Source: Nitrospirales bacterium LBB_01 (lineage in GTDB: Bacteria > Nitrospirota > Thermodesulfovibrionia > Thermodesulfovibrionales > Magnetobacteriaceae). From it: DNA of 64,000 nucleotides. The notes beneath the pieces are model-generated. The model had not been told where the DNA came from. It did not search any database and was given only the letters and a program-made list of their open reading frames with translations. A program made the translations under genes and the position numbers. Within the stretch, counting starts at the first letter, position 1. Each line of letters starts with the position of its first letter. Below are positions 1-64,000 of this stretch, one piece after another. The stretch lies in contig CP049016.1 of the NCBI GenBank assembly GCA_004376055.2, positions 2,046,001 through 2,110,000 of the forward strand. Direction: 5' to 3'.

Positions 1-62
1 CGGAGGCAGACAGTTGGGCAAGGGCGATAGCGGTTGAAAAATTTATGGAGGTCAAAAAATGA
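1..62 (+). CDS. dxr: 3' end of probable 1-deoxy-D-xylulose 5-phosphate reductoisomerase
   Basis: The reading frame entering at base 3 gives a 19-residue tail (EADSWARAIAVEKFMEVKK) and stops at TGA 60-62. The E-A-D-x-W-A-R pattern is usual at the C-terminus of Dxr, the NADPH-dependent second enzyme of the MEP isoprenoid pathway. The stop overlaps the rseP start in an ATGA (59-62), so the two are translationally coupled, and dxr directly before rseP is a common bacterial gene order. Only the tail is visible, so the call rests on this short motif and the neighbour. Confidence 0.6.
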   Translation, partial: EADSWARAIAVEKFMEVKK

Positions 63-1132
63 CAGGGGTAATAAGCGCCGTTGTGCTTCTTGGCGTGTTG
101 ATATTTGTTCATGAGCTGGGACATTTTTTGCTGGCTAAAGCTGTAGGGATAAAAGTGTTGAAGTTTTCTCTTGGGTTTGGCCCAAAAGTTATTGGCAGAA
201 AAGTGGGAGATACCGAGTATATGCTCTCAGCTATACCTTTTGGCGGATACGTCAAGATGTACGGGGATGAGTCAATGGAGGAGATTAGCACTGAGGACAG
301 AGACACTGCATTTTTGGCAAAATCGGTGTGGAGAAGGGCGTTGGTTGTCTGTGCCGGTTCGGTGTTTAACATTCTGTTTGCAGCACTTTTGTTTGTTTTA
401 ATATATATGGTCGGAGTGCCAAGACCGCTTCCGGTTATAGGGGAGCTTTCAAAAGGTGCACCGGCACAGAGAGCTGGCTTAGCTGCTGGAGATAAGATAT
501 TGGGAATAAACGGCAATAAGATTAAGTATTGGGAGGAGATGACAGAAGTAGTCCACAAAAGTGCCGGTAAGGAACTCACTTTTTCTATAGAAACAAAGGA
601 TGGAACAAAAACTTTTAAGATAACGCCTGAGAGTAAGAAGATGAAAAATCTCTTTGGCGAACAGGAGGAGTTGGGGCTTATTGGAATATCTCCTCGCGGC
701 GATGCCGAAACGGTCTCATTCAGTCTTTTTGAATCCATACCCATTGCGTTTAAAAAGACATTTGAGGTTATAATGTTGACACTCCTTGCGCTGGTTAAGA
801 TAATTCAAAAGGTGCTGCCTGCTGACACAATCGGTGGGCCTATTATGATTTTTCAGTTAGCCAGCAAACAGGCCTCAACGGGGATAATGAGTTTTATAAT
901 GTTTCTTGCCGTAATAAACATCAACCTTGGCGTTTTTAATCTATTTCCGATTCCGATACTGGATGGCGGTCACATGGTGTATCTGTTAATAGAGGCAATC
1001 CGCAGAAAACCGCTCAGTGATAAGGTGATAGTGATAACTCAGAAGATTGGGCTTGCACTAATTTTGATGCTTATGACATTTGCGATATATAACGATGTGC
1101 TGAGAGTGTTTAAGGGTACTCCGCTGCCGTAA
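59..1132 (+). CDS. rseP: RseP-type site-2 intramembrane zinc metalloprotease
   Basis: The 357-residue product is a polytopic inner-membrane protease of the S2P family, which cuts membrane-bound anti-sigma factors and leftover signal peptides. The zinc motif HELGH is at residues 18-22 inside the first membrane segment. The third metal ligand is the LDG motif at residues 301-303 (L-D-G-G-H). One PDZ domain lies at about residues 120-190, against two in E. coli RseP. The length is normal for single-PDZ members. The start overlaps the dxr stop, and the thioesterase gene follows 6 bases after the stop, so all three are probably one operon. No anti-sigma factor gene is visible here, so the substrate is unknown. 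Confidence 0.95.
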   Translation: MTGVISAVVLLGVLIFVHELGHFLLAKAVGIKVLKFSLGFGPKVIGRKVGDTEYMLSAIPFGGYVKMYGDESMEEISTEDRDTAFLAKSVWRRALVVCAGSVFNILFAALLFVLIYMVGVPRPLPVIGELSKGAPAQRAGLAAGDKILGINGNKIKYWEEMTEVVHKSAGKELTFSIETKDGTKTFKITPESKKMKNLFGEQEELGLIGISPRGDAETVSFSLFESIPIAFKKTFEVIMLTLLALVKIIQKVLPADTIGGPIMIFQLASKQASTGIMSFIMFLAVININLGVFNLFPIPILDGGHMVYLLIEAIRRKPLSDKVIVITQKIGLALILMLMTFAIYNDVLRVFKGTPLP

Positions 1133-1138
1133 AGGCTT

Positions 1139-1537
1139 ATGGACGACAGGATTGACATAAGAGTTTACTACGAGGACACGGACTGTGGCGGGGTGGTGTA
1201 TTATGGCAAATACTTAGCGTTTCTTGAGCGAGCGCGGACGCAGTATCTGGAAAATCGTGGAATTAAAATAAGTGAGCTGATGCTTGAGGGTGTGTGGTTT
1301 GTCGTAGCTGACGTTCACATTCGCTATCATAAACCTGCAAAATACGCTGACATTATAACTGTCCACACAGAGATAGCTGAGCTTAGTTTTGCTTCTATTT
1401 TGTTTAAACACCGAATAGAACACAAAGAGACAGAGGCATTGATAGCCACAGCAGAGGTTAAACTCGCAACCGTTGGAAATGACCTCAGACCTAAGCGAAT
1501 GACTGAGAAGATGAGCAAGGCGCTAAAAGTAATTTAG
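1139..1537 (+). CDS. YbgC/4-hydroxybenzoyl-CoA-type acyl-CoA thioesterase
   Basis: A 132-residue hot-dog-fold protein, the normal length for the YbgC/FadM family of cytosolic acyl-CoA thioesterases. The active-site segment at residues 10-23 (Y-E-D-T-D-C-G-G-V-V-Y-Y-G-K) holds the catalytic Asp, and an amphipathic helix follows (L-A-F-L-E-R-A-R). Family members hydrolyse short or medium acyl-CoAs, and YbgC is often linked to the Tol-Pal system, but no tol or pal gene is in the window. It lies 6 bases after rseP and is probably its operon partner. The exact substrate cannot be read from the sequence. Confidence 0.88.
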   Translation: MDDRIDIRVYYEDTDCGGVVYYGKYLAFLERARTQYLENRGIKISELMLEGVWFVVADVHIRYHKPAKYADIITVHTEIAELSFASILFKHRIEHKETEALIATAEVKLATVGNDLRPKRMTEKMSKALKVI

Positions 1538-1538
1538 G

Positions 1539-1570
1539 TAAGGGATAGCGCATTTTCTTCGCTGCCTTAA
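1539..1570. terminator. imperfect hairpin between convergent genes
   Basis: Between the stop of the thioesterase gene and the stop of the convergent mlaF gene lies an imperfect inverted repeat (TAAGGGATAGCG, loop CATTTTCTT, then CGCTGCCTTAA). It could terminate transcription from both sides. No strong U-tract follows on the plus strand, so this is only a candidate. Confidence 0.33.
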
Positions 1571-1576
1571 ACACCC

Positions 1577-2380
1577 TCATCCTGCGATAACTTTAAAGTA
1601 ATCGTCCTGAGATTGAGTTTCCTCGTTGGGGGTTCGCTCTAAAAATGTCCTGACTTTTGGAATCTCTGACTCTTTAAATTCCTCAAGAGTGCCGGCAAAT
1701 ATAACATCGCCACTGTCAAGCATAATCACATAGTCTGCGATTTTAAAAATACTCGGCAACTCATGAGTGACAACAACAACTGTAATTTTAAACACTTTAT
1801 TGAGTTTATTAATAAGCTCATCCAATCCGGCAGCTGTCACAGGGTCAAGGCCTGCTGAGGGCTCGTCAAAGAAGAGGATTTCTGGATCCATCGCCATAGC
1901 CCGGGCTATTCCAGCACGCTTTTTCATACCACCCGATAACTGAGACGGGTAGAAGTTATCAAATCCCGATAGTCCCACAAGATCAAGTTTCATGCGCACC
2001 ATTATGCCAATAACAGAATCCTTTAGTTTCGTGTGTTCACGCAACGGAAGCGCCACGTTTTCAGCAAGCGTAAAGGAATTTAAAAGTGCCGCTCCCTGAA
2101 ACAAGACGCCCATCTTTTTGCGCTTGTCATCCAACTGTTGATCGTTTAAGTTAACTATGTCAACACCGTTTATGAGAATTTCTCCGCTGCGGGGTTTTAG
2201 CAGGCCTATCAGATGTCTTAATATAGTGGTCTTTCCGGAGCCGCTTCCACCCACTATCACCGTTGTCTGCGCCCTGGGGATGGAAACTGTAGCATTCTTT
2301 ATTATTACCCTGTCACCGTAATAAGTGACAAGGTTTTTCACTTCTATAGTGTTATCTGTCTGCACGGTGTCTCTTTGCAT
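1577..2380 (-). CDS. mlaF: MlaF-type ABC transporter ATP-binding protein
   Basis: The 267-residue protein carries a full set of ABC ATPase motifs: Walker A GGSGSGKTT (about residues 44-52), the signature LSGGMKKRAGIARA and Walker B EILFFDEPSAG, with a switch His in VVVTHE. The signature with K-K-R and the length match MlaF/Ttg2A, the ATPase of the MCE-type transporter that moves phospholipids between the outer and inner membranes. The usual partners MlaE (permease) and MlaD (MCE protein) are not adjacent. The 122 bases upstream hold only a possible promoter. MlaF is therefore a good family assignment, while its complex must be inferred from genes outside the window. Confidence 0.85.
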   Translation of the reverse strand: MQRDTVQTDNTIEVKNLVTYYGDRVIIKNATVSIPRAQTTVIVGGSGSGKTTILRHLIGLLKPRSGEILINGVDIVNLNDQQLDDKRKKMGVLFQGAALLNSFTLAENVALPLREHTKLKDSVIGIMVRMKLDLVGLSGFDNFYPSQLSGGMKKRAGIARAMAMDPEILFFDEPSAGLDPVTAAGLDELINKLNKVFKITVVVVTHELPSIFKIADYVIMLDSGDVIFAGTLEEFKESEIPKVRTFLERTPNEETQSQDDYFKVIAG

Positions 2381-2399
2381 TCGTCAGTAAGTGACATTA

Positions 2400-2429
2400 A
2401 GGATACATCTGTAAAAACACTTATGTCAA
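2400..2429 (-). promoter_or_regulatory. candidate sigma70-type promoter for mlaF
   Basis: On the minus strand TTGACA (2424-2429) is followed after 18 bases by TATCCT (2400-2405). The -35 is perfect and the -10 matches 4 of 6. The predicted transcript would begin about a dozen bases before the mlaF ATG, and no clear Shine-Dalgarno site is visible there. Confidence 0.45.
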
Positions 2430-2502
2430 CTGCAACACAAGTCCTCTGCCTTCTATTCGCTGCAAAGGGAGCTAAAACTCGCCTAATTTAAGCAATTACA
2501 TG

Positions 2503-3612
2503 CTATGGCGCCTTCGTTGTTGTTTCTGTTACATACGAGCCGTATGTTATGCCGTTAATATAGGCATAATTTAATGTCTTTGTCTTACTGTCAATCAGGG
2601 TCCTGCCAGAGGTATAACTGTCATCAGTGCTTTTAATAATTCCAACGTTATTTGCAAACCAAAGTGTTATTTGATGATAAGAACCATATGAGTTACTGAC
2701 CGTATAGTAAAACTTAAGACAGTTAAACGTGCCCGCTGTCACAGCTATACTTTCAAGCCCTTTCATTTGACCGCTAAGTGTAACAGTTGATGTTGAAGAG
2801 ACGCCAGTTGATAAAACCGTTGATGTATCAGTAGATACAGAGGAGAACTCTTCAGAGTCTGTGACGTATGGAGGAGAGAGATATATGGCAGGACTATAAA
2901 CATCTTCTATATAATCTCCACTGCCCTTATTAAAAAATTTATCAATATAAAGACCTGTGCTATCATTAGTATAAACATTACAGTCTCTTTCAGCATGACC
3001 CACATTATAACAAATTTTTTTGCCAGATACTCCATTTACAGTTTCAGAGCCTGACACTAACTCTGTCTCATAACCCTGAGCAATACTACTATTGCTGGTG
3101 TAGAACTGCCATATGTTTGCGTTATCCAGCGGGTAGTAATTGGCCATTGTGTAAGATACCTTCATGCTGATGGATAGTGTTACAGATGTGCCGGAAAGAT
3201 CGGAATACGTATAGCCCTTATATATGACCGCAGAGGAACTATCTAAAGCCAGCACCTCAAAATATCTGTTTGAACCGTTTGGCACGTTTAATGTTGTTGT
3301 AACTGAGGATTTCCCCGACACAGAGATGCTCTCCTCAATTGTTGTCATATCGCTTGCTGTTACTTTTATTTTAATTGTCGTAATGTTAGAAGGGATAGAA
3401 GAGCCCATCACAGAGGGAGTTTTCTCAGTAGATGATGACGTTGTGCCGCCTCCAAATGTTATTGTGACTGGTGTATTTGCAGAGCTGCTGCTTGAAGGTG
3501 ACTTTGAGTTTGAAGATGAGTCAGAGGACACACTGCTGCCAGCTCCTCCACTACCACAGCCAGTAAAAGAAACAAACATGATAACTAATGAAGTTAATAA
3601 CAAATTTCTCAT
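2503..3612 (-). CDS. Ser/Thr-rich lipoprotein of unknown function
   Basis: A 369-residue protein with a lipoprotein signal: a short basic start (M-R-N), a hydrophobic stretch, and the lipobox S-F-T-G-C with Cys19 as the lipidation site. Residues 20-60 are a low-complexity Gly/Ser linker. The rest is beta-rich and high in Ser, Thr and Tyr, with no catalytic motif that I recognise; residues 70-145 look like an immunoglobulin-like sandwich. It is the last gene of a three-gene minus-strand operon, 19 bases after the FecR-domain gene. The likely place is the outer membrane or cell surface beside the barrel protein of the same operon. The function is unknown. Confidence 0.75.
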   Translation of the reverse strand: MRNLLLTSLVIMFVSFTGCGSGGAGSSVSSDSSSNSKSPSSSSSANTPVTITFGGGTTSSSTEKTPSVMGSSIPSNITTIKIKVTASDMTTIEESISVSGKSSVTTTLNVPNGSNRYFEVLALDSSSAVIYKGYTYSDLSGTSVTLSISMKVSYTMANYYPLDNANIWQFYTSNSSIAQGYETELVSGSETVNGVSGKKICYNVGHAERDCNVYTNDSTGLYIDKFFNKGSGDYIEDVYSPAIYLSPPYVTDSEEFSSVSTDTSTVLSTGVSSTSTVTLSGQMKGLESIAVTAGTFNCLKFYYTVSNSYGSYHQITLWFANNVGIIKSTDDSYTSGRTLIDSKTKTLNYAYINGITYGSYVTETTTKAP

Positions 3613-3631
3613 AATTCCTCCGTTTTTATAA

Positions 3632-4408
3632 TCATGGAAATGTAATATTAATATTAACTGGTGTTATATTTGCAGGAACATTATTGTGGGGCAGCGGCGG
3701 TTGCTGGGGAATTGGCGGTGCTGCCGCAGCATTAGACAGGGTGTCTGCTATTGCCTGTGCCTGAGCTAAATTGTTTGTATCCTGCATTTTGCTTGAACTA
3801 TCTTTAGAGGTCTCAGTCACAACGGAAACTGTGGATTTATCAGGCTGCGGCATATGCTGACTGCCCACTACCTTAATCATCATCCCTGGCGTCAGCGATA
3901 CTTTTTCTGATACACCCTCAGTTATGCTTCTTATATCGACAACTCCCTCAAAACACATCACAGTGGAATAACTCACATTGTTTTTCATACCTGTTTCCAC
4001 ATAAAAATTTGTTCCTCGTGCTGCCACAACCACATTAGGCGTGTGAACTTCAAAATTGGTTCTGCCAACTACTGTTCTAATTTTTCCATCCAAAAGATTA
4101 TAAACAGATTTTCCTCTGTCGTCCTTGCTGCTGATAAACTCCTTAACGACAAGCTTAGATTTCTCTCCAAGCGTTAGAACGCTGTCGTCAACAAAAAGCA
4201 TTTTCAGCTTAGACTGCTCTTTTGTTAACACCGTATCGTTTAACAGGACATTATCCTTCACATTTGCCTGCAACTCACCACTTGACCTTTCTATCAAAAC
4301 ATTACCTTTCAATGCTACAACCTTAGCAACATCGTCCACTGCCTCAACCGCAGTCACTGCAAACGCCGTTAGTATTAGAAGTATAAAAGTAGATTTAAGT
4401 ATTTTCAT
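3632..4408 (-). CDS. secreted FecR-domain protein
   Basis: The 258-residue product starts with a Sec signal peptide (residues 1-23, ending V-E-A). A FecR domain follows (about 26-175), seen in the pattern V-x-x-L-x-G-x-V and the core G-T-N-F-Y-V-E-T. The C-terminal 45 residues form a Pro/Gln/Asn-rich tail (PPIPQQPPLP). There is no membrane segment after the signal, so it is probably periplasmic or surface-exposed rather than a FecR anti-sigma sensor. Its ATG (4406-4408) directly follows the stop of the barrel gene (4409-4411), so the two are coupled. FecR domains of this kind often accompany surface adhesins or polysaccharide-binding proteins; that role is an inference. Confidence 0.82.
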   Translation of the reverse strand: MKILKSTFILLILTAFAVTAVEAVDDVAKVVALKGNVLIERSSGELQANVKDNVLLNDTVLTKEQSKLKMLFVDDSVLTLGEKSKLVVKEFISSKDDRGKSVYNLLDGKIRTVVGRTNFEVHTPNVVVAARGTNFYVETGMKNNVSYSTVMCFEGVVDIRSITEGVSEKVSLTPGMMIKVVGSQHMPQPDKSTVSVVTETSKDSSSKMQDTNNLAQAQAIADTLSNAAAAPPIPQQPPLPHNNVPANITPVNINITFP

Positions 4409-5554
4409 TTAAAACCTCACATTCACAAACAGGCTTGTAATATTTCTGTCGTAGCTGTAAGCCTCAGTGTTAGAATTGTTTTTCGTGTATGACTCTGCAA
4501 GAGACAGGCTCAAATTTTTGGATAATATCTTAGTTAATGACCCCGAATAGGTCATCGCATTATCCGTCCGGTTAACACTTGAACCTTCAAACTTTCCGTT
4601 GTAGTCTCTCCTGTAGTACTCTGCAGAAAGATTTGCCATTAAGTCAAGCGGCAGCAGGGCATTAAAGCTTACAAACCCCTTGTTGCCGTCATATTTCCAA
4701 TAGTCTGTGTCTGCAAAATCTTTGTCATAGGCGTATCCCAGATCTAAAGACATCCTGTCAAACAATTGGAATCTCTGCTTTAACCCTATCAGATGGTTGC
4801 CGCCTGTTCTATCTGAATTAGTAAGGAAATTAGAGCCGTCAATAAACCGTGTGTACTTGTAACGATACTCAAGCGTCGTATAAGTATCTTTATCCTCCAT
4901 AAGTACGACTGACGGTGATACATAATGGTCATAATCGTACCGGTTGCCTCCAACCAAAACGTATTCAAAGCCGTACTTACCATCTAACTTAACAAAATCT
5001 GACGCGTTGTAGCGCATAGAGAGTTCAACTAAACTCTGAGTTACGTTATAATCTTTAAGCCTGTTGTTAATACTCTGATAAAACCCCAGACGAGCCATAG
5101 CCTCTAATTTATCGGTTTTTATAAACGAATACCCGCCGTTAAAATAGAAAACCTCTTTCCAGTCATTCTTTCTTGATACATTAGAGGGCAGAGGATTGTT
5201 GTCGGAGGCTAAAATCACGTTACTGTCGTACTGAACTCCGGCAGAGAAATTCACAAACCACAGTTTACCTCTATCAAGTTTTTTGATTTTATCAATATAC
5301 ACCTCTGCCTCTGCTGCCTGAGGACTGCCTGGTGAAAGAGCTACGACATTTTCAAAATAGTCCAATGCCTCATTAAATAGTTTCTCGTTGTAATAAAGAA
5401 GGCCAAGCTTAAGATTTACATCGGTATTTACAGGGTCCTTATACAAAGAGCTTTTCAACTCTGACTCTGTTGCCTTAGACTCATCAGCGTACAAGTTATT
5501 ACTGTTAAAAAAAACGATAAACAAAACTAAAAAAACCGGCACATACTTACGCAT
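4409..5554 (-). CDS. TPR-containing outer-membrane beta-barrel protein
   Basis: A 381-residue protein with a Sec signal peptide (residues 1-23, cleavage after L-Y-A). One or two TPR-like helix pairs follow (about 30-85, with Y-Y-N-E-K-L-F-N-E-A-L-D-Y-F). A long stretch of alternating beta strands rich in Tyr, Asp and Asn runs to a C-terminal Phe (V-N-V-R-F), the BamA-recognised ending of outer-membrane barrels. The TPR-plus-barrel plan resembles surface assembly or export proteins, though I see no specific family signature. It heads an operon with the FecR-domain and lipoprotein genes, and a promoter candidate lies 50-80 bases upstream. Confidence 0.78.
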   Translation of the reverse strand: MRKYVPVFLVLFIVFFNSNNLYADESKATESELKSSLYKDPVNTDVNLKLGLLYYNEKLFNEALDYFENVVALSPGSPQAAEAEVYIDKIKKLDRGKLWFVNFSAGVQYDSNVILASDNNPLPSNVSRKNDWKEVFYFNGGYSFIKTDKLEAMARLGFYQSINNRLKDYNVTQSLVELSMRYNASDFVKLDGKYGFEYVLVGGNRYDYDHYVSPSVVLMEDKDTYTTLEYRYKYTRFIDGSNFLTNSDRTGGNHLIGLKQRFQLFDRMSLDLGYAYDKDFADTDYWKYDGNKGFVSFNALLPLDLMANLSAEYYRRDYNGKFEGSSVNRTDNAMTYSGSLTKILSKNLSLSLAESYTKNNSNTEAYSYDRNITSLFVNVRF

Positions 5555-5603
5555 TTAACACCCCCGCTTGCATTTTCACCAACCAAAACCCCAGACTATA
5601 GTC

Positions 5604-5633
5604 ACTGTAGCAAAATCCATAAATATATGTCAA
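5604..5633 (-). promoter_or_regulatory. candidate sigma70-type promoter for the barrel/FecR/lipoprotein operon
   Basis: On the minus strand TTGACA (5628-5633) is followed after 18 bases by TACAGT (5604-5609), 50 bases before the barrel-protein start. The -35 is perfect and the -10 matches 4 of 6. Confidence 0.5.
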
Positions 5634-5673
5634 GTGCTTTTTGGTTAGGCTGAACATGAAATAATTGGTTAAA

Positions 5674-5856
5674 ATGCTTATTGAGCTAACTCCGGTAGAG
5701 GATTTATACCAAGTAGCTTCTAAAAAGGTAATGTAATAGAGGAGAGAAAGGACTGGATTCCCGCTCGTAGGCGGGAATGACAAAGGAGTGACTTCTTTTT
5801 CTTGTCATTCCTGCGAAAGCAGGAATCCAGTTTTTGATTAGCGGAGTTAACTGCAT
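5674..5856. repeat. MITE-like dispersed element, copy 1
   Basis: This 183 bp element fills most of the 326-base gap between the barrel operon and the glutamate synthase-like gene. Its left end reads ATGCTTATTGAGCTAACTCC and its right end GCGGAGTTAACTGCAT, giving imperfect terminal inverted repeats built on AGTTAACTCCG. Inside are two inverted arms (about 5749-5783 and 5801-5833) built on GGACTGGATTCC and its complement, which could fold into a long hairpin. It carries no gene: a 78-codon reading frame here is only a translation of the repeat. Copies recur at 13521, 18483 and 54912. Confidence 0.75.
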
Positions 5857-5880
5857 TGGCAATTTGGTTAATTGGTTAAT

Positions 5881-7344
5881 TTATATTTTTGAAAGCTTAC
5901 TGTTATGAGTCACAAAATCTATAATACCCTTAGCAGCACGTCTGCCCTTACCCATAGCATGAATCACTGTCGTAAACGACCACGAGCTTTTAGATATATC
6001 GCCGCCTGCAAAAACTCCGGGTATTGAGGTCATCTGAGTATCGTCATCAACCGGAATGTAGCCGTTTTTATCAAGTTTCAAATGTGCTGTGGTTTTTCCT
6101 ATTATGGGATTAGCCATAGTTCCCAAAGCGTATATCACAGTGTCCACATCCAGCATGAATTCCGTACCAAGAATCGGGCTAACTGTAAGGCGTCCTTTGC
6201 TGTCAGGCTCTCCTTGCGCTAATTTAATGCAGCGCATCCCCTTAATCCAGCCGTCCGGCGTGCCAAGTATTTCAACAGGCGCAGTTAACCATATAAACTG
6301 CACTCCCTCCTCCATGGCGTGTTGTATTTCCTCTTTTCTGGCAGGACTTTCATTAACGGTTCTTCTGTAAACGATATAAACGTTTCTGGTGTTAAGTCTA
6401 AGAGCGACACGTGCGGCATCCATAGCGGTGTTGCCGCAGCCGACCACCGCAATGTCATGTCCAATCCCTACCGGTGTAGCGTGATTTGGGAAATCGTAGC
6501 CGTGCATGAGATTAACGCGAGTTAAAAACTCATTAGCACTCATTACTCCGTTTAGGAACTCTCCCTTTATTCCTGGGCTTTGCGGGTAACCTGCGCCGGT
6601 TCCAATAAATACGGCATCAAAACCATGCTTGTGCATCAGCTCTTCAATTGTGTGCGTTTTACCGATAATTTTATTGGTCTCAATTCTTATGCCAAGGTTT
6701 TTAAGATTTTCAATTTCTCGTAAGACTATTCCCTTAGGAAGACGAAACTCAGGAATTCCATACATTAAAACGCCTCCAGGCAAATGAAGCGCCTCATATA
6801 TCACAACTTCAAATCCGGCCTTAGCTAAATCAGATGCACATGCTAGCCCTGAGGGCCCTGAGCCGATAACTGCAACCCGTTTGCCGTTTCGCTTTATTGA
6901 CGGGGTTTCAGCCCAGTTGTTTTTCTGAGCGAGGTCTCCTACAAAGCGCTCAAGATACCCTATAGCAACAGGCGCATGTCTTTTCCCAACCAAACACTTC
7001 GCCTCACACTGCACCTCCTGTGGACATACCCTGCCGCAAATTGACGGAAACAAATTAGCCTCTGTAATTATTCTGTACGCATCCTCATAGCGCTGCTTTG
7101 TAATCTCATGTATAAAACCTTTTATATTGATATTAACCGGACAGCCTGTTATACATGCGGGTTTCTTACACTGAATACATCTATCAGCCGCTGCAAGAGC
7201 GCCATCCTCTGTATAACCTGTTACAACCTCAAGGAAATTCTTACGGCGCACTGCCGCCTCCTGATGACCTGCCGGAGAGCGTTCAGGGTTAATTGTGCTT
7301 ATATTCTTAGGTTTTTCTCCCTCTTCTATTGTTTTATACGTCAT
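5881..7344 (-). CDS. NfnB/GltA-type NADPH-dependent FAD/Fe-S oxidoreductase (glutamate synthase small-subunit family)
   Basis: A 487-residue flavoprotein. The N-terminal Cys clusters (C56, C59, C64, C68, then I-C-G-R-V-C-P-Q and C-E-A-K-C) bind two [4Fe-4S] centres. They are followed by an FAD Rossmann motif (V-I-G-S-G-P-S-G-L-A), an NADPH Rossmann motif (V-V-G-C-G-N-T-A-M-D) and a C-terminal FAD motif (G-V-F-A-G-G-D). The family includes the glutamate synthase small subunit and NfnB/SudA. The gene overlaps the upstream NfnA-like gene by 4 bases and no glutamate synthase large subunit is present. The best reading is therefore NfnB, the larger subunit of electron-bifurcating NADH-dependent ferredoxin:NADP+ oxidoreductase. 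A sulfide dehydrogenase (SudAB) role cannot be excluded. Confidence 0.85.
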   Translation of the reverse strand: MTYKTIEEGEKPKNISTINPERSPAGHQEAAVRRKNFLEVVTGYTEDGALAAADRCIQCKKPACITGCPVNINIKGFIHEITKQRYEDAYRIITEANLFPSICGRVCPQEVQCEAKCLVGKRHAPVAIGYLERFVGDLAQKNNWAETPSIKRNGKRVAVIGSGPSGLACASDLAKAGFEVVIYEALHLPGGVLMYGIPEFRLPKGIVLREIENLKNLGIRIETNKIIGKTHTIEELMHKHGFDAVFIGTGAGYPQSPGIKGEFLNGVMSANEFLTRVNLMHGYDFPNHATPVGIGHDIAVVGCGNTAMDAARVALRLNTRNVYIVYRRTVNESPARKEEIQHAMEEGVQFIWLTAPVEILGTPDGWIKGMRCIKLAQGEPDSKGRLTVSPILGTEFMLDVDTVIYALGTMANPIIGKTTAHLKLDKNGYIPVDDDTQMTSIPGVFAGGDISKSSWSFTTVIHAMGKGRRAAKGIIDFVTHNSKLSKI

Positions 7345-8165
7345 TGGGAGCTTTCAAACCTCTTAAGCGCAACTTTTTCGTATTTATCAAAGCGTTTTTG
7401 TCTAATTAGTAATTCATCAAAATTAACAATATGCCCATCCATATCAGGGCCGTCTATACAGGCAAACTTAACCTCATTACCGACACTTACCCGGCAGCTG
7501 CCGCACATTCCGGTTCCGTCCACCATGATGGGATTTAAAGAGACTATGGTTTTTATACCAAAAGGACGCGTGACCTCCACACATGCCCGCATCATAACAA
7601 GCGGCCCTATAGCGACAACCAAATTAACCCCACCGTGACTGATAACTCTTTTTAAGGGTTCTGTCACAAGGCCTTTTTCGCCGTATGAGCCGTCATCTGT
7701 GGTAATTATAAGCTCATCGGAAAAGTATCCGAACCGCTCCTCCCAAAACACGATTTCCTTTGAACGAAACCCTACAATGGAAATGGTGTGGTTGCCTTTT
7801 TCCTTAAATGCGCGCAATTGGGGGTATATGGGAGCCACACCTAACCCGCCGCCCACAAATAATACGGTGCCGACTTTGTCTATATGCGAAGCTTCACCCA
7901 ATGGGCCTGCCACATTAAGGATAGAATCCCCAGCCTCATACGACATCATCTCTTTTGAGGTCTTGCCAACCATCTGAATAACAAGAGTGATCGTTCCCTT
8001 ATCAACATTAAAATCTGCGATGGTTAGAGGTATCCGCTCCGATTTGTCGTTGTGGTGCACTATTACAAACTGCCCGGGCTTAGATGAGCTTGCAATGTCA
8101 GGCGCCTCTATTTCCCACATATATGTAACCGGTGAGAATATCTCTTTTCTGATTATTTTAAACAT
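7341..8165 (-). CDS. NfnA/SudB-type FAD/NAD(H)-binding subunit with [2Fe-2S] cluster
   Basis: The 274-residue protein belongs to the ferredoxin reductase/PyrK family. It has a flavin-binding beta barrel (R-I-P-L-T-I-A near residue 45), an NAD-binding segment (V-G-G-G-L-G-V-A-P-I-Y-P) and a C-terminal [2Fe-2S] site (G-M-C-G-S-C-R-V then F-A-C-I-D-G-P). This is the small subunit of Nfn, which binds NADH and pairs with the downstream NfnB-like subunit. The 4-base overlap (7341-7344) supports a tight complex. In anaerobes Nfn balances NADH, NADPH and reduced ferredoxin. The alternative name sulfide dehydrogenase subunit cannot be ruled out. Confidence 0.85.
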   Translation of the reverse strand: MFKIIRKEIFSPVTYMWEIEAPDIASSSKPGQFVIVHHNDKSERIPLTIADFNVDKGTITLVIQMVGKTSKEMMSYEAGDSILNVAGPLGEASHIDKVGTVLFVGGGLGVAPIYPQLRAFKEKGNHTISIVGFRSKEIVFWEERFGYFSDELIITTDDGSYGEKGLVTEPLKRVISHGGVNLVVAIGPLVMMRACVEVTRPFGIKTIVSLNPIMVDGTGMCGSCRVSVGNEVKFACIDGPDMDGHIVNFDELLIRQKRFDKYEKVALKRFESSQ

Positions 8166-8188
8166 GACTTTGAAATTATTTGCGTTAT

Positions 8189-8599
8189 TTAACCCGAAGG
8201 AATAAGTTTTTTAATAAACTTTTCGGCAGCGCTAAAATAGTCCTTAACAGCATTGGTTTCATGTATCAGTCCTCTATAATATCCGGCAATATGGAGGCCG
8301 TCATAGAGATAGTCAAACTCTCTCATGAGCTTACCGTTATTAACGGATAATTGTTTTCTCAAAGCATCCCTGTAAGCATCAACAGATTTAGGAAGGTCTT
8401 TCCTGTGCAGTCCTTTATTAATCAATGCCTCGTCAATGGCCTCTAAAATAGCTAAGTACGCTGTACTAAATGCCTCCCTTACGGGCTTAATATCTGTATA
8501 GAAATTATCCTCAACGGGACATTTGCCGACTATTTCCTGTGCATTGCCCATATATCGGAATGCCTCACCCGGCATGTGAGTTCTTGCTCTGCGTGCCAT
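8189..8599 (-). CDS. small helical protein, DUF5618-like
   Basis: A 136-residue, probably all-helical cytosolic protein. The pattern E-D-N-F-Y-T-D-I-K-x-V-R-x-A-x-x-T-A-Y-L, then G-L-H-R-K-D-L-P-K-S-V-D and L-H-I-A-G-Y-Y-R-G-L resembles, from memory, the DUF5618 family of unknown function. It starts with ATG 10 bases after a GGAG site, behind a strong promoter candidate. The nfnA-like gene begins 23 bases after its stop, so the three genes may share a transcript. A HEPN-like fold is possible from the helical layout but not shown. Confidence 0.65.
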   Translation of the reverse strand: MARRARTHMPGEAFRYMGNAQEIVGKCPVEDNFYTDIKPVREAFSTAYLAILEAIDEALINKGLHRKDLPKSVDAYRDALRKQLSVNNGKLMREFDYLYDGLHIAGYYRGLIHETNAVKDYFSAAEKFIKKLIPSG

Positions 8600-8644
8600 T
8601 TTATTTAGTCTCCAGATTTAGTTTTTTTTACTCATCCATTTCTT

Positions 8645-8674
8645 ATTGTATTTCATTCAGTCCGATGGTGTCAA
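8645..8674 (-). promoter_or_regulatory. strong sigma70-type promoter for the DUF5618-nfnAB unit
   Basis: On the minus strand TTGACA (8669-8674) is followed after 18 bases by TACAAT (8645-8650). The -35 is perfect and the -10 matches 5 of 6. It sits about 45 bases before the ATG at 8599. Confidence 0.68.
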
Positions 8675-8700
8675 TATTTTAGGTAATTAACTGTGCAAAA

Positions 8701-10413
8701 TCATTTCATTTTCATCTTATAAAGGGCAAACGTTCGGCCGCGTTCTGTGTATAGGTGAACTTTTTCGCAGTCGTAGGTATCAAGGATTTTTTGGCAGAAT
8801 CCCTTTTGCACAGGGTCTGCCGTGTTACACCAGTAGTTATAATGAAAATACACGTTTCCGCTGTAGCGCTCAAACAGATTATTTATTCTGCCCACATTGT
8901 TTGTTGCCATTGAGGTTTGAACCGCATTAGCGCCCCAAAGCAAAAACATGTTTGGATTATGGGTTAATATAATGGAATTACTTTTGTCTATCATGATAAG
9001 CATTTTTTGAGCCTCACGATAATCCACACGGCACTCCCATGATTCCTCACCCAGAGACCTAATGTGCGGCATAAACGAGATAAATATATAGAAAAGCACA
9101 ATTAATGGTATTAGTTTTATCTCTTTGCCAGAGTCTTTAAACAGGCGTTGTATTTGAAAAAATCCGGCTCCGGCTAATATGGAAAGCGGCATGTAAGACA
9201 CCAGCGAGTACCGCACATCCTGACCGTAACTGTAGCTGCCGGCATAAAAAAACAAAAAAATTCCAAAAAGCAGGACAAACCACATCAGTAACAAGAGTTT
9301 TTCTTTGAAAAAATCCCTCCCTCCTAATATTCCTATCATGGCAAGACCTGTAAAAAGTGCCGGAAATCTAACGTTGTTAAAATAAAAGAGACCGTTGACC
9401 TTTATATTAGTCCAAAAATATGAGAGAGCCATCCTGTCACCGCTTGAGCCCCAGTTTTCGTTCCTTACCGAATATATCTGCAAAATATGCGTCATTACAA
9501 GCACTAATGAAATTAGCATAAATATGTATAAACGACGTGATTTCAACAATGTCTTGTCTTTAAGCAAAATATACATAAACATGACAGGTATTATTAAAAT
9601 AGCCTCAAGACGAAATTGAAGTGAAAACGGGAGCATTACAGAAAATAAAAACAGCGATTTCATATCCCTTTCTTTCATGTAAATCAAAAAACAAAGCATA
9701 GCTGCACCCGGGGAAAATATGGCCGAGGGCTCAACTGCCGCAGTGTTGCTCCAGATTATGTTTTCAGGAATCATGGCAAATATAAGAGCCGCAAATATAG
9801 AAAGCGTGACATCCTCAAACAGGAGATTCCCTATTAAAAACACCAACATAGTGGACAAAATAAACACGGCATTATTATATACAAACCCTGTAGCCTCAGC
9901 GCTCCCAAACACCTTAAAGAGCAGACTTAAAAGAAACGGATAAGCATACGGCTGCTTATTAAACTCAATGTTATCGCACCTGTAAACGCCATAGTGGTTA
10001 TTGCCGTCATTACACATACCGGCCTTGCCAAGAAACCCGATGTTTTGCCCAATACTGAGATAAATGTTTTCGTCATAGTAGATTCTGTGAATCCGCGGAG
10101 CTACTAAGACCACCAAACACAGCGCAAACGCTGCAACTGCCCCCAGTGCGTACCTCTGGCCTTTTGTTAACTTAGTGAACAATGCGGCGATTGTTTTATA
10201 ATTAAAAAGCAGTCCCAACACTATCAAAACAAAATTAATGGCAAGAGCAGCTGGAATTGCCGTTATCAGATGCTGCCTTATAACATCGGAACTGTGTCCA
10301 TGAGCATAATTATGGGCTGATATTAAAACAGCAACGAATCCTGCCGCTACAAAATACCACTGTTTATCTATTATAGATTTTGCCTGTTTTTTAGGCATAG
10401 TTTTCATTTTCAA
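8701..10413 (-). CDS. polytopic membrane glycosyltransferase, GT39/ArnT-like
   Basis: A 570-residue membrane protein with about 11-12 hydrophobic segments and a soluble C-terminal domain of about 120 residues. Just after the second membrane helix lies an acidic pair (D114-E115 in R-I-Y-Y-D-E-N-I-Y), the position of the catalytic carboxylates in GT-C enzymes that use polyprenyl-phosphate sugars. The length and plan match the GT39/PMT/ArnT superfamily. The acceptor is unknown. The gene overlaps the upstream carbamoyltransferase gene by 23 bases and is the last member of a three-gene operon, so it probably acts on the same glycan or lipid. Confidence 0.75.
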   Translation of the reverse strand: MKMKTMPKKQAKSIIDKQWYFVAAGFVAVLISAHNYAHGHSSDVIRQHLITAIPAALAINFVLIVLGLLFNYKTIAALFTKLTKGQRYALGAVAAFALCLVVLVAPRIHRIYYDENIYLSIGQNIGFLGKAGMCNDGNNHYGVYRCDNIEFNKQPYAYPFLLSLLFKVFGSAEATGFVYNNAVFILSTMLVFLIGNLLFEDVTLSIFAALIFAMIPENIIWSNTAAVEPSAIFSPGAAMLCFLIYMKERDMKSLFLFSVMLPFSLQFRLEAILIIPVMFMYILLKDKTLLKSRRLYIFMLISLVLVMTHILQIYSVRNENWGSSGDRMALSYFWTNIKVNGLFYFNNVRFPALFTGLAMIGILGGRDFFKEKLLLLMWFVLLFGIFLFFYAGSYSYGQDVRYSLVSYMPLSILAGAGFFQIQRLFKDSGKEIKLIPLIVLFYIFISFMPHIRSLGEESWECRVDYREAQKMLIMIDKSNSIILTHNPNMFLLWGANAVQTSMATNNVGRINNLFERYSGNVYFHYNYWCNTADPVQKGFCQKILDTYDCEKVHLYTERGRTFALYKMKMK

Positions 10414-12094
10414 CTAAATAATCCCCTATTGCCATGTATCTGTTTTTAGCCGTAATAAGGGTTTTTACAGCATCCTCCGGGCTAAAAACCAGAGGCTGTC
10501 CATGAATATTAAAACTCGTATTCAACAAAACCCCTCTTCCGGTTATTTTCTTTAATTCAGAGAGCAGATTATAAAACACACCGTCACTTTCGTCAACAAC
10601 CTGCGGTCTGCACACTCCTCTTAAGCTCACAATGCCTTTCATCTCCGGTATGAACTCAGGCTTCACTCGGTAGCCCATAGCCATAAACTTATTGTAGGTG
10701 TTGCTGCCATTTCGGTCTATTATAGCGTCAAAATCCTCTTTTAATATGGACGGGCAAAAGGGCTGATACCACACGCGCATTTTTAGTCTGAGATTGAGGC
10801 GGTTTTTTATCTCCTCTGAGTTGGGAAGTGCTAGGATACTTCTTCTACCCAAAGCCCTTGGGCCATACTCCATAGCCCCTTGAAACCAAAACACAATGTG
10901 ACCCTCTGAAATCAACTTTGCAGTCTCTTTAGCTATATCTGTTTTCTTTTCAAATTTCAGATTTTTCGTTTTTAGTGCATCAGTGATATCAGTGTCCTTA
11001 AACCCTGTACCCCAAAACACATCGTTAAAGTCATACTTTGATACGCTGTTTAACTCGTAATTAGCGCACATAGCAGCACCCGCCGCAAGCCCGCCGTCTC
11101 CCATGTGTGGATATATAAAACAATTGGAAACTCCGGAAAGCTCACTTATCAGCATGTTCACTACAATGTTTGAAAACACCCCTCCAGCAAGAGCAACCTT
11201 GTCACAAGCGGTTATAGTGAGCGCATTTTTTATAAGCTGCACCACATGCACCTCAAGCACCCTCTCTGCCATATATGCAAACTGCTCTGAGGGATACTGC
11301 CAGAGGATTTTCTTCAACTTATTGAACATTTGCAGAGAGCCGTATTTTGCGCTGACATTAAGCCCGTCAATTTGAAAAAACTCAAGCATCGGGTTTTTAT
11401 CGTCATCTATAGGGTAGGCATAGTCGGCAAGAGCCATGACCTTTCCCTCATCCTCAAGTTCCCGCATGTTTAGAAGATTGGTTACGTGTTCAAAAAATAT
11501 TCCAAATGAATCCCTTCCGTTTATCTGTTTTATTAAACTAAGTCTGTCATTGTCAAGCACACTTATGTTTCCTGAAAGGCCGTCACCAATTCCATCAAGT
11601 GTTACAACAAGGGATTTGTCATGTCTTGAGCAAAACGCAGCCGCAGCGGCATGACAGTCGTGATGACCGTATTGATGGAAATCTATCTTTTTAAATCCTA
11701 ATCTTTTTAGCTCTTTAGTCAACAGATGCCGGCTGATGCGTGTGCTTAACGCCGATGGACCAATTTCTGTCAGCACGTACTTAGCTCTCTTTTTTAGACC
11801 CTGAAATGCGCCCTGCTCAATTTTTCGCCTGCGGATAAGATAGTACTGCTCCTTAAGGGATGGAAATGCGCGTGTCAGGGTTTTGGAAAAATCGGTAGTG
11901 CAGCTGCTTATACAATCAATATCACGAGGCTCTAAGTTTAGGGCATTCAGACATGCTTTTATAGAGAGCGCCGGAAAGCCCGCCTCTAATTTCCGTCTTG
12001 AGAGCCGCTCTTCATTTATCGCTGTGAGGACTTTGTTGTCTTTTAATATTGCAGCCCCTGCGTCATGACCATCCCATATTCCAAGTATATACAT
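10391..12094 (-). CDS. carbamoyltransferase (NodU/CmcH/TobZ family)
   Basis: The 567-residue protein has both halves of the family. The N-terminal Kae1-like ATPase fold contains G-I-W-D-G-H-D-A-G-A-A-I-L, Y-G-H-H-D-C-H-A-A-A-A and L-D-G-I-G-D-G. The YrdC-like C-terminal half contains G-A-M-E-Y-G-P-R-A-L-G-R-R-S-I-L-A and N-T-S-F-N-I-H-G-Q-P. Such enzymes use carbamoyl phosphate and ATP to carbamoylate a hydroxyl on a sugar or antibiotic. The gene is 3 bases from the radical SAM gene and overlaps the membrane glycosyltransferase gene, pointing to a decorated glycan or lipid as substrate. Length is normal. Confidence 0.9.
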   Translation of the reverse strand: MYILGIWDGHDAGAAILKDNKVLTAINEERLSRRKLEAGFPALSIKACLNALNLEPRDIDCISSCTTDFSKTLTRAFPSLKEQYYLIRRRKIEQGAFQGLKKRAKYVLTEIGPSALSTRISRHLLTKELKRLGFKKIDFHQYGHHDCHAAAAAFCSRHDKSLVVTLDGIGDGLSGNISVLDNDRLSLIKQINGRDSFGIFFEHVTNLLNMRELEDEGKVMALADYAYPIDDDKNPMLEFFQIDGLNVSAKYGSLQMFNKLKKILWQYPSEQFAYMAERVLEVHVVQLIKNALTITACDKVALAGGVFSNIVVNMLISELSGVSNCFIYPHMGDGGLAAGAAMCANYELNSVSKYDFNDVFWGTGFKDTDITDALKTKNLKFEKKTDIAKETAKLISEGHIVFWFQGAMEYGPRALGRRSILALPNSEEIKNRLNLRLKMRVWYQPFCPSILKEDFDAIIDRNGSNTYNKFMAMGYRVKPEFIPEMKGIVSLRGVCRPQVVDESDGVFYNLLSELKKITGRGVLLNTSFNIHGQPLVFSPEDAVKTLITAKNRYMAIGDYLVENENYA

Positions 12095-12097
12095 GGT

Positions 12098-13510
12098 TTA
12101 TTCCACCACCTTTAAAAATTTCAACGTTGACGCTATAGTTTTAAATAATGCTCTTGGACTCATCAGTTTTATGATCCCTGCTATTGTCCGAAATCTTAGG
12201 TAAAACTCCCTTACGGCTTGTGTTCGTATCTTTTCAACCTGAGACGGAGTTATACCATCTAAGGACATGACAGAGCGTTCCTGCCGAAAAGTGCTAAATG
12301 AATCAGAGTCTTTTATCCAGCCATTAGAGAGTGCCGTGTTGTAGAGCTCTGAGCCAGGGAATGGAACTGCACAGTAAAATTGCGCAAAGTCAAGGTCAAG
12401 CTCCAGCACTTTCCGCTTAGTCTCTAATGCTGATGAGACGGTTTCGTTAGGTAGCCCAAATATTATATGCCCTGATGTTAATATGCCGGCTTTTTTGGCA
12501 GTAGAAAGTGTGCTTTTAATCTGCTCAAACCCTATGTTTTTTCTCACTCCTTTAAGCACCTCTGAGTTGACCGATTCTATCCCAAAACTAATCATCCAGC
12601 ATCCGGCACGCTTCATTAATTGTAGTAGTTCCACATTAACCGTGTCAATTCTACTGTTACAGACCCATGAAATGTTGACCTCATTTGTAATCAATCCCAT
12701 ACAGAGTTCTTTCACAAATGAGGGGTTTGCCGTAAATGTCTCAGCCCAGAAAAAATACTCTCTAACGCCGTATTTCTCTATATCAGCCTTAATTTCCTCC
12801 ACTATGGAATCAACCGTCCTTAACCGTGTCTTTTTTCCGTAGTACGTTTGGCTTGTGCAAAATGTACACGGAAAATGGCATCCACGCTGCGGCATCACCA
12901 TAAGAAACGGACTGCCTTTAAGCGGCAATGTGTATGAGGCAATATTGATAAGGCTCCAATTAGGAAACGGCAGAGTATCCAGATTAGCTGCAAACTCTCT
13001 GTCATCGTTTCTTACAATATTTCCTTGAGCGTCTTTGAAAGTTATTCCCAGTACACTTTTCAGATTGTTTAAATTGTTAACTGTCTCAAGAGCGGTTATC
13101 TCAGGTTCATTTCTGATAACTATGTCTAAGCCCTCTGTATGCGACAGTGAGTGAGTATCAAAGACGGTTACGTGTGTTCCAATAACTATGGTGGTAATGG
13201 AAGGATTTTCCCTTTTAATTAAAGTTGTTACAACAAGGTCATTGCTGATTGACGGAGTGCCTGTGCTGACAACTGCGACATCCGGGTTAATGGAATCAAT
13301 AATTGACTTAAGTCTTTGTAAATTAATGTTTTCTGCAGGGGCATCTATTACTTTTACCTCATGATTATTTTCCTTTAGGAGGGTTGCAATATAGATTAGT
13401 GAAAGCGGGGGCCACAGGGTTGACCATATACCGCTTTGTTGAGTGCATCGCCCCTCACGCGTAAACTTCTCGCCGTAAGCATCCGGCGGATTTAATAACA
13501 GGATTTTCAA
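12098..13510 (-). CDS. cobalamin-binding radical SAM enzyme
   Basis: A 470-residue protein. An N-terminal B12-binding Rossmann-like domain (about 1-150, including P-D-V-A-V-V-S-T-G-T-P-S-I-S) precedes a radical SAM core whose [4Fe-4S] motif is C-H-F-P-C-T-F-C (CxxxCxxC). The class includes methylases such as those acting on hopanoids and phosphonates, and enzymes making other C-C bonds. The substrate cannot be read here. It heads the operon with the carbamoyltransferase and the GT39-like gene. MITE-like copy 3 lies immediately upstream. Confidence 0.85.
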   Translation of the reverse strand: MKILLLNPPDAYGEKFTREGRCTQQSGIWSTLWPPLSLIYIATLLKENNHEVKVIDAPAENINLQRLKSIIDSINPDVAVVSTGTPSISNDLVVTTLIKRENPSITTIVIGTHVTVFDTHSLSHTEGLDIVIRNEPEITALETVNNLNNLKSVLGITFKDAQGNIVRNDDREFAANLDTLPFPNWSLINIASYTLPLKGSPFLMVMPQRGCHFPCTFCTSQTYYGKKTRLRTVDSIVEEIKADIEKYGVREYFFWAETFTANPSFVKELCMGLITNEVNISWVCNSRIDTVNVELLQLMKRAGCWMISFGIESVNSEVLKGVRKNIGFEQIKSTLSTAKKAGILTSGHIIFGLPNETVSSALETKRKVLELDLDFAQFYCAVPFPGSELYNTALSNGWIKDSDSFSTFRQERSVMSLDGITPSQVEKIRTQAVREFYLRFRTIAGIIKLMSPRALFKTIASTLKFLKVVE

Positions 13511-13520
13511 TTTAATAAAT

Positions 13521-13806
13521 TGCCTTTGTAGTTAACTCAGCTAATAAAATACTGGATTCCTGCCTTCGCAGGAATGACAAAAAAAATAAGGAATGAAAAA
13601 AAAATGAAAAATGAAAAAGAAATGAAAAATGAAAAATGAAAAAGAAAATAAGAAATGAGAAAAACCATCTCCTCCTGTCATTCCCGCCTCCCCTCCTTTG
13701 TCATTCCCGCCTCCCCTCCTTTGTCATCCCGCACTTGATGCGGGATCCAGTCCTTTTCCCTGCATCCTTAAATGACACAAAACCATCTATCGGAGTCAAC
13801 TATACA
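13521..13806. repeat. MITE-like dispersed element, copy 3, expanded
   Basis: This degenerate copy fills the gap between the radical SAM and hicB genes. The left end holds AGTTAACTCAG followed by an ACTGGATTCCTGCC arm; the right end holds CGGAGTCAACTATACAGC. Between them are an A-rich purine tract (about 13580-13660, repeated GAAAAAT units) and a 23-bp tandem repeat starting TGTCATTCCCG at 13676, 13699 and, in degenerate form, 13722. Its right terminal repeat overlaps the last codons of hicB. Confidence 0.65.
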
Positions 13807-14015
13807 GCTACTACTATTTCTTTATATTCTTTATCTGTAGGTGCGGCAGAGTGTGTTTTTTGATTTTCAGCCCATAACCATGCAGTGATAGCCTCTTTAA
13901 TATTTTCTATGGCTTCTTCTTCGGTTTTACCTTGTGAGACACAGCCAGGTAATGCAGGCACCTCTGCTACCAGCCAACCATCCTCAGCCTGCTCTAATTT
14001 AACGTAAAACAACAT
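13800..14015 (-). CDS. HicB-family antitoxin-like protein, orphan
   Basis: A 71-residue protein with the HicB fold: F-Y-V-K-L-E-Q-A-E-D-G-W-L-V-A at the start, then V-P-A-L-P-G-C-V-S-Q-G-K-T-E-E-E-A and a helix (I-E-N-I-K-E-A-I-T-A-W). The C-terminal DNA-binding part found in longer HicB proteins is lacking. No hicA gene is adjacent on either side. Its stop codon (TAG, 13800-13802) lies within the right end of the dispersed element, so the natural C-terminus may have been altered by the insertion. The gene starts 52 bases after the GT2 stop. Confidence 0.8.
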   Translation of the reverse strand: MLFYVKLEQAEDGWLVAEVPALPGCVSQGKTEEEAIENIKEAITAWLWAENQKTHSAAPTDKEYKEIVVAV

Positions 14016-14067
14016 CTGATGTTCTCCCTCTTGTATAGTATCAAATATAGCCCCAAAATGCCAAATC

Positions 14068-14733
14068 TTAAATCAAATACTTAATCAACGTGAAGCCGTA
14101 TCTGAGCCACACCTTAGATAGTCGTATTTTAGAGTAACCGGCCTTGCGTTTATATTCGTGTGATGGAACCTCAGTAAGGCGAAATCCTTTTTTCAGAGTT
14201 TTCATAATCATTTCTTGCTCTATGGTTGTAATATCTTCTTTAAGGTTTAGCTTTTTTGCCACCTCTGTTTTTATCGCTCTGAAGCCGTTTTGGGAGTCAC
14301 TGATTCTTACCTTATAGCGCCAATTAATACAGGCTGTGATAAAGGAGCTGCCCATCAATCTAAAAAACTCGTCAAAACCGCCGTGAAGTTCACTTGAGCC
14401 GCCAAGCAGACGTGAGCCTGTTACGTGGTCAGCCTCTCCTTTAAGGATTGGCTCTATTAATCGGGGTATGTCATTAGGGTCGTGAGAGCCGTCAGCGTCT
14501 ATAAAGACAATGACATCGCCCGCTGCCTCTTTAATAGCAAGTCTTAAAGCAGCGCCCTTTCCCTTACCGTCGTCGGTTATACACTTAACGGAATGGTTTT
14601 TGGCAATCTCTGCGGTTCCATCTGTGGAGTGACCGTCAATGACTATAATCTCATCACCGTACTTTTTGCAGCCCTCTATGACATCTCCAACGGTTGCCGC
14701 CTCATTTAGCGCAGGAATTACTATCGTTATCAC
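14068..14733 (-). CDS. GT2-family glycosyltransferase, DPM1-like
   Basis: A 221-residue soluble GT-A enzyme: I-P-A-L-N-E-A-A-T-V at the start, the nucleotide-binding D-G-H-S-T-D-G-T, and the metal-binding V-F-I-D-A-D-G-S-H. No C-terminal membrane helices are visible, and the length matches dolichyl/polyprenyl-phosphate mannose synthase-like proteins. It probably transfers a sugar from a nucleotide donor to polyprenyl phosphate, which could feed GT39-like enzymes such as the one at 8701-10413; that link is an inference. Its ATG directly follows the acyl-CoA ligase stop. Confidence 0.87.
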   Translation of the reverse strand: MITIVIPALNEAATVGDVIEGCKKYGDEIIVIDGHSTDGTAEIAKNHSVKCITDDGKGKGAALRLAIKEAAGDVIVFIDADGSHDPNDIPRLIEPILKGEADHVTGSRLLGGSSELHGGFDEFFRLMGSSFITACINWRYKVRISDSQNGFRAIKTEVAKKLNLKEDITTIEQEMIMKTLKKGFRLTEVPSHEYKRKAGYSKIRLSKVWLRYGFTLIKYLI

Positions 14734-16437
14734 TTATGTTGCCTCTTCATACAGGGCGTCAAGAAGTTCTTTAAATGTATCACAGACTCTGTTTCGCTTG
14801 AGTTTAAGCGAGGGGGTCAGAAATCCATCTGAAACTGTCAGATGACCGCTATGGATATAGAACTTTTTAATAGTCTCAAAAGAGGCCAGATTTTTGTTTA
14901 CTCTGTCAACACTTTCTTGGACGCTTTCCCTTATGGATGTGTGGTTAATAAGCTCATCGTAGTTTGAAAAATTAATTCCAAGCTTAGCCGCATGAGACTT
15001 AACCGCATCCTCTTTGAGAGTGATAAGGGCGGTAAGGTATTTTCTCTCGTTTCCATAGAGCACAAGGTGCTCTATAAGCGCATCATCCTTAAACCGAGCT
15101 TCAATAATCTGCGGGGATATGTTTTTACCGCCAGAGGTTACGATGATTTCCTTTTTTCGCCCTTTGATTTTTAAAAATCCCCGCTCATTAAATTCACCAA
15201 GATCGCCTGTTTTAAACCAGCCGTCCTCTGTAAACGCTTCTTTCGTAGCTAATGGGTCTTTATAGTACTGAGTAAAAATGTTTGGACCTTTGGCTAAGAT
15301 TTCGCCGTCTTCTGCCAACTTTAATTCAACTGACGGAAAAGCTTTCCCAACAGCGTTAAAATCAAAATCATCACCTCTATTCATTGTTAGCGTTGGGGAG
15401 CACTCGGTAAGACCATATCCCTCAATTATCAACATCCCGGCTTTTAGAAAAAACTCCTTTGCTTCAAGTTTAAGCCCTGCTCCTCCGGATAGACAAAACC
15501 CAAGCTTCCTGCCGGTTAGCTCACGCAGTTTATCAATTTGGGCGTTTCTATCGGTTGATGAGTTTACGGAATCAAGATGAAGTTTCTCCCAATAAGCGGG
15601 AACACTCATAAACACTGTAGGACGTACTTCAGGCATATGTTTAAGTACCTCCGCTGGAGTTGTCAAATACGTGGTAAACCCAAGCGTGTTACCAAGCCCG
15701 TATTCGCCCCAGCCAAATATGTGAGACATTGGAAGCCACAATAAATCCACTAGCGCCTCAGGTATAAGGGGCCCAAGGGTATCTATCCAATCGGCGGCGT
15801 TTTCATATAGATTTCTATGTGTTAGGACAACACCCTTTGGTCTTCCTGTGGTGCCGGACGTGTATAAAATAGCGGCAACGTCATCAATGTTAAACTCGTC
15901 AATGAGTTGTTTAAATCCGTCTGGATTTTGCTCTAACAAAGCAAAGCCGGCGTTTAATGCGTCTTCAAAATAAACCGCTCTGCTTTCAAACTCTTTATTG
16001 GTTTCTACAAAAGTTCCCATTACAATTATGTGTTTAACATTAGGAATATCAGGGAGTATTTTTGAAACAACCGGCAGCATATCGTTCTCAGTGATAAGAA
16101 TATGAGCATCGCAGTGATTGATTATATACCCGGCTTCAGTGGGAGCATTGGAATGATACACGGGAACAAACACACTGCGTGCGGCATGTATTGCCATCAG
16201 GGAAAAAGTCCACTCAATGCGGTTTTTAGCAAATATTGATACTTTTACATTTGGTCCTGCTCCAATGGATTTTAGATAAAGTGCAAGCGCCGAAGATTTT
16301 TTAAGGAACTCTCCCCACGTGGTTGCTGTCCAGCCGCTAAAACCGTCTGAAGACATGAAACGAGGCGCATCTGGAGTTTGTCTGCCCCGTTCATAAAGTA
16401 TAGCGGCATCAGATTTATATTTGCGGGTGTTACTCAT
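14734..16437 (-). CDS. long-chain acyl-CoA synthetase-like AMP-forming ligase
   Basis: A 567-residue ANL-superfamily ligase. The P-loop is I-L-Y-T-S-G-T-T-G-R-P-K-G-V. Other core motifs are I-I-E-G-Y-G-L-T-E-C-S-P, W-F-K-T-G-D-L-G-E and G-R-K-K-E-I-I-V-T-S-G-G-K-N. The length and the last motif match FadD15/FAA-type long-chain fatty acyl-CoA synthetases, which activate fatty acids with ATP and CoA. It overlaps the bluB stop by 4 bases and abuts the GT2 gene. The acyl substrate is not predictable from this reading. Confidence 0.9.
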   Translation of the reverse strand: MSNTRKYKSDAAILYERGRQTPDAPRFMSSDGFSGWTATTWGEFLKKSSALALYLKSIGAGPNVKVSIFAKNRIEWTFSLMAIHAARSVFVPVYHSNAPTEAGYIINHCDAHILITENDMLPVVSKILPDIPNVKHIIVMGTFVETNKEFESRAVYFEDALNAGFALLEQNPDGFKQLIDEFNIDDVAAILYTSGTTGRPKGVVLTHRNLYENAADWIDTLGPLIPEALVDLLWLPMSHIFGWGEYGLGNTLGFTTYLTTPAEVLKHMPEVRPTVFMSVPAYWEKLHLDSVNSSTDRNAQIDKLRELTGRKLGFCLSGGAGLKLEAKEFFLKAGMLIIEGYGLTECSPTLTMNRGDDFDFNAVGKAFPSVELKLAEDGEILAKGPNIFTQYYKDPLATKEAFTEDGWFKTGDLGEFNERGFLKIKGRKKEIIVTSGGKNISPQIIEARFKDDALIEHLVLYGNERKYLTALITLKEDAVKSHAAKLGINFSNYDELINHTSIRESVQESVDRVNKNLASFETIKKFYIHSGHLTVSDGFLTPSLKLKRNRVCDTFKELLDALYEEAT

Positions 16438-17138
16438 TTAACCACATGTTTGTAAAGCTCGGGCAGATGAGTTTGACAGTCATTGCCCCAGGTTTCAGAA
16501 TAAATTAAGTCCGATAGCTTCATACGCGGCAGCCATCCGACAGTTTCCAACTCCGGCGATTCAGGGAAATGCGTCACATATCCAATACAAAGATACGCTA
16601 TCGGTATGACATCTTCTGGCAGGTTAAGAATCTGCGTTAAATCATTGTCATACAATATGCTGACCCATCCAACCCCTAAACCCTCAGCACGGGCTGCAAG
16701 CCAAAGGTTTTCAACCGCACACACTACACTGTACTCATCCATGTTAAAGTTTGTGGTGCGCCCAATAACGACAGGGCCAAAACGGCTCTTGTCGCAGGTT
16801 ACACATATATTAAGCGGAGACTCCAGTATGCCCTGAAGTTTCAGGTTTTCATAAGTTTGACGTTTTTTATCATCAATAAACATAGCCTTTGCTCTTTCAT
16901 TAGCCCGTACAAAGGACTCATGAACCCTGCGTTTGACATCGTTTGACTTTATGACAATAAAATTCCATGGCTGCATAAAACCCACCGATGGGGCATGGTG
17001 AGCGGCAACAAGCACACGTGAAAGCACATCGTCCTCTATAGGTTTGTCGGTAAACTGGCTTCTTATGTCCCGTCTTGAAAAAATAGCCTTGTAAAGACCG
17101 GCCTTTTCAAACTCTTCAAAAACATTAACTCTCTCCAC
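16434..17138 (-). CDS. bluB: 5,6-dimethylbenzimidazole synthase
   Basis: A 234-residue flavin-destroying nitroreductase-fold enzyme. BluB features are R-R-D-I-R-S-Q-F near residue 22, the segment H-H-A-P-S-V-G-F-M-Q-P-W-N-F, the G-R-T-T-N-F-N-M-D-E-Y loop and A-R-A-E-G-L-G-V-G-W-V-S-I. BluB turns FMNH2 into dimethylbenzimidazole, the lower ligand of vitamin B12. The start is GTG at 17136-17138, 9 bases after AGGAG. It heads a coupled operon with the acyl ligase and GT2 genes, an unusual setting. A B12-dependent radical SAM enzyme is encoded 3 kb away. Confidence 0.88.
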   Translation of the reverse strand: MERVNVFEEFEKAGLYKAIFSRRDIRSQFTDKPIEDDVLSRVLVAAHHAPSVGFMQPWNFIVIKSNDVKRRVHESFVRANERAKAMFIDDKKRQTYENLKLQGILESPLNICVTCDKSRFGPVVIGRTTNFNMDEYSVVCAVENLWLAARAEGLGVGWVSILYDNDLTQILNLPEDVIPIAYLCIGYVTHFPESPELETVGWLPRMKLSDLIYSETWGNDCQTHLPELYKHVVK

Positions 17139-17169
17139 TATTGAACGCTCCTTTTTTTGGGGGGTATTG

Positions 17170-18417
17170 TCACTTGTCTTTTGACTGGCTTAACTTAAGC
17201 ACCGGCTTGTAATCATCAAACTGCGGCCATATTCTTATCGGATAGTTTGGGTCCTTTTCCCAAATGCTGATTTCGGCTTTCCAATCAGGCCAGCTTGTGT
17301 TAGCATAAACTTTCATTCTCGCCCTATACTCCATCATTGACGTGGTTAGAGCAATTAGTGTTAAAACAAAGGCCGCCAGAGATGATATTTTAAGAAATGA
17401 GTTCTTATCAAATTTAACATAAGACAATATTAACACCATCAGCATAACACCGGGGGCATACGTATATCTTGCCGCTCCTGTCATATCCAGAGACGTTAGT
17501 ATAAGTGTTATTGAACAAAATATTATTCCTAATGCCAACACCTGCCTGTTTATATCTAAAATTGATTTATACATTACCCAGATTAAATATATAGCAACCG
17601 GTACAACAAATATAAGGAATATTAAATTGCTTAACATTATCTGTGTAAAAGTATAGCCAAAAATTGGGATAAGATAGTTTTCTGTAAGGTAAAGCAAAAA
17701 AATACTAATAAAATTACTGTTATTAAACCGTTGTGGCAATCCAATTGTATAGTATGAATGAGCAACTATTGCTATTTGGCAAAGTGATGAGAAAACAAGG
17801 ATTGCCGCATGAATTGTAAACTCACGGGATTTTTTTTGTAGAGCTCGCAATATATAAACCGGCGTTAAATAGCAGGAGGTAAGCCCGGCAAACCCTCCAA
17901 TTAGAAGCAGTAGGCGGTAAGCCCATACTCTAAACTTAGCTTCACCTTGAACATCGGCAATTAAAATCAAAAAAGTAGTAAGAAGCAGAAAAAACTGGGT
18001 ATGACGCGCCGTTATCCATATTTGACCAGTGGATTGTACAAAAATTATAATCAGTGCTACAACTATTTTTTTTAAGTAGGTATCAAAGAAAAATGAGCGT
18101 CCCCACAAAACAATAGCAAATGGAATCAGTTGAGCTAAAAAAGCCATTAATGCACAGACAGTAGGAGCATATCTAAGAGGCGCTATAGAAGCAAATGCCA
18201 TAGCAGTATTTGTAAAAATTTCAAAATAGCCTCTGTCTGGCTGTACTACAAAGAGAGATTTAAAGAAAGGATTCTCATAAGCATACTTAAAATAAGACAA
18301 CCCCTCCTCGTCATAAAATCTTGGAGCTATAAGAAGAATCGGCGCTCTGAGAAAAATAACTACAGCAAACACTAAGAGCGAGCAAGTGTTAAGTATATTT
18401 TCTTTTTTTGAAGTCAT
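17170..18417 (-). CDS. polytopic membrane protein, paralogue A
   Basis: A 415-residue integral membrane protein with about 9-10 hydrophobic helices. It is clearly paralogous to the neighbour at 18697-19938: both share R-A-P-I-L-L-x-A-P-R-F-Y-D-E-x-G near residue 28 and R-G-Y-F-E-I-F-T-N-T-A-M-A, and both end with W-E-K-D-P. The early acidic pair (F-Y-D-E) after the first helix recalls GT-C glycosyltransferases, but I do not recognise the family. ATG follows an AAGGTGGG site. The copies are separated by MITE-like copy 2. Function unknown. Confidence 0.75.
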   Translation of the reverse strand: MTSKKENILNTCSLLVFAVVIFLRAPILLIAPRFYDEEGLSYFKYAYENPFFKSLFVVQPDRGYFEIFTNTAMAFASIAPLRYAPTVCALMAFLAQLIPFAIVLWGRSFFFDTYLKKIVVALIIIFVQSTGQIWITARHTQFFLLLTTFLILIADVQGEAKFRVWAYRLLLLIGGFAGLTSCYLTPVYILRALQKKSREFTIHAAILVFSSLCQIAIVAHSYYTIGLPQRFNNSNFISIFLLYLTENYLIPIFGYTFTQIMLSNLIFLIFVVPVAIYLIWVMYKSILDINRQVLALGIIFCSITLILTSLDMTGAARYTYAPGVMLMVLILSYVKFDKNSFLKISSLAAFVLTLIALTTSMMEYRARMKVYANTSWPDWKAEISIWEKDPNYPIRIWPQFDDYKPVLKLSQSKDK

Positions 18418-18482
18418 AAAAGCCCACCTTTTTATATTTGTGGTTATTTTATAATAATCAAAGATAAAAAAGATAATATTTA

Positions 18483-18648
18483 ATGCTTATTGAGTTAACT
18501 CCTGTAATTTTTTTTCAGTTAGCAAATGATACAGTTAAAAGGACTGGATTCCCGCTCGTAGGCGGGAATGACAAAGGGGGTAATTTCTTTTTCTTGTCAT
18601 TCCTGCGAAGGCAGGAATCCATTTTTTTGTTTGCGGAGCTAACTGCAT
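18483..18648. repeat. MITE-like dispersed element, copy 2
   Basis: A 166 bp copy starting ATGCTTATTGAGTTAACTCC and ending TTGCGGAGCTAACTGCAT, very close to copy 1. The inner inverted arms GGACTGGATTCCCGC and its complement at about 18540-18573 and 18594-18622 are well kept. It occupies most of the 279-base gap between the two paralogous membrane-protein genes; the rest of the gap shows nothing clear. Confidence 0.75.
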
Positions 18649-18696
18649 ATGAAATTAATATTTTTTAAGAGGGAGGGTTATGTCTTGTAATCTATA

Positions 18697-19938
18697 TCAT
18701 TTTTTTGGATTAAGTTTAATTTCTGGCTTGTAAAAATCTAATTGTGGCCATATTCTTATAGGATGAGTTGGATCCTTTTCCCAAATAGCCACCTCTGTTT
18801 TCCAATTTGGCCAGTAATTTTTAACATATATAGTCATTCTGGCTCTGTACTCAAACATTGACGTTGTCAGTGAGATTACTGTAAGAGCAAAAGCAGCTAT
18901 AGATGATGCTGTAAGAAAAGACTTTCCATCAAATCTAACAAAAGAAAACACAAGAACCATCAACATCACACCTGGGGCAAACATATATCTCGCAGCTCCT
19001 GTCATATTCACTGACGTAAGCGTAAGCATTATTGAACTAAACACTATTCCCAGAACCAACAACCTTCTGTTTACATCTAAAATTGATTTATATATTAACC
19101 AGATTAGACAAACAGCAACAGGAACAATAAATATAGTGTTTTTTAACATGATCAGCATTAATCCATAGCCGAAAACGGGCTGCAGATAGTTTTCTATAAA
19201 GTAAAACGAGATAATAGTAAAAACATCTTTGTTATTAAATCGTCCATTGAATCCGCCGATTGTATAGTATGTATATATCTCAACAGTCAGCTGGCAAATT
19301 GATGCAAAAATCAATATGACAGCATGAATTGTGTGCTCACGGCACTTTTTGGTAACGGCGCGTAAAATATAAACTGGAGTCAGAAAGCACGATGTTACGC
19401 CGGCAAAACCACTAATTAAGAGCAACAGGTGGTATGCCCATTTTTTTGATTTACTTTCTCCCTCCACCTCAGAAATTAAAATTAGAAAGACGGAAAGAAG
19501 CAGGAAAAACTGTGACTGCATTACAGCTATCCATATATCGCCGGTTGATTGCACAAAAATCATTATCAGCGTTACAACTATTTTTTTTAAATAGTTATCA
19601 AAAAAAAATGACCGTCCCCATAAAACAACGGCAATGGGAATCAGTTGAGCTAAAAAAGCCATGACAGCGCAAATAGTCGGAGCATATCTAAGTGGCACTG
19701 CTGATGCCAGAGCCATAGCTGTATTTGTAAAAATTTCAAAATAACCTCTGGGCGTCTGTACCACAAGGAGAGATTTTATGAAAGAATTATCATAAGCATA
19801 TTTAAAATACCAGCCGTCCTCATCATAAAACCTTGGAGCCGTAAGAAGAATAGGCGCTCTGAGAAAAATAACCGCAGCAAGCGCCATAAGTATTGAGCTG
19901 TTTAAAATATCTGTTTTTTTTAAAACCATTTTGTACAT
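18697..19938 (-). CDS. polytopic membrane protein, paralogue B
   Basis: A 413-residue membrane protein with the same helix plan and length as the gene at 17170-18417. The shared motifs are F-Y-D-E-D-G-W-Y-F-K-Y-A-Y, L-W-G-R-S-F-F-F-D-x-Y-L-K-K-I-V-V and T-G-A-A-R-Y-x-x-A-P-G-V-M-L-M-V. Near identity over long stretches points to a recent tandem duplication. The acidic pair after helix 1 is conserved in both, which suggests a GT-C-like enzyme, but this is a guess from the fold. Function unknown. Confidence 0.75.
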   Translation of the reverse strand: MYKMVLKKTDILNSSILMALAAVIFLRAPILLTAPRFYDEDGWYFKYAYDNSFIKSLLVVQTPRGYFEIFTNTAMALASAVPLRYAPTICAVMAFLAQLIPIAVVLWGRSFFFDNYLKKIVVTLIMIFVQSTGDIWIAVMQSQFFLLLSVFLILISEVEGESKSKKWAYHLLLLISGFAGVTSCFLTPVYILRAVTKKCREHTIHAVILIFASICQLTVEIYTYYTIGGFNGRFNNKDVFTIISFYFIENYLQPVFGYGLMLIMLKNTIFIVPVAVCLIWLIYKSILDVNRRLLVLGIVFSSIMLTLTSVNMTGAARYMFAPGVMLMVLVFSFVRFDGKSFLTASSIAAFALTVISLTTSMFEYRARMTIYVKNYWPNWKTEVAIWEKDPTHPIRIWPQLDFYKPEIKLNPKK

Positions 19939-20020
19939 TTGTCCTCTGTTTTTTGCTGAGGTATTATAAGATATTTAGAGATTAAAATTGCAAGCAGTGC
20001 CAAAATTCATAAGAAACACT

Positions 20021-20503
20021 CTATCTGCCTATATACAGTTCAGAGTGCTGCCTGTGATTGTTCCAGTTTTCAATGTATGTCTGAGCAAGTTTTTTTGATT
20101 TAATTATCAAGAGGTTTTCAGCGTTATGTTCCTCAGCCGCTTTTGAGAAATTAAAACTTCCGGTTATCAATGTTTCACCATCAATAATCATAATTTTATT
20201 GTGCGCAATAGCATGAACCGAGTCTATGTAAGTAGGGATTCCCATGTGGGCTGTGAAATCAGCGCTGCTATACTTAGCTGTCTTGTTAGATTTATCCAGA
20301 ATAATAGCAATTTTGACGCCTGACTTCTTAGCTTTTACAAGCGCCTCAGCTATCGCTTTAGATGTAAAAGAGTACGCCTGAACAAGTATTTCTGATTTAG
20401 CTCCATTAATTTCATTGATGATAGCATCCGTGCAGCCGCCGTTAGGTGAGAAATAAACGGCTGCTACTACGTTTATAATAAGAAGAAAACTCTTTAAAGA
20501 CAA
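20021..20503 (-). CDS. secreted phospholipase D-superfamily nuclease (Nuc-like)
   Basis: A 160-residue protein with an N-terminal hydrophobic export signal (about residues 3-18) and one HKD motif, H-N-K-I-M-I-I-D-G followed by G-S-F-N-F. A single-HKD protein of this length matches the Nuc/PLD endonuclease family, which acts as a dimer on DNA in the periplasm. The start is TTG (20501-20503), 8 bases after GAGG. It stands alone between the paralogue pair and the divergent AlgI-like gene. Phospholipase activity is an alternative. Confidence 0.83.
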   Translation of the reverse strand: MSLKSFLLIINVVAAVYFSPNGGCTDAIINEINGAKSEILVQAYSFTSKAIAEALVKAKKSGVKIAIILDKSNKTAKYSSADFTAHMGIPTYIDSVHAIAHNKIMIIDGETLITGSFNFSKAAEEHNAENLLIIKSKKLAQTYIENWNNHRQHSELYIGR

Positions 20504-20683
20504 ACGACAAACCTCATATTTAATTTAATGATTATGGTTACTGTATCATATATTAGGTATTTTAGTCTTGATAAATAATCTTATTTTTTGACAAATAAAA
20601 TTCACGCCTGAACAGAGGGCTTTATAACCTATCAAAGTGACAGACAGATGCTTTTTTCCTGAAATTTGGATTACAATGTAATG

Positions 20684-22150
20684 ATGCTTTTTAATTCTCT
20701 ATCATATATTTTAGTTTTTCTGCCTTTTGTATTTTTTTCATATCTTTACCTGACTAAAAATAATCATTTCGTTTCAGCAAAAATTCTACTTCTTTTATCA
20801 TCCATATTTTTCTATGGCATGTGGAAACCCAAATATGTCTCTCTCCTTATTTTGTCTCTAATTATTAATTACGCTATAGGAACTCAGCTGAAACAAGTTA
20901 AACATAGAAAAATTTTTCTTATTGTCGGTATTGTAATTAATGTAGGTATTTTATGTTTCTTTAAATATACTTATTTTCTGATAGAAAATATGAACTATAT
21001 CGCAGGTACAAGTTTTCATGTTAGTGAATATATCCTGCCGCTTGCAATTAGTTTCTTTACATTTGAACAAATAACTTACTTATTTTATTGCTATAACTCA
21101 AATACTGTCAGTTTATTGGACTATTCGCTATTCATAACTTTTTTTCCAAAACTTATTGCTGGACCTATTCTTTATCCCGAGGAGATGATTCCCCAGTATG
21201 TCAACAAAGAAAACAAGACAATCGACGCCAGAAATATAGAGGCTGGCCTGAATCTTTTCTTTACAGGACTTTTCAAGAAGGTTGTAATAGCAGACACTTT
21301 GGCGGCAGTTGCGATAAATGGTTACGATAAAATGGGCGAATTGACAATGATAACATCGTGGGCAACCGCTTTGTCATACACCTTACAGTTGTATTACGAT
21401 TTTTCAGGCTACACAGATATGGCAAGGGGAGCCGCTTTACTTTTTAATATACATCTACCTTTTAATTTTGACTCTCCTTACAAATCAACAAACATACAGG
21501 AATTTTGGAGAACATGGCATATCACTCTGTCCAGATTTTTAAGAAAATACATATATATACCTTTAGGCGGCAATAAAATAAGCGGTAGTAAAACATATCT
21601 AAACTTAATTACGGTTTTTCTCATCGGAGGTCTTTGGCATGGCGCCGGCTGGACTTTTATCTTGTGGGGTTTATTACACGGTGTGGCAATGGCAGTAAAT
21701 AGAATGTGGCAAACAACAGAGCATAAGATGAACAAATATCTGGGGTGGTTTCTTACTTTCAATTTTGTAAATATAACATGGGTATTTTTTAGAGCTAAGG
21801 ATTTCAGTGCTGTCGTTAAAATACTTACCGGAATGTCCGGTTACTATGAAATAAGGGAGATATTAGCAACAAGAGAACTTAATCTGAATATGATTATTGC
21901 CGCACTGAAAAATTCTTTGCACAATTTCCGGCTGACCTTTGATTCTGCAGCATCTTATTACTACTACATATTTATACTTGCTGGTTCTTTAATTTTCAGC
22001 ATCTTTTTCAAAAATACAAACAGTATCTCAAAAGATAAGGTACCCTCGTATACTGATACTTTTACATTCCTTGTTCTGACAATAGTTTCAATGGTCTATG
22101 TCTTTTATGATATTAATGTATCAAAGCCGTTTCTATATTTTAATTTCTGA
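20684..22150 (+). CDS. MBOAT-family O-acyltransferase, AlgI-like
   Basis: About 488 residues with some ten membrane helices. I chose the ATG at 20684 because M-L-F-N-S-x-x-Y-I-L-V-F-L-P matches the usual AlgI start; an upstream TTG (20666) and ATG (20681) are in frame. Family marks are Y-Y-D-F-S-G-Y-T-D-M-A-R-G, F-W-R-T-W-H-I-T-L-S-R-F-L-R and the catalytic His in G-G-L-W-H-G-A-G-W-T. AlgI-type proteins pass acetyl groups across the inner membrane to a periplasmic partner that O-acetylates a polysaccharide. The following gene encodes a fitting partner. Confidence 0.88.
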   Translation: MLFNSLSYILVFLPFVFFSYLYLTKNNHFVSAKILLLLSSIFFYGMWKPKYVSLLILSLIINYAIGTQLKQVKHRKIFLIVGIVINVGILCFFKYTYFLIENMNYIAGTSFHVSEYILPLAISFFTFEQITYLFYCYNSNTVSLLDYSLFITFFPKLIAGPILYPEEMIPQYVNKENKTIDARNIEAGLNLFFTGLFKKVVIADTLAAVAINGYDKMGELTMITSWATALSYTLQLYYDFSGYTDMARGAALLFNIHLPFNFDSPYKSTNIQEFWRTWHITLSRFLRKYIYIPLGGNKISGSKTYLNLITVFLIGGLWHGAGWTFILWGLLHGVAMAVNRMWQTTEHKMNKYLGWFLTFNFVNITWVFFRAKDFSAVVKILTGMSGYYEIREILATRELNLNMIIAALKNSLHNFRLTFDSAASYYYYIFILAGSLIFSIFFKNTNSISKDKVPSYTDTFTFLVLTIVSMVYVFYDINVSKPFLYFNF

Positions 22151-22196
22151 TTGATATGACTTTATATAGTAAGAGATTTACTCAAGGAGCACGAAT

Positions 22197-23372
22197 ATGA
22201 TTAAACGAATTTCTATATGTGCGGCTTTAATTGTTATTTTGTTGGGGTTTGTAGAGTTGACAGCACGTGTTATCTTAAAACTGAATAAGGATAATAAACA
22301 GCAGTTAATCAATTGGGAGTCTTTTCACAAACCAACCGAAAACATAGCAAATCTTGACATGTATAAAAGATATAATTGGATAAATGATTTTCAAAATGAT
22401 AAGCCGTTGGAATCAAACAGTTCTGATATGTGCACTGGTCTAAAATATGAACCGTTTTATTTATGGAAATCATCCCCATGTATGACTAAATATAGAACCA
22501 CTGATGCAGATGGCAATAGAACAACAAAATATAATGTGACCACATGTGATAACAAGACAACTATTTATGTGTTTGGCAGCAGTACGATGGCAGGGGATGG
22601 GATATTACGCGATGTTGATCTGATTCCATCCATTATAGCTAAAAACCTGAATGAAAAATACAGCAGCAACCAATGCTTTGAAGTAAAAAACTTTGCCCAA
22701 AGCGGTTTCAATCAGGGGAACGAATATGTTTTGTTTATGGATATCCTATCTAAAGGGGAAATCCCTGATTATGTTATATTTTATGACGGCGCTACCGATA
22801 TTTTACAAAACGTATTGTATGGAGAACCTCATATGGGATTTGAAATGTTTAATCTGATTTCAACATGGTGGTCATCCGGCGATTACAACAGATTTGTAAC
22901 ATATCTGGCATTAAAAAAATCTGCATTTTTTAGATTGTTAAACAAAGAATATACTTTAAAAAAATATTATATACATGATAAAGACACCATAAACAAGAGA
23001 TGTGCCACCCTTGCCAATACTTACGCTGGCAGGGCAGATGTAATCAATAAACTTTCAAAACAATACAACTTCAAATTCACTTTGGCTCTTCAACCACTAT
23101 TATTTACCGTATCCAATTTATCCAGTGAAGACGCTATGCTTCTAAACAAGATAGAAAAAGAATTTCCCTATATGATAGACACATATAACACTTGTTATAA
23201 AGCTGTCAGAGACAGACTTAATGAAAAGAATGATTATTTCTTTGACTTGTCCAACTTTGATGTACACAATGAATCAGTTTATTTTGATTTTGCTCATGTC
23301 TCTCCATTAGGTAATGAGATGTTTGCAAAAGCATTAATAGATGAGATTCAGAAAAAGTTAGAAGTAAAATAG
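22197..23372 (+). CDS. SGNH-hydrolase-like periplasmic partner of the AlgI-like protein
   Basis: A 391-residue protein anchored by one N-terminal hydrophobic segment (about 4-25). The SGNH motifs are V-F-G-S-S-T-M-A-G (Ser nucleophile) and the C-terminal D-F-A-H-V-S-P-L-G-N-E, a D-x-x-H pair. The protein starts 46 bases after the AlgI-like gene. The usual division of labour is that the MBOAT protein exports acetyl and the SGNH protein transfers it to sugar (as AlgJ/AlgX or PatB do). The polysaccharide is unknown, and an esterase role is also possible. Confidence 0.72.
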   Translation: MIKRISICAALIVILLGFVELTARVILKLNKDNKQQLINWESFHKPTENIANLDMYKRYNWINDFQNDKPLESNSSDMCTGLKYEPFYLWKSSPCMTKYRTTDADGNRTTKYNVTTCDNKTTIYVFGSSTMAGDGILRDVDLIPSIIAKNLNEKYSSNQCFEVKNFAQSGFNQGNEYVLFMDILSKGEIPDYVIFYDGATDILQNVLYGEPHMGFEMFNLISTWWSSGDYNRFVTYLALKKSAFFRLLNKEYTLKKYYIHDKDTINKRCATLANTYAGRADVINKLSKQYNFKFTLALQPLLFTVSNLSSEDAMLLNKIEKEFPYMIDTYNTCYKAVRDRLNEKNDYFFDLSNFDVHNESVYFDFAHVSPLGNEMFAKALIDEIQKKLEVK

Positions 23373-23426
23373 TCATACTCATGAGAACACTTGAAATTCA
23401 TATCATAGAATTAGCATCTTTATTTT

Positions 23427-23435
23427 TGGTATAAT
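23427..23435 (+). promoter_or_regulatory. extended -10 promoter candidate for the actin-like/PBP operon
   Basis: TGG followed by a perfect TATAAT (23430-23435) forms an extended -10 element about 75 bases before the actin-like gene. No good -35 is visible at the normal spacing, as is allowed for extended -10 promoters. The 138-base gap otherwise holds only a 10-codon reading frame. Confidence 0.5.
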
Positions 23436-23510
23436 GCTGTTGTGGTTATAGTAAGGACAACATATGAGGTTTTTCAATCAACTCACTTTATTTTAAAGAG
23501 GATTTAAGAG

Positions 23511-24587
23511 ATGGCTGAAATAAGCGATAGTGTTAAGTTAATGGATACGGCTAAGAGGAATGCTCCAGAACGGGAAAGACAAACAGAAAGCAATCAATTA
23601 GTTGGGCCTGCAGGGTTAGACATAGGAACATCTAATATTGTGCTTGCAAGAATGAGAAGCGGCGCTGTGCAGACAGTTAAACAGCTCAATGCTTTTTTTG
23701 CGGTCCCACGGTCTAAGTTTACAGGCAAGGTGTTTGCTAAAAATGAAATCATGTATTTTGCAAGAAACGGGCAGTTTTATATAATCGGGAACTCCTCAGA
23801 TACGTTTGCTGCCACTTTTAATTCAACTACCCGGCGTCCCATTGAAGGGGGACTTTTAAGCCCAAAAGAGGACGAGGGAGTAAACGTTATAGCGGCTATT
23901 ATGAAGACAATGCTGCCGCCGCCTAAAAAACCCGGCGAGGTCATAGCTTTCAGTGTTCCAGGGGAGCCGGTTGATACCAGAATATCGGTGCTCTACCATG
24001 AAACTGTTATGAAGCGCACCCTTGAGGGCATGGGGTATTTTCCAATTTCGGTAAACGAGGGGTTAGCCGTGATAACCGCCGAGATGTCAAACGACAACTA
24101 CACCGGCATTGGAATAAGCATGGGGGGCGGCATGTGTAACGTTTGTCTTTCTTATATGGCTGTTCCAATACTTTCTTACAGTATTCAAAAGGGAGGCGAC
24201 TACATAGACTCAATGGTTGGCAGAACGTTGGGTGAGTCTCAGACAAAGATAAAATTGATAAAGGAAAAAGAACTCAGTCTCACACGAGAGCCAAGAAACA
24301 AGGTGGAAACCGCCCTGCAAATATTCTACGATGATCTGCTATCGCATCTAACGCAAAGTCTGGAGCAGGTGTTGGCCTCATCGGATAAAGTGCCGCGATT
24401 TGCTAAACCCGTGCCTCTTGTCATAAGCGGAGGCGGCGCTCTGGCTCAAGGATTAAAGGAACGGTTTGAAAGAGCGCTTAAGAGTGTCAGCCTGCCTATT
24501 CAGATATCATCAGTAAGGATTGCCGAGGATCCTCTTAATTCCACCGCTAAAGGAGCTCTGTATATGGCCATCTCAGAGGAATCCTGA
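23511..24587 (+). CDS. actin/Hsp70-fold ATPase, MreB/MamK-like layout
   Basis: A 358-residue protein of the actin-like ATPase superfamily. Phosphate-1 motif is G-L-D-I-G-T-S-N at residues 35-42, phosphate-2 is G-I-G-I-S-M-G-G-G at about 199-207, and the adenosine motif is L-V-I-S-G-G-G-A-L near 308. A 30-residue polar extension precedes the fold. In size and order of motifs it resembles MamK, MreB and ParM filaments, but it is not a standard MreB, and I cannot place it in a named family. The start follows AGAGGA by 8 bases. The gene is followed after 6 bases by a class A penicillin-binding protein, suggesting a role in cell-wall patterning. Confidence 0.8.
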   Translation: MAEISDSVKLMDTAKRNAPERERQTESNQLVGPAGLDIGTSNIVLARMRSGAVQTVKQLNAFFAVPRSKFTGKVFAKNEIMYFARNGQFYIIGNSSDTFAATFNSTTRRPIEGGLLSPKEDEGVNVIAAIMKTMLPPPKKPGEVIAFSVPGEPVDTRISVLYHETVMKRTLEGMGYFPISVNEGLAVITAEMSNDNYTGIGISMGGGMCNVCLSYMAVPILSYSIQKGGDYIDSMVGRTLGESQTKIKLIKEKELSLTREPRNKVETALQIFYDDLLSHLTQSLEQVLASSDKVPRFAKPVPLVISGGGALAQGLKERFERALKSVSLPIQISSVRIAEDPLNSTAKGALYMAISEES

Positions 24588-24593
24588 CACTTA

Positions 24594-26813
24594 ATGGCAG
24601 TTGCGGTTGTCGTCTTTTCAATAGATAAAACAAGGGGCAATCTGCTCCTTAAAATACTTGAAAGCGACGCCCTTAAAGCTAAGCATATCAAAACCGTATT
24701 TGACCTTGAAAGAACAGTATCAAAACACGCTCCCTCTATTATCATTTTTGATTCAAAATATCACTTTTCTAAAAACTACACAATAGTCGGCACACTCAGA
24801 AGCAAGCTGCCAAAATCGGCCATAATGGTACTTTGTGAACCATATATGGAGCATATTTTCACAGATATGGGAGTACGCTCCGATATGTGTATGGCAGATC
24901 CTCTGGATCCTGAGTTGATTTTAGCCAAAGTACGAGAGGTCTATTTTATAAAAAACAAGTCATACCTTAGACTTACCACTTTTTTAAGCATAGCTTACAA
25001 TTTGTTTACAGGTGACACTAAAAATCCCTATTTGAGTTTTGCTAAAAAAGTGCTTTTGATTTTTGCGCTTATCACCTCCCTGACAATAGGGGGCACTGGA
25101 GGTTTTATCCTGTGGAGTATTTCAGATTTGCCTAAGGTTCAACTTCTTGAACAATATACTCCGCTTGAGTCATCTCAGATATTTTCCTCCAATGGTGAGT
25201 CTCTGGCTGAGGTGTTTGTAGAAAGAAGACGCTTTGTACCGTCATACAAGATTCCAGAGCACGTGAAAAAAGCATTTATTGCCGTTGAGGATATTCGTTT
25301 TTATAAACACTTCGGCATAGATATTCAGAGGATTGTAAAGGCATTTATAGAGAATATGAGAGCTGGCACTATTGTGCAGGGTGGGAGCACTATTACTCAG
25401 CAGTTAGCTAAAATGCTGTTTCTAAAACCGGAAAAAAGTCTCTCACGTAAAGTTAAAGAGATTGCAATAGCATTTCAAATAGAGGGGCGCTACACAAAAG
25501 ACGAAATCCTGTCATTGTATCTTAACCAGGCATACTTTGGCAGCAGGACGTACGGCATAGAGGCGGCATCCTCTACTTACTTTGGTAAAAAGACGGAGGA
25601 CTTAACAGTTGCAGATGCAGCGCTTCTTGCAGCTATTCCCAAAGCCCCTTCAACGTACTCTCCGTTTAAGGAGCCACAGAGGTCTCTTTCAAGACGAAAC
25701 ACGGTTATCAGGCTGATGTACGAAAACGGACTCATCACTGAGAACAAATACAAGGAGGCTCTATCTGAACCCATTCCCAAACACGTGGAAAAAACCCGCT
25801 ACAAGGCCCCATATTTTGTGGAATACATAAAAGGAGTACTTGAGCAAAAGTATGGCGACAGCCTTTATACATCAGGACTTAAAATCTACACTACAATTGA
25901 TATGAACATGCAAAAGACAGCGGAAAAGGCTGTTGAAGACGCAATGGAGGCATTTGCTAAGCGAGGCGTCAAAGGAGTTCAGGCAGCTCTTTTGACAGTT
26001 GAAATAAAAACCGGCGAGATAAAAGCTATGGTGGGCGGCACTGATTTTTGGGAGACTCAGTTTAACAGGGCAACGCAAGCGATGAGGCAGCCCGGGTCAT
26101 CATTTAAACCGTTTGTGTATCTTGCCGCTTTCAGATATGGCTTTAAACCAGGCGATACGATAGAAGACAGAGAGGTGACGTACTTTCAAAAAAGAGGAGA
26201 GCCATGGACCCCGCACAATTATACAAGAAAGTACTACGGCACTGTAACATTAAAATCTGCCCTTGCACGGTCGTTAAATGTGGCAACAGTGTCATTGGCA
26301 AACAAGGTTGGCATGGAACGTGTGGTGGAATCAGCGCGCCTTGTGGGGATAAAAAGTGTAATACACCAGAGGCTACCCTCAGCTCTTGGCGCATCTGAGG
26401 TCAATCTGCTGGAACTGGTCTGTGCATACTGTGCATTTTCAGACGGCAACTTACATGAACCGATTTCTTACAAGCAGATAGTTAACAGATACGGTTTGGG
26501 GGTAGAGGAAATAACGCCAGTTATAAAACCAGTGCTGGATAACTCAACGCTTGAAAAGATGCATGAGGTGTTAGGGGCTGTTGTGACAGAGGGTACGGCA
26601 CAATCTGCAAAATCGCTAAACAGAGTAGTTTATGGTAAAACCGGCACAACAGATGATTATGCCGATGCATGGTTTGTTGGATTTGATGACAAGTATGCCG
26701 TAGGCGTCTGGGTTGGCAGAGACGATCACACAAGCATAGGCGATGGAGAGGCAGGGAGCAAAGCCGCTTTGCCTCTATGGATAGACTTTATGAAAAATAT
26801 AAGCTTTCAATAG
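24594..26813 (+). CDS. class A penicillin-binding protein with N-terminal receiver-like domain
   Basis: A 739-residue bifunctional peptidoglycan synthase. Residues 1-115 look like a response-regulator receiver: Asp11 and Asp53 (I-I-I-F-D-S-K) are kept, but the usual Thr/Ser (C81) and the Lys-Pro (A-D-P at 101-103) are lost. A membrane helix follows at about 152-175. The GT51 glycosyltransferase domain has E232 in A-V-E-D-I-R-F-Y-K-H. The transpeptidase has S502-x-x-K505, an S-L-N and K-T-G-T-T. The catalytic residues look intact. Ordinary PBP1A has only a short cytoplasmic tail before the helix, so this fused domain is odd. It may receive a signal or bind the actin-like partner encoded just upstream. 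Confidence 0.9.
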   Translation: MAVAVVVFSIDKTRGNLLLKILESDALKAKHIKTVFDLERTVSKHAPSIIIFDSKYHFSKNYTIVGTLRSKLPKSAIMVLCEPYMEHIFTDMGVRSDMCMADPLDPELILAKVREVYFIKNKSYLRLTTFLSIAYNLFTGDTKNPYLSFAKKVLLIFALITSLTIGGTGGFILWSISDLPKVQLLEQYTPLESSQIFSSNGESLAEVFVERRRFVPSYKIPEHVKKAFIAVEDIRFYKHFGIDIQRIVKAFIENMRAGTIVQGGSTITQQLAKMLFLKPEKSLSRKVKEIAIAFQIEGRYTKDEILSLYLNQAYFGSRTYGIEAASSTYFGKKTEDLTVADAALLAAIPKAPSTYSPFKEPQRSLSRRNTVIRLMYENGLITENKYKEALSEPIPKHVEKTRYKAPYFVEYIKGVLEQKYGDSLYTSGLKIYTTIDMNMQKTAEKAVEDAMEAFAKRGVKGVQAALLTVEIKTGEIKAMVGGTDFWETQFNRATQAMRQPGSSFKPFVYLAAFRYGFKPGDTIEDREVTYFQKRGEPWTPHNYTRKYYGTVTLKSALARSLNVATVSLANKVGMERVVESARLVGIKSVIHQRLPSALGASEVNLLELVCAYCAFSDGNLHEPISYKQIVNRYGLGVEEITPVIKPVLDNSTLEKMHEVLGAVVTEGTAQSAKSLNRVVYGKTGTTDDYADAWFVGFDDKYAVGVWVGRDDHTSIGDGEAGSKAALPLWIDFMKNISFQ

Positions 26814-26845
26814 TTCATATTATATAGGGATGCGCTGACAACAAT

Positions 26846-27904
26846 TTAGACATCCTCGTAGCTCTCTTTGATTTTTAGAATCTCATCCAGATGTTTAATG
26901 AAAACCTCTACTAAATTAGCATCAAAGTGTGTGCCGGAGTTCTTTTTTATTTCTGCAACGGCCTCATCCACAGTCCATGCTTTCTTGTACGGACGTTTTG
27001 AAGTCAGCGCATCAAACACATCGCAGATTGCCACAATTCGCCCCTCTATAGGTATAGCCTCACCGGAGACGCCATTAGGATAACCGCTGCCATCCCATTT
27101 TTCATGGTGAGTCAGCGCTATGGTTCTGGCAAGATTCATTATCTCTGAGTCGTGATTGTCAAGAATTTCTGCGCCTTTCGTTGTATGAGTTTTCATGATT
27201 TCAAACTCATCAGGGTCAAGTTTTGCAGGCTTTAGAAGAACACTGTCCGGTATGCCAATTTTTCCAACATCGTGCATGGGGCTTGCATGAAGTATCAGCT
27301 CGCTGTGATCGTTACTTAAACCCGCACGCCTTGCCACCACCTCACAAAACTGACTCATCCTGATTATATGATTTCCTGTCTCATTGTCCCTATACTCTGA
27401 CGCTCGGCCAAGACGACGGATTATCTCCAACTGTGTGCGCTTTAGCTGTCTTGTCCTTTCTTCTACTTTTTCCTCAAGACTTTTGTTGTAATCTATCACT
27501 TCATTATGCAGAAGCCGAATTTCAAGCATGTTCTTTATTCTTGTCAGCACCTCAAGTCTGTCAAACGGTTTTGTTAAGAAATCCTTTGCCCCGTGCTCAA
27601 GCGCCTTAACGCGTATTGTCCTGTCTGTGTAAGCTGTAAGAACCATTATAGAAAGATAGGTATTACTTTCTATCTTTTTTAATTCAGTCATAACCTGAAA
27701 ACCATCCATATTGGGCATATTCAAATCCAATAAAATCAAGTCCGGTTTATGAAACTTATATAAATCCACAACACAGCGGGAATCAGTAGTAGTTAAAATA
27801 TTTTTATAACCCTCAGCCTTTAGCATCTTTTCTGCCAACGCCACATTTGTCTGCTGGTCATCTACAATTAAGATTGCCGCTTCATATATCTGTTTTACAT
27901 CCAA
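26846..27904 (-). CDS. response regulator with HD-GYP output domain
   Basis: A 352-residue protein: receiver domain (residues 8-130, phospho-acceptor D60 in L-I-L-L-D-L-N), a coiled-coil linker (about 140-165), and a full HD-GYP domain with H-D-V-G-K-I-G and [11 protein letters not shown]. Such proteins are usually cyclic-di-GMP phosphodiesterases controlled by phosphorylation. The start is TTG 27902-27904, 7 bases after AAGGAG. It overlaps the end of the upstream hybrid kinase region within one base, so the kinase is its probable partner. Confidence 0.9.
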
Positions 27905-27905
27905 G

Positions 27906-30548
27906 TCATTGCTCCTTAACTTTTTTTGCTAAAAGTCCTTCTATTATACCCATAAGTTCTTTAAAATTAAATGGCTTAAGCAAAAATCCTGTAAAGTCAT
28001 TTCTATTTACAGTAGATGAGGCCCCATCATCCACGAAGCCGCTTAATGCTATAACCGGTATCTGCGATGTCTCAACATTTTCTCTGATTCTCTTTAACAC
28101 ATCCGTACCGGATATATCCGGAAGGTTTATGTCTGTAAGTATTACGTCTGGTTTGTGCTCTAAAGCAAGCTGTACCCCGGTAAGACCGTTCATTGCAGAA
28201 ATAAATCTCATGTTATTATAACGTGATACTATTCTCCCAAGCAGTGTTACGCTTGCCGGATTATCCTCAATGTAAAGTATTGTAAATTTGCCTTTTCCTT
28301 CTGTGTAAATACTATCATCACATACACAAGACAACTCCTTATTAAATTCATTGTCAGGAAATGTAGTTGCTATCGGAATTGTGAAATAAAATCTGCTTCC
28401 CCTACCCTCCTCACTTTCCACCCCCATTGTGCCACCCATAAGTGAAATAAGTTTTTTTGTCATAACAAGCCCAATCCCTAACCCATCATTGGCGTCGCTG
28501 CTACGGGCAGAGTTGCTAAAAGGCTGAAATAAACACTTCATATTTTCCTTAGATATACCAATACCATAGTCTGACACGCTAACTTCTAACATTTCTGCTG
28601 CTCTGCGGCATTGTATAAAAACGCTGCCGCCCTCTTTGCTGTACTTAACACCGTTGGAAATTAAATTAAGCATCACCTGTTTCAACCGCATCCAGTCTGC
28701 TCTGACCAACACCACAGTACAGCTTTCCATGTCCGATGTTATAGAGACACGACGGCTCTCTCCGATAGGCGCTGTCAAAGATATACATTCCTCAATCAGA
28801 GTTTGCAAGTTTACAGACTCAAATGAAAGCTTTACTCTGCCCGACTCTATTTTTGATAAGTCTAAAACATTATCAATCAACTCAAGCAGATGACTGCCGG
28901 CTTTCAGGATTTCCGCCGTATTTTCCAACTGGTAAGTGGTAAGAGGGTCATATGGATCAGATTCAAGAAGCTGTGCAAAACCCAATATCGCATTCATTGG
29001 TGTTCGCAGCTCATGGCTCATCAAAGAGAGAAACTCCGACTTCGCACGGTTAGCCTGTTCAGCCTCTTCTTTTGCTTTATTAAGTTCATTCTGAATGAGT
29101 TTAATTTCTGTTATGTCCGTAAGTGCGCCGTCAGCATATAACCTGCCGCCTTTTTCATAAGAGAGCATGGAGCGGCACATTAGCCAGAGTTGCCGTCCAT
29201 CTTTATTAATAGCCCTGACTTCAACCGAGAAAGGTTTGTTATTTTCAAACAGTTCGGCATAGGCGGCTTTAAGTTTGCCAACATCTTCGGGAGCAATGCA
29301 GCCAGAGTCATAAATGCTGACAGCTTTTTGAAACTCTAACGGAGTTTGTCCTAAGAGTTCCTCAACGTTTTTACTTATAAACACCACCTTACCTCTGACA
29401 TCGCATGTCCAGATAACGTCAGGAATATTGTTTACAAGAGAGCGGAATTTCTCCTCAGACTGAATGAGTGCCTCTGCCGCTATGTAATTGTATGTGATGT
29501 CTCTGCCTGTAGATATAAAATGCGTGACAGTGCCTTTAGGGTCTCTTACTGGTGACACAGTGATTTCCATATAGTAATGCTCACCGTTTATGTCTTTATT
29601 TTCAGCCACCCCCCTATAAACATCGCCCTCAATTACAGATGTCCGTAATTTAGCAAAAAACTCATCAGTAAACGGTTTTTCATTGATGTCTTTAATGTGC
29701 TTCCCTATGACGTCCTGTTCCATAATTCCCTTAAGCGAAAGATATGCCCTGTTGACAAACTCAATGCAGCCGTCTATGTTGGCTATGATAACACTGTCAG
29801 CAGTGTGCTCAACTGCAGCCGAAAGTTTTCTCAAATTATCTTCATTACTTTTTCTTGTGGTTATATCTCTGACTATACCAACAGCATTCCACGCTCCTTT
29901 TATTCTGACAGCAGAAAGAGACAGCTCAACGGGAAAGACTGTCCCGTCTTTTTTCACAGCCATGAGTTCCACTGTTTTCCCTATGGCATTGCCATGCCCT
30001 GTGGCGGCAAATTCAGGAAATGCCTTTGTATAGGATTCAAAAAAGTCATGATGAGCAATTAATTTGTGAATATCTTTATTCATTACTTCTTCTGATTTAT
30101 ATCCAAATATTTTTTCAGCTCCAGTGCTCCAAAAAGTCGTACATCCTGAATTATCTATCATGATGATAGCATCTGAGGCTGAGCTTGTTATCTTTTTAAG
30201 AGTCTCCTCACTTTCCTTTAGAGTCTCCTCGGCCTCACTTCTTTCATAGATTTCGCGCTCAAGAAGGGCATTTACTTTTGACAGGAGCTCCATATTATCC
30301 TCAAGCACCCTATTTGTCTCTTTTGAAAATGTCTCCATCTCTAATATTTTCTTTCTATGATAGACATATAGGGCTAAAAACACAGGCAGAGAAAAGGACG
30401 AAAATATGATTGCGTAAAGAATAAACCTCAGATTACTGCCGGTATCAGAGAACACATAGTAAGAAAACGTAAAAGACGCTCCAACAAAAAAACACATTGC
30501 TGCAACTGGGAAAAAAAATCTTTCTAACGTCTTATTAATATCTTCCAT
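27906..30548 (-). CDS. membrane-bound multi-PAS hybrid histidine kinase
   Basis: An 880-residue sensor. Two membrane helices (about 13-33 and 42-62) are followed by a short coiled coil, three PAS domains with PAC ends (about 115-475), a HisKA dimerisation domain with H512 in S-H-E-L-R-T-P, and an HATPase domain (N-box [10 protein letters not shown]-x-G box G-L-G-I-G-L-V). The C-terminal receiver (about 750-870) has D in V-I-L-T-D-I-N-L-P. The small outside loop suggests that sensing is by the cytosolic PAS domains, perhaps redox or oxygen. It is paired with the HD-GYP regulator directly downstream. Confidence 0.92.
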
Positions 30549-30682
30549 TGTTATATTCCTTTAAAACATAAGAAACAGCACCACACATGTAATGATACCC
30601 TTTCTTTTGTTAATAAAACAAATATTTTTCTGAACCTGTGTTAGTTTGGCTGAAGTTCTGCAAATATGTTATCATTAGGCTC

Positions 30683-31552
30683 ATGGCTAAGAATATAGAG
30701 TTTATACCCCTTGCGAGGGAATCTTTCCTTGCGATAAAATCTAACACATTAATAATAACCCCTACGATAATATTTTCTCTGATTTTATCCATGTTCACAT
30801 ACAAGTACCTGGGTCCGGGACTTACTAAGTTATCCTCATTATCAACTCAATCGCTTAGTCCAAAGGACTTAGCGCTGTTTAAAGAACTCATAGGGAAACT
30901 TGCCATAGCAAACATCATTAATTTCTACATGCAGATGTTTGTTCACGCAATAACGTTAGCAATGGCGCGTGAGCTTATCGTAAATGGAACCTTAAGCTAT
31001 CGGACAGCTCTTGCGGAGGTGTTCAAAAAGTTTTCTTCACTACTGTTTTCCGTAACCCTCTTTGGTATTCTTTTAGTTATCGGAGTAATGCTGCTAATAG
31101 TGCCTGCGATACTTGTTAATTTCTTTTTCATGTTTACATACGTTGCTATAATTAAAGACAACAAACACTCTTTCACTGCTATAAGGGAAAGCATAAAACT
31201 GGTAAGACACAACCTCAATGCTGCTTTTTCCATCTATGTAACCCTTTTTACTACAGCCATTACTGTATCAATAATGAATATGCTGACAACAAGCGTAATG
31301 GAAAGCATTTCTGAAACAAACGCATTACGTAACGCTGCAAACAGTATCCTAAACGGAATACTCTCTGGCATTGCGCATGATAAATATGACAAGATATTAA
31401 ATATTATTAACAACACTCCAGCTTATCTGGCCATAGCTGTGACAACCATTCTAACCGGCGTTGTGATGGCTTTTATAGCGCTTATGATACTGAAAACCTA
31501 TGATGTCCTAAAAGAGCCTGACTCTGCCGGCGCCGTCGTTATAGAAGCATGA
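30683..31552 (+). CDS. polytopic membrane protein, glycerophosphodiesterase-membrane-domain/YciC-like
   Basis: About 289 residues with five or six hydrophobic helices in a hydrophobic protein that lacks catalytic motifs. The plan (start near F-I-P-L-A-R-E-S-F, then a repeated pattern of long helices with L-L-I-V-P-A-I-L-V-N-F) resembles bacterial proteins of the YciC or glycerophosphoryl-diester-phosphodiesterase membrane-domain type; this is a weak match. I chose ATG 30683, since a start at 30638 would put a poor 15-residue lead on the protein. It overlaps the TatD-radical SAM gene by 4 bases. Function unknown. Confidence 0.68.
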   Translation: MAKNIEFIPLARESFLAIKSNTLIITPTIIFSLILSMFTYKYLGPGLTKLSSLSTQSLSPKDLALFKELIGKLAIANIINFYMQMFVHAITLAMARELIVNGTLSYRTALAEVFKKFSSLLFSVTLFGILLVIGVMLLIVPAILVNFFFMFTYVAIIKDNKHSFTAIRESIKLVRHNLNAAFSIYVTLFTTAITVSIMNMLTTSVMESISETNALRNAANSILNGILSGIAHDKYDKILNIINNTPAYLAIAVTTILTGVVMAFIALMILKTYDVLKEPDSAGAVVIEA

Positions 31553-32910
31553 TAGATACCCACTGTCATCTTGAGATGCCACCCTTTGAAGGAGTTGTCG
31601 GGGAAATCGTAAGGAAAGCGGCAGAGGCTGGCGTAACTCACCTTATAACGATAGGCTCCGATGTAGGAAGTAACGAAAGAAACAAGGCTATCGCCGAAAG
31701 TTATAAAGATGTTTTTTTCACTGTAGGGATTCATCCCCACGAGGCTAAATATTTAAGCACAGCGGTTTATGAAAACCTGCAAGTTCTTTGCAAGCACAAA
31801 AAGTGTGTGGCAATCGGAGAGACTGGTCTTGATTATTACCACAATCACTCGCCGAAAGATGTGCAAAAGCGGGCATTTATCAAACAAATAGAACTGGCAA
31901 AGGAAACGAGTTTGCCTTTGATAATTCACAGCCGTGATGCCTCAGAGGATACGTTAAGGATACTTACCGACCACAAGGTGACACAGGGTGTGTTTCACTG
32001 TTTTACCGCAAATGTTGAGACGGCCAAAGAGGTTATGTTAATGGGACTTCATGTTTCCTTTTCCGGCACCGTAACTTTTAAAAACAACCCTGAAGTTGAA
32101 AAAGTCGTAAACACTGTTAGCGATAACCACCTTCTGGTTGAAACCGATGCCCCGTACCTTGCTCCTGTGCCTCACAGAGGAAAGAGAAATGAACCGGCTT
32201 ATGTAGTTCATACCGCAAAGAAAATAGCGCAACTGCGAGGCATACTGCTTGAAGATGTTGACAGAATCACAACGCTTAACGCCCAAACTCTGTTTAGACT
32301 TAACACTCCCTCAGATGAGGACAAAATCGCCTATCAGATACGAAACACGCTCTATCTTAACATGACCAATTCTTGCACAAACCGGTGCACGTTTTGTCTA
32401 AGAAACGTCAATACTACTGTAAAGGGGCATAATCTTAGTCTTAAGGCTGACCCCTCTTCACAGGATTTGATTGAAACTATAGGGGACAGTCCGGCTAAGT
32501 ACGACGAGGTGGTTTTCTGTGGATATGGAGAGCCGCTTCTTAAATTAGAGAATGTTATAACTGTAGCAAAATACATAAAAGCTCACGGCGGCAGTGTCAG
32601 GATAAACACAAACGGGCTTGGAAATATAATTCATAACCGCAACATATTACCGGAACTTACAGGGCTTGCCGATAAAATCTCCATAAGTCTAAATGCTCAG
32701 GACACTGAGACCTATAACAGACTATGTGTCCCGACTGTGGAAAATGCGTACGCCGGAGTTATTGAATTCATAAAAGAGGCAAAAAAACACATTCCTGATG
32801 TTACCGTAACAGTGGTTGATGCCTCAGGCGTTGACATTGCAAGATGCAAAGAGATTGCACATGAACTGGGCGTAAACTTCAGACTGCGACATCTTGACGT
32901 GCTTGGGTAG
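31549..32910 (+). CDS. TatD nuclease fused to a radical SAM domain
   Basis: A 453-residue fusion. Residues 1-255 are a TatD metal-dependent DNase: D-T-H-C-H at the start, I-G-E-T-G-L-D-Y, H-S-R-D-A and V-E-T-D-A-P-Y-L. Residues 260-453 are a radical SAM domain with C-T-N-R-C-T-F-C (CxxxCxxC) and the G-Y-G-E-P-L glycine motif. A TatD-linked radical SAM family is known; here both are in one chain. The radical SAM part is short (about 195 residues), and its substrate is unknown. ATG overlaps the previous stop by 4 bases. Confidence 0.88.
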   Translation: MIDTHCHLEMPPFEGVVGEIVRKAAEAGVTHLITIGSDVGSNERNKAIAESYKDVFFTVGIHPHEAKYLSTAVYENLQVLCKHKKCVAIGETGLDYYHNHSPKDVQKRAFIKQIELAKETSLPLIIHSRDASEDTLRILTDHKVTQGVFHCFTANVETAKEVMLMGLHVSFSGTVTFKNNPEVEKVVNTVSDNHLLVETDAPYLAPVPHRGKRNEPAYVVHTAKKIAQLRGILLEDVDRITTLNAQTLFRLNTPSDEDKIAYQIRNTLYLNMTNSCTNRCTFCLRNVNTTVKGHNLSLKADPSSQDLIETIGDSPAKYDEVVFCGYGEPLLKLENVITVAKYIKAHGGSVRINTNGLGNIIHNRNILPELTGLADKISISLNAQDTETYNRLCVPTVENAYAGVIEFIKEAKKHIPDVTVTVVDASGVDIARCKEIAHELGVNFRLRHLDVLG

Positions 32911-33038
32911 GGAGGTAATCAGGTATTGAATAATCACTGCATGTATTCGCTTTGAATTTCTTGTATTTCTTTGTCTAAGTTGAAATTTAGGTCACCCTCA
33001 TAATTTACAAAACAATTAGTTTAATGCTATAAAATAAT

Positions 33039-33560
33039 ATGATTATGGCTGGAACAATAGAAACGGATTTAGACTTAACGGAAATCATCAACGGAGAGGA
33101 AATCATGGGGCCAAGTCCATTTATGAGGCATCAGGATATTGTTTTTAACTTAGCGGACATTATACGCCACCACGTAAAGACTAATAAATTAGGGAAAGTT
33201 TATTTATCACCCCTTGACGTAATCTTTGAAGAAGGGGTTAACAGGCTGCAGCCAGACATACTGTTTATCAGAAAAGAAAACCTGAGTATTGCTAAGGATT
33301 GGATAAGAGGCGTACCGGATATGGTTTGTGAGGTAATTTCTTCAGGCAGTTATGAGATGGATACGGCAGTAAAGAAGGCTATCTATGAGAAATACAGGGT
33401 GCCGGAGTACTGGATAGTCATGCCGGAGCCGCAAACTATTGAGATATTAACCATCGTAGGCGATAAGTATAAACTACATTCTTTTGCGGCATTTGATGGT
33501 TTTGTTACATCTAAAATCATTGAAGGACTTCAAGTTGATGTTAACGATATATTTGAGTAA
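33039..33560 (+). CDS. Uma2-family (DUF820) putative endonuclease
   Basis: A 173-residue PD-(D/E)xK-fold protein. The family marks are G-P-S-P-F-M-R-H-Q-D-I at the start, L-Q-P-D-I-L-F-I, V-P-D-M-V-C-E-V-I-S and the C-terminal Y-R-V-P-E-Y-W-I-V. Uma2 proteins are frequent in cyanobacteria and Nitrospirota, and are thought to be nucleases or transposon-related, without a firm role. A second ATG (33045) is in frame. AT-rich sequence with no clear terminator precedes it. Confidence 0.87.
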   Translation: MIMAGTIETDLDLTEIINGEEIMGPSPFMRHQDIVFNLADIIRHHVKTNKLGKVYLSPLDVIFEEGVNRLQPDILFIRKENLSIAKDWIRGVPDMVCEVISSGSYEMDTAVKKAIYEKYRVPEYWIVMPEPQTIEILTIVGDKYKLHSFAAFDGFVTSKIIEGLQVDVNDIFE

Positions 33561-33614
33561 CCCGACAGCTTATAAAAAAGCAATTCACCACGTCTTAAGA
33601 GATATGAGGGATAA

Positions 33615-34298
33615 ATGATGAGTAACGAATACTACATTGATATTGTAACAAAGAGCATACTTTCAACGCTCTCAGCACACATATCAGAGGCTATCTCCGT
33701 AGAACTTAAAACCGTTATGAAAGAGGCGTCATTGCAGTTAGAGGCACAAATTCTTACAACAATTGATGCGTTAAATAAAAATCAGTTAACGGAAATTACC
33801 AGCCTTAAGGGTGAACTCAGTCATATAAAGCAAAAAATAGACGCTGCCAACACCACACAAATTGATTCGCTTGCTAAATCCGTAGAGGAACAGTTAAGAG
33901 CGCTCCCACAGATTTTCCAAACCTCCACACAGCATATTGAAAAACAAATACAAAATACTAATGTGATTTTAAACGCTCTCATAACAGGTATCGGCGAAAT
34001 CAAAACAGAAACCGCTAACTCCATAGGCGGCACTCTCAAAGAGTTGGCAGAGCTTATGCAAAGTAAGAAGTCCGTAATCGAGGAGACTATAAAGGAGACT
34101 GTGAAAGCTGAAATTCATAAGGTAGAATCATCACTCTCCGCAAATAAAACCCTGATGTTGACTCTCCTTAAGACTGTGTTTGAAAGTGAATTGAGAAATG
34201 CCGACTTTCTGGCTGAGCGCGCTCAAAACAACAAAAAAGAACTCAGAAACAATCTGGCTGTCTTAGAAAAGCTGCTTGATAGCTCCTCACAGTCATAG
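33615..34298 (+). CDS. coiled-coil protein encoded with the dynamin-like GTPase
   Basis: A 227-residue soluble protein that is almost entirely helical and heptad-rich (about residues 15-180, with many Leu, Ile, Glu, Lys and Ser). No membrane helix and no catalytic motif is visible. It starts 55 bases after the Uma2 gene, from one of two adjacent ATG codons behind GAGGG. The dynamin-like GTPase gene starts 9 bases after its stop, so it is the likely partner. I do not recognise the family; a scaffold or adaptor role is inference. Confidence 0.65.
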   Translation: MMSNEYYIDIVTKSILSTLSAHISEAISVELKTVMKEASLQLEAQILTTIDALNKNQLTEITSLKGELSHIKQKIDAANTTQIDSLAKSVEEQLRALPQIFQTSTQHIEKQIQNTNVILNALITGIGEIKTETANSIGGTLKELAELMQSKKSVIEETIKETVKAEIHKVESSLSANKTLMLTLLKTVFESELRNADFLAERAQNNKKELRNNLAVLEKLLDSSSQS

Positions 34299-34307
34299 GG
34301 ATTAAAC

Positions 34308-36857
34308 GTGGCAGACGGAGAAAGCAAAATATATAACTTTTTATCTGATATTTTAAAAATAATATCAGAACTCAAGGCAATGAATCTTCCCCAGTTTACC
34401 AATAGAATCCACAATTTAGAACAGAATATCAGCTCTTTTTCCGTCCACACGATAAAGAGCGGACTTGTCGGTATAACAAGCTCAGGAAAATCATCTGTGT
34501 TAAATATCCTCCTTGGCACGGGAACTAAGATACTAAAGGAACAGAGCAAAGCAACAACCAATATGATAGTGTTCTGCTCCAAAGCCAAAGAGCCTACGCT
34601 TGAAATCATGTTTGAGGATGAAAAACGGCTTAAAAAAACTGGCGATGAGGTACTGACCGAATCCATCTGGAAATACAGCTCAGAGGACGAAAACCCGGGT
34701 AACAAGTACGCTATTAAGTATATAAAACTGGGGCTTCCGTCCTTTATACTTGGCGACAGCATAGAGTTGGCAGACACGCCCGGTCTTGACGCCTATGGGC
34801 TTAAAGAGCACGAGGATTTAACGCTGAGAGAGTTTCTGCCTCAGGCGGATTTAATCGTATATCTGTCTTCAATCCGAAGCCCTATGAAAGAAGCCGACCG
34901 CAAAATTCTAAATAAAATCATGGATGCCGACCAAAAGATCATATTTGTTCAGACCTGTAAGGGAGCGGTGGTTGACAGCTCTCTGGGTAAAGACTCCTCC
35001 GACACAGTAGAGGCGCGGCTGGATAGTTTTAAAGAGGAATTTGAAAAAACTATACGTCCGTACGCAAGTTTAAAAGACGCACCCATCGTTCAGGTGGAGA
35101 CCAACACCGCCTCTCAGTATTTTAAAAACAACGACACAGCGGCATGGGCGGAGTCGGGCTTTGAGGAACTCGTATATGTCGTCAAGACTGTTGCAAGGCA
35201 GCTTCAGTATGAATATACAATCAGAAATCTGAGAAAAGTGGTGGATGAGGTAAATGCCCTGATTGCCCTTGTGCTTGGCGTGGGAAAAGAAGAGGCAGAG
35301 AAAAAAACCAGCATCGAAGAGCAAGTCAAAAAACTTGATAAATATAAAAAATATTACGATAAAATTACACACACAAAAGAGCAGGTGGTCACTATCTGGA
35401 ATCAAAAAATGGATCACAACAGCCTATACACTGTATATGAGCGGGAACTTTCCAGAATGTTTGCATCCCGCTATGATTTTAACTATTTACGTGATACCGA
35501 ATTTACTATGAAAACAAATGAAATCGGCGAAAAGATGTACGAAATCAAGGCCCACATGCTGGATAACCTTGACAATGCCAGAGGTAAGTTTAAGGAATAC
35601 TTTGACGACCTTGGTCTTGACGTAAGGCGAACCGATATTCAAAACACTACGGTAAAGAGCTTCTTTCTGCCCAATATGAAAAAAAGGCGTGTCTCTGACG
35701 TTGTCGGGGGCGCTGGTTCCTCGGCAAAATCATTGATAAGCAAGGGCGGCGAAAGCGCCGCTGAGTATATAGATAAGGCTCAGTTTATAAGAGATCTGAA
35801 AGGCTCTATGGAGTTGTTTTTTATTCCGCTTCTTGAGCATTTACAGTGGTGGAACAAAACTGTTACAACATCATTTGTTGAACCGCTTAGTAATAAAATC
35901 AGCAGCATAGAAGACGACATAACGAACATTGACAAGGTCAGTGATTTTGATAAAGATCTCTACAAAAAACTTGTGGAGATAAGTAAAGCTCTGCACAACA
36001 ACGTCAGAAACGTCTCAGACCTTTGTAACATTGAGCATATAGAGCAGGCATTTCCTCAGTATGCGAAGAGGAAATCGTATGCCAGAGAAAAAAGCATAGT
36101 GTTTGCCAACCTGTTTTTACAGATGTGCAATCGCTTTTATGAGTCAATGTTTCACAATTACTACTTTAAAAAATTAGCAATCCTCTCAAAAAACAACAAA
36201 AAAAGTATCGTGCTGATAGATCAGAATTTTGGAAATCACTTTAGTTTTCTTAGCCGGCTGCTACGTCCCGATAATGAGGATGCGGAACGTTTGAGAACTC
36301 TTGAAGTGCCTTATGTGATTAACCCTCAAAATCCGGTTAAAGATATAGACAGTTATACAATAAAGGGAGAGTTTTCAGACACTCTGACTTTTTATGTAAT
36401 TGGAAACAATGAAAAATCGCTGTCTTTTGTGAAATCTGGCACTCTCTTTGATGAGGCCGATGTAGTTCAGGTAATGATAGAAGACCTTCACAGGGTAGGC
36501 TCGGCGCTGGTTGATCTTGTGGAGAGAAACCAGTTCTTTGACCACATTAAGAGGCACAAAGACAAATTGCTTTTGACTTATCCCGGGGGTGCATATTTTC
36601 AAAAAGCCCGGCTTCACATAATGGTGATTGAGGCAATATCTGAGATTAACAAAATATTTGATGACGCTGAAATTCATTGGTTTATATATGAAGGGTTTGA
36701 GGTTAGGTATAATCATTTCTATGAAATATCAAGGGGAATAACTCCCAATAACTTAGAGCCTGAAGATTGCCTCAATATGTGGAAAACACAGTACCTGCCG
36801 CTTGATGAGCCCTTTACAGAAGACACTCTGCTTGAGCAATTTGCAGAATTAACGTAA
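34308..36857 (+). CDS. dynamin-superfamily GTPase
   Basis: An 849-residue protein. The GTPase head (about 45-300) has the P-loop G-I-T-S-S-G-K-S (55-62), a G2 Thr in S-K-A-T-T-N, and G3 D-T-P-G-L-D. In place of the G4 T/N-K-x-D is Q-T-C-K-G, so base selection may be altered. A long helical stalk follows (about 300-850), including coiled-coil residues near 325-350. There is no clear membrane segment. The start is GTG. Bacterial dynamin-like proteins remodel membranes or respond to membrane damage and phage; the role here is not known. Length is in the usual range. Confidence 0.82.
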   Translation: MADGESKIYNFLSDILKIISELKAMNLPQFTNRIHNLEQNISSFSVHTIKSGLVGITSSGKSSVLNILLGTGTKILKEQSKATTNMIVFCSKAKEPTLEIMFEDEKRLKKTGDEVLTESIWKYSSEDENPGNKYAIKYIKLGLPSFILGDSIELADTPGLDAYGLKEHEDLTLREFLPQADLIVYLSSIRSPMKEADRKILNKIMDADQKIIFVQTCKGAVVDSSLGKDSSDTVEARLDSFKEEFEKTIRPYASLKDAPIVQVETNTASQYFKNNDTAAWAESGFEELVYVVKTVARQLQYEYTIRNLRKVVDEVNALIALVLGVGKEEAEKKTSIEEQVKKLDKYKKYYDKITHTKEQVVTIWNQKMDHNSLYTVYERELSRMFASRYDFNYLRDTEFTMKTNEIGEKMYEIKAHMLDNLDNARGKFKEYFDDLGLDVRRTDIQNTTVKSFFLPNMKKRRVSDVVGGAGSSAKSLISKGGESAAEYIDKAQFIRDLKGSMELFFIPLLEHLQWWNKTVTTSFVEPLSNKISSIEDDITNIDKVSDFDKDLYKKLVEISKALHNNVRNVSDLCNIEHIEQAFPQYAKRKSYAREKSIVFANLFLQMCNRFYESMFHNYYFKKLAILSKNNKKSIVLIDQNFGNHFSFLSRLLRPDNEDAERLRTLEVPYVINPQNPVKDIDSYTIKGEFSDTLTFYVIGNNEKSLSFVKSGTLFDEADVVQVMIEDLHRVGSALVDLVERNQFFDHIKRHKDKLLLTYPGGAYFQKARLHIMVIEAISEINKIFDDAEIHWFIYEGFEVRYNHFYEISRGITPNNLEPEDCLNMWKTQYLPLDEPFTEDTLLEQFAELT

Positions 36858-36927
36858 AGAACCTCATTTTCCTCTATCAAACTTTCAACTTATAGTAAGA
36901 CCTAATATACTTATAAAAAAAGCTTAT

Positions 36928-36956
36928 TTGACATATCTTTCTTAACTTAATACAAT
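36928..36956 (+). promoter_or_regulatory. near-consensus sigma70 promoter for the kinase/receiver operon
   Basis: TTGACA (36928-36933) is followed after exactly 17 bases by TACAAT (36951-36956). The -35 is perfect and the -10 matches 5 of 6. The start of transcription would fall near 36963, some 58 bases before the kinase start. Confidence 0.75.
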
Positions 36957-37020
36957 CGCACTAAGTAGAACGTCACTGGTACTCAAGTGTCTGTATAGAT
37001 TTATTTAGGGATTTTAGGAT

Positions 37021-38685
37021 TTGAGAATAGGCTCAAAGCTATTGTGTCTCTTGCTCGCTAATATTGTTCTGTATGGCATAATTGGTTATGTTGTTGTCAG
37101 AGGAAATACGCAGGCAATACAGTTATTAGAAAAAATCACTTTCAGCTATCTTTATAACGATGCAGCAATTGACTCCTTACTGTCTGCAATCAGAGATTCA
37201 AGAGGCAGTATGAGAGATTTGCTGATAAAAAAGTATAATCACTCTCATAAAATAGATGTATCTGCTGCAAAAAAAATAATAAATGAATCTGCTTTTAAAC
37301 GTGAAAGTTCTATGAAATTGTGGCTGCAGGGCATGAGTAAGATTGAATCTTTTGAACAAAAGACGAGGATACAACATTCTCACTCAAAGGACGCCTTTGC
37401 TAAAATAGAAGAAACACTACAAGCATACACGTTAAAAGAAAGAGAATTTATCACTCTTTACCACACATCTGACGCTGCTACACTTGATGAGCTTTTTTCA
37501 GACTTTATATATCACATTTCTGAAGAAATTTATGCTAATGTGTCCAAGATAGGAGAGGATTTCCGCTCTGAGATAGACTCTGATGTAAAGCATGTAAAGA
37601 ACATTCAGCACGGCCTTATTATTTTTTCAATAAACGCTGTCTTAATAGCTTCTGTTGCTGCGATTATCTCAGGAATATATTTGAGAAAGCAGATATTAGT
37701 GCCAATAAACACACTTAAAACTCAAACTTATGATATAGGTAAAAACAGGTTAAACACTATAATTAATGTTACATCTAAAGATGAAATTGGAGAGCTTACT
37801 GAATCATTTAATGAAATGGTCAGAGAGCTTAAAATTCATCGCGAAAACTTAGATGAATTACTCTATCAACGCACGAATGATTTGATTTCTTCAAATGAAA
37901 AACTTAGACAAAGTGAAAAACAACTGGTTCAGTCCGAAAAAATGGCTGCTTTGGCCCAGCTTGTGGCTGGAATTGCCCACGAAATTAACACCCCTGTAGG
38001 CGTTGGCGTAACGGCTGCCTCACACTTTGACACTATTACGAAAAAAATACTAAATTCTTATGCAGAAAAAGCCATGACCAAATCCGATCTTGAGGAATAT
38101 TTTGAAAATGCAAGGGAAAGTACCGACTTGATTTTAAAAAACCTCTACCGGACTGCCGACCTTGTACGAAGTTTCAAGATGGTTTCAGCCGACCAGACAA
38201 GCCAGGAGCTTAGAAAATTTAAACTGAAACCTTACATTGACGACGTATTGCTAAGCCTTAAACCTAAGCTAAAAAAGACTACACATACGATTAACGTCCA
38301 CTGTGATGACAAAATTGAACTAAACAGCTATCCCGGCGCTTATGCTCAGATAATCACAAACCTCATAGTTAACACCTTGTCTCACGCATATAACGAGGGC
38401 GTCTCAGGCAATATTAAGATGGATGTATCCACTGACGATACCAACGTGACATTGGAATACTCAGACGATGGCAGGGGTATTTCAGAGGAAAATATAAGAT
38501 TGATATTTGAGCCTTTTTTCACAACCAACAGAAAACAGGGCGGAACCGGCTTAGGTCTTCACGTGCTCTACAACATTGTAACACAGTCGCTGAAGGGCAC
38601 CATCGTTTGCCAAAGCAACACAGGAGAAGGAGCAAAGTTTATTATTACTGCTCCAAAAGATGTAGGAGGAAATACTAATGGATGA
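37021..38685 (+). CDS. membrane-bound HAMP histidine kinase
   Basis: A 554-residue sensor kinase. Helix 1 is at about 5-25 and helix 2 at about 197-220. The periplasmic part between them is helical (four-helix-bundle type, like methyl-accepting proteins). HAMP follows (about 222-275), then a coiled coil, HisKA with H320 in G-I-A-H-E-I-N-T-P-V-G, and HATPase with N-L-I-V-N-T-L-S-H-A and G-G-T-G-L-G-L-H. The start is TTG, 10 bases after AGGG. It heads four co-oriented signalling genes and overlaps the next by 8 bases. Confidence 0.9.
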   Translation: MRIGSKLLCLLLANIVLYGIIGYVVVRGNTQAIQLLEKITFSYLYNDAAIDSLLSAIRDSRGSMRDLLIKKYNHSHKIDVSAAKKIINESAFKRESSMKLWLQGMSKIESFEQKTRIQHSHSKDAFAKIEETLQAYTLKEREFITLYHTSDAATLDELFSDFIYHISEEIYANVSKIGEDFRSEIDSDVKHVKNIQHGLIIFSINAVLIASVAAIISGIYLRKQILVPINTLKTQTYDIGKNRLNTIINVTSKDEIGELTESFNEMVRELKIHRENLDELLYQRTNDLISSNEKLRQSEKQLVQSEKMAALAQLVAGIAHEINTPVGVGVTAASHFDTITKKILNSYAEKAMTKSDLEEYFENARESTDLILKNLYRTADLVRSFKMVSADQTSQELRKFKLKPYIDDVLLSLKPKLKKTTHTINVHCDDKIELNSYPGAYAQIITNLIVNTLSHAYNEGVSGNIKMDVSTDDTNVTLEYSDDGRGISEENIRLIFEPFFTTNRKQGGTGLGLHVLYNIVTQSLKGTIVCQSNTGEGAKFIITAPKDVGGNTNG

Positions 38686-40222
38686 GTCAGAGCAAATAGT
38701 TTTTGCAGATGAAAAACAACCGCAATCAGTAAAAAAGCAGTGGAAAGTAATGATTGTGGACGATGAGGAGGATATTCATAAGGTTACCAAGCTTGCCCTT
38801 GGAAAGTTAAACTTTCAGAATAAGAAATTAAATTTTCTAAGCGCTTATTCGGCAGAGGAGGCAAAGAAATTAATTGCTGAAAATCCTGATATGTCAGTAA
38901 TTTTGCTGGATGTGGTTATGGAAAGTGATGATTCCGGCCTTCAATTGGTTAAATACATCAGAGACGAATTGAAAAACAAGTTTGTTAGAATAATCCTTCG
39001 CACAGGACAGCCCGGACAGGCCCCCGAGGAAAACGTCATTATAGATTACGATATTAACGACTATAAGACTAAAGAAGAGTTAACCGATAAAAAACTTTTT
39101 ACAACATTGATATCATCTCTGCGTGCCTACACCGATATAAGAGTAATAGAGTCCAACCGTAAAGGGCTTGAGAAAATAATAGAGGCAGCGGCATCTCTGT
39201 CTAATGTTGATTCTGTTAAAATTCTTGTTAACGGAATGCTGTCTCAGTTAATATCCATCCTGAGACTTGAAAGAGACTCAATATTTGGGCAAACTGTGGG
39301 ATTTCTTTCTGATAAAACCAACGGAGACTTTTTAATATTATCCGGTACCGGCGCTTATGAAACCTCTGCCGGTAAAAAAGTAAAAGAGGTCATTGATCCC
39401 ACGGTGCTAAAAAACCTTGATATTGCATGTCAGGAGCAAAAGAGCCTCTTTTTTGATAACCACTGCATAGTGTTTTTCCAAAACAATAAGTACCTGAACA
39501 GTTTTTTATATCTTGAGGGATTTACAGCCTTTGACAACCACGACAAGGAACTCATTGAGCACTTCTGTGCCAATGTCTCAAATGCTTTAGAGAAAGCGCT
39601 GCTACAAGAAAGAATCGAAACAGTCAAATCACTTGCAATTAACAGCATACTTAAACTTACCGAGTGCATCTGTACAAACGACTGTGGTCATATTCACAGA
39701 ACTGGAAAAACGGCAGGGCTGCTTGCCGGCGCTTTAATGGCTAAAGGCAAACTCTACGGCACAGACGACCCCACGTTCCCTCAGCAGCTTGAGATAGCCG
39801 CAACAGTTTATCACGATATAGGCCGATTGTGTAACCTTGAGGATGACATATTAAACTTAAACAAACTGGATGAGCACAAGAGACGTGATATTTCTGAGTA
39901 CTTATTTATTGTAAATGAGGTAATTGAAAGAGCGCTTGAAATAAACAGCAATAAGTATCTCTATATGGCTATGGATATAATACGCCATAAATTTACCAGA
40001 TTTGACGGCACCGGTTATCCAGAAAACTTAAGCGGAGAGGAAATCCCCCTGTCTGCCCGCATAGCGTATGTGTCGGATTTTTACGATTGTCTGATAGGTG
40101 AAAAGGTCGGCGCAATGGACAGTAAAAGTGCCTTACTATCAATAAAAAAACTCTCAGGCAGCGTGTTTGACCCTGATATTGTGTCATGCCTTGAGGATGT
40201 TATAAGTGGACGCGATGGTTGA
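38678..40222 (+). CDS. response regulator: receiver-DUF3369-HD-GYP-like
   Basis: A 514-residue regulator. The receiver (about 22-155, D78 in V-I-L-L-D-V-V-M-E) has the long insert R-T-G-Q-P-G-Q-A-P-E-E and D-I-N-D-Y-K-T-K-E-E-L typical of DUF3369-linked receivers. DUF3369 spans about 160-310. The C-terminal HD-GYP-like domain keeps Y-H-D-I-G-R and F-D-G-T-G-Y-P-E-N-L, but the H-H-E is changed to R-H-K. It may therefore be a variant cyclic-di-GMP phosphodiesterase. ATG follows GGAGG. It overlaps both neighbours. Confidence 0.88.
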   Translation: MDESEQIVFADEKQPQSVKKQWKVMIVDDEEDIHKVTKLALGKLNFQNKKLNFLSAYSAEEAKKLIAENPDMSVILLDVVMESDDSGLQLVKYIRDELKNKFVRIILRTGQPGQAPEENVIIDYDINDYKTKEELTDKKLFTTLISSLRAYTDIRVIESNRKGLEKIIEAAASLSNVDSVKILVNGMLSQLISILRLERDSIFGQTVGFLSDKTNGDFLILSGTGAYETSAGKKVKEVIDPTVLKNLDIACQEQKSLFFDNHCIVFFQNNKYLNSFLYLEGFTAFDNHDKELIEHFCANVSNALEKALLQERIETVKSLAINSILKLTECICTNDCGHIHRTGKTAGLLAGALMAKGKLYGTDDPTFPQQLEIAATVYHDIGRLCNLEDDILNLNKLDEHKRRDISEYLFIVNEVIERALEINSNKYLYMAMDIIRHKFTRFDGTGYPENLSGEEIPLSARIAYVSDFYDCLIGEKVGAMDSKSALLSIKKLSGSVFDPDIVSCLEDVISGRDG

Positions 40223-41366
40223 CGATATATATTTTGCAGAGGATAGAAAAGCACCAGATGTCACAGGTTACTGGAAAGTTATAATAGTGGATGATGAGGC
40301 AGATATCCATAAGGTAACTATGATGGCCTTAAAAAAGGTTATGTACAAAAATAAGCCGCTTCAGTTTATAAGCGCATATTCAAGCTCTGAGGCCAAACGC
40401 GTGATAGCTCTGCACAATGACGCTGCGCTGATTCTGCTTGACGTTGTGATGGAAACCGATGGCTCTGGTCTTCAGTTGGTTAAATACATCAGAGACGAAC
40501 TTGAGAACAAACTTGTCCGAATAATTCTTCGCACTGGGCAGCCCGGCGAAGCTCCTGAGGAAGACGTTATTGTAAATTACGACATTAATGATTACAAGAC
40601 CAAAGAAGAACTCACAGATAAAAAGCTCTTTACCACCGTTGTGTCCTCTATCAGGTCATACACAGATTTGGTTAAGTTAAAAGAAAAGAATATTGAGCTG
40701 GAAAGTGAAATAACCAAACGAAAGGATGCAGAGCAGAAGATTAAGTTATCTTTAAAGGAAAAAGAAATACTGATCGGGGAGATTCACCACAGAGTAAAAA
40801 ATAATCTTCAGATAATCTCCAGTTTGTTGTTTTTGCGCAGCAAAGATATAAAAGACGAATATACTCTTGAAATTATCGAAGAGACCCGCAGCCGTATTAA
40901 AGCTATAGCACTTTTACACGAGCAGTTATACGGCTCTGAGGACCTGGCAAAAATTGACTTTAATGAATACATCAAGGTGTTAACAGACGACCTTGCTTAC
41001 ACGTATGGGGTTAACTCCTCTGACATAACAATAATCGTAAATGTTAAAGACATTCATTTAGGAATAGACATGGCTATACCGTGCGGGCTTATTATTAATG
41101 AGCTGGTAACGAATGCTTTAAAGTACGCATTTCCCAGGGGCAAAGGAGAGATAGTGATAGATTTTTATATTGACAGCAATAATATGTATGTGTTAAAGAT
41201 AGGTGACAATGGGGTGGGAATTCCAAAAGAAATTGATATTGCAAATACTGATTCATTCGGTTTAAGGCTGGTACAGGATCTGGTAGAGCAGCAAAGTGGA
41301 AAACTATCTGTTGCAACAAGCAGTGGAACTATGTATAATATGTCTTTTCCGCTTCATGAGCAGTAG
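40206..41366 (+). CDS. receiver-linked HisKA_2-type histidine kinase
   Basis: A 386-residue hybrid. The N-terminal receiver (about 23-158, D79 in I-L-L-D-V-V-M-E) is nearly the same as that of the preceding regulator, including the G-Q-P-G-E-A-P-E insert. A coiled-coil linker follows, then a HisKA_2 domain with E-I-H-H-R-V-K-N-N-L-Q (H194/H195) and an HATPase with N-E-L-V-T-N-A-L-K-Y and G-D-N-G-V-G-I-P. The start is GTG at 40206 (9 bases after GAGG), with ATG 40215 possible. It overlaps the upstream gene by 17 bases. Confidence 0.88.
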   Translation: MDAMVDDIYFAEDRKAPDVTGYWKVIIVDDEADIHKVTMMALKKVMYKNKPLQFISAYSSSEAKRVIALHNDAALILLDVVMETDGSGLQLVKYIRDELENKLVRIILRTGQPGEAPEEDVIVNYDINDYKTKEELTDKKLFTTVVSSIRSYTDLVKLKEKNIELESEITKRKDAEQKIKLSLKEKEILIGEIHHRVKNNLQIISSLLFLRSKDIKDEYTLEIIEETRSRIKAIALLHEQLYGSEDLAKIDFNEYIKVLTDDLAYTYGVNSSDITIIVNVKDIHLGIDMAIPCGLIINELVTNALKYAFPRGKGEIVIDFYIDSNNMYVLKIGDNGVGIPKEIDIANTDSFGLRLVQDLVEQQSGKLSVATSSGTMYNMSFPLHEQ

Positions 41367-41396
41367 AAGTATTAGCGATTTTTTTATGAGGAAACT

Positions 41397-42326
41397 GTGA
41401 GCGATTATACAAAGGGTATTGACAACATAACAAAAGAGATGGGCGATTTTGTAAAAGTAACTGAAGAAGTGTTAACTATTGATGCTACCGATAAAAAATT
41501 GCAGAAATGTTGGCAACTGATTCCATGTACAGAAAAAGAAATGGAAAAATGTCCTGCAGTATTGAAAAATGCCGAACGAATTTGTTGGCTGGTTGCCGGC
41601 ACATTTAGCGGCAATGAAAATAAGGCAGCTTGTTTGAACACTTTGACGAACTGCAAAGAATGTGAGTTTTATTTGTTAAGGCAACACACAGGATATAAGG
41701 ATGCGGAAAACATAAGGATTTTAGTAGTAGAGGATGAGCGAATAATAGCCCGAGAGATAGAGGAACGATTGAAGCGAATGGGATTTTCCGTAATTGGTAT
41801 AGTGTCCTCGGGTGAGAGTGCGCTGCAAAAGATTCCAGAGGAACTGCCAGACCTTGTGCTTATGGATATAAGGCTCAGAGGTGACATTGATGGCATAGAG
41901 GCGGCAAAACATATAAGAGGTAAATATGATATACCGGTTATTTTCCTTACCGCTCACTCAGATAAAGCCACATTAGAAAGAGCAAAGGTAACTCAACCGT
42001 ATGGGTATTTACTAAAACCATTTCATGAAAAGGACATCTCCGCAACAATAGAAATGTCTTTGTTTAAGCATAAAATGGATGTAAAAAACAGAGACGAAAA
42101 GCAGCAATTATCACAAAGCGTTCAAAATCAGGAAGTCACAGTACAGACAGCAGACCGAAGTCTCGGTATGTTAGAAGATATGAACAATAAAATAGAAAAA
42201 GCCATCAGTATTGCCAACTCCGATGAACAAAAAGAATATCTACAATTACTAAAAGAAACTTCACAGAAACTTCGGCAACAAATAGAAAGTATAAAAAATG
42301 GCTCCAAGCCGCTTTACAATCAGTAA
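41397..42326 (+). CDS. Cys-rich (two-CW-like) receiver protein with C-terminal coiled coil
   Basis: A 309-residue regulator in three parts. Residues 30-95 form a Cys-rich domain (C38, C44, C52, C63, C79, C86, C89, two next to Trp), recalling the two-CW domain and perhaps binding metal or an Fe-S cluster. The receiver (105-225) has D157 in L-V-L-M-D-I-R-L and Y-G-Y-L-L-K-P-F-H. The C-terminus (240-300) is a Gln/Glu-rich coiled coil. No DNA-binding or enzyme output is present. The start is GTG. It is the last signalling gene of the set. Confidence 0.8.
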   Translation: MSDYTKGIDNITKEMGDFVKVTEEVLTIDATDKKLQKCWQLIPCTEKEMEKCPAVLKNAERICWLVAGTFSGNENKAACLNTLTNCKECEFYLLRQHTGYKDAENIRILVVEDERIIAREIEERLKRMGFSVIGIVSSGESALQKIPEELPDLVLMDIRLRGDIDGIEAAKHIRGKYDIPVIFLTAHSDKATLERAKVTQPYGYLLKPFHEKDISATIEMSLFKHKMDVKNRDEKQQLSQSVQNQEVTVQTADRSLGMLEDMNNKIEKAISIANSDEQKEYLQLLKETSQKLRQQIESIKNGSKPLYNQ

Positions 42327-42362
42327 AATGAAAATTTGCAACAATTTCACTAAAAGGTTTTT

Positions 42363-42917
42363 ATGAAAAAGAAAACTTTGTTTGACCATGTTTATGAACA
42401 CAGGTTTCGTATAGGTGAGGCTTTGTTTTTTTTATGGCTTATTTGTATTATCTACTGGCTTTTTAGATTCCCAGACATTGTGGCACATCCTTTTGAAAAG
42501 TTTACAGTAATTGATAAGATAAAAGATGCTGACGATGAGGGCCTAACGGCACGTGCAGCACTTACATTTATTTTTTGGTTTGCAACATCAGGCATATTTG
42601 TCGTGGCTGCCGTTATATATGCGCTTGCGTTTATAAGAAATATAATCTTTGATTTAACCAAAGGCGCCGTTCCAAACAAGTATCATCATCTAATAGCGCC
42701 GGCGCTTTTACTGCTTTCCCTGTGGCCGTGCTTTAATTACCAACAAGAGGTGAAATCAGCAATTTTGACTGTTAGAGCGCAAGGAATTGAAATCGTTTCT
42801 ATGGCAATGGGCTTTGATATTAAACTTAAGCGCAAATCTCCGGCTGATATGGCTGTGACAGACAGCGATAAATCTGATTTAAAAAACGTAAAAGATGCGC
42901 TTAACGAAAGCCGTTAG
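42363..42917 (+). CDS. small membrane protein of unknown function
   Basis: A 184-residue protein with three likely membrane helices (about 17-34, 64-90 and 105-122) and a polar C-terminus of 40 residues. I do not recognise the family. It follows the Cys-rich receiver gene by 36 bases, with an AAGG site before the ATG, so it may be the last gene of the signalling operon. It ends in a 4-base convergent overlap with accA (42914-42917). Confidence 0.62.
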
Positions 42918-43897
42918 GGTCTGGTCTCTGAAAAAGAGCCGATAGTCCTAAGTTTTTTTTGTCTGTTTTTCAATAACTGCTTGCGAGGGATTTTTCTTAG
43001 ATATTTTATAGTTTCAATTATGTAGTTTTTTAGAGTTATCGATGCTTTGCCTGGGTCAGCATGTGCGCCGCCCGGAGGTTCGGGTAAAATCGTGTCTATG
43101 ATGTCAAACTTTAATAGGTCTTTTGCCGTAAGTTTAAGCGCTTCGGCTGCTTTTGCAAAATCCTCCTGATTCAAGCCCTTATCGGAATTCCACAGTATAG
43201 CGGCACAACCCTCCGGCGATATTACCGAATAAATCGAATGCTCCAGCATCACAAGCCGATCTGACACACTTAAGGCAAGCGCTCCACCGCTTCCGCCCTC
43301 CCCTATTACAAGAGATATTATAGGCACATCTATCATTGAGATTTCCATAAGATTCACCGCTATCGCCTCAGCCTGTCCACGCTCCTCAGCACCAATTCCG
43401 GGGTATGCTCCGGGTGTGTCAATAAAAGTCACAATTGGAATATCAAACCTCTGTGCAAGTTTCATAAGGCGAAGCGCCTTTCTGTAGCCCTCAGGATTAG
43501 GTTGACCAAAGTTTCTTATGATTCTATCCTTTATGCCACGCCCCTTTTGATGCCCCACTATCAAGACCGATATGCCGCCTATTGTTGCCAAACCACCCAC
43601 TACTGCAAGGTCGTCAGAAAATCTTCTGTCGCCGTGAAGCTCAATAAACGTGTCGGTTATCTTGTTTATGTAGTCCATCGTGTATGGTCTGTCAGGATGA
43701 CGGGCAAGCTGGCATTTTTGCCACGGGGTGAGATTTTTAAATATCTCTTTTCTTAAGTTTTCTAACGTCTCAGTTAAGGACGATATATCTGCTGTCCCGT
43801 TACTAAGTCCGTTAGAGGAAATCTGCAACTCCTGCATCTCGGCAATTTTCAGCTCCAGTTCTTCAAGCGGTTTTTCAAAATCCAGGTATGCTCTCAT
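42914..43897 (-). CDS. accA: acetyl-CoA carboxylase carboxyltransferase alpha subunit
   Basis: A 327-residue protein, normal for AccA, which with AccD moves the carboxyl from biotin to acetyl-CoA to make malonyl-CoA. Family marks are [28 protein letters not shown], the long [18 protein letters not shown] motif and [11 protein letters not shown]. It is also a source of the malonyl-CoA that polyketide enzymes use. The gene lies downstream of dnaE and the small gene at 44060, on the same strand. Confidence 0.97.
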
Positions 43898-44059
43898 TTT
43901 ATTAGTGCTCTATTATAACGCTTGTAGGTAGTGAAAAATCAATATGAAAAAACATCTGCGACGTTAGATACTTGACATATTCTCTATAAAAGACTTTACT
44001 ATTTGGGAACAGGCAGAGGTGGGTCGTAATAATCTGTCCTGAACAGTAATTGAGTTACA

Positions 44060-44389
44060 TCACACTGTGTCGTCTACCCTTCTTTTATATTGACTGGTGG
44101 ATGCGGCTTTCTCATCTTCTGAGAAACTTTCTTGTTTAATCGCGCCAGATACGGTTTTGTTTTTAGTTTCAACAATTGCTACAGCACCGCTTGTGTTGAA
44201 ATGCTCACAAAAACTTTTAGCAGCTTCACAATCTATGTCTTTCTTTATGATAACTTTCTCACCAGAGAATAATTTTTTCAAAAACTCATCATCATTTCGC
44301 GTTAAAAGAATTCTCAGAGCAGCTTTAACCTCTTCTAACTCAAAACCATCTTTTATCTGACCATCAAATATGACATTACACATTGGCAT
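44060..44389 (-). CDS. small protein with a repeated-in-proteobacteria F-x-G...LF-x-G domain, function unknown
   Basis: About 109 residues. I chose the ATG at 44387-44389 because GGAGG lies 9 bases before it; an in-frame TTG at 44416 is possible. Residues 5-70 have a pattern seen at the N-terminus of many bacterial proteins: V-I-F-D-G-Q-I, then V-x-x-A-L-R-I-L-L, K-L-F-S-G-E-K-V-I-I-K-K, and H-F-N-T-S-G-A-V-A-I-V. The last 35 residues are polar. It lies between dnaE and accA on the minus strand, with 71 bases to dnaE. I do not know its function. Confidence 0.6.
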   Translation of the reverse strand: MPMCNVIFDGQIKDGFELEEVKAALRILLTRNDDEFLKKLFSGEKVIIKKDIDCEAAKSFCEHFNTSGAVAIVETKNKTVSGAIKQESFSEDEKAASTSQYKRRVDDTV

Positions 44390-44487
44390 TATATCAAGCC
44401 TCCATCTCCGAGTCAATCTCCGTAGAACAATACAACGATTGCATATCTAAAAGCAAGATTTTTTAAGGCATTAAAAATCTATCTGCT

Positions 44488-47400
44488 TCAATTAAGAGAC
44501 ACCGAGCCTCTTTCTAAAATATCCTCTATTTTGTTAATTAACCCTGACTCCACCGACACATTGTACGCTGTCACTATGGTGGTTATCGTCTCACCGCCAT
44601 AGAGTTTTAGATAGACAGGAAGCGGCCCTCTGACCTCTGACAGTGTTTCTTTGAGTTTTACAAACGTAGCAGTGTTACAGTACTTTTGGCGGAGTCGTAT
44701 TTCCATCTGCTTATATGAGTCATCTATAGCGCTCTGAAGCCGCTGAACCTCTGTGGCTATTATCTTGCTGCCCTTTTCGGATACCTCAAGTTTGCCTCTG
44801 ATAACAACCAGGGCATCCTTTTTAAGAAATGAATCTGAGCGTGAAAACGTGTCGGGAAAGACTACAACCTCTACGGCCCCCTCATCGTCCTCCAACTGCA
44901 CAATTGCCATCTGTCCCTTATTGTCTTTCACCTGTTTTTTAGTCAGCACTGACACTATACCTGCTACTTTTACCTCTTCTTTGTCCATAAAACTTTCAAA
45001 GAGGCAGGTTTTTGTGATATTTAGCTGTTTTAATTCCCTTTCGTAGTTTCTAAGAGGATGGCCTGTTATGTAAAATCCAAGCGATTGTTTCTCATTGCTG
45101 AGTTTTTCGTTTTCATCCCACTCAACCTCTATGCCGGTTCCAGTAAACACCGGCATACTGCCAAAAAGAGACGGTGTTGAATGTCCGCTGCTGTTTAATA
45201 AAGCGTCAAGGTTATCAACCGCTCCTTTACGGGTTTTTATCATAGAATCAAAAGCTCCGGCCTTTATCAGACTTTCTATAACTTTTTTATTAACCCGACG
45301 TGAATCCACCCTGCCGATAAAATCCTCTAATGACATAAAGACGCCATTCTCTCTTATCTCTAACACTGACTCTATTGCAGCCGAGCCAACACCCTTTACC
45401 GCCTCAAGTCCAAAACTTATGGCGCTGCCGATTATCTTAAATTTCCTGCCGCTTACGTTTATATCCGGTGGAAGTATCTCTATTGCCATTTCGCGGCATT
45501 CCTTTATAAATTTCACAACTTTTTCGGAACTGTCCTCAGTAGAAAGGTTGGCAGCCATAAACTCTACTGAATAGTGAGCTTTCAGATACGCTGTCAGATA
45601 CGAGATATACGCATATGCGGCTGAGTGGGACTTGTTGAATCCATATTTTGCAAACATAGCCATGAGGTCAAATATCTTAACGGCCATTGCCTCTTTAATA
45701 CCGTTTTTAATTGCTCCGCTTACAAAATCGTCCTTTTGCTTGTCCATCTCGTAGCTTATCTTTTTCCCCATCGCTTTTCTCAAAATATCGGCTTGCCCCA
45801 TGGTAAAACTCGCTAACTTATTGGCTATTCTCATAACCTGCTCCTGATACAGGATAACTCCGTAAGTCTCATCAAGAATATCTTTTAACTCAGGCAAATC
45901 GTACTGAACCGGTATAAGCCCCTTTTTGCGTTTTATGAAGTCATCAATCATACCACTGCCTATGGGCCCCGGTCTATAGAGAGCCACAAGTGCTATTAAA
46001 TCTTCAAACCTGTTTGGAGCCATTTTGATTAAAATATCTTTCATGCCTGCGCTTTCCAGTTGAAACACCCCTGTGCTTGTGCCCTGACCAAGAAGCCGAT
46101 AAGTTTGTTCATCGTCAAATGAAATCCCCTTTAAGTCCAGCTCCACGCCCTTCTCTTTCAGATACTCCTGAGTTTGTTTTATCACGGTAAGTGTCTTTAG
46201 CCCCAAAAAGTCAAACTTAAGCAGCCCCATCTTTTCAATTGAGCCCATATCAAACTGCGTGATAATGTTGTCTTCATTTGTCGGCTTATAGAGTGGAGTG
46301 TAATCGGTAAGCGGAGTGGGAGAGATGACAACTCCTGCGGCATGAGTGGAGGCGTGTCGGCATAGTCCTTCAAGCCTCATCGCAATGTCTATAAGATTTT
46401 TGATTTCCTCGGATTTTTCATAAGCGTTTTTTAACTCAGGCTCTGCCTGCATCGCCTCTTTTATGGTTATATTAAGAGTAAGCGGAATTAATTTTGCGAT
46501 TCTATCAACCTCAGCGTATGGCATTGCAAGTGCGCGTCCCACGTCTCTTATGGCAGCCTTTGCAGCCATTGTCCCAAAGGTTATAATTTGAGCGACGTGA
46601 TCTTTGCCGTACCGTTGTGCCGTATAAGCTATAACCTCACCTCGCCTGTCCTTACAGAAGTCAACATCAATATCAGGCATACTTATTCGCTCGGGATTAA
46701 GAAAGCGCTCAAACAATAGATTGTACTTAAGCGGGTCTATGTCAGTTATATCCAGGCAATAGGCAACAAGCGACCCAGCAGCCGACCCTCTGCCAGGGCC
46801 CACCGGTATTCCCTGAGTCCGTGCATAATTTATAAAATCCCACACTATTAAAAAGTACGATGCAAACCCCATCTTTTTAATCACCTTTAGTTCGGTTTCA
46901 AACCTATCCACATATTGAGTATCGGGAGTTGGGCTGACCTTGACTGCCAATCCGGCACGTGCCAGCTTTTCAAGGTAGTCCTCGGGCGTCTGATTGTCTT
47001 TGAGGTTATATCTTGGGAGACGGATGTCATAGAGTTTAAATGTAAGGTTACATTTTTCGGCAACTTCTCTTGTGTTAGTCACAGCCTCCGGAATGTATGA
47101 AAAAGCGGCTGCCATCTCCTGTGGCGACTTAAAATAGAGACCGTCGGTTTTAAACTTAAGCCTGTCATCATCATAGATAGTCTTACCGGTTTGAATACAG
47201 AGCAGGATTTCATGAGCCTTAGCATCATCCCGCATCAGGTAATGGCAGTCATTTGTTGCAACGAGTTTTATGTGGGTATCGTAGGAAAGCTCAATTAACT
47301 GTTTATTAAGAGCCTCCTGTTCGGGAAGCCCATTGCTTTGAATTTCAATATAAAAGTCGGGGCCAAATATGTGTTTAAAAAACAGTGCGGCCTCTCTTGC

Positions 47401-47859
47401 CTTGTCAGTCTGTCCTTGCTGTAGTAAATATGGCACCTCACCTTTCATACATGCGGTGAGCGCTATAAGACCGCCGCTATACTGCGCAAGGAGGTCTTTA
47501 TCAATTCTCGGTTTATAGTAAAACCCCTCCGTGTATGCTTTTGTGACAAGAGAGACGAGGTTTTTATACCCATCCATGTTTTTGGCAAGCAGTATCAGAT
47601 GATGATATGAGCCTTTGGTTTTTTCAAGCCGGCTGCCGTTAGAAATATAAACCTCAGAGCCTATAATAGGTTTAATGCCTGCATCGGAGACTTTCTTATA
47701 AAAATCCATAGCGCCAAAGAGATTTCCGTGGTCGGTGATGGCAAGCGCTGCAAGCTTGTACGCCACAGCTTTTTCAACCAGCTCATCTATGCGTATTGCC
47801 CCGTCCAGTAAGCTGTATTGCGTGTGCAGATGTAGCGGAACGTAATTAGCGTGGTGCAT
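44488..47859 (-). CDS. dnaE: DNA polymerase III alpha subunit
   Basis: The 1123-residue replicative polymerase starts with a PHP domain (P-L-H-L-H-T-Q-Y-S-L-L-D-G). Its catalytic Asp residues are in P-D-I-D-V-D-F-C. Then come the fingers motif (Y-Q-E-Q-V-M-R-I), G-Y-G-F-N-K-S-H-S-A-A-Y, a tandem helix-hairpin-helix region and an OB fold (V-A-G-I-V-S-V-L). Length is normal for DnaE1. No frameshift is visible. It is followed on the same strand by a small gene and accA. Confidence 0.97.
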   Translation of the reverse strand: MHHANYVPLHLHTQYSLLDGAIRIDELVEKAVAYKLAALAITDHGNLFGAMDFYKKVSDAGIKPIIGSEVYISNGSRLEKTKGSYHHLILLAKNMDGYKNLVSLVTKAYTEGFYYKPRIDKDLLAQYSGGLIALTACMKGEVPYLLQQGQTDKAREAALFFKHIFGPDFYIEIQSNGLPEQEALNKQLIELSYDTHIKLVATNDCHYLMRDDAKAHEILLCIQTGKTIYDDDRLKFKTDGLYFKSPQEMAAAFSYIPEAVTNTREVAEKCNLTFKLYDIRLPRYNLKDNQTPEDYLEKLARAGLAVKVSPTPDTQYVDRFETELKVIKKMGFASYFLIVWDFINYARTQGIPVGPGRGSAAGSLVAYCLDITDIDPLKYNLLFERFLNPERISMPDIDVDFCKDRRGEVIAYTAQRYGKDHVAQIITFGTMAAKAAIRDVGRALAMPYAEVDRIAKLIPLTLNITIKEAMQAEPELKNAYEKSEEIKNLIDIAMRLEGLCRHASTHAAGVVISPTPLTDYTPLYKPTNEDNIITQFDMGSIEKMGLLKFDFLGLKTLTVIKQTQEYLKEKGVELDLKGISFDDEQTYRLLGQGTSTGVFQLESAGMKDILIKMAPNRFEDLIALVALYRPGPIGSGMIDDFIKRKKGLIPVQYDLPELKDILDETYGVILYQEQVMRIANKLASFTMGQADILRKAMGKKISYEMDKQKDDFVSGAIKNGIKEAMAVKIFDLMAMFAKYGFNKSHSAAYAYISYLTAYLKAHYSVEFMAANLSTEDSSEKVVKFIKECREMAIEILPPDINVSGRKFKIIGSAISFGLEAVKGVGSAAIESVLEIRENGVFMSLEDFIGRVDSRRVNKKVIESLIKAGAFDSMIKTRKGAVDNLDALLNSSGHSTPSLFGSMPVFTGTGIEVEWDENEKLSNEKQSLGFYITGHPLRNYERELKQLNITKTCLFESFMDKEEVKVAGIVSVLTKKQVKDNKGQMAIVQLEDDEGAVEVVVFPDTFSRSDSFLKKDALVVIRGKLEVSEKGSKIIATEVQRLQSAIDDSYKQMEIRLRQKYCNTATFVKLKETLSEVRGPLPVYLKLYGGETITTIVTAYNVSVESGLINKIEDILERGSVSLN

Positions 47860-47885
47860 GGAAAGTATGATACCTCTTTTATAGG

Positions 47886-48530
47886 TCAGGTGTCAAATGG
47901 ACGATTATTTGTAATAATCAGTTTATATAAACGATCCACATCATCTCTATCTTTCATATGAAAATGTAAAGAATCTATAAACTGTACATATTTCCCGGTT
48001 TTTAATGAAATTTTCTCCGCAACATATTTCTGTATAGCAATAAACTCATTGAAATTCATCAATAGTTTCCCATAACAATCCGATGTTCGCATATGTACGT
48101 GCAAGTGTAAGGATTCATTTATAATTTTAAACCACAAAATCTGAAGACAAGGTGCAATTTTAGAATTGTGATCAGTCTCATTATTCCATACTGCTACCTG
48201 AGCGCGTGGGCAATCAGGCCATACTGTAAGTATATCAATAATCGTTTTAACGTAATTTTGCTTTACAAAAAGTCTTTCTCTGTATAGTTTAGTCCACTCA
48301 TGCTCAATTTCTCCCTCTCCATAGACAATGTAAGTATTAATTCTATCAATAGCTTCTCTACTCATCGGAAAAAACGAAGAATAATTATTAGAGTAAATAT
48401 TGTCTATCTCAATAGCAGCACACTCGTTTTTATAAAAGTTGTTGAATTCTAATTCACTCCCATTTTCATATAAAAGTAAAAAAGATTTTTCCCAGGCTGA
48501 GGCCGCATCTTTTGTCTTTATACAAAGCAT
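47886..48530 (-). CDS. short thymidylate synthase-family protein
   Basis: A 214-residue protein whose second half matches the ThyA fold. The phosphate-binding Arg is in C-P-R-A-Q-V-A-V-W-N. The catalytic Cys is C128 in A-P-C-L-Q-I-L-W-F, followed by R148-T-S-D151, N161 in M-N-F-N-E-F and H189 in S-L-H-F-H. The N-terminal 80 residues are unlike normal ThyA, and the length is 50 short of bacterial ThyA. It may be a dCMP/dUMP-modifying relative. It is encoded 4 bases after the membrane protein at 48535-49221, in AT-rich DNA that is unlike the neighbouring dnaE. Confidence 0.72.
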   Translation of the reverse strand: MLCIKTKDAASAWEKSFLLLYENGSELEFNNFYKNECAAIEIDNIYSNNYSSFFPMSREAIDRINTYIVYGEGEIEHEWTKLYRERLFVKQNYVKTIIDILTVWPDCPRAQVAVWNNETDHNSKIAPCLQILWFKIINESLHLHVHMRTSDCYGKLLMNFNEFIAIQKYVAEKISLKTGKYVQFIDSLHFHMKDRDDVDRLYKLIITNNRPFDT

Positions 48531-48534
48531 TTCA

Positions 48535-49221
48535 CTACTTCAGAGAATCTTTATCATATGGTTTACCAAGAGCCCAAATAGAATTAATCTCATGATTGAA
48601 TAGATTGAACCACTCACCACTATTGCGATTAAGTACAAATTTTGGTTTTTTACTGCCGCCGTATATTCTAAAAGTATATCTCTCTATATACAGTTTACAA
48701 TCTAAATCATTTAGATTAACAATCAGTGAACTATATTCGAGTAAATAATCTATTAATTTTATTTCTATTTTCACATCTGTGGTATTGAATTCATCAACTA
48801 ACTTATTAAGTGTCTTTAAGCTTGAAATAGCCCTCAACCTCTCTTGTTTACTATCTACACCATTAGGAAATCTCATCGCAGCCATATCAAATGCATGACC
48901 TTCGGGATCTACTATCAAAATTTTTAAATGCCCCCCTGTTTCAAGCATCTTTCTATATTGAGAGTAATATTCATTCAGGTTTGAACTAAGATGTATTCCA
49001 GTTTGAATAATTTCTTTAGCATTAATTATATCTGTTGAATATGAGTCAAGAAATATATCTTCTATTTTAGTCTTACCAGTTTTACTCAACAGTGCATAAA
49101 TAGAATCTAATTTTCTTCTATTTGTGAGCAAAACAATCGTAACAAAAAACAAGACTGTAAGATTTAATGGAACAATATCCGTATCAATTTTAATCTTAAA
49201 TATACTTATTATTACATTCAT
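48535..49221 (-). CDS. membrane-anchored protein with PLD-like C-terminal domain, 5' end frameshifted
   Basis: The annotated ATG gives 228 residues with a membrane helix at about 17-36 and a soluble domain with L-K-I-L-I-V-D-P near residue 98. That domain resembles degenerate PLD-type folds and lacks an HKD motif. Upstream in the same frame, 33 more codons (to 49320) encode L-S-H-I-L-E-D-I-K-N-G and a further helix. They end at TGA 49321-49323 without a start. One base less in the T4 run at 49318-49321 would join them to ATG codons at 49324 and 49333. So the real gene probably starts near 49333 and is frameshifted here. Function unknown. Confidence 0.6.
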   Translation of the reverse strand: MNVIISIFKIKIDTDIVPLNLTVLFFVTIVLLTNRRKLDSIYALLSKTGKTKIEDIFLDSYSTDIINAKEIIQTGIHLSSNLNEYYSQYRKMLETGGHLKILIVDPEGHAFDMAAMRFPNGVDSKQERLRAISSLKTLNKLVDEFNTTDVKIEIKLIDYLLEYSSLIVNLNDLDCKLYIERYTFRIYGGSKKPKFVLNRNSGEWFNLFNHEINSIWALGKPYDKDSLK

Positions 49222-49563
49222 AACTGCAAGTATTAATGCTACACAAATAGTTATATAAAGATCTATATTTGACCCATTTTTTATATCTTCTAATATATGA
49301 CTTAATACACCGACATCTTTTCATATCTTTCATGCAACTTTAATATTTCCTTATTCTAAATTAATCCAATTTTATTTCACACTGTGCTACAACTGAACAA
49401 CTTCGAATTTCCTCTGATTGTTCCGGTATTCTTTTCATATGTTCCAACGACAAACAACCTAAGTATTTGTCATTATAACTTATCAAGGACCCTTAAAAAA
49501 ATACTTAATTAGAGCTATACTGAAACTAAACTGAAAAATACTTTCTGAAACAATTGTGCACAT

Positions 49564-49592
49564 ATTCAAACATAATTCATGTATTATGTCAA
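49564..49592 (-). promoter_or_regulatory. candidate promoter for the membrane protein/ThyA-like pair
   Basis: On the minus strand TTGACA (49587-49592) is followed after 17 bases by TTGAAT (49564-49569). The -35 is perfect and the -10 matches 4 of 6. It lies about 230 bases before the likely start of the gene pair. Confidence 0.4.
49571..49588. promoter_or_regulatory. operator-like palindrome in the promoter spacer
   Basis: CATAATTCATGTATTATG is an 18-base near-perfect palindrome (all but one symmetric pair match). It sits between the -35 and -10 of the minus-strand promoter candidate, where a repressor would block transcription. The binding protein is unknown. Confidence 0.38.
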
Positions 49593-49688
49593 CAATAATT
49601 CCTTTTATTGTTTAACCAAAGTAAAAATATCAGCAATGAGTAAACTAAAACAATTATTGTGGATTCCACAGAACGGACATGCCAACAC

Positions 49689-49718
49689 TTGATAAAACAT
49701 GAGAAGATACCATATAAT
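49689..49718 (+). promoter_or_regulatory. sigma70-type promoter for vapBC
   Basis: TTGATA (49689-49694) is followed after 18 bases by a perfect TATAAT (49713-49718), some 27 bases before the vapB ATG. Confidence 0.62.
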
Positions 49719-49744
49719 TAAAATATAAAAAAGAGGTGACTATT

Positions 49745-49987
49745 ATGTGTGCAACATTAAACATATCTGATGATCTCATCAAGACCGTGCAAAAGCTCTC
49801 AGGAGAAAAATCAAAGACAAAAGCAATCACAGTCGCCATGGAGGAGTATGTAAGACACAGGAAGATAAAAGACCTTCTTGCGCTTAAAGGTAAAGTTTCG
49901 TTGGCATTTGACTGGGAAGCACAAGAGGAGAGAGAAATGAAGACTCAAAAAGAAAGAGAGAAACTCCTTGAAAACAGAGGAAGGTAA
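49745..49987 (+). CDS. vapB: VapB-type antitoxin
   Basis: An 80-residue protein with an N-terminal ribbon-helix-helix-like segment (L-N-I-S-D-D-L-I-K-T-V) and K-T-K-A-I-T-V-A-M-E-E-Y-V, the pattern of VapB antitoxins of the DUF2191 kind. The C-terminal half is charged and probably disordered until it binds the toxin. I chose ATG 49745 because AGAGGTG lies 6 bases before it. The end overlaps the toxin gene by 20 bases, as is usual for such pairs. VapB would repress its own promoter. Confidence 0.85.
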   Translation: MCATLNISDDLIKTVQKLSGEKSKTKAITVAMEEYVRHRKIKDLLALKGKVSLAFDWEAQEEREMKTQKEREKLLENRGR

Positions 49988-50354
49988 TGTCCTGATTGAT
50001 ACAAGCGCATGGGTTGAATTTTTCAGGGGAACTTCAAAAACGGCGGTTGCCGTTGCTAATCTTATCGAAGCCGGGAAAGCATTACTTTGCGGCGTTGTTC
50101 GTTATGAACTCATGCAAGGGGCAAAGTCTGCCGTGGAGTCATCGCATCTCTCCGGTGTATTATCGGCTCTCCCATATATAGAGATGACCTCCGATTTATG
50201 GACAAAGGCTGGAAATATATCAGCCATGCTTAGGATTAAGGGGATTACTTTGCCAATGTCCGATATTCTAATAGCTGCAATTGCATTAGAACATAACATA
50301 GAAGTGCTCACTTTGGATACCCATTTTGCAAGCATCGGGACTCAGACGGTATGA
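49968..50354 (+). CDS. vapC: VapC-type PIN-domain toxin ribonuclease
   Basis: A 128-residue PIN-domain protein: L-I-D-T-S-A-W-V-E (Asp11), Y-E-L-M-Q-G (acidic Glu), M-S-D-I-L-I-A-A-I-A and L-D-T-H-F, giving the four acidic residues of the Mg-dependent RNase site. VapC toxins cut tRNA or rRNA and are held in check by VapB. The start is not certain: TTG 49968 gives the full frame, while GAGGAAGG at 49975-49982 points to a start near 49990, where only CTG or ATT is available. Confidence 0.87.
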   Translation: MKTEEGNVLIDTSAWVEFFRGTSKTAVAVANLIEAGKALLCGVVRYELMQGAKSAVESSHLSGVLSALPYIEMTSDLWTKAGNISAMLRIKGITLPMSDILIAAIALEHNIEVLTLDTHFASIGTQTV

Positions 50355-50368
50355 TAATCTTTAAACCC

Positions 50369-51163
50369 CTACAGTTTCCCCAGAAGCATATAAACACCAT
50401 AGCCGGAAAGCTCATACAGACACTCGTATGTATAGGTAGCGCCCTGAGCTATCGGTACCATGTCTTTAAAAAAGAAACTGAAACGTCTCTTGTTAACAGA
50501 GAAAGTGTCGGGATTTAATCCCTGTTTTTTAAACATTGCAAGCGCTCTTCTCATGTGGCTTTGAGATGTGACAAGCAGGATTTTTTTTAATTTTTTGTCC
50601 TCTGCAATTTTCATCATCTTCTGAGCTTCATCAACAGTCCGTTTGACCTCTCCATACAACTCAAAATCACGTCCATCAAGTGCCTGAGCAAGGTACCTCT
50701 TCGACATTATAGAACCCTCGCTGGCTGTGCCATTAGAATTAGTTACCACCCAGTCGCCCAAAAAGAGTTTTTTGGCGTGTCCGGTTCTAACAAAATATAT
50801 GCCGGCAAGGATGCGGTCGGTCTGCAAAGTTGTCCGGACGTAGTTTAGCGGTATATATAAATTTTCGCCAGCCATACCTATCTGCTCTCTGGTATGCCAT
50901 TCTAAATTTATAGCGCCTGATAAAACCACAACTGCATCGTATTCCGTCTTTGGATTATAAGTATCCGGTACAGCCCAAAATCTTAGAAACAAAGACGAAG
51001 CAACAGGCGACAATACGAGATAGAAGGCTAAAGCAAGAATGCCTGCAAAAACCCTTCTGTGTTTTCTCGTAAGGGTAAGGAAAACTAATCCGGCAGCCAA
51101 ATATATAAGCGGATTAATCAGAACTAACGCAATGTTGCGCAAAATGTCGCCAAAGCCATACAC
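50369..51163 (-). CDS. YdcF/ElyC-like DUF218 membrane protein
   Basis: A 264-residue protein with two N-terminal membrane helices (about 10-30 and 37-58) and a DUF218 domain: Y-D-A-V-V-V-L-S-G, then L-F-L-G-D-W, D-E-A-Q-K-M and L-V-T-S-Q-S-H-M-R-R-A. The two-helix form is like ElyC, an envelope-biogenesis factor in E. coli. Catalysis has not been settled for this family. The gene converges on vapC with 14 bases between the stops and is probably not part of the cluster that begins downstream. Confidence 0.85.
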   Translation of the reverse strand: MYGFGDILRNIALVLINPLIYLAAGLVFLTLTRKHRRVFAGILALAFYLVLSPVASSLFLRFWAVPDTYNPKTEYDAVVVLSGAINLEWHTREQIGMAGENLYIPLNYVRTTLQTDRILAGIYFVRTGHAKKLFLGDWVVTNSNGTASEGSIMSKRYLAQALDGRDFELYGEVKRTVDEAQKMMKIAEDKKLKKILLVTSQSHMRRALAMFKKQGLNPDTFSVNKRRFSFFFKDMVPIAQGATYTYECLYELSGYGVYMLLGKL

Positions 51164-51328
51164 TATGTATATGGTAACATAAATATAACTATTTTGTTAT
51201 AAAAAAAGTTTTACAACAGGTCTTCCTAAAAAATCATCTAACTAATTGATTCATTACAAATAAATTAAGATACCAACTTTTCTATATTTCTTTCTGCGTA
51301 AAAATATACAGAATGAGTAAAAAAATAC

Positions 51329-51358
51329 TTGACACACCTAACTGATGTCGTGTACCTT
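51329..51358 (+). promoter_or_regulatory. promoter candidate for the hydroxymalonyl/PKS cluster
   Basis: TTGACA (51329-51334) is followed after 18 bases by TACCTT (51353-51358), about 45 bases before the first cluster gene. The -35 is perfect and the -10 matches 3 of 6. The 239-base gap contains no gene and is otherwise AT-rich without clear structure. Confidence 0.35.
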
Positions 51359-51402
51359 AAAGCGGTGGCAGGGTTATTTATGGCTTCTGATGCCATGTAG
51401 TT

Positions 51403-52299
51403 ATGCGGGAAAATGTACTAAAGTTGACCAACACAGTGAATATTGATACAGTGGGTGTTATCGGTGCCGGAGTGATGGGTGTCGGTGTAGCCCAAAATGC
51501 CGCCCAGAGTGGGAAAAAGGTTGTTTTAATTGACCTTGACCCTGTGATACTGGAAAAAGCCATAGATAAAATTAGACGTGACCTGCGTTTTCAAAGCATG
51601 TTTAAACCTGCCTATGCTACTGTTTTAGATTCCGCAACGGTTTTAAATAACATTACACCATCCTCAGATTATAATCTTCTGAGCAGTACCGATTACATAA
51701 TAGAAAATGTCACCGAGAAATGGGATATAAAGAAGGAAGTCTATCAGAAAATAGATACTCTGGCAAAAGATAACTGTATTTTTGCAGCCAACACATCGGC
51801 TATTCCCATAACCCGTATTGCCTCCCTTACAAAGAGGCCTGAAAAGGTTATCGGTATTCATTTTATGAACCCAGTGCCGCTTAAGTCTGCGGTTGAGGTA
51901 ATAATGGGCTACCACACTACGGAGGAGACTCTTAATACTACAAAAGACCTCCTGTCCTCTATGGGCAAGGAAAGCATTGTGGTTAATGACTCGCCGGGTT
52001 TTGTCTCAAACCGAGTGCTTATGCTTACCATAAATGAGGCCATATATCTGGTCTATGAAAATGTGGCAAAGCCGGAGGATGTGGATAGGATATTTAAGAC
52101 CTGCTTTGGACACCAGATGGGCCCCCTTGAGACGGCAGATTTAATCGGGCTGGACACTATCCTTTACTCCATTGACGTTCTATATGAGAGCTTTAACGAC
52201 AGCAAGTTTAGACCATGCCCGTTACTTAAAAAAATGGTCGATGCCGGTCTCTACGGCATGAAAAACGGCAAAGGGTTCTACACCTATGACGACTTTTAG
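51403..52299 (+). CDS. FkbK-like 3-hydroxyacyl-CoA dehydrogenase family protein
   Basis: A 298-residue NAD-dependent dehydrogenase with the Rossmann motif V-I-G-A-G-V-M-G-V-G near residue 21, the catalytic His in V-I-G-I-H-F-M-N-P and the C-terminal helical dimer domain with G-P-L-E-T-A-D-L-I-G. By itself it reads as 3-hydroxybutyryl-CoA dehydrogenase. Its neighbours (carrier protein, acyl-CoA dehydrogenase, FkbH-like protein) make it the FkbK member of a hydroxy- or methoxymalonyl-ACP pathway, where it oxidises the glyceryl-ACP hydroxyl. It is the first gene of the set. Confidence 0.9.
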   Translation: MRENVLKLTNTVNIDTVGVIGAGVMGVGVAQNAAQSGKKVVLIDLDPVILEKAIDKIRRDLRFQSMFKPAYATVLDSATVLNNITPSSDYNLLSSTDYIIENVTEKWDIKKEVYQKIDTLAKDNCIFAANTSAIPITRIASLTKRPEKVIGIHFMNPVPLKSAVEVIMGYHTTEETLNTTKDLLSSMGKESIVVNDSPGFVSNRVLMLTINEAIYLVYENVAKPEDVDRIFKTCFGHQMGPLETADLIGLDTILYSIDVLYESFNDSKFRPCPLLKKMVDAGLYGMKNGKGFYTYDDF

Positions 52300-52346
52300 C
52301 GTTATCACTGCATTTAAAATAAACAAACGAGGTAGCGGATATCTGA

Positions 52347-52592
52347 ATGACTCCTGAAGAGATAAAAACAAAAGTCAGAGCCTTCCTTTTAAAATATATT
52401 AAAAAGCCTGATATTAAAGACGATGAAGACTATTTTGCATCTAAACTAATTAATTCCCTCTTTGCCATGCAGCTTGTTATGTTTGTCGAAAAGGAGTTCA
52501 AAATAAAAGTTGAAGACAAAGACCTTGAAATTAAGAATTTTAATTCGATAGACTCAGTTTCAGGCCTTATAACAAGAAAACTTACTTCTTAA
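52347..52592 (+). CDS. FkbJ-like freestanding acyl carrier protein
   Basis: An 81-residue acyl carrier protein. The phosphopantetheine Ser is in L-I-N-S-L-F-A-M-Q-L-V (N-S-L in place of the usual D-S-L), a form I associate with FkbJ-type carriers of glyceryl and hydroxymalonyl units. Helix 4 ends in S-G-L-I. It sits 47 bases after the FkbK-like gene and 27 before the FkbI-like gene. It should carry the three-carbon unit from loading by the FkbH-like protein to delivery to the AT of the megasynthase. Confidence 0.87.
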   Translation: MTPEEIKTKVRAFLLKYIKKPDIKDDEDYFASKLINSLFAMQLVMFVEKEFKIKVEDKDLEIKNFNSIDSVSGLITRKLTS

Positions 52593-52619
52593 AAAGACAA
52601 TTAAACCTCAGAGGTAAAC

Positions 52620-53750
52620 ATGGAGTTAACAAAAGAGCAGGAACAAGCACAGGTGGAATTTAAAGCGTTTGTAAATGAGCATGTTGCGCCATTTGCTGAT
52701 ACATTTGACAGGGAGCAGAAAATACCTGATGAACTGATAGCGCTGATTGCCCAAAATGGTTGGTTTGGATTGATTGTCCCTAAAGAGTATGGCGGCATGG
52801 CGGCGGATATGATAACCTATGGGCTAATGTGTGAGGAGATGGGATGTGGCAGCGCCTCTCTTTTAAGTCTCCTAACCGTACATGGGATGGTTATACAGGC
52901 TATTCTGCGATGGGGTAGCAGCGTTCTTAAGGAGCGATGGTTACGTAAACTTGCCGCAGGGGAGGTTATCGGCGCATTTGCCCTCACTGAGCCAAATATC
53001 GGAAGTGACGCCAGCAGTGTTGAAACCGTTGCAGTTAAGACTGAAACAGGGTTTATATTAACCGGTAAAAAGAAGTGGATTTCTTTTGGTCAAAGAGCTG
53101 ACTTATTTATGATTATCGCTCAGTGCGAGGGCAAACCAACAGCGTTTTTGCTTGAAAAGAGCACGCCGGGTTTTTCTATCGCACAAATTACCGACACGTT
53201 TGGGTTTCGGGCTGCTATGATGGCAGAGCTTACGATGGATAACTGTCTCATTGCAGAGGAAAACATGGTTGGACGAATCGGTTTTGGAGTCACTCATGTA
53301 GCCACCCATGCGCTTGACTATGGCAGATATACGGTCGGTTGGGGTTGTGTGGGGCTTGCTAGGGCATGTCTTGAGGCAAGCCTTAAATATACCGCACAGA
53401 GAGTGCAATTTGGCACATACCTGCGCAAGCACCAGTTGATTCAGCATATGATTACCGACATGATAGCCTCTATCACCGCAGCGCGTCTTTTGTGTTTTAA
53501 TGCGGGGCAATTAAAAGATACCGGAGATCACAGAACTATTATGGAAACCGCAATCGCCAAATACTTTTCATCCACGATGGTTGTAAAGGCAGCACTTGAC
53601 GCTGTGCAAATTCACGGAGCTAACGGCATAAGCTGTGACTATCCAGTGGCAAGATACCTTAGAGACGCTAAAGTTATGGAGATAATTGAGGGAAGCTCAC
53701 AGATGCAGCAGATAATTATAGCAAGGTATGGGTATCAGGAATATTTATAG
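52620..53750 (+). CDS. FkbI-like acyl-CoA (acyl-ACP) dehydrogenase
   Basis: A 376-residue flavoprotein with F-A-L-T-E-P-N-I-G-S-D-A-S, K-K-W-I-S-F-G, R-V-Q-F-G-T-Y-L-R-K-H-Q and Q-I-H-G-A-N-G-I-S, and with E-G-S-S-Q-M-Q near the end. Length is that of normal acyl-CoA dehydrogenases. In the FK520 and zwittermicin pathways such enzymes help oxidise the ACP-bound three-carbon unit to hydroxymalonyl. Its place between the FkbJ-like and FkbH-like genes gives it that role here; a degradative function is much less likely. Confidence 0.9.
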   Translation: MELTKEQEQAQVEFKAFVNEHVAPFADTFDREQKIPDELIALIAQNGWFGLIVPKEYGGMAADMITYGLMCEEMGCGSASLLSLLTVHGMVIQAILRWGSSVLKERWLRKLAAGEVIGAFALTEPNIGSDASSVETVAVKTETGFILTGKKKWISFGQRADLFMIIAQCEGKPTAFLLEKSTPGFSIAQITDTFGFRAAMMAELTMDNCLIAEENMVGRIGFGVTHVATHALDYGRYTVGWGCVGLARACLEASLKYTAQRVQFGTYLRKHQLIQHMITDMIASITAARLLCFNAGQLKDTGDHRTIMETAIAKYFSSTMVVKAALDAVQIHGANGISCDYPVARYLRDAKVMEIIEGSSQMQQIIIARYGYQEYL

Positions 53751-53764
53751 TCTTTGAAAAAAGA

Positions 53765-53800
53765 TTAATCCGCAGATGACGCAGATGAACGCAAATGACA
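53765..53800. repeat. short Cys/Arg-coding-type dispersed repeat (CGCAGATGACGCAGATGAACGC)
   Basis: TAATCCGCAGATGACGCAGA and the following TGAACGCAAATGAC form a short internally repeated motif of GCAGATGA units. Very similar sequences are scattered between genes in many environmental bacteria, by general recall. Only this copy is seen in the window. It lies between the FkbI-like and FkbH-like genes. Confidence 0.4.
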
Positions 53801-53859
53801 AAATTATAAATCTGGGAAAATATGCTGGGAAAAGACATTTCTCTTGAAAAGGAAAATAT

Positions 53860-54903
53860 GTGACAGAAGTCAAAAAAACAAAATGTCTCGTATGGGACTT
53901 GGATAATACACTGTGGAACGGCACGCTCCTTGAGGGCGACCGTATAACGTTAAATGAAAATGCCGTACATGCCATCAAAACCCTTGACAGCCGTGGAATA
54001 CTTCAATCAATTGCAAGCAAAAACGACTATAACACAGCTATGTCAAAGCTCTGTGAGTTTGGTTTAGAGGAGTTTTTCCTGTATCCTCAGATAAATTGGG
54101 GCACTAAATCGGAGTCTGTCAAAAAAATCGCAGAACTGATCAATATAGGCGTTGATACGCTTGCCTTCATAGACGATAATCAATTTGAGCTTGACGAGGT
54201 GACATTTTCATTGCCGGAGGTTCTGTGCATACACGCAGATTCTCTTGACAGCGTTTTGGGCATGGAGAGTATGACCCCTGACTTTATAACAGAAGACTCT
54301 AAAAACCGCCGTCTAATGTATATGGCTGACATGGAGCGAAACAAGGCTGAGGAGTCTTACGAGGGCCCAAAAGAGGAGTTTCTGAGCACACTTGATATGG
54401 TCTTTGATATTTCTCTTGCTACCACAGAAGACCTTAAAAGAGCTGAGGAGCTTACCGTTAGGACCAACCAGCTTAACACCACAGGTTACACGTATAGTTA
54501 TGACGAGCTGGATGAGTTTATTAGATCAAACGGACATCTGCTTCTTATTGCCTCACTTAGTGACCGGTACGGCACTTACGGAAAAATTGGTCTTGTGCTG
54601 ATTGAAGTCACTGACTCGGCATGGATTATAAAGCTGCTTCTGATGTCGTGCCGAGTGATGAGCCGCGGTGTAGGAGCGATAGTGATAAACTATCTGAGAA
54701 ATGAAGCGCGCAGGCATGGAGTAAAACTGCTTGCCGAGATGATACAAAACGACAAAAACCGGATGATGTATGTTACTTACAAGTTTTCCGGATTTAGCGA
54801 CATTAGCAGAGACGGGCAGTTGGTAATCATGGAAAACACATCGCTTGATGACATTCCTCCGTATCCTGAGTATGTTAAATTGAGATTTCCACAATCGTTG
54901 TAA
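53860..54903 (+). CDS. FkbH-like glyceryl-ACP synthase (HAD superfamily)
   Basis: A 347-residue protein with the HAD nucleophile motif V-W-D-L-D-N-T-L-W-N-G at residues 10-20, F-I-D-D-N-Q-F-E-L-D near 105, and a C-terminal acetyltransferase-like half (L-S-D-R-Y-G-T-Y-G-K-I-G-L-V). FkbH enzymes take 1,3-bisphosphoglycerate, remove a phosphate and load glyceryl onto the dedicated ACP, the first step to hydroxymalonyl-ACP. The start is GTG, 7 bases after AAGGA. It is followed by MITE-like copy 4 and then the megasynthase. Confidence 0.92.
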   Translation: MTEVKKTKCLVWDLDNTLWNGTLLEGDRITLNENAVHAIKTLDSRGILQSIASKNDYNTAMSKLCEFGLEEFFLYPQINWGTKSESVKKIAELINIGVDTLAFIDDNQFELDEVTFSLPEVLCIHADSLDSVLGMESMTPDFITEDSKNRRLMYMADMERNKAEESYEGPKEEFLSTLDMVFDISLATTEDLKRAEELTVRTNQLNTTGYTYSYDELDEFIRSNGHLLLIASLSDRYGTYGKIGLVLIEVTDSAWIIKLLLMSCRVMSRGVGAIVINYLRNEARRHGVKLLAEMIQNDKNRMMYVTYKFSGFSDISRDGQLVIMENTSLDDIPPYPEYVKLRFPQSL

Positions 54904-54911
54904 CAGGAGAA

Positions 54912-55137
54912 ATGCTTACTAAGTTAACTAAGGAAGAGGGTTTAATGGTTTTTAAGGAGGTAGGTTTTATAATTATTAGAATTAGGAAAAGGACTGGATT
55001 CCCGCTCGGAGGCGGGAATGACAGAGGTGGGAGTTTTCTTTTTCTGTCATTCATCTTTTTCCTGTCATTCATCTTTTTCTTGTCATTCCTGCGAAGGCAG
55101 GAATCCAGTTTTTTATCGGATTTAATTACAAAGGCAT
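54912..55137. repeat. MITE-like dispersed element, copy 4
   Basis: A 226 bp copy beginning ATGCTTACTAAGTTAACTAA, 8 bases after the FkbH-like stop, and ending near CGGATTTAATTACAAAGGCA. The inner arms GGACTGGATTCCCGC and its complement are kept. Between them, a unit of about 20 bases (CTTTTTCCTGTCATTCAT) occurs two to three times (about 55030-55090). It fills the gap before the megasynthase gene and holds no gene. Confidence 0.72.
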
Positions 55138-55161
55138 TGAAGGAGATATAAAGGAAATAAA

Positions 55162-58100
55162 ATGAGTACCGATAGCAAAGACACGCTAAAAAATCTTTAC
55201 AAGGCATATAAGGCTCTGCAAATAAAGACGGCTAAGTTTGAAGAGCCAATAGCTGTAACCGGCATCGGATGCCGGTTTCCGGGTGGGGCTGATACTCCTG
55301 AAAAATTCTGGCAGATTTTGGAAAAAGGACAGGATGTAACGAGTGAGGTGCCAAAAGACAGGTGGTCTGTTGATACATTCTATGACCCTGACCCTGACGC
55401 TGTCGGTAAGTCTTACACAAAACGCGGGGGATTTCTGAGTGAACCGGTTAGCGGCTTTGATAACGGTTTTTTTCAGATATCTCCCGATGAGGCCAAAAGT
55501 ATGGACCCGCAGCAGCGGATGCTTCTTGAGGTGACCCGTGAGGCGCTGGAAAATTCTGCTACTGACCCAAACAGCCTTGCTGGAACTCTTACCGGAGTTT
55601 TCATTGGAATCGTTAATAATGACTATATGTCGGCTCATCTACGCTGTGGAGACCTTTCAAAAATAGACTCATACTCCATAACAGGAATTGCGGCAAGCAC
55701 TGCCACTGGGCGTATCTCCTACACTTACGGTCTTGAGGGGCCGAGTGTGGCGATAGACACGGCATGTTCGTCCTCGCTTGCTGCAATACACTTGGCTTGT
55801 CAAAGTTTAAAAACAGGGGAGTCTGATATGGCACTTGCCGGAGGGGTGCATCTTAACCTTACGCCTGAGGGGTTTATCGGTTTTTGCAAGATTAAAATTC
55901 TTTCCCCTGACGGGCGCTGCCGGAGTTTTGATGCACAGGCTGACGGGATGTCTAAGGGTGAAGGGTGCGGAATAGTCGTCCTAAAACGGCTCTCTGACGC
56001 CATATCTCATGGCGACAGGGTAATAGCCGTCATAAAGGGCAGCGCTATGAACCAAGACGGCCGCAGCAATGGGCTTACGGCTCCGAACGGTTTAGCGCAG
56101 GAAAAGGTTATGCGCAAGGCTCTTGAAAAAGCTGCAATAGAACCCTCCGATGTGGGATATATTGAGGCTCATGGCTCGGCTACTTCATTAGGCGACACTG
56201 TTGAGATACAATCCATTACCAATGTATATAGAAACGGACGAGGTAACGCACTATCTGTCGGAACGGTTAAGGCAAACATCGGGCATCTTGAGGGCGCTGC
56301 CGGCGTTGCAGGGTTTATAAAGACAGCGCTTATGCTTGAAAAAGGCATCATACCGCCACTGGCTAATTTTGAAAAACCTAACCCGCTTATTCAATGGGAC
56401 AGCGTTAAGATAGATACCTCAGCAGTCAAATGGGATAATGGCGCTCGCATTGCTGCGGTTAGCTCATACGGCTTTAGCGGCACTAATGTTCACTTAATAG
56501 TTGGCGAACCCTCTGTAATAGACAATAGAACATCTGGAGAAACGCCTGGTTACCAATTGCTTAACATTTCCGCTAAAACCAAAGAGGCATTGAGAGCACT
56601 TGCTAAGAGACACCACGATTATTTAGTTGAAGACAGCGATGTCTCCTTAGCCGATATATGCTACACTGCCGCCATCGGGCGGGCACAATTACCCTGCCGC
56701 CTTAGCGTAACAGGGAAAACCAAAGGCGAAATGTGTGAAAAACTGGAAAGCAGTCTAAACTCTGCCGACTACACGGATGGCTGTGTAAGCGGTGAGATAT
56801 CGCATTTCCCTAAAAAGATAGTGTTTATGTTTGCTGGACAAGGCTCTCAATACCGCGATATGGGAAAAGACCTCTACCAAAGCTTGGAGGTATTTCGCAA
56901 TGCAATGGACGCCTGTGACGCTATAGCAAAACCAATAACAGGGAAATCAATTATAGAAATCATATATGGCAATGAGGACGCTGACCTTATTAATGAAACA
57001 CTCTATACTCAGCCTGCCATTTTCTCGGTTGAGTATGCTCTTGCCATGCTTTGGCTTTCGTGGGGTGTAAAACCATCTGCCGTGATGGGACACAGCATAG
57101 GGCAGTACGTTGCCGCATGTGTAGCAGGGGTGTTTTCTCTGACTGATGCTGTCACACTTGTGTGCGAAAGAGGGCGTCTCATACAGAGTTTAACAAAAGA
57201 CGGCAGTATGGCTGTGGTTCTTACAGATGAGAAAACCGTTAACTCTCTAATAGAAAAGTATTCGGAACGAGTCTCGTTAGCAGCAGTAAACGGCCCTGAA
57301 AACGTTGTTATCTCCGGCGACAAGGAGTCCGTGTCGGAGGTAATCGCTCAGTTTATAGAAATGGACATACCGGCAAGAGAGATTAAGATATCGCACGCAA
57401 TTCACAGTGTTCTTATGGAGCCTATACTTGGCGACTTCCTTGAAGCGGCTAAAAAGGTGTCATACTCAGCGCCCAAAATCCCGCTTGTGTCAAACGCTGA
57501 CGGCAGGTTTGCTGCGGATGAGACAGCAACGCCTGAGTTTTGGGTCAAACATCTTAGAGGATGTGTCCGGTTTTATGACTCGGTTGTCAATTTGGACAGG
57601 TGGGGATTTAACGTGTTTATAGAGGTCGGAGCTGCGACAACTCTTATGAGTCTTGGAATCCAATGTCTGCCTGATAATGAATCGCTTTGGGTGTATTCGC
57701 TTGGCATTAACAACTCCATGTTTAACATGCGTCCGATGCGTTACGAATCCACAAACGATTGGCAGCAGATGTTAAGGGGGCTTTCAGAGCTTTTTGTTGC
57801 CGGAGTTGAAATTGACTGGAAAGGGGTTATCGGCTCTCACTTAACAGGACGGAAAAAGGTTGCCCTGCCCACATATCCATATGAGCGTAAACATCTTTGG
57901 ATAGCTCCCGTGTATGAATACCAACAGCTAAAAGCAGAGCTTCCATCTGTTGACGTAAGCGCTCAGAACGAGCAATCCGAACCGGCGCCTCAACGTGAGA
58001 ATTTTCAAAATGAGATTTTAAATTTAATAAGAAAAATCTCAGGCATAGATATATCAATTCACGATTATGATAAAAACCTGTTCACGCTTGGACTTGTATC

Positions 58101-61100
58101 GCTTATGATAACCCGGATAAGGGATTCTATCAGACGCACTTACGGCGTCGATATAAAGATGTCCTCATTTTATAAAGAAACAAGCACTGTTAATAAACTT
58201 CTTGATTATATTAAAAAACGTCTGCCGCAAGATGCTCCAAGTGTTACACCTCTGTCTGACAATAGCGGGACAAGGAGCATAACTGAGATACCTGTAAAAC
58301 AGACCTTTACCGTGTATCGTAAGATTATGGAAAGGGAGGCGCTGAGTCTTGACAAGATAAAACAAGCCCATGTAAATAAGCTAATAAAACGCTACACGGA
58401 AAAAACCGCAGCCTCACGAGCGCACACCCAAAAGTATCGCAGCGTGTTTGCCAATATTAGAAACATTTCCGGGTTTCGTATGGAATGGAAAGACATGATT
58501 TATCAGATAGTGGCAAAGCGCGCCGAAGGCTCAAAAATATGGGACATGGACGGCAGACGGTACTTAGACATTTCTATGGGATTTGGCGTTTATCTGTTTG
58601 GTCACAATCCGCCTTTTATAAGACCAGAACTGGAAAAAGAGTTTCTTAACGGGTTTCCAATTGGGCCGATGTCGCAATTAGCCGCAGAGAATGCCCAGTT
58701 AATATGTGAGATGGCAAATGTTGAGCGCGTGGCTTTTTTTAATACCGGAACTGAGGCCGTTATGGCGGCAGTCCGAATTGCACGCACCGTTACAGGGAGG
58801 GATAAACTTGTCGTGTTTTCGGGTGCCTATCACGGTCACAGCGACGGAGTGCTGGCTACAGGGTATTTTGAGGGAGATATTTTGAGAACTGTTCCGCTTT
58901 CTCCCGGAACCCCACAGGGAATGGTCAACGATGTTTATGTTTTAAATTATGATGAGCCGGCATCTTTAGAGTTTATCAAAAAACACGGCAAAGAGATAGC
59001 CGCCGTTATGGTAGAGCCTGTGCAGAGCCGGAGACCGGACTTACAGCCCGCTCAATTTCTTAAGGCGCTGAGGGAGTTGACAGAAGACATTGGCAGCGCT
59101 TTGATATTTGATGAGATGATAACCGGATTTAGAACACACCCTGGCGGCGCTCAGGCATGGTTTGGAATTAAAGCCGACATTGTGACATACGGCAAGGTAA
59201 TAGGAGGCGGGCTTCCTATTGGCGTTGTTGCAGGAAAGGCTCAGTATCTTGATGCTGTTGACGGCGGCTTCTGGTCGTTTGATGACGGCTCCTATCCACA
59301 GAGAGAAAACACACTGATAGCGGGCACATTTAACCATCATCCGCTTGCAATGGCAGGAGCAAGGGCGGTTATGCAGCATCTTAAAAACATTGGACCCACT
59401 CTTCAGAGCGAACTAAATCAACGCACCGATAGCCTTTCTAAACGCATAAACGAATACCTTACCGGTGAGGGAATCTCCACTATCCAGATGGTCAACTTTG
59501 CCTCCTTGTTCAGATTTGTGCTTAAAGGGGACGATGAGCTGCTTAACTATCATCTTCTTGACCGAGGAATATATGTGTGGGAGGGCAGGGCGTGTTTCCT
59601 TTCAACAGCCCACACAGACGATGATATTAAATTCTTTGAGGACGCCGTAAGAGACAGCATTGCTGAAATGAAAGAGGGCGGGTTTTTTCAGACTGACAGC
59701 GTTAAACACAAGGCTCACGTTGTTAAACCGACCACAGTACCAGTATCCAGCGCTCAGAGGCGGCTCTATGCCTTGAGCCAATTTGAAGGGGGGCAGCTAA
59801 GTTACCACGTGCCGGTTGTGTTTTTTATTGACGGCGCACTTGATATAAAACGATTTGGCAGCATCTTTAATGAGCTTATTAATAGACACGAAAGCCTGCG
59901 GAGCAGTTTTGTGTTAGAAAACGGAGAGATTCGCAGGCTTGCAGCTGAGAGCGTAGATTTTGACGTTCAATACGCAGCCATAAAAGAGGATGCGACAGAG
60001 GGATTTGTAAGGGATTTTATAAGGGATTTTGAACTATCCAAAGCGCCGTTAATAAGGGTTTGTTTAGCCAATATTGAAGACGGGAAAAACCGCAGTTTAT
60101 GTATAATTGACGCTCATCACATTGTCTTTGACGGAATCTCAGCCGACATACTGGTTGGCGAGCTTATTGAGTTATATCGGAAAGAGAAGCTCCAGCCGCT
60201 TAAAAAACAGTATCGGGATTATACGGCATGGGAAGCTGATTATACCAAATCTCACGAGTTTCAGTTACACGAGAAATTCTGGCTTGATATGCTTTCAGAT
60301 AACACTCCGGTACTGAACCTTCCTTATGATTTTCAGCGGCCAAAGATACGCTCCTTTAATGGAAAGCGGCTTTTTGTAACGATAGATGAAACTAAAACCA
60401 CCGCTCTTAAAGAATATTCCGCAAAGTGCGGCGTATCGCTCTACGCTCTGCTTTTTGCCGCACACAGCGTTCTGCTTCATAAACTAACCGGACAGAGTGA
60501 TTTAATCATAGGCACAAACTTTGACGGCAGAAACCACGAGGATCTGACAGACGTAATCGGAATGTTTGTCAGTACTCTTGCATTAAGAACAAGACCCGAA
60601 GTAGAAAAGCATTTTAACGCATTTGTCAGCGAGATTCAGGAAACTGTGCTTGAGGCGCTGGACTGCCAAAGTTTCCCATTTGAAATTCTTGTAAATAAAC
60701 TGCATCTTAAGCGCGACGTCAGTAAAAACCCACTGTTTGATACCATGTTTGTCTATGAAAAAATTGATACTAAAACATTTGTATCCGGGGATTTAACATT
60801 TAGAAAATTTGATTATTCCATTGATAAATCCATGTTTGACCTAACTCACGAATTTTTAGAGCTTGAAGGCACACTAAACATGTCTATGGAGTTTAATACG
60901 GCTTTATTTAAGGTTGAAACGATAGAAAGATTTTTAAATTTTTATGAAAACATCTTAAATTCTATTTTAACAAAACCAGACATTGCCATCCGTGACATTG
61001 GCATTCTGTCAGAAGAGGAATCAAGGCGGCTGACAGTGGATTTCAACAGCACTGCCAAAGACTTTCCGCTTCACTTGACTATAGCGGATTTATTTGAAAG

Positions 61101-64000
61101 ACAGGCGGCAAAAACTCCTGAAAATATTGCAATTAAATTTAACGATATAACATATACATATCGCACGCTTAATGAGAAGTCTAACCGGGTTGCTAATTTT
61201 TTAAAAACACATATAACGCTTAATGATGAGGAACTGATTGCCATAATGGCAGACCGCTCAGAGTGGACTGTTGTCGCAATGCTTGGAATACTCAAGGCAG
61301 GGGCAGCGTTTCTTCCTATAGACCCTGCATACCCAGAGGACAGAATCTCCTACATGATAGAGGACAGCGGCTGCCGAATTCTGCTTACTCATTTAGAAAA
61401 TATTGAAAACGATAAACTTGAAGTCATAAATATTAAAAACATTATCTGTGATGATTCAAAAAATCCTGTAAGAACGATAACGCCAAAGAGCCTTGCCTAT
61501 GTCATATACACATCTGGCACTACAGGGCGGCCAAAGGGCGTTATGATAGAGCACGAAACCCTCGTAAATATGGCGCTTGCACACATTGACTTTTTTGAAA
61601 TCACAGACTCTGACAGAATGCTTCAGTTTTCTTCAATGTCGTCGGATACGTCGCTCTTTGAGATATTTCTTTCCCTATTTGCAGGGGCTGCTGTTGTGCT
61701 TATAGACAAAGAAACAATTTTTAACACGGCAAATTTTATAAAATACATTGAGGAAATGGGCGTCACATTTTTAGCGCTCCCTCCGGTCTATCTAAATAGT
61801 TTAAACAAAGCACAACTTGGCACAGTGCGCGCCATAGCCTCCTGCGGCGCTCCGGCAGTTGTCAGTGACGCTCTGTTTTATGGCAAAAATAAGGTGTTTT
61901 TTAACTCATACGGACCAACTGAAACCACAGTAGCCGTAACTTATTACAGACTGGATATGGAACGCTCCTATGATGCCCATATTCCAATAGGCCCCCCCAT
62001 TTCAAACACCTGTATATACATAGTTGACGAATCGCTTAACCTGGTTCCAATTGGCATAGAGGGGGAGCTTTGCATAGGCGGTAAGTGCCTTGCCCGCGGA
62101 TACAAGAATAAGCCTGAGACGACGGCTGAGAAGTTCATAATGATTGCTGCCGCCGGAGACCAAAGGCTTTATAGAAGCGGCGATATGGGTCGGTGGCTTT
62201 CTGACGGTAACATTGAGTGCACGGGAAGAAAAGACGACCAGCTAAAGGTTAGAGGCTACAGGGTAGAGCTAAGCGAGGTGGAATACGCTGTCTCCTCACA
62301 CCATATGGTAAAAGCCGTTGTGGTAATAGCGCGGAAATTCTTAAGCGAAACCCCTGAGCTTATCGCCTACATAATAAAGCAAGGGACACTTACAGCAGCT
62401 GAGTTGAGGGCATATATGGGTAAACGCCTGCCCGATTACATGATTCCAGCATATATTGTGTTTGTTGATAAATTCCCGCTTTCCCCCAACAACAAAGTTG
62501 ATAAGAAAGCGCTTCCCGACCCGATTAAAACTGACGAAAATGGCAATTTAACGGAACCGTCAACTGAAACTGAACGAGTTCTCGTCAGAGCACTAATGAC
62601 AATACTTGACAGAAAAACAGTTGGTGTAAATGATGACTTTTTTGCTCTTGGCGGCGATTCCATAAAGGCGATACAACTGATATCCGCCCTTAATGCCGAG
62701 AGGCTTTCCATTTCGGTGCGGGATGTTTTTGAAAACCCTGTGCTAACCGATATGGCAAGGAAAATTACCGGAGCTACAGCGTTGTCGGAACAGGGGATTG
62801 TCACCGGCACAGTACCATTGACTGCAATTCAAAGGTGGTTTTTTGACAGTAACCTTACATCAAACCATTACACACAAGGCATTTTGCTTAACTGCTCCAG
62901 CAGAATTAACAAGGAGACACTTAATGAGGCATTTACAAAACTCATGGAGCATCATGACACACTCAGAATGGAATACACTTTTTCTGCTGACGGCAGAGTA
63001 ATTCAGGAATGTTCTCCAGATATAAACGCCATCACTGTTGAGACAGTCGTTGTTGACAATGACTCCGATATTGCAGAGCTTTGTGCCGCAGTGCCTCCAA
63101 CAGTTGACCTTAAAAAAGGGCAATTACTTAAGGCCGTCATATATAAGGGGCAGGTGAGCGATTATCTTTTGATAGTCATACACCATTTAATAGTGGACGG
63201 CGTTTCGTGGCGAATCCTTATAGAGGATATCTCACAGGCATATAAGTCAATCACTGAAAGAACAGCTGTCACATTCCCACCTAAGACAGCTTCTTATAAG
63301 GCATGGGCGGAAACAATTACTGAATATGCCGCATTACCACAATTGCTAAAAGAGGCCGAGTACTGGAACTCAGTTTGCAAAACCGTTGCAGAGCCTATAA
63401 AGACCGATTATGATAACGATGGAAATTTTGAAACGCTCAATTTTACGCTTAACTCAGACATTACAACGCTAATTTTAACGAATAGCACGGAAACGCGGGA
63501 TATTCTTCTTTCGGCGCTTCTCTTGGCTGTCTATGAAACTTATGGAGTAAAGACCATAGCGGTTGAGCTTGAAGGACACGGCAGAGAGGAGATAATTGAA
63601 GGGATTAACGTGTCTAGAACCGTTGGCTGGTTTACATCTGTGTATCCTGTAGTGTTAAACATATCGGAGAGCGGCAATCTTGATGACACTATCAAGCACG
63701 TAAAGGAAACACTGCGAAAAGTACCTCAAAATGGCATTGGTTATGGGATATTGAAATATATTTCAGGGGAACACGGCTTGAGTTTAAACCAATCCCCTCA
63801 GATTGCCTTTAACTATCTTGGTTCATTTGACAGCTTACAACAGGGAGGAGTTTTTAAATTTTCCGATATTGTGGTTGAAAACACCATAAGCCATAACTTC
63901 AGAGACGTCAACGTTCTGTCTGTAGAGGGATTTGTTGTAAATAACATGTTTCACGGCTCAATATCCTATAACACTGGTGTCTATACCGCTGAGACAGTCT
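55162..64000 (+). CDS. hybrid PKS-NRPS megasynthase KS-AT-ACP-aminotransferase-C-A-PCP-E, 3' end outside the window
   Basis: One frame of 2946 codons with no stop runs to the window edge. KS about residues 28-455: C202 in D-T-A-C-S-S-S, H337 in E-A-H-G-S, H375 in G-H-L-E-G. AT 550-850: S645 in G-H-S-I-G-Q; the specificity site reads H745-A-I-H rather than the malonyl H-A-F-H or methylmalonyl Y-A-S-H. No KR, DH or ER. ACP about 950-1015: S980. Class III aminotransferase 1075-1510: K1345 in Y-G-K-V-I-G-G-G. C domain 1530-1945: H1652-H1653-x-x-x-D1657-G. A domain 1970-2440: Y-T-S-G-T-T-G-R-P-K-G-V. PCP: S2500 in L-G-G-D-S. E domain from about 2550: H2674-H-x-x-x-D2679, F-N-Y-L-G. It should build an alpha-hydroxy-beta-amino acyl unit, add an amino acid and epimerise it. 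ATG follows an AGGAG/AAGGA region. No loading domain, so the starter comes from elsewhere. Confidence 0.93.
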   Translation, partial: MSTDSKDTLKNLYKAYKALQIKTAKFEEPIAVTGIGCRFPGGADTPEKFWQILEKGQDVTSEVPKDRWSVDTFYDPDPDAVGKSYTKRGGFLSEPVSGFDNGFFQISPDEAKSMDPQQRMLLEVTREALENSATDPNSLAGTLTGVFIGIVNNDYMSAHLRCGDLSKIDSYSITGIAASTATGRISYTYGLEGPSVAIDTACSSSLAAIHLACQSLKTGESDMALAGGVHLNLTPEGFIGFCKIKILSPDGRCRSFDAQADGMSKGEGCGIVVLKRLSDAISHGDRVIAVIKGSAMNQDGRSNGLTAPNGLAQEKVMRKALEKAAIEPSDVGYIEAHGSATSLGDTVEIQSITNVYRNGRGNALSVGTVKANIGHLEGAAGVAGFIKTALMLEKGIIPPLANFEKPNPLIQWDSVKIDTSAVKWDNGARIAAVSSYGFSGTNVHLIVGEPSVIDNRTSGETPGYQLLNISAKTKEALRALAKRHHDYLVEDSDVSLADICYTAAIGRAQLPCRLSVTGKTKGEMCEKLESSLNSADYTDGCVSGEISHFPKKIVFMFAGQGSQYRDMGKDLYQSLEVFRNAMDACDAIAKPITGKSIIEIIYGNEDADLINETLYTQPAIFSVEYALAMLWLSWGVKPSAVMGHSIGQYVAACVAGVFSLTDAVTLVCERGRLIQSLTKDGSMAVVLTDEKTVNSLIEKYSERVSLAAVNGPENVVISGDKESVSEVIAQFIEMDIPAREIKISHAIHSVLMEPILGDFLEAAKKVSYSAPKIPLVSNADGRFAADETATPEFWVKHLRGCVRFYDSVVNLDRWGFNVFIEVGAATTLMSLGIQCLPDNESLWVYSLGINNSMFNMRPMRYESTNDWQQMLRGLSELFVAGVEIDWKGVIGSHLTGRKKVALPTYPYERKHLWIAPVYEYQQLKAELPSVDVSAQNEQSEPAPQRENFQNEILNLIRKISGIDISIHDYDKNLFTLGLVSLMITRIRDSIRRTYGVDIKMSSFYKETSTVNKLLDYIKKRLPQDAPSVTPLSDNSGTRSITEIPVKQTFTVYRKIMEREALSLDKIKQAHVNKLIKRYTEKTAASRAHTQKYRSVFANIRNISGFRMEWKDMIYQIVAKRAEGSKIWDMDGRRYLDISMGFGVYLFGHNPPFIRPELEKEFLNGFPIGPMSQLAAENAQLICEMANVERVAFFNTGTEAVMAAVRIARTVTGRDKLVVFSGAYHGHSDGVLATGYFEGDILRTVPLSPGTPQGMVNDVYVLNYDEPASLEFIKKHGKEIAAVMVEPVQSRRPDLQPAQFLKALRELTEDIGSALIFDEMITGFRTHPGGAQAWFGIKADIVTYGKVIGGGLPIGVVAGKAQYLDAVDGGFWSFDDGSYPQRENTLIAGTFNHHPLAMAGARAVMQHLKNIGPTLQSELNQRTDSLSKRINEYLTGEGISTIQMVNFASLFRFVLKGDDELLNYHLLDRGIYVWEGRACFLSTAHTDDDIKFFEDAVRDSIAEMKEGGFFQTDSVKHKAHVVKPTTVPVSSAQRRLYALSQFEGGQLSYHVPVVFFIDGALDIKRFGSIFNELINRHESLRSSFVLENGEIRRLAAESVDFDVQYAAIKEDATEGFVRDFIRDFELSKAPLIRVCLANIEDGKNRSLCIIDAHHIVFDGISADILVGELIELYRKEKLQPLKKQYRDYTAWEADYTKSHEFQLHEKFWLDMLSDNTPVLNLPYDFQRPKIRSFNGKRLFVTIDETKTTALKEYSAKCGVSLYALLFAAHSVLLHKLTGQSDLIIGTNFDGRNHEDLTDVIGMFVSTLALRTRPEVEKHFNAFVSEIQETVLEALDCQSFPFEILVNKLHLKRDVSKNPLFDTMFVYEKIDTKTFVSGDLTFRKFDYSIDKSMFDLTHEFLELEGTLNMSMEFNTALFKVETIERFLNFYENILNSILTKPDIAIRDIGILSEEESRRLTVDFNSTAKDFPLHLTIADLFERQAAKTPENIAIKFNDITYTYRTLNEKSNRVANFLKTHITLNDEELIAIMADRSEWTVVAMLGILKAGAAFLPIDPAYPEDRISYMIEDSGCRILLTHLENIENDKLEVINIKNIICDDSKNPVRTITPKSLAYVIYTSGTTGRPKGVMIEHETLVNMALAHIDFFEITDSDRMLQFSSMSSDTSLFEIFLSLFAGAAVVLIDKETIFNTANFIKYIEEMGVTFLALPPVYLNSLNKAQLGTVRAIASCGAPAVVSDALFYGKNKVFFNSYGPTETTVAVTYYRLDMERSYDAHIPIGPPISNTCIYIVDESLNLVPIGIEGELCIGGKCLARGYKNKPETTAEKFIMIAAAGDQRLYRSGDMGRWLSDGNIECTGRKDDQLKVRGYRVELSEVEYAVSSHHMVKAVVVIARKFLSETPELIAYIIKQGTLTAAELRAYMGKRLPDYMIPAYIVFVDKFPLSPNNKVDKKALPDPIKTDENGNLTEPSTETERVLVRALMTILDRKTVGVNDDFFALGGDSIKAIQLISALNAERLSISVRDVFENPVLTDMARKITGATALSEQGIVTGTVPLTAIQRWFFDSNLTSNHYTQGILLNCSSRINKETLNEAFTKLMEHHDTLRMEYTFSADGRVIQECSPDINAITVETVVVDNDSDIAELCAAVPPTVDLKKGQLLKAVIYKGQVSDYLLIVIHHLIVDGVSWRILIEDISQAYKSITERTAVTFPPKTASYKAWAETITEYAALPQLLKEAEYWNSVCKTVAEPIKTDYDNDGNFETLNFTLNSDITTLILTNSTETRDILLSALLLAVYETYGVKTIAVELEGHGREEIIEGINVSRTVGWFTSVYPVVLNISESGNLDDTIKHVKETLRKVPQNGIGYGILKYISGEHGLSLNQSPQIAFNYLGSFDSLQQGGVFKFSDIVVENTISHNFRDVNVLSVEGFVVNNMFHGSISYNTGVYTAETV

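Follow-up and report, generated by a model that had tools for sequence, protein, structure and literature searches.

A pseudo-receiver domain fused to a class A penicillin-binding protein and encoded beside a Mad28-type actin in Ca. Magnetobacteriaceae

In Nitrospirales bacterium LBB_01, two adjacent genes encode a Mad28-type actin-like protein and REC-PBP, a class A penicillin-binding protein (PBP) with a receiver-like domain ahead of its membrane helix. The two genes probably form a module in which the actin filament positions the class A PBP via the pseudo-receiver acting as an adaptor, and we favor this reading with moderate confidence. The observation in the original prediction, a receiver-like domain joined to a PBP, is confirmed, but its interpretation is supported only in part. 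Positions refer to the window, the whole stretch of 64,000 nucleotides that was analyzed, and the features of the pair are:

23511 to 24587, forward strand: Mad28-type (Pfam Volactin family) actin-like protein, 358 aa, the proposed filament partner
24594 to 26813, forward strand: REC-PBP (pseudo-receiver and class A PBP), 739 aa, ATG start, 6 nt past the actin stop codon
24594 to 24953, forward strand: pseudo-receiver domain, residues 1-120, from profile search, AlphaFold, Foldseek, VIA and alignment
24750 to 24752, forward strand: D53 codon of the pseudo-receiver
24975 to 25010, forward strand: juxtamembrane helix, residues 128-139, low confidence (pLDDT 46-50 in blocks 121-140 of the full-length AlphaFold model)
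25026 to 25124, forward strand: membrane helix, residues 145-177 (hydrophobic at about 155-173; one such helix)
25194 to 25718, forward strand: glycosyltransferase domain (GT51), residues 201-375, PF00912 Transgly, 222.6 bits
25995 to 26714, forward strand: transpeptidase domain, residues 468-707, PF00905, 100.8 bits

The fused protein and its N-terminal domain

The coordinates first proposed for the REC-PBP reading frame are exact, and the claim that it encodes a complete class A PBP is borne out. The protein matches the PBP1A family TIGR02074 at 620 bits, against a cut-off of 509, and contains both the Transgly and the Transpeptidase domain. The GT51 residue E232 is conserved in all 19 aligned fused ORFs, as are the transpeptidase residues S502, K505, S560 and N562. 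K682 is present in 18 of the 19, and the exception is presumably L149, an ORF that goes out of frame close to its C-terminus. Judged by its sequence, REC-PBP is thus a class A PBP of the PBP1A family, with both domains, the catalytic residues and one N-terminal membrane helix. A hydrophobic helix follows the receiver part, and therefore, from class A PBP topology, this part should lie in the cytosol and the enzyme part in the periplasm. Two congeners have the protein at 91% identity and a third at 84%, and identity across the remainder of the family is about 50-58%. The full-length AlphaFold model (13 sequences, pLDDT 71.0, pTM 0.52) is too weak for domain arrangement; in the AlphaFold domain model, the juxtamembrane helix and the last receiver helix are a single helix.

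Residues 1-129 of REC-PBP have no Pfam match at E values up to 10, including Response_reg (PF00072), a family with which an ordinary receiver located 2 kb away scores 100 bits. A domain profile built from 23 relatives nevertheless matches solved receivers, with Spo0F as the best hit (E 4.4e-7). The AlphaFold model of the pseudo-receiver, which could have contradicted the original prediction, has the flavodoxin-like receiver fold with five beta-alpha units (34 sequences, mean pLDDT 85.0, pTM 0.77). Its matches are mostly receivers both in Foldseek (HupR receiver, E 5.9e-6) and in VIA-align (CosR, Z 17.9). The N-terminal domains of CpaE (4dn6 and 4dad) are at ranks 5 and 9 in Foldseek; CpaE chains are not among the best 50 rows of VIA-align, which carries no weight in either direction. 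Profile and models thus agree that the N-terminal ~140 residues are predicted to adopt the receiver (CheY-like) (beta-alpha)5 fold.

The site residues, with the Thr/Ser site at residue 81, were placed by hand from an alignment with Spo0F and compared across 34 relatives (14 fused, 20 stand-alone). D53 is invariant in all 34. The first acidic position (residue 9) is Ser in 33 and Thr in one, the second (residue 10) is acidic in none, the Lys site holds Lys in none, and the Thr/Ser site holds T or S in six. The original description of a degenerate site, with Asp53 kept and Thr and Lys lost, is therefore correct as far as it goes, but it missed the loss of the acidic pair. Of the acidic pair, Asp, Thr/Ser and Lys that together characterize a phosphorylatable receiver, only Asp53 is kept. 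Other strongly kept residues are R14 (34/34), G15 (31/34), C99 (28/34) and P103 (32/34), a pattern that suggests a conserved surface. Because none of the 34 relatives retains the acidic pair or the Lys, a role as a phosphorylation switch appears unlikely, and a role as a binding domain appears more likely.

Distribution, gene order and origin

When the domain profile was run against 176 genomes of the order (19 of the window's family, Ca. Magnetobacteriaceae, and 157 others), 38 places scored at least 86.6 bits, and the next best, which are ordinary receivers, scored at most 46.6, a gap that is partly built in, as many members went into the profile. The pseudo-receiver belongs to a small, separate domain family. 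Recruitment from a nearby response regulator was considered and is ruled out, as ordinary receivers of these genomes score far lower than the family does. The fusion accounts for 17 of the places, in 16 of the 19 family genomes, and it was found in none of the 157 other genomes of the order by this profile. Chance or mis-assembly is ruled out as its source by this conservation and by the identities given above. The genome carrying REC-PBP is one contig of 3,273,455 bp. The remaining 21 places are stand-alone domains, 16 in the window's family and five in family f12, and the five f12 genomes concerned have no fusion. Two family genomes, G007 and G008 (92% and 98% complete), also lack it. In a sample of the phylum, the domain occurs in 16 of 395 genomes, and every fusion there is within the window's family.

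The homologue survey, which had been proposed as a check and could likewise have contradicted the original prediction, also found the fusion in three Deltaproteobacteria: Meg22_1214_Bin_234, UBA6078 and Meg22_1012_Bin_121. Of 155 genomes in its order, UBA6078 alone has the domain, and there too the domain adjoins the actin. MamK was found above its cut-off in five of nine genomes searched and in none of these three metagenome-assembled genomes, which are drafts in which absence is not proof. The actin and REC-PBP pair thus seems separable from magnetosomes. As a separate observation, Desulfurivibrio sp. AMeS2 has one MamK-family gene above the curated cut-off and a second close by just below it, which suggests that magnetosome genes are present in this strain.

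The upstream actin scores 271 bits with PF25216 (cut-off 35) and shows 51.6% identity with the Mad28-type actin of D. magnetovallimortis. In the alignment, its phosphate-2 motif reads S-x-G-G-G, with Ser for Asp, the same change that is given for Mad28 in the available part of PMC10653835. The window's genome has three Mad28-type actins: the window copy, a copy at 406 kb in a three-gene group discussed below, and a third at 2.43 Mb, which adjoins MamK and is 94.6% identical to the second. No MinD-like or magnetosome gene was recognized among the ORFs between 18000 and 34000 of the window. Since the window copy lacks adjoining mad29 or magnetosome genes and the other two copies are located elsewhere, with the MinD-like gene or MamK, it is filed as a Mad28 paralogue. 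Downstream of the third actin (L038, 9168-10415) is a gene for a receiver-GAF protein, not a stand-alone pseudo-receiver and a MinD-like gene. More distant actins of the Volactin family occur in other families of the order, as in L080 (1435-2541; also L079), where the gene is located between two GvpL/GvpF gas-vesicle genes.

The window actin has 31 residues ahead of the actin core, whereas the magnetosome-type copies in this genome carry a long N-terminal extension. Loss of this extension is only partly useful as a mark of PBP-linked actins: these have 25-51 residues before the core and the actins of three-gene groups outside family f12 have 43-106, but those of f12 are short too (23-51). Mad28 is an actin of deep-branching magnetotactic bacteria. 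In the parts of the published accounts that were available, Mad28 copies other than the window actin form filaments (PMC10653835) and follow curvature (PMC12713370), Mad28 puts magnetosome chains at positive curvature in RS-1 (PMC12748827), and N-terminal truncations of Mad28 no longer make filaments (PMC12713370). It may be that anchoring by the PBP could compensate for the short actin N-terminus in polymerization.

A Mad28-type actin gene is directly upstream of 19 of the 20 distinct fused ORFs. The gap is 0-54 nt in the 18 cases in which the actin frame is unbroken; in G017 the actin frame is broken and overlaps the fused ORF. The exception is family genome G009 (L041), which has a fusion without an adjacent actin. 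Other neighbors of the pair vary between the genomes viewed. The proposed link between the PBP and the upstream actin-like gene is thus upheld as regards adjacency, although the original prediction missed both that the domain family is tied to Mad28 and that the actin is a Mad28 paralogue rather than MreB. Stand-alone relatives of the domain are similarly placed, with a Mad28-type actin upstream on the same strand in 27 of 29.

In a set of 80 named actin-based loci among 162 relatives, 13 have the fusion, 20 have the stand-alone domain and 47 have neither; most of the Deltaproteobacterial Mad28-type actins in this set have no pseudo-receiver nearby. As 47 of the 80 loci listed have neither form, Mad28-type actin does not need the domain. 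Downstream of the stand-alone domain, 19 of the 20 loci have a MinD-like gene in the same orientation, and the 13 loci with the fusion showed no such gene next to the fused ORF. To judge by gene order, the PBP takes the place of the MinD-like gene in the latter. Both arrangements occur together in Meg22_1012_Bin_121, in which two contigs that share 114 identical overlapping bases give the order actin, REC-PBP, actin, REC, MinD.

The window's genome also encodes a 140-aa stand-alone relative, located between a Mad28-type actin gene and a MinD-like ATPase gene in a trio that spans 2,592 nt. The available part of PMC9376291 describes Ca. Magnetomonas plexicatena LBB01 as a vibrioid magnetotactic member of the Nitrospirota with a circular genome of 3.27 Mbp and reports a region of 2.6 kb in which a hypothetical protein gene is located between mad28 and mad29. 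We presume that this hypothetical gene encodes the stand-alone pseudo-receiver and that the MinD-like ATPase gene of the trio is mad29. Stand-alone members (L037, 9140-9562, and relatives) end in a conserved tail, L-x-x-D-L-x-x-F-L-x-L, that the fusions lack. This tail could be a membrane or partner anchor that became dispensable once the membrane helix of the PBP was present. Compared with six genomes from outside its genus, the window shows identities of 22-42% in the receiver, 49-64% in the actin and 55-62% in the PBP.

A different PBP-like protein of about 930 aa is encoded about 3 kb downstream of the Mad28-type actin in 11 of the 80 loci listed, all of them Deltaproteobacterial (L101, 5818-12853; L102, L110, L113, L116, L123, L131, L137, L147, L148 and L151), and upstream of the actin in one more. 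It resembles a class A PBP, with GT51 scores of 109 and 116 bits in the two tested, and is located behind an oppositely directed gene for a pentapeptide-repeat protein. Its association with the actin is looser than that of the actin and REC-PBP pair.

The fused PBPs arose from the family's own PBP1A. All 17 that were included in the PBP tree fall inside the PBP1A branch of the window's family (SH-aLRT 95), and an unfused PBP1A paralogue, 58% identical, remains in the window's genome. The Deltaproteobacterial fusions group with G009 within this branch. In the receiver tree, the two Deltaproteobacterial fused domains that were included group instead with Deltaproteobacterial stand-alone domains (90/90). 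A single origin is not rejected by the PBP (p 0.496), the actin (p 0.332) or the receiver (p 0.334). These results fit a history in which PBP1A was duplicated, joined to the adaptor of a mad28 locus and then transferred to Deltaproteobacteria. The PBP tree took in 36 of 48 listed ORFs; it left out the fused near-copies L006, L011 and L012, two pieces of the broken L099 ORF, L194 (a piece of the G176 fusion) and the unfused L023, L027, L028, L029, L033 and L179. The actin and receiver trees comprise 58 and 39 hand-chosen rows, respectively. Three actins entered as members of trios have no stand-alone receiver beside them (the 2.43 Mb copy of the window's genome, MYR-1 contig 16 and G007) and are magnetosome-type at best.

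Possible modes of action

The original prediction named a kinase, a cyclic nucleotide or a filament as the possible input to the receiver part. The filament is the only one of these with evidence, because of the gene adjacency and because the stand-alone relatives follow the same type of actin. Control by a kinase is disfavored by the loss of the Lys and of the acidic pair that binds Mg, and nothing was found in favor of a cyclic nucleotide. As the actin is the constant neighbor of the domain, whether alone or fused, it is simplest to regard the pseudo-receiver as an adaptor for the actin, and the near-constant adjacency of the fused PBP and the actin gene suggests that the filament directs the enzyme to its site of wall synthesis.

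In such a model, the gene at 23511-24587 would produce a Mad28-type actin filament, and the pseudo-receiver would be a protein-binding adaptor without a phosphorylation switch, descended from the stand-alone adaptor encoded after Mad28 and before the MinD-like ATPase. In the fusion, a duplicated PBP1A would supply the membrane anchor and the catalytic domains in the periplasm, with this adaptor joined to them. From inside the cell, the filament or its membrane-bound oligomer could then capture the synthase and bias the site of peptidoglycan synthesis, most likely by cell curvature; wall addition by the pair would depend on curvature if the window paralogue senses it as Mad28 does. In the trio, the adaptor would connect the filament with the MinD-like ATPase, and in the fusion it would connect the filament with a wall synthase.

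Several observations count against the proposed module. The receiver evolves faster than the actin or the PBP, which would be unusual for a tight, conserved interface. The fusion of G009 without an adjacent actin, the absence of a fusion from G007 and G008 despite their completeness, and the loci with neither form of the domain all weigh in the same direction. Adjacency could also be explained by co-expression alone.

It may be that the pseudo-receiver is mainly an oligomerization or activation domain, which dimerizes or binds a different cytosolic partner such as a MinD-like ATPase and thereby alters PBP activity, the actin being merely co-expressed. Receivers commonly dimerize and bind output partners, the MinD-like gene is the regular companion of the stand-alone domain, and the CpaE domains are among the best fold matches. 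However, in the fusion loci it is the actin gene that stays adjacent (19/20) and the MinD-like gene that is absent (none in 13), and we regard this explanation as rather unlikely. A smaller chance still is given to the suggestion that REC-PBP is a magnetosome part, with the fused PBP tethering the magnetosome chain to the wall or co-localizing with it via Mad28 and having a main role other than wall synthesis. The domain family is indeed found at mad28 loci, and most of the fusions occur in a family of magnetotactic bacteria. Against this, the three metagenome-assembled genomes with the pair show no MamK above the cut-off, the five f12 genomes with the stand-alone domain have no fusion, and the catalytic residues are all kept, which makes such a role improbable.

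A working phosphorylation switch is very improbable. According to this explanation, a histidine kinase, for example the hybrid kinase at 27906-30548, phosphorylates D53 and so controls wall synthesis. The invariance of D53 would be consistent with it, as would the receiver-HD protein and hybrid kinase encoded just downstream of REC-PBP on the other strand and the CheY-like gene that follows the fusion in UBA6078. However, the kinase neighborhood is not kept in the other genomes viewed, the Thr/Ser is missing in 28 of the 34 relatives, and the acidic pair and Lys are missing in all; in general, a receiver that lacks the acidic pair has little affinity for Mg and is seldom phosphorylated.

Returning to the filament-directed synthase, a more far-reaching version can be put forward tentatively, although we consider it unlikely on balance. 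A wall-building system would exist beside MreB, in which a curvature-sensing Mad28-type actin binds the pseudo-receiver of the PBP directly and sets curvature or width. A single protein would then connect the cytoskeleton with the peptidoglycan synthase across the membrane, and the cargo of Mad28 would be exchanged between a MinD-like ATPase with magnetosomes and a PBP. If this were true, the pair would set cell shape in Ca. Magnetobacteriaceae and in some Deltaproteobacteria, the latter maybe not magnetotactic, and the positioning of magnetosomes by Mad28 would be one branch of a wider actin-adaptor system.

Relation to known systems and neighboring genes

The closest likeness is to the mad28-mad29 region of Ca. 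Magnetomonas plexicatena LBB01, which has the same actin family and similar gene content in the available part of PMC9376291. In the window, by contrast, the pseudo-receiver forms part of a PBP, there is no MinD-like gene and the actin is without the long N-terminal extension. That part of PMC9376291 contains no mention that we found of a third actin copy or of the PBP. With the present results, the gene between mad28 and mad29 gains a fold and a likely adaptor role. In addition, Mad28-type actins occur in genomes in which no MamK was found, so that a general filament for shape or positioning may be what Mad28 was at first or later became.

In well-studied bacteria, the actin MreB reaches the wall enzymes only by way of a series of membrane proteins, and class A PBPs are generally regarded as acting independently of it. 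The elongation machinery of MreB, RodZ, MreC/D and RodA/PBP2, in which a membrane-associated actin directs peptidoglycan synthesis (PMC12645912, available part), resembles what is proposed here. It differs in that it has an MreB actin and a class B PBP, whereas the pair has a Mad28-type actin and a bifunctional class A PBP, and in that here the synthase would itself contain the link, as one of its domains. No RodZ- or MreC-like genes were noticed next to REC-PBP. A class A PBP that naturally carries an actin-associated adaptor would connect filament geometry to wall synthesis in a minimal and testable way.

Two other systems contain receivers of a similar kind. CpaE/TadZ of Tad pili combines a pseudo-receiver and a MinD-like ATPase in one chain, and its N-terminal structures are high among the fold matches. 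The pairing is alike, but in the present loci each partner has its own gene behind that of an actin, or a PBP stands in place of the ATPase; no genes for pili were noticed among the loci inspected. FrzS of Myxococcus has a receiver fold without a working phosphorylation site and is thought to act by protein binding. Structures of this type are weak matches to the domain profile (2gkg, FrzS, E 0.03; 2nt4, a response regulator homolog, E 0.0015), and FrzS is not fused to a wall-synthesis enzyme. Volactin of Haloferax volcanii belongs to the same Pfam actin family and has a role in cell shape; it is archaeal, without peptidoglycan, and no receiver partner is mentioned in the available part of PMC10869688. 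In the openly accessible journal literature searched, no receiver-PBP fusion and no link between Mad28 and peptidoglycan is described. Actin-directed wall synthesis is thus already known; the link within a single protein and the type of actin are new to the literature searched.

Upstream of the actin, at 20666-23372 of the window, are genes for an MBOAT O-acyltransferase and a 391-aa protein without a Pfam match. They resemble the acetyltransferase pairs that act on polysaccharide or peptidoglycan, and they are not beside the cassette in the other genomes viewed. Farther upstream, at 17170-18417 and 18697-19938, two adjacent genes encode similar membrane proteins of 415 and 413 aa and are probably a tandem duplication.

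What the first reader, a model, noticed from the sequence alone, without database searches (positions are those of the whole stretch)
51403..64000. Hydroxymalonyl-ACP gene set (fkbK/J/I/H-like) feeding a PKS-NRPS megasynthase
Four adjacent co-oriented genes match the set that makes hydroxymalonyl-ACP in FK520 and zwittermicin pathways, and the next gene is a large PKS-NRPS with a dedicated AT. No O-methyltransferase (FkbG) lies in the window, so the extender is likely to stay hydroxymalonyl unless fkbG is farther on. I recall no described product from this lineage with this set. It is the left part of a cluster; the remaining modules lie to the right.
Basis: partly seen in the sequence, partly recalled or inferred. 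Interest (0 to 1): 0.85.

Follow-up and report, generated by a model that had tools for sequence, protein, structure and literature searches.

The report
Hydroxymalonyl-ACP genes beside β-amino PKS-NRPS
An uncultured magnetotactic bacterium (phylum Nitrospirota) carries a complete peptide-polyketide gene cluster with the four genes that make a rare hydroxylated building block, but the enzyme domain expected to pick up that block lacks the usual signature, so how the block enters the product is an open, testable question.

Summary
Four co-oriented genes at 51403-54903 are a true fkbK-J-I-H cassette (FkbH up to 63% identical to cyanobacterial cassettes with the same gene order; not β-oxidation enzymes). 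The next gene is a PKS-NRPS, 55162-65484, 3440 aa: KS-AT-ACP-AMT-C-A-PCP-E-C. It continues past the window into two more NRPSs and a thioesterase. The cluster is conserved in three species of one magnetotactic Nitrospirota genus (Ca. Magnetomonas clade); a fourth species lacks the cassette and the PKS. No fkbG was found.

All eight PKS-linked cyanobacterial and actinobacterial cassette loci inspected carry an AT with GYSxG, the signature of ZmaA (proven hydroxymalonyl-ACP AT). The window AT is GHSIG...HAIH and groups with malonyl-type ATs; no GYSxG AT was found in the genome. HAIH is itself odd: Ile at this selectivity position recurs in my set only in a discrete AT beside another GYS-less cassette.

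Best reading: the cassette feeds this assembly line, most likely as extender through an independently adapted AT; with the aminotransferase this would give a 3-amino-2-hydroxyacyl unit without an oxygenase. Rival: an FkbJ-borne starter, since there is no loading module. Product unknown.

The parts
51403..52299 (+). fkbK-like 3-hydroxyacyl-ACP dehydrogenase, 298 aa
   Evidence: PF02737/PF00725; 58-64% identical to the FkbK of eight cyanobacterial and actinobacterial cassettes; no other homologue in the genome
52347..52592 (+). fkbJ-like discrete acyl carrier protein, 81 aa
   Evidence: PF00550 21.1 bits, just above the 20.8 cut-off; Ser37 invariant in 14 cassette ACPs
52620..53750 (+). fkbI-like acyl-ACP dehydrogenase, 376 aa
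   Evidence: Acyl-CoA_dh domains; cassette clade against fatty-acid ACADs 100/100
53860..54903 (+). fkbH-like glyceryl transferase/phosphatase, 347 aa
   Evidence: TIGR01686 272.6 bits; D13, D15 and C264 invariant in 14 sequences
55162..64000 (+). PKS-NRPS, 3440 aa in full (ends at 65484, beyond the window): KS-AT-ACP-AMT-C-A-PCP-E-C
   Evidence: orthologues of 82-84% identity in G003 and G002
55243..56373 (+). KS domain with Cys and both His motifs; first domain, no loading module before it
56821..57672 (+). AT domain: GHSIG at 57088, HAIH at 57394; not GYSxG
58492..59670 (+). Class III aminotransferase domain (AMT) embedded between ACP and C; no monooxygenase domain follows it
   Evidence: PF00202; Lys motif YGKVIGG at 59188 and direct AMT-C linker
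59731..62760 (+). NRPS module 1: C-A-PCP
62794..64000 (+). Epimerisation domain (to about 64086); a C domain follows at about 64129-65451 beyond the window

Best explanation
The four genes make hydroxymalonyl-ACP: FkbH loads a glyceryl group from 1,3-bisphosphoglycerate onto FkbJ, and FkbK and FkbI oxidise it (known for related pathways such as zwittermicin; inferred here from homology). The unit feeds the adjoining assembly line KS-AT-ACP-AMT-C-A-PCP-E-C | A-PCP-C-A-PCP-E | C-A-PCP-C-A-PCP-TE, most likely as the extender of the single PKS module, through an AT adapted independently of the ZmaA type (HAIH). The embedded aminotransferase would then give a 3-amino-2-hydroxyacyl residue without an oxygenase, joined to five amino acids and released by the thioesterase. 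Shown: gene content, domain order, conservation, AT type. Inferred: chemistry, AT substrate, residue identities. Unknown: starter and product.
For: Cassette identity and order. Cassette and PKS-NRPS adjacent and conserved at 82-92% in three species of the genus, both absent in a fourth. Only one PKS AT lies in the cluster. HAIH, with Ile in place of Phe at the selectivity position, is shared by all four family orthologues and absent from six in-cis ATs of other beta-amino modules (HAFH 5, RAFH 1). The only other AT with Ile there is PPIH of the discrete AT directly after fkbH in Alkalihalophilus, another cassette without a GYSxG AT in the stretch examined. AMT present and no monooxygenase domain between AMT and C.
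Against: The AT is GHSIG and not GYSxG, which eight of eight PKS-linked cyanobacterial and actinobacterial cassette loci and ZmaA have (PMC4207774). It groups with CurL and the genome's other GHS ATs (93/90), and holding it with the GYS ATs is rejected. The HAIH argument was made after seeing the data. In G009 the cassette has another possible customer, a GYSLG AT. The extender model leaves the starter unexplained.
Confidence: 0.45

Rival explanations
1. The FkbJ-borne C3 unit (glyceryl, hydroxymalonyl or its decarboxylated form) is the starter: the KS takes it from FkbJ, the AT supplies malonyl-CoA, and AMT makes a polar beta-amino acid at the start of the peptide.
For: The AT is malonyl-like in GHSIG, in the NETLYTQ motif and in the tree. 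The KS is the first domain with no loading module. FkbJ is the only discrete ACP seen in the cluster. No FAAL was found in the complete genome.
Against: No precedent found here for hydroxymalonyl as starter (one search lists extender or tetronate uses); a free malonyl-type acid on a KS would be expected to decarboxylate (general knowledge). HAIH is unexplained. KS loading by FkbJ could not be tested.
Confidence: 0.25
2. The cassette serves mainly another pathway in the cell (a second PKS locus, or a use outside polyketides), and its position is inherited.
For: G009 keeps the cassette among chemotaxis genes, away from its PKS-NRPS orthologue, and has a GYSLG AT elsewhere. The window genome has other PKS loci with unusual HGFH ATs.
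Against: In three species the cassette stays immediately before the PKS-NRPS while both outer flanks differ. The other PKS ATs of the window genome are not GYSxG either.
Confidence: 0.15
3. The four genes are fatty-acid-degradation enzymes and the resemblance to fkbKJIH is superficial.
For: Best PDB hits of FkbI are ordinary acyl-CoA dehydrogenases; Pfam names are generic.
Against: FkbI groups with cassette proteins at 100/100; a true FkbH and a discrete ACP are present; no other homologue of FkbK in the genome.
Confidence: 0.03

Closest known systems
Zwittermicin hydroxymalonyl-ACP pathway and ZmaA AT (PMC4207774)
   Same: Glyceryl-to-hydroxymalonyl ACP gene set beside a PKS-NRPS; no O-methyltransferase needed
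   Different: ZmaA AT is GYSFG...GAAH; here GHSIG...HAIH, in a different AT clade
Cyanobacterial plasmid cassettes (Gloeocapsopsis, Chroococcidiopsis, Nostoc)
   Same: Same gene order K-J-I-H, FkbH 58-63% identical, PKS/NRPS context where annotated
   Different: They carry a GYSxG AT beside the cassette; no GYSxG AT was found in the window genome
FK520 methoxymalonyl-ACP genes (fkbG-K)
   Same: fkbH, I, J and K homologues are present
   Different: fkbG was not found in the cluster; FkbI is not especially close to FK520 FkbI (1r2j far down the list)
Puwainaphycin PuwE and iturin-type beta-amino acyl PKS-NRPS (PMC4219810)
   Same: PKS module, aminotransferase, then NRPS module in one protein
   Different: No FAAL in the genome and no monooxygenase domain after AMT; a hydroxymalonyl cassette lies next door instead

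Membership tests
Hydroxymalonyl-ACP cassette (FkbKJIH / Zma type) | FkbH domain protein with HAD aspartates and conserved Cys | tested here: met
   TIGR01686 above cut-off; D13, D15, C264 invariant
Hydroxymalonyl-ACP cassette (FkbKJIH / Zma type) | Discrete ACP, 3-hydroxyacyl dehydrogenase and acyl dehydrogenase of the cassette lineage, adjacent in the order K-J-I-H | tested here: met
Hydroxymalonyl-ACP cassette (FkbKJIH / Zma type) | FkbJ is converted to hydroxymalonyl-FkbJ | not testable with these tools
   needs in vitro assay
ZmaA-type hydroxymalonyl-ACP AT | GYSxG at the active-site Ser and placement with ZmaA | tested here: not met
   GHSIG; tree and AU test
ZmaA-type hydroxymalonyl-ACP AT | Hydrophobic residues at the RXR carrier-recognition motif | tested here: inconclusive
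   PAR here; the motif does not separate groups in my set
Methoxymalonyl-ACP pathway | fkbG O-methyltransferase | tested here: not met
   none among cluster proteins scanned
Iturin/puwainaphycin-type beta-amino acyl PKS-NRPS | KS-AT-ACP-AMT followed by C-A-PCP in one protein | tested here: met
Iturin/puwainaphycin-type beta-amino acyl PKS-NRPS | Fatty acyl-AMP ligase that loads the chain | tested here: not met
   none in the cluster; no FAAL match in G000, though G002, G003 and G009 have one elsewhere

The most novel reading that the evidence does not exclude
The PKS module uses hydroxymalonyl-ACP through an AT that evolved outside the ZmaA-type clade (Phe to Ile in HAFH) and, with the embedded aminotransferase, makes a 3-amino-2-hydroxyacyl residue, the motif of puwainaphycins, from a pre-hydroxylated extender without an oxygenase.
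Probability: 0.42. Interest if true: 0.65.

Novelty: new variant of a known kind. Interest (0 to 1): 0.48.

Why it matters
Cassettes of this type are known, and in my set hydroxymalonyl-ACP use goes with a GYSxG AT. A cassette kept beside a PKS whose AT lacks that signature tests how far AT motifs predict ACP-bound extenders, and gives a concrete AT pair (HAIH here, PPIH in Alkalihalophilus) for a carrier-specificity assay. If the extender reading is right, it is an oxygen-independent route to 3-amino-2-hydroxy acids. PMC8262917 calls sesbanimide R, from Magnetospirillum, the first natural product isolated from a magnetotactic bacterium; I found no described product from magnetotactic Nitrospirota in the library searched.

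Tried and rejected
1) Hydroxymalonamyl starter made by the cluster AsnB homologue (as OxyD makes malonamyl): dropped as leading idea, because 44-53% identical AsnBs in Streptomyces and Kitasatospora (two of the three loci read) sit with an amino-acid racemase and an A-PCP whose pattern (FDAxLRD...NLYGxSETT) matches NRPS domain A2 here, without the cassette in the stretches examined.

2) Beta-oxidation origin: rejected.

3) Co-distribution of cassette and AMT-PKS as proof of a link: weakened when G009 turned out to have a GYSLG AT elsewhere and cassette and PKS on different contigs.

4) RXR motif as a test of ACP-bound substrate: does not separate groups in my set.

The viral-contig scan with FkbH found nothing. 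The genome-contig scan gave only the nDJH6bin1 relative plus two distant FkbH domains.

6) Adenylation codes were read by eye from motifs, without a predictor, so residue names are tentative.

Full report
Observation. Pfam and NCBIfam name them 3-hydroxyacyl dehydrogenase, ACP, acyl-CoA dehydrogenase, FkbH (TIGR01686, 272.6 bits against a cut-off of 146.65) and a PKS-NRPS. The window is 2046001-2110000 of a single 3.27 Mb contig. The PKS-NRPS ends at 65484 in window numbering, and the cluster runs on to about 93.1 kb.

Organism. The nearest named relative is Nitrospirae MAG nDJH6bin1 (L021, FkbH 88%); its contig has the same length (63409 bases) as G003:C155. PMC9376291 places nDJH6bin1 in one cluster with Ca. 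Magnetomonas plexicatena LBB01, whose circular chromosome it calls the first complete genome of a magnetotactic Nitrospirota. I infer that the window is from LBB01 or a close relative; this was not tested.

Cassette. FkbH matches cyanobacterial and streptomycete plasmid cassettes at 50-63%, where K-J-I-H lie in the same order beside PKS or NRPS genes. D13, D15 and C264 of FkbH and Ser37 of FkbJ are invariant in 14 sequences. FkbI falls with the cassette proteins, split from five solved acyl-CoA dehydrogenases and the genome's own second one at 100/100. FkbI's best PDB hits are ordinary acyl-CoA dehydrogenases, with FkbI 1r2j far down the list, so a structure-database search alone would mislead.

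Cluster anatomy. The order follows from domain complementarity: KS-AT-ACP-AMT-C-A1-PCP-E-C | A2-PCP-C-A3-PCP-E | C-A4-PCP-C-A5-PCP-TE, since the first protein ends in a C domain and the second begins with A-PCP. The KS is thus the first domain and has no loading module. The motifs checked in the first protein are intact. Reading the adenylation pockets by eye, A3 and A5 resemble the GrsA Phe code and A4 the Gly code (codes recalled, not looked up); A1 and A2 are unassigned. Further genes conserved in the genus encode an outer-membrane-like protein, an AsnB homologue, an Asp/Glu racemase, a DUF697 protein, an AlaX-like protein, a radical SAM protein, a 228-aa protein without family, a protein kinase and a beta-lactamase-fold protein.

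Conservation. [quoted passage not shown] G002 was read only to part of the last NRPS). The DNA methylase and 298-aa protein (65570-67413) and the toxin-antitoxin-like pair (70555-71337) have no match in either, so they look like insertions in the window genome. The genes left of the cassette differ between the three. G001, same genus, has no cassette and only a FabD-like AT. In 60 genomes of the order including the window's own, cassette-level FkbH and the ACP-AMT PKS occur in the same four. These are not independent, and the fourth, G009, has the cassette, PKS-NRPS, NRPS2 with the outer-membrane-like protein, and AsnB on four different contigs, plus a GYSLG AT in a 6526-aa megasynthase that could be the cassette's customer there.

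The AT. PMC4207774 reports GYSFG...GAAH for ZmaA, shown to use hydroxymalonyl-ACP, and GYSLG for ZmaF (aminomalonyl-ACP), against GHS in the other ATs it tabulates. In my set all eight PKS-linked cassette loci from cyanobacteria and actinomycetes carry a GYSxG AT near the cassette. The S. californicus locus (FkbI 35%, FkbH 42%) is divergent and showed no AT in the stretch examined. The window AT is GHSIG, and no GYSxG AT turned up in G000, G002 or G003. In the AT tree it joins CurL and the genome's other GHS ATs (93/90), while ZmaA and the GYS ATs plus four cyanobacterial GHS ATs form another group (100/100). Holding the window ATs together with the GYS ATs is rejected (p-AU 1.6e-5); with the cyanobacterial GHS ATs added to that group it is not (p 0.14).

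Counter-evidence. The window AT reads HAIH where malonyl ATs read HAFH. All four family orthologues share this; six in-cis ATs from other beta-amino modules read HAFH (5) or RAFH (1). Across all ATs aligned, Ile at this position recurs only in PPIH of the discrete AT directly after fkbH in Alkalihalophilus, a cassette locus with no GYSxG AT in the 31 kb examined. This is suggestive, but I looked for it after the fact. G341, a more distant Nitrospirota genome with a cassette, also showed no GYSxG AT; its cassette abuts a radical-SAM/NRPS gene and the contig ends just before fkbK.

What it makes. If the AT takes hydroxymalonyl, the AMT gives a 3-amino-2-hydroxyacyl residue. The puwainaphycin pathway and the tychonamide-like ones are proposed to reach that motif with an aminotransferase plus a monooxygenase (PMC4219810, PMC13252402); no such domain lies between AMT and C here. 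If the AT takes malonyl, the FkbJ-borne unit would have to be the starter or serve another enzyme. No FAAL was found in the window genome, so a ligase-loaded fatty acid is unlikely in this species; an acyl-ACP from fatty-acid synthesis remains possible.

Verdict. A real cassette and a complete cluster, conserved in a genus; the way the hydroxymalonyl unit enters is the open point. I rate extender use through a non-ZmaA AT at 0.45, starter use at 0.25 and another customer at 0.15.

Noticed in passing
G009:C99:56056-59798 (L029): In G009 the fkbK-J-I-H cassette lies among chemotaxis and signalling genes, away from any PKS on that stretch, while its PKS-NRPS orthologue is on contig C13.
   Followed up: partly
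L004:15196-19154 (window numbering 79196-83157): A tightly packed run of AlaX-like, radical SAM, 228-aa family-less and Ser/Thr kinase genes is conserved inside the cluster in three species; role unknown, perhaps self-protection or tailoring.
   Followed up: no
L004:1570-3410 and L004:6555-7337: A DNA methylase plus 298-aa protein (restriction-modification-like) and a toxin-antitoxin-like pair sit inside the cluster only in the window genome.
   Followed up: partly
G000:C1:1155001-1195000 (L073, L074) and 3145001-3165000 (L075): Further PKS genes in the genome; two of their ATs read HGFH in place of HAFH, and a DUF697 protein 40% identical to the one in this cluster precedes one locus.
   Followed up: partly
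G341:C47 (L107, L109): A distant Nitrospirota genome has the cassette next to a single protein with B12-binding, radical SAM, C, A, PCP and thioesterase domains, followed by many glycosyltransferases.
   Followed up: partly
L125:15001-21693 and L127:15001-19408: AsnB, amino-acid racemase and an A-PCP with the pattern FDAxLRD...NLYGPSETT recur together in Streptomyces and Kitasatospora, as in this cluster; possibly a conserved supply unit for an Asn-like residue.
   Followed up: partly
window 49736-50354: A small VapB/VapC-like pair lies just left of the cluster.
   Followed up: no

Follow-up and report, generated by a model that had tools for sequence, protein, structure and literature searches.

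Alpha-hydroxy-beta-amino acids form the active groups in a number of protease inhibitors and lipopeptides. The published 3-amino-2-hydroxy modules use an aminotransferase (AmT) together with a monooxygenase (PMC4219810, PMC13252402), in agreement with the preliminary description of the present locus, in which the hydroxyl of known units was attributed to an oxygenase. The locus raised the question of whether this hydroxyl can instead be brought in by the extender unit and combined with a beta-amine made by in-line transamination. It lies in the genome of Nitrospirales bacterium LBB_01 (G000), a single contig of 3.27 Mb, within a window of 64,000 nucleotides (CP049016.1, positions 2,046,001 to 2,110,000) to which all coordinates below refer. 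Judged from the sequence, we consider it probable, with a chance of roughly two in three, that hydroxymalonyl extension and in-line transamination would place an alpha-hydroxy-beta-amino acyl unit at the head of a peptide with about five residues.

Architecture of the Aminotransferase Module

The central gene encodes a hybrid PKS-NRPS. Its reading frame starts at 55162 and corresponds to a protein of 3440 aa in the genome. The following features were assigned:

55162..64000, + strand: hybrid PKS-NRPS, KS-AT-ACP-AmT-C-A-PCP-E-C (Pfam and sequence reading; about 1.5 kb more past the window)
55243..56505, + strand: KS domain with active-site Cys (DTACSSS)
56821..57681, + strand: AT domain, proposed to be hydroxymalonyl-ACP-selective (Pfam Acyl_transf_1, tree, motif table)
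57370..57405, + strand: AT lid strand, P737-A-R739 to H745-A-I747-H748 (residue comparison; motif roles from PMC4207774)
about 58009..58215, + strand: in-line ACP, putative hydroxymalonyl acceptor (position and Ser motif LGLVSLM)
58462..59670, + strand: class III AmT, predicted to convert the beta-keto thioester into a beta-amine (Pfam Aminotran_3, PLP Lys conserved)
59731..61032, + strand: Condensation domain directly 3' of the AmT (Pfam; no monooxygenase in between)

In the protein, the Pfam domains were located at aa 28-404 (KS, with its extension to 510), 554-837 (AT), 1111-1435 (Aminotran_3), 1524-1957 (Condensation), 1978-2445 (A), and 2474-2533 (PCP). All catalytic motifs that were looked for were intact, and the AmT carries the PLP-Lys motif TYGK. 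Because the KS has its active-site Cys, it is not a decarboxylating KSQ. This domain follows a docking-like stretch at the N-terminus. In the cluster, no enzyme that would load the KS was found, and the genome gave at most partial and weak FAAL matches, none of them convincing.

The C domain begins about 60 bp past the end of the AmT. Pfam detected no KR, DH, MT, or oxygenase between the AT and C domains, and no oxygenase was found among the scanned genes of the cassette and PKS block. As in MycA-type AmT modules, a class III PLP aminotransferase with its PLP Lys intact sits between ACP and C in one polypeptide, and there is no KR. The AmT was 58.8% identical to a Paenibacillus PKS-AmT and 53% identical to BamA, the range for iturin-type enzymes being 53-59%. 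The AT-ACP-aminotransferase order without KR, previously claimed for 56812-59700, was thus confirmed by domains and motifs that agree and span 56821-59670, and the comparison with the iturin and mycosubtilin synthases was supported by the identity of the AmTs. The KS, AT, and AmT were 80-92% identical in the nearest relatives, with dN/dS of 0.05-0.11, and this conservation excludes a chance origin of the AT-ACP-AmT module.

An Extender Cassette Lies Directly Upstream of the PKS Gene

A complete, contiguous four-gene cassette of the hydroxymalonyl-ACP type occupies 51403-54903, with 258 bp between its end and the PKS gene that follows. It consists of:

51403..52299, + strand: 3-hydroxyacyl-CoA dehydrogenase-like protein, FkbK/ZmaG type, cassette gene 1 (Pfam 3HCDH_N/3HCDH)
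52347..52592, + strand: stand-alone ACP, 81 aa, FkbJ/ZmaD type (PP-binding match, Ser in INSLF)
52620..53750, + strand: acyl-ACP dehydrogenase-like protein, FkbI/ZmaE type (Pfam Acyl-CoA_dh N/M/1; cassette position conserved)
53860..54903, + strand: FkbH-type glyceryltransferase/phosphatase, for a 3-carbon glycolytic unit onto ACP (TIGR01686)

The FkbH protein scored 272.6 bits with TIGR01686 (cut-off 146.65) and was 57-63% identical to FkbH of other hydroxy/methoxymalonyl-type clusters. The stand-alone ACP scored 21.1 bits with PP-binding, compared with a cut-off of 20.8, and shared 91% identity with its counterparts in relatives of the same genus (dN/dS 0.05-0.11). The gene order HAD-ACP-ACDH-FkbH is common to cyanobacterial, Streptomyces, Alkalihalophilus, and Alkaliphilus loci. 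No O-methyltransferase was found in 51403-64000 or in the downstream genes scanned, and therefore hydroxymalonyl rather than methoxymalonyl is expected from the cassette. Such an enzyme is required for the methoxymalonyl branch alone, and its absence is compatible with the cassette family. In two Streptomyces loci, an FkbM methyltransferase is annotated beside the cassette.

The Cassette and the Module Are Conserved Together

The genome collection was scanned with an AmT profile, and 80 of 193 relatives were kept as loci. The cassette and the KS-AT-ACP-AmT-C-A block occurred together in L021 (G003), in L022, in L117 (G002, taken from the genome set), and in a Proteobacteria MAG (L023). With the window counted, the block was found in four Nitrospirota genomes and one Proteobacteria MAG. 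The dN/dS values across all cassette genes and module domains were 0.05-0.13, indicating strong purifying selection. The same-genus relatives include the Nitrospirae MAG nDJH6bin1 (L021), and Ca. Magnetocorallium belongs to the same family.

Besides FabD, the source genome encodes just four PKS ATs, none of the GYSxG kind, and the three outside the module sit in reducing PKSs elsewhere. If the cassette is maintained, something must consume its product, and with no other plausible AT in this genome, the module AT is the obvious candidate.

The AT Groups With Malonyl-Type ATs and Has an Altered Lid Strand

In the AT tree, the module AT was placed among malonyl-type ATs, with CurL and other AmT-module ATs and away from ZmaA. 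The tree and the absence of GYSxG ruled out membership in the ZmaA clade. The preliminary description had proposed a phylogeny with the ZmaA AT as a check, and had named clustering with ordinary malonyl-CoA ATs, together with acceptance of malonyl-CoA only, as evidence against its idea; the first half of this is what the tree gave.

The motifs of the module AT are GHSIGQ (aa 643), HAIH (aa 745-748), and P-A-R at the RXR position, where the first residue is uncharged (P737) and the third is still Arg (Arg739). The GYS[LIF]G motif of characterised or predicted ATs for ACP-linked extenders, ZmaA and ZmaF among them, is absent from it. Its P-A-R differs from the hydrophobic motif (MXW/MXM) that such ATs have at the RXR position, but the charged pair of RXR is partly lost. 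Ile747 of HAIH was present in all six cassette-group ATs, while none of the 30 other ATs compared had Ile; all had Phe, the sisters L025 and L056 included. The departure of HAIH from the usual motif, pointed out earlier, was therefore real, and the change from HAFH to HAIH proved to be restricted to relatives with the cassette in the genome. The other group-specific residues were I743 and P737. As a marker, P737 is weak, since one paralogue in the source genome (L002, IPTR and HAFH) has it too. Three of the five group-specific AT core residues fell within the 13-residue lid strand (hypergeometric P 7e-4, computed post hoc). In ZmaA, this strand is linked to ACP and extender recognition, and Park et al. 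propose that it transmits ACP binding to the substrate lid (PMC4207774). HAIH is not a known hydroxymalonyl signature, and it was ruled out as a general one, because the canonical cassette-linked ATs of cyanobacteria and Streptomyces carry GYS[LI]G and often retain HAFH.

In the AmT tree, the cassette-less L025 and L056 adjoin the cassette-bearing L023 inside the group (97/96), which indicates a joint change of the cassette and the AT motif. The genome of L056, which may be incomplete, yielded no FkbH. The association between motif and cassette comes from one clade and represents one or two events. Ca. Magnetocorallium (L024) has a HAIH AT, but carries its cassette on a different contig, surrounded by genes for signalling. 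It was considered as proof of an orphan cassette serving a HAIH module and was dropped, as the same genome also carries a GYSLG AT; with the cassette unlinked and that AT elsewhere, it is not clean support.

Aminotransferase Modules With the Cassette in Alkaliphilus

The same cassette was found near AmT modules of another design. In Alkaliphilus transvaalensis (L071), it occurs with AMP-ligase-ACP-KS, a discrete AT, a transporter, and ACP-AmT-C. In an uncultured Alkaliphilus (L097/G311), the cassette precedes KS-ACP-AmT-C by about 7.5 kb, and a discrete AT comes after the KS-ACP-AmT-C. The AmTs of Alkaliphilus were placed elsewhere in the AmT tree than those of the cassette group. Alkaliphilus is anaerobic, and this is consistent with a hydroxyl that does not come from oxygen.

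Proposed Route and Alternative Explanations

From the observed domains, motifs, cassette, synteny, selection, and motif-cassette association, we infer the substrate of the AT, the order of the steps, the starter, and the product as follows. FkbH would load a glyceryl unit onto the stand-alone ACP, and the 3-hydroxyacyl dehydrogenase and acyl-ACP dehydrogenase would oxidise it to hydroxymalonyl-ACP. The HAIH-type AT would transfer hydroxymalonyl to the in-line ACP, and the KS would condense an acyl starter with it to form an alpha-hydroxy-beta-keto thioester. The in-line AmT would then transaminate the beta-keto group, and the C domain would couple the resulting alpha-hydroxy-beta-amino acyl unit to the first amino acid. 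Finally, the NRPS parts with their terminal TE would add about five residues. The alpha-hydroxyl would form without O2.

The AT may also load malonyl-CoA, so that a plain beta-amino acid is made as in iturin and hydroxymalonyl-ACP has another destination or none. Its place in the malonyl/CurL clade, GHSxG rather than GYSxG, and the Arg739 kept at the RXR position point in this direction. We nevertheless regard it as unlikely, since the source genome has no other plausible consumer AT, purifying selection holds the cassette beside the PKS gene in four Nitrospirota genomes and one Proteobacteria MAG, and the change from HAFH to HAIH tracks the cassette. Alternatively, the cassette could provide a glyceryl- or glycolyl-type acyl-ACP that is passed to the KS as starter, with malonyl loaded by the AT. 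A KS that opens the protein after a docking-like N-terminus, with no loader found in the cluster and no convincing FAAL in the genome, would suit this arrangement. However, both dehydrogenases are present in the cassette, and glyceryl-starter systems are not known to need them. This arrangement would also leave HAIH unexplained, and in Alkaliphilus an AMP-ligase-ACP-KS loader is present alongside the cassette; a role in starter supply is thus very improbable.

The malonyl-type backbone, the Ile in place of Phe, and the partly lost charged RXR pair form an intermediate motif state, which could belong to a relaxed AT that accepts malonyl as well as hydroxymalonyl and yields mixed products, some with the alpha-hydroxyl and some lacking it. 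This is rather improbable, because the carrier ACP biased selection in the ZmaA work (PMC4207774), and such a bias would favour one route. Selective loading of hydroxymalonyl is the reading that we prefer.

Predicted Downstream Assembly Line

The genes after the PKS encode an asparagine-synthase-like protein, an Asp/Glu racemase, and two NRPSs, A-PCP-C-A-PCP-E (NRPS2) and C-A-PCP-C-A-PCP-TE (NRPS3). The E and C domains in the cluster were distinguished by reading the sequences. In the collinear order PKS..E-C / A-PCP-C-A-PCP-E / C-A-PCP-C-A-PCP-TE, the acyl unit would be joined to five residues, with E domains placed after residues one and three of the predicted peptide. The ten-residue A-domain codes, taken by eye, suggest a Phe-like (DAYTIAAVCK), a Gly-like (DILQIGVIWK), and a Tyr residue (DASTIAAVCK) at positions three to five. 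NRPS2 as the loader of the KS was considered less likely, since the PKS ends in C and NRPS2 starts with A-PCP, and since NRPS2 ends in E ahead of the C-starting NRPS3. In L056, and probably in L025 too, an NRPS gene precedes the PKS.

Comparison With Known Systems

The synthases of iturin, mycosubtilin, and bacillomycin D (MycA/ItuA/BamA) likewise have a KS, an ACP, and an in-line class III AmT before C, with no KR. Unlike the present module, they use a discrete malonyl-CoA transacylase, have no FkbH cassette, and give a product without the alpha-hydroxyl. PuwE of puwainaphycin and the tychonamide/floridanemamide modules share the KS-AT-ACP-AmT order and yield a 3-amino-2-hydroxy acyl unit, but the 2-hydroxyl of these units is attributed to a flavin monooxygenase in the line (PMC4219810, PMC13252402). 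The present module has no such domain between AmT and C, the place where cyanobacterial synthases carry it, and is accompanied by the extender cassette instead. Among the loci compared, L037 has a luciferase-like domain (PF00296) after the AmT, comparable to the AmT-MOX modules.

Zwittermicin ZmaA is also accompanied by hydroxymalonyl-ACP supply genes, and its AT was proposed to use an ACP-linked extender; the motifs of that AT are GYSFG, MCM, and GAAH (PMC4207774), compared with GHSIG, PAR, and HAIH here. The microginin synthase MicD, with a Planktothrix homologue (L019), has the same KS-AT-ACP-AmT-C-A order. In contrast to the present module, this type is FAAL-primed and has a HAFH AT and no cassette. 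No source was assigned to the alpha-hydroxyl of microginin in the review passages covered (PMC12250027). The microginin-type synthase (L019) illustrates that an alpha-hydroxyl may be present even though the module displays no monooxygenase domain and no cassette. A module combining hydroxymalonyl with an in-line AmT or a beta-amino unit was not found in the literature searched, which covered few subscription papers. Within this literature, the extender-derived route to an alpha-hydroxy-beta-amino unit has no precedent.

Implications

It is quite possible, though put forward tentatively, that AmT modules recruited the hydroxymalonyl-ACP cassette at least two times for making alpha-hydroxy-beta-amino acids independently of oxygen, with an in-line malonyl-type AT in Nitrospirota/Proteobacteria and with a discrete AT in Alkaliphilus. 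For Nitrospirota/Proteobacteria, this would mean that a few substitutions in the lid strand, HAFH to HAIH among them, switched an AT from malonyl-CoA to an ACP-linked extender. HAIH with the cassette and HAFH without it offer a natural comparison of how a malonyl AT accepts an ACP-linked hydroxylated unit. If the extender-derived route is true, the compact AT-ACP-AmT cassette could be used for engineering. Furthermore, no O2-dependent oxygenase would be needed, and genome miners could predict alpha-hydroxy-beta-amino units in anaerobes and microaerophiles.

Hydroxymalonyl Cassettes and Aminotransferase Modules in Other Genomes

The proposed hydroxymalonyl-ACP extender cassette occurs together with modules containing an in-line aminotransferase (AmT) and with discrete ATs in two Alkaliphilus clusters (L071, 4326-7752, and L155, 10494-13865), and the RXR position of these discrete ATs is uncharged (NIT, IIT). 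In Ca. Magnetocorallium, of the same family as the source organism, no PKS adjoins the cassette, which is present in its entirety (L118, G009:C99, 6056-9798); its neighbors are instead genes for CheW, CheR, and histidine kinase. Contig C42 of this genome carries an FkbH-type AT with the canonical GYSLGE motif (L172, G009:C42:18070-19305) within a very long PKS-NRPS ORF (6526 aa), and no FkbH match was found on this contig. The AmT module of an Anaerolinea MAG (L047, 6952 onward) has the AT motif LAAH, which is similar to the GAAH of ZmaA, while a search of the same genome for FkbH found none.

Surroundings of the PKS Gene

Other features in the window and just beyond its end are:

Window 47886-48530, minus strand: short protein with a thymidylate-synthase-like match, adjoining dnaE
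L006 6563-10041, just beyond the window end, 3' of the PKS gene: asparagine-synthase-like and Asp/Glu racemase genes

The FkbH-PKS intergenic gap holds a palindromic interspersed repeat (window 54987-55115) that matches about 40 or more sites in the genome, whereas the gap in same-genus relatives is only 17 bp. Downstream, the asparagine-synthase-like gene is also present in L021-L023 and in the cassette-less sister loci L025 and L056, and racemase-like genes, judged by N-terminal sequence, are also found in L021, L022, and L025. Since both recur across related loci, the asparagine-synthase-like and Asp/Glu racemase genes look like members of the cluster family.
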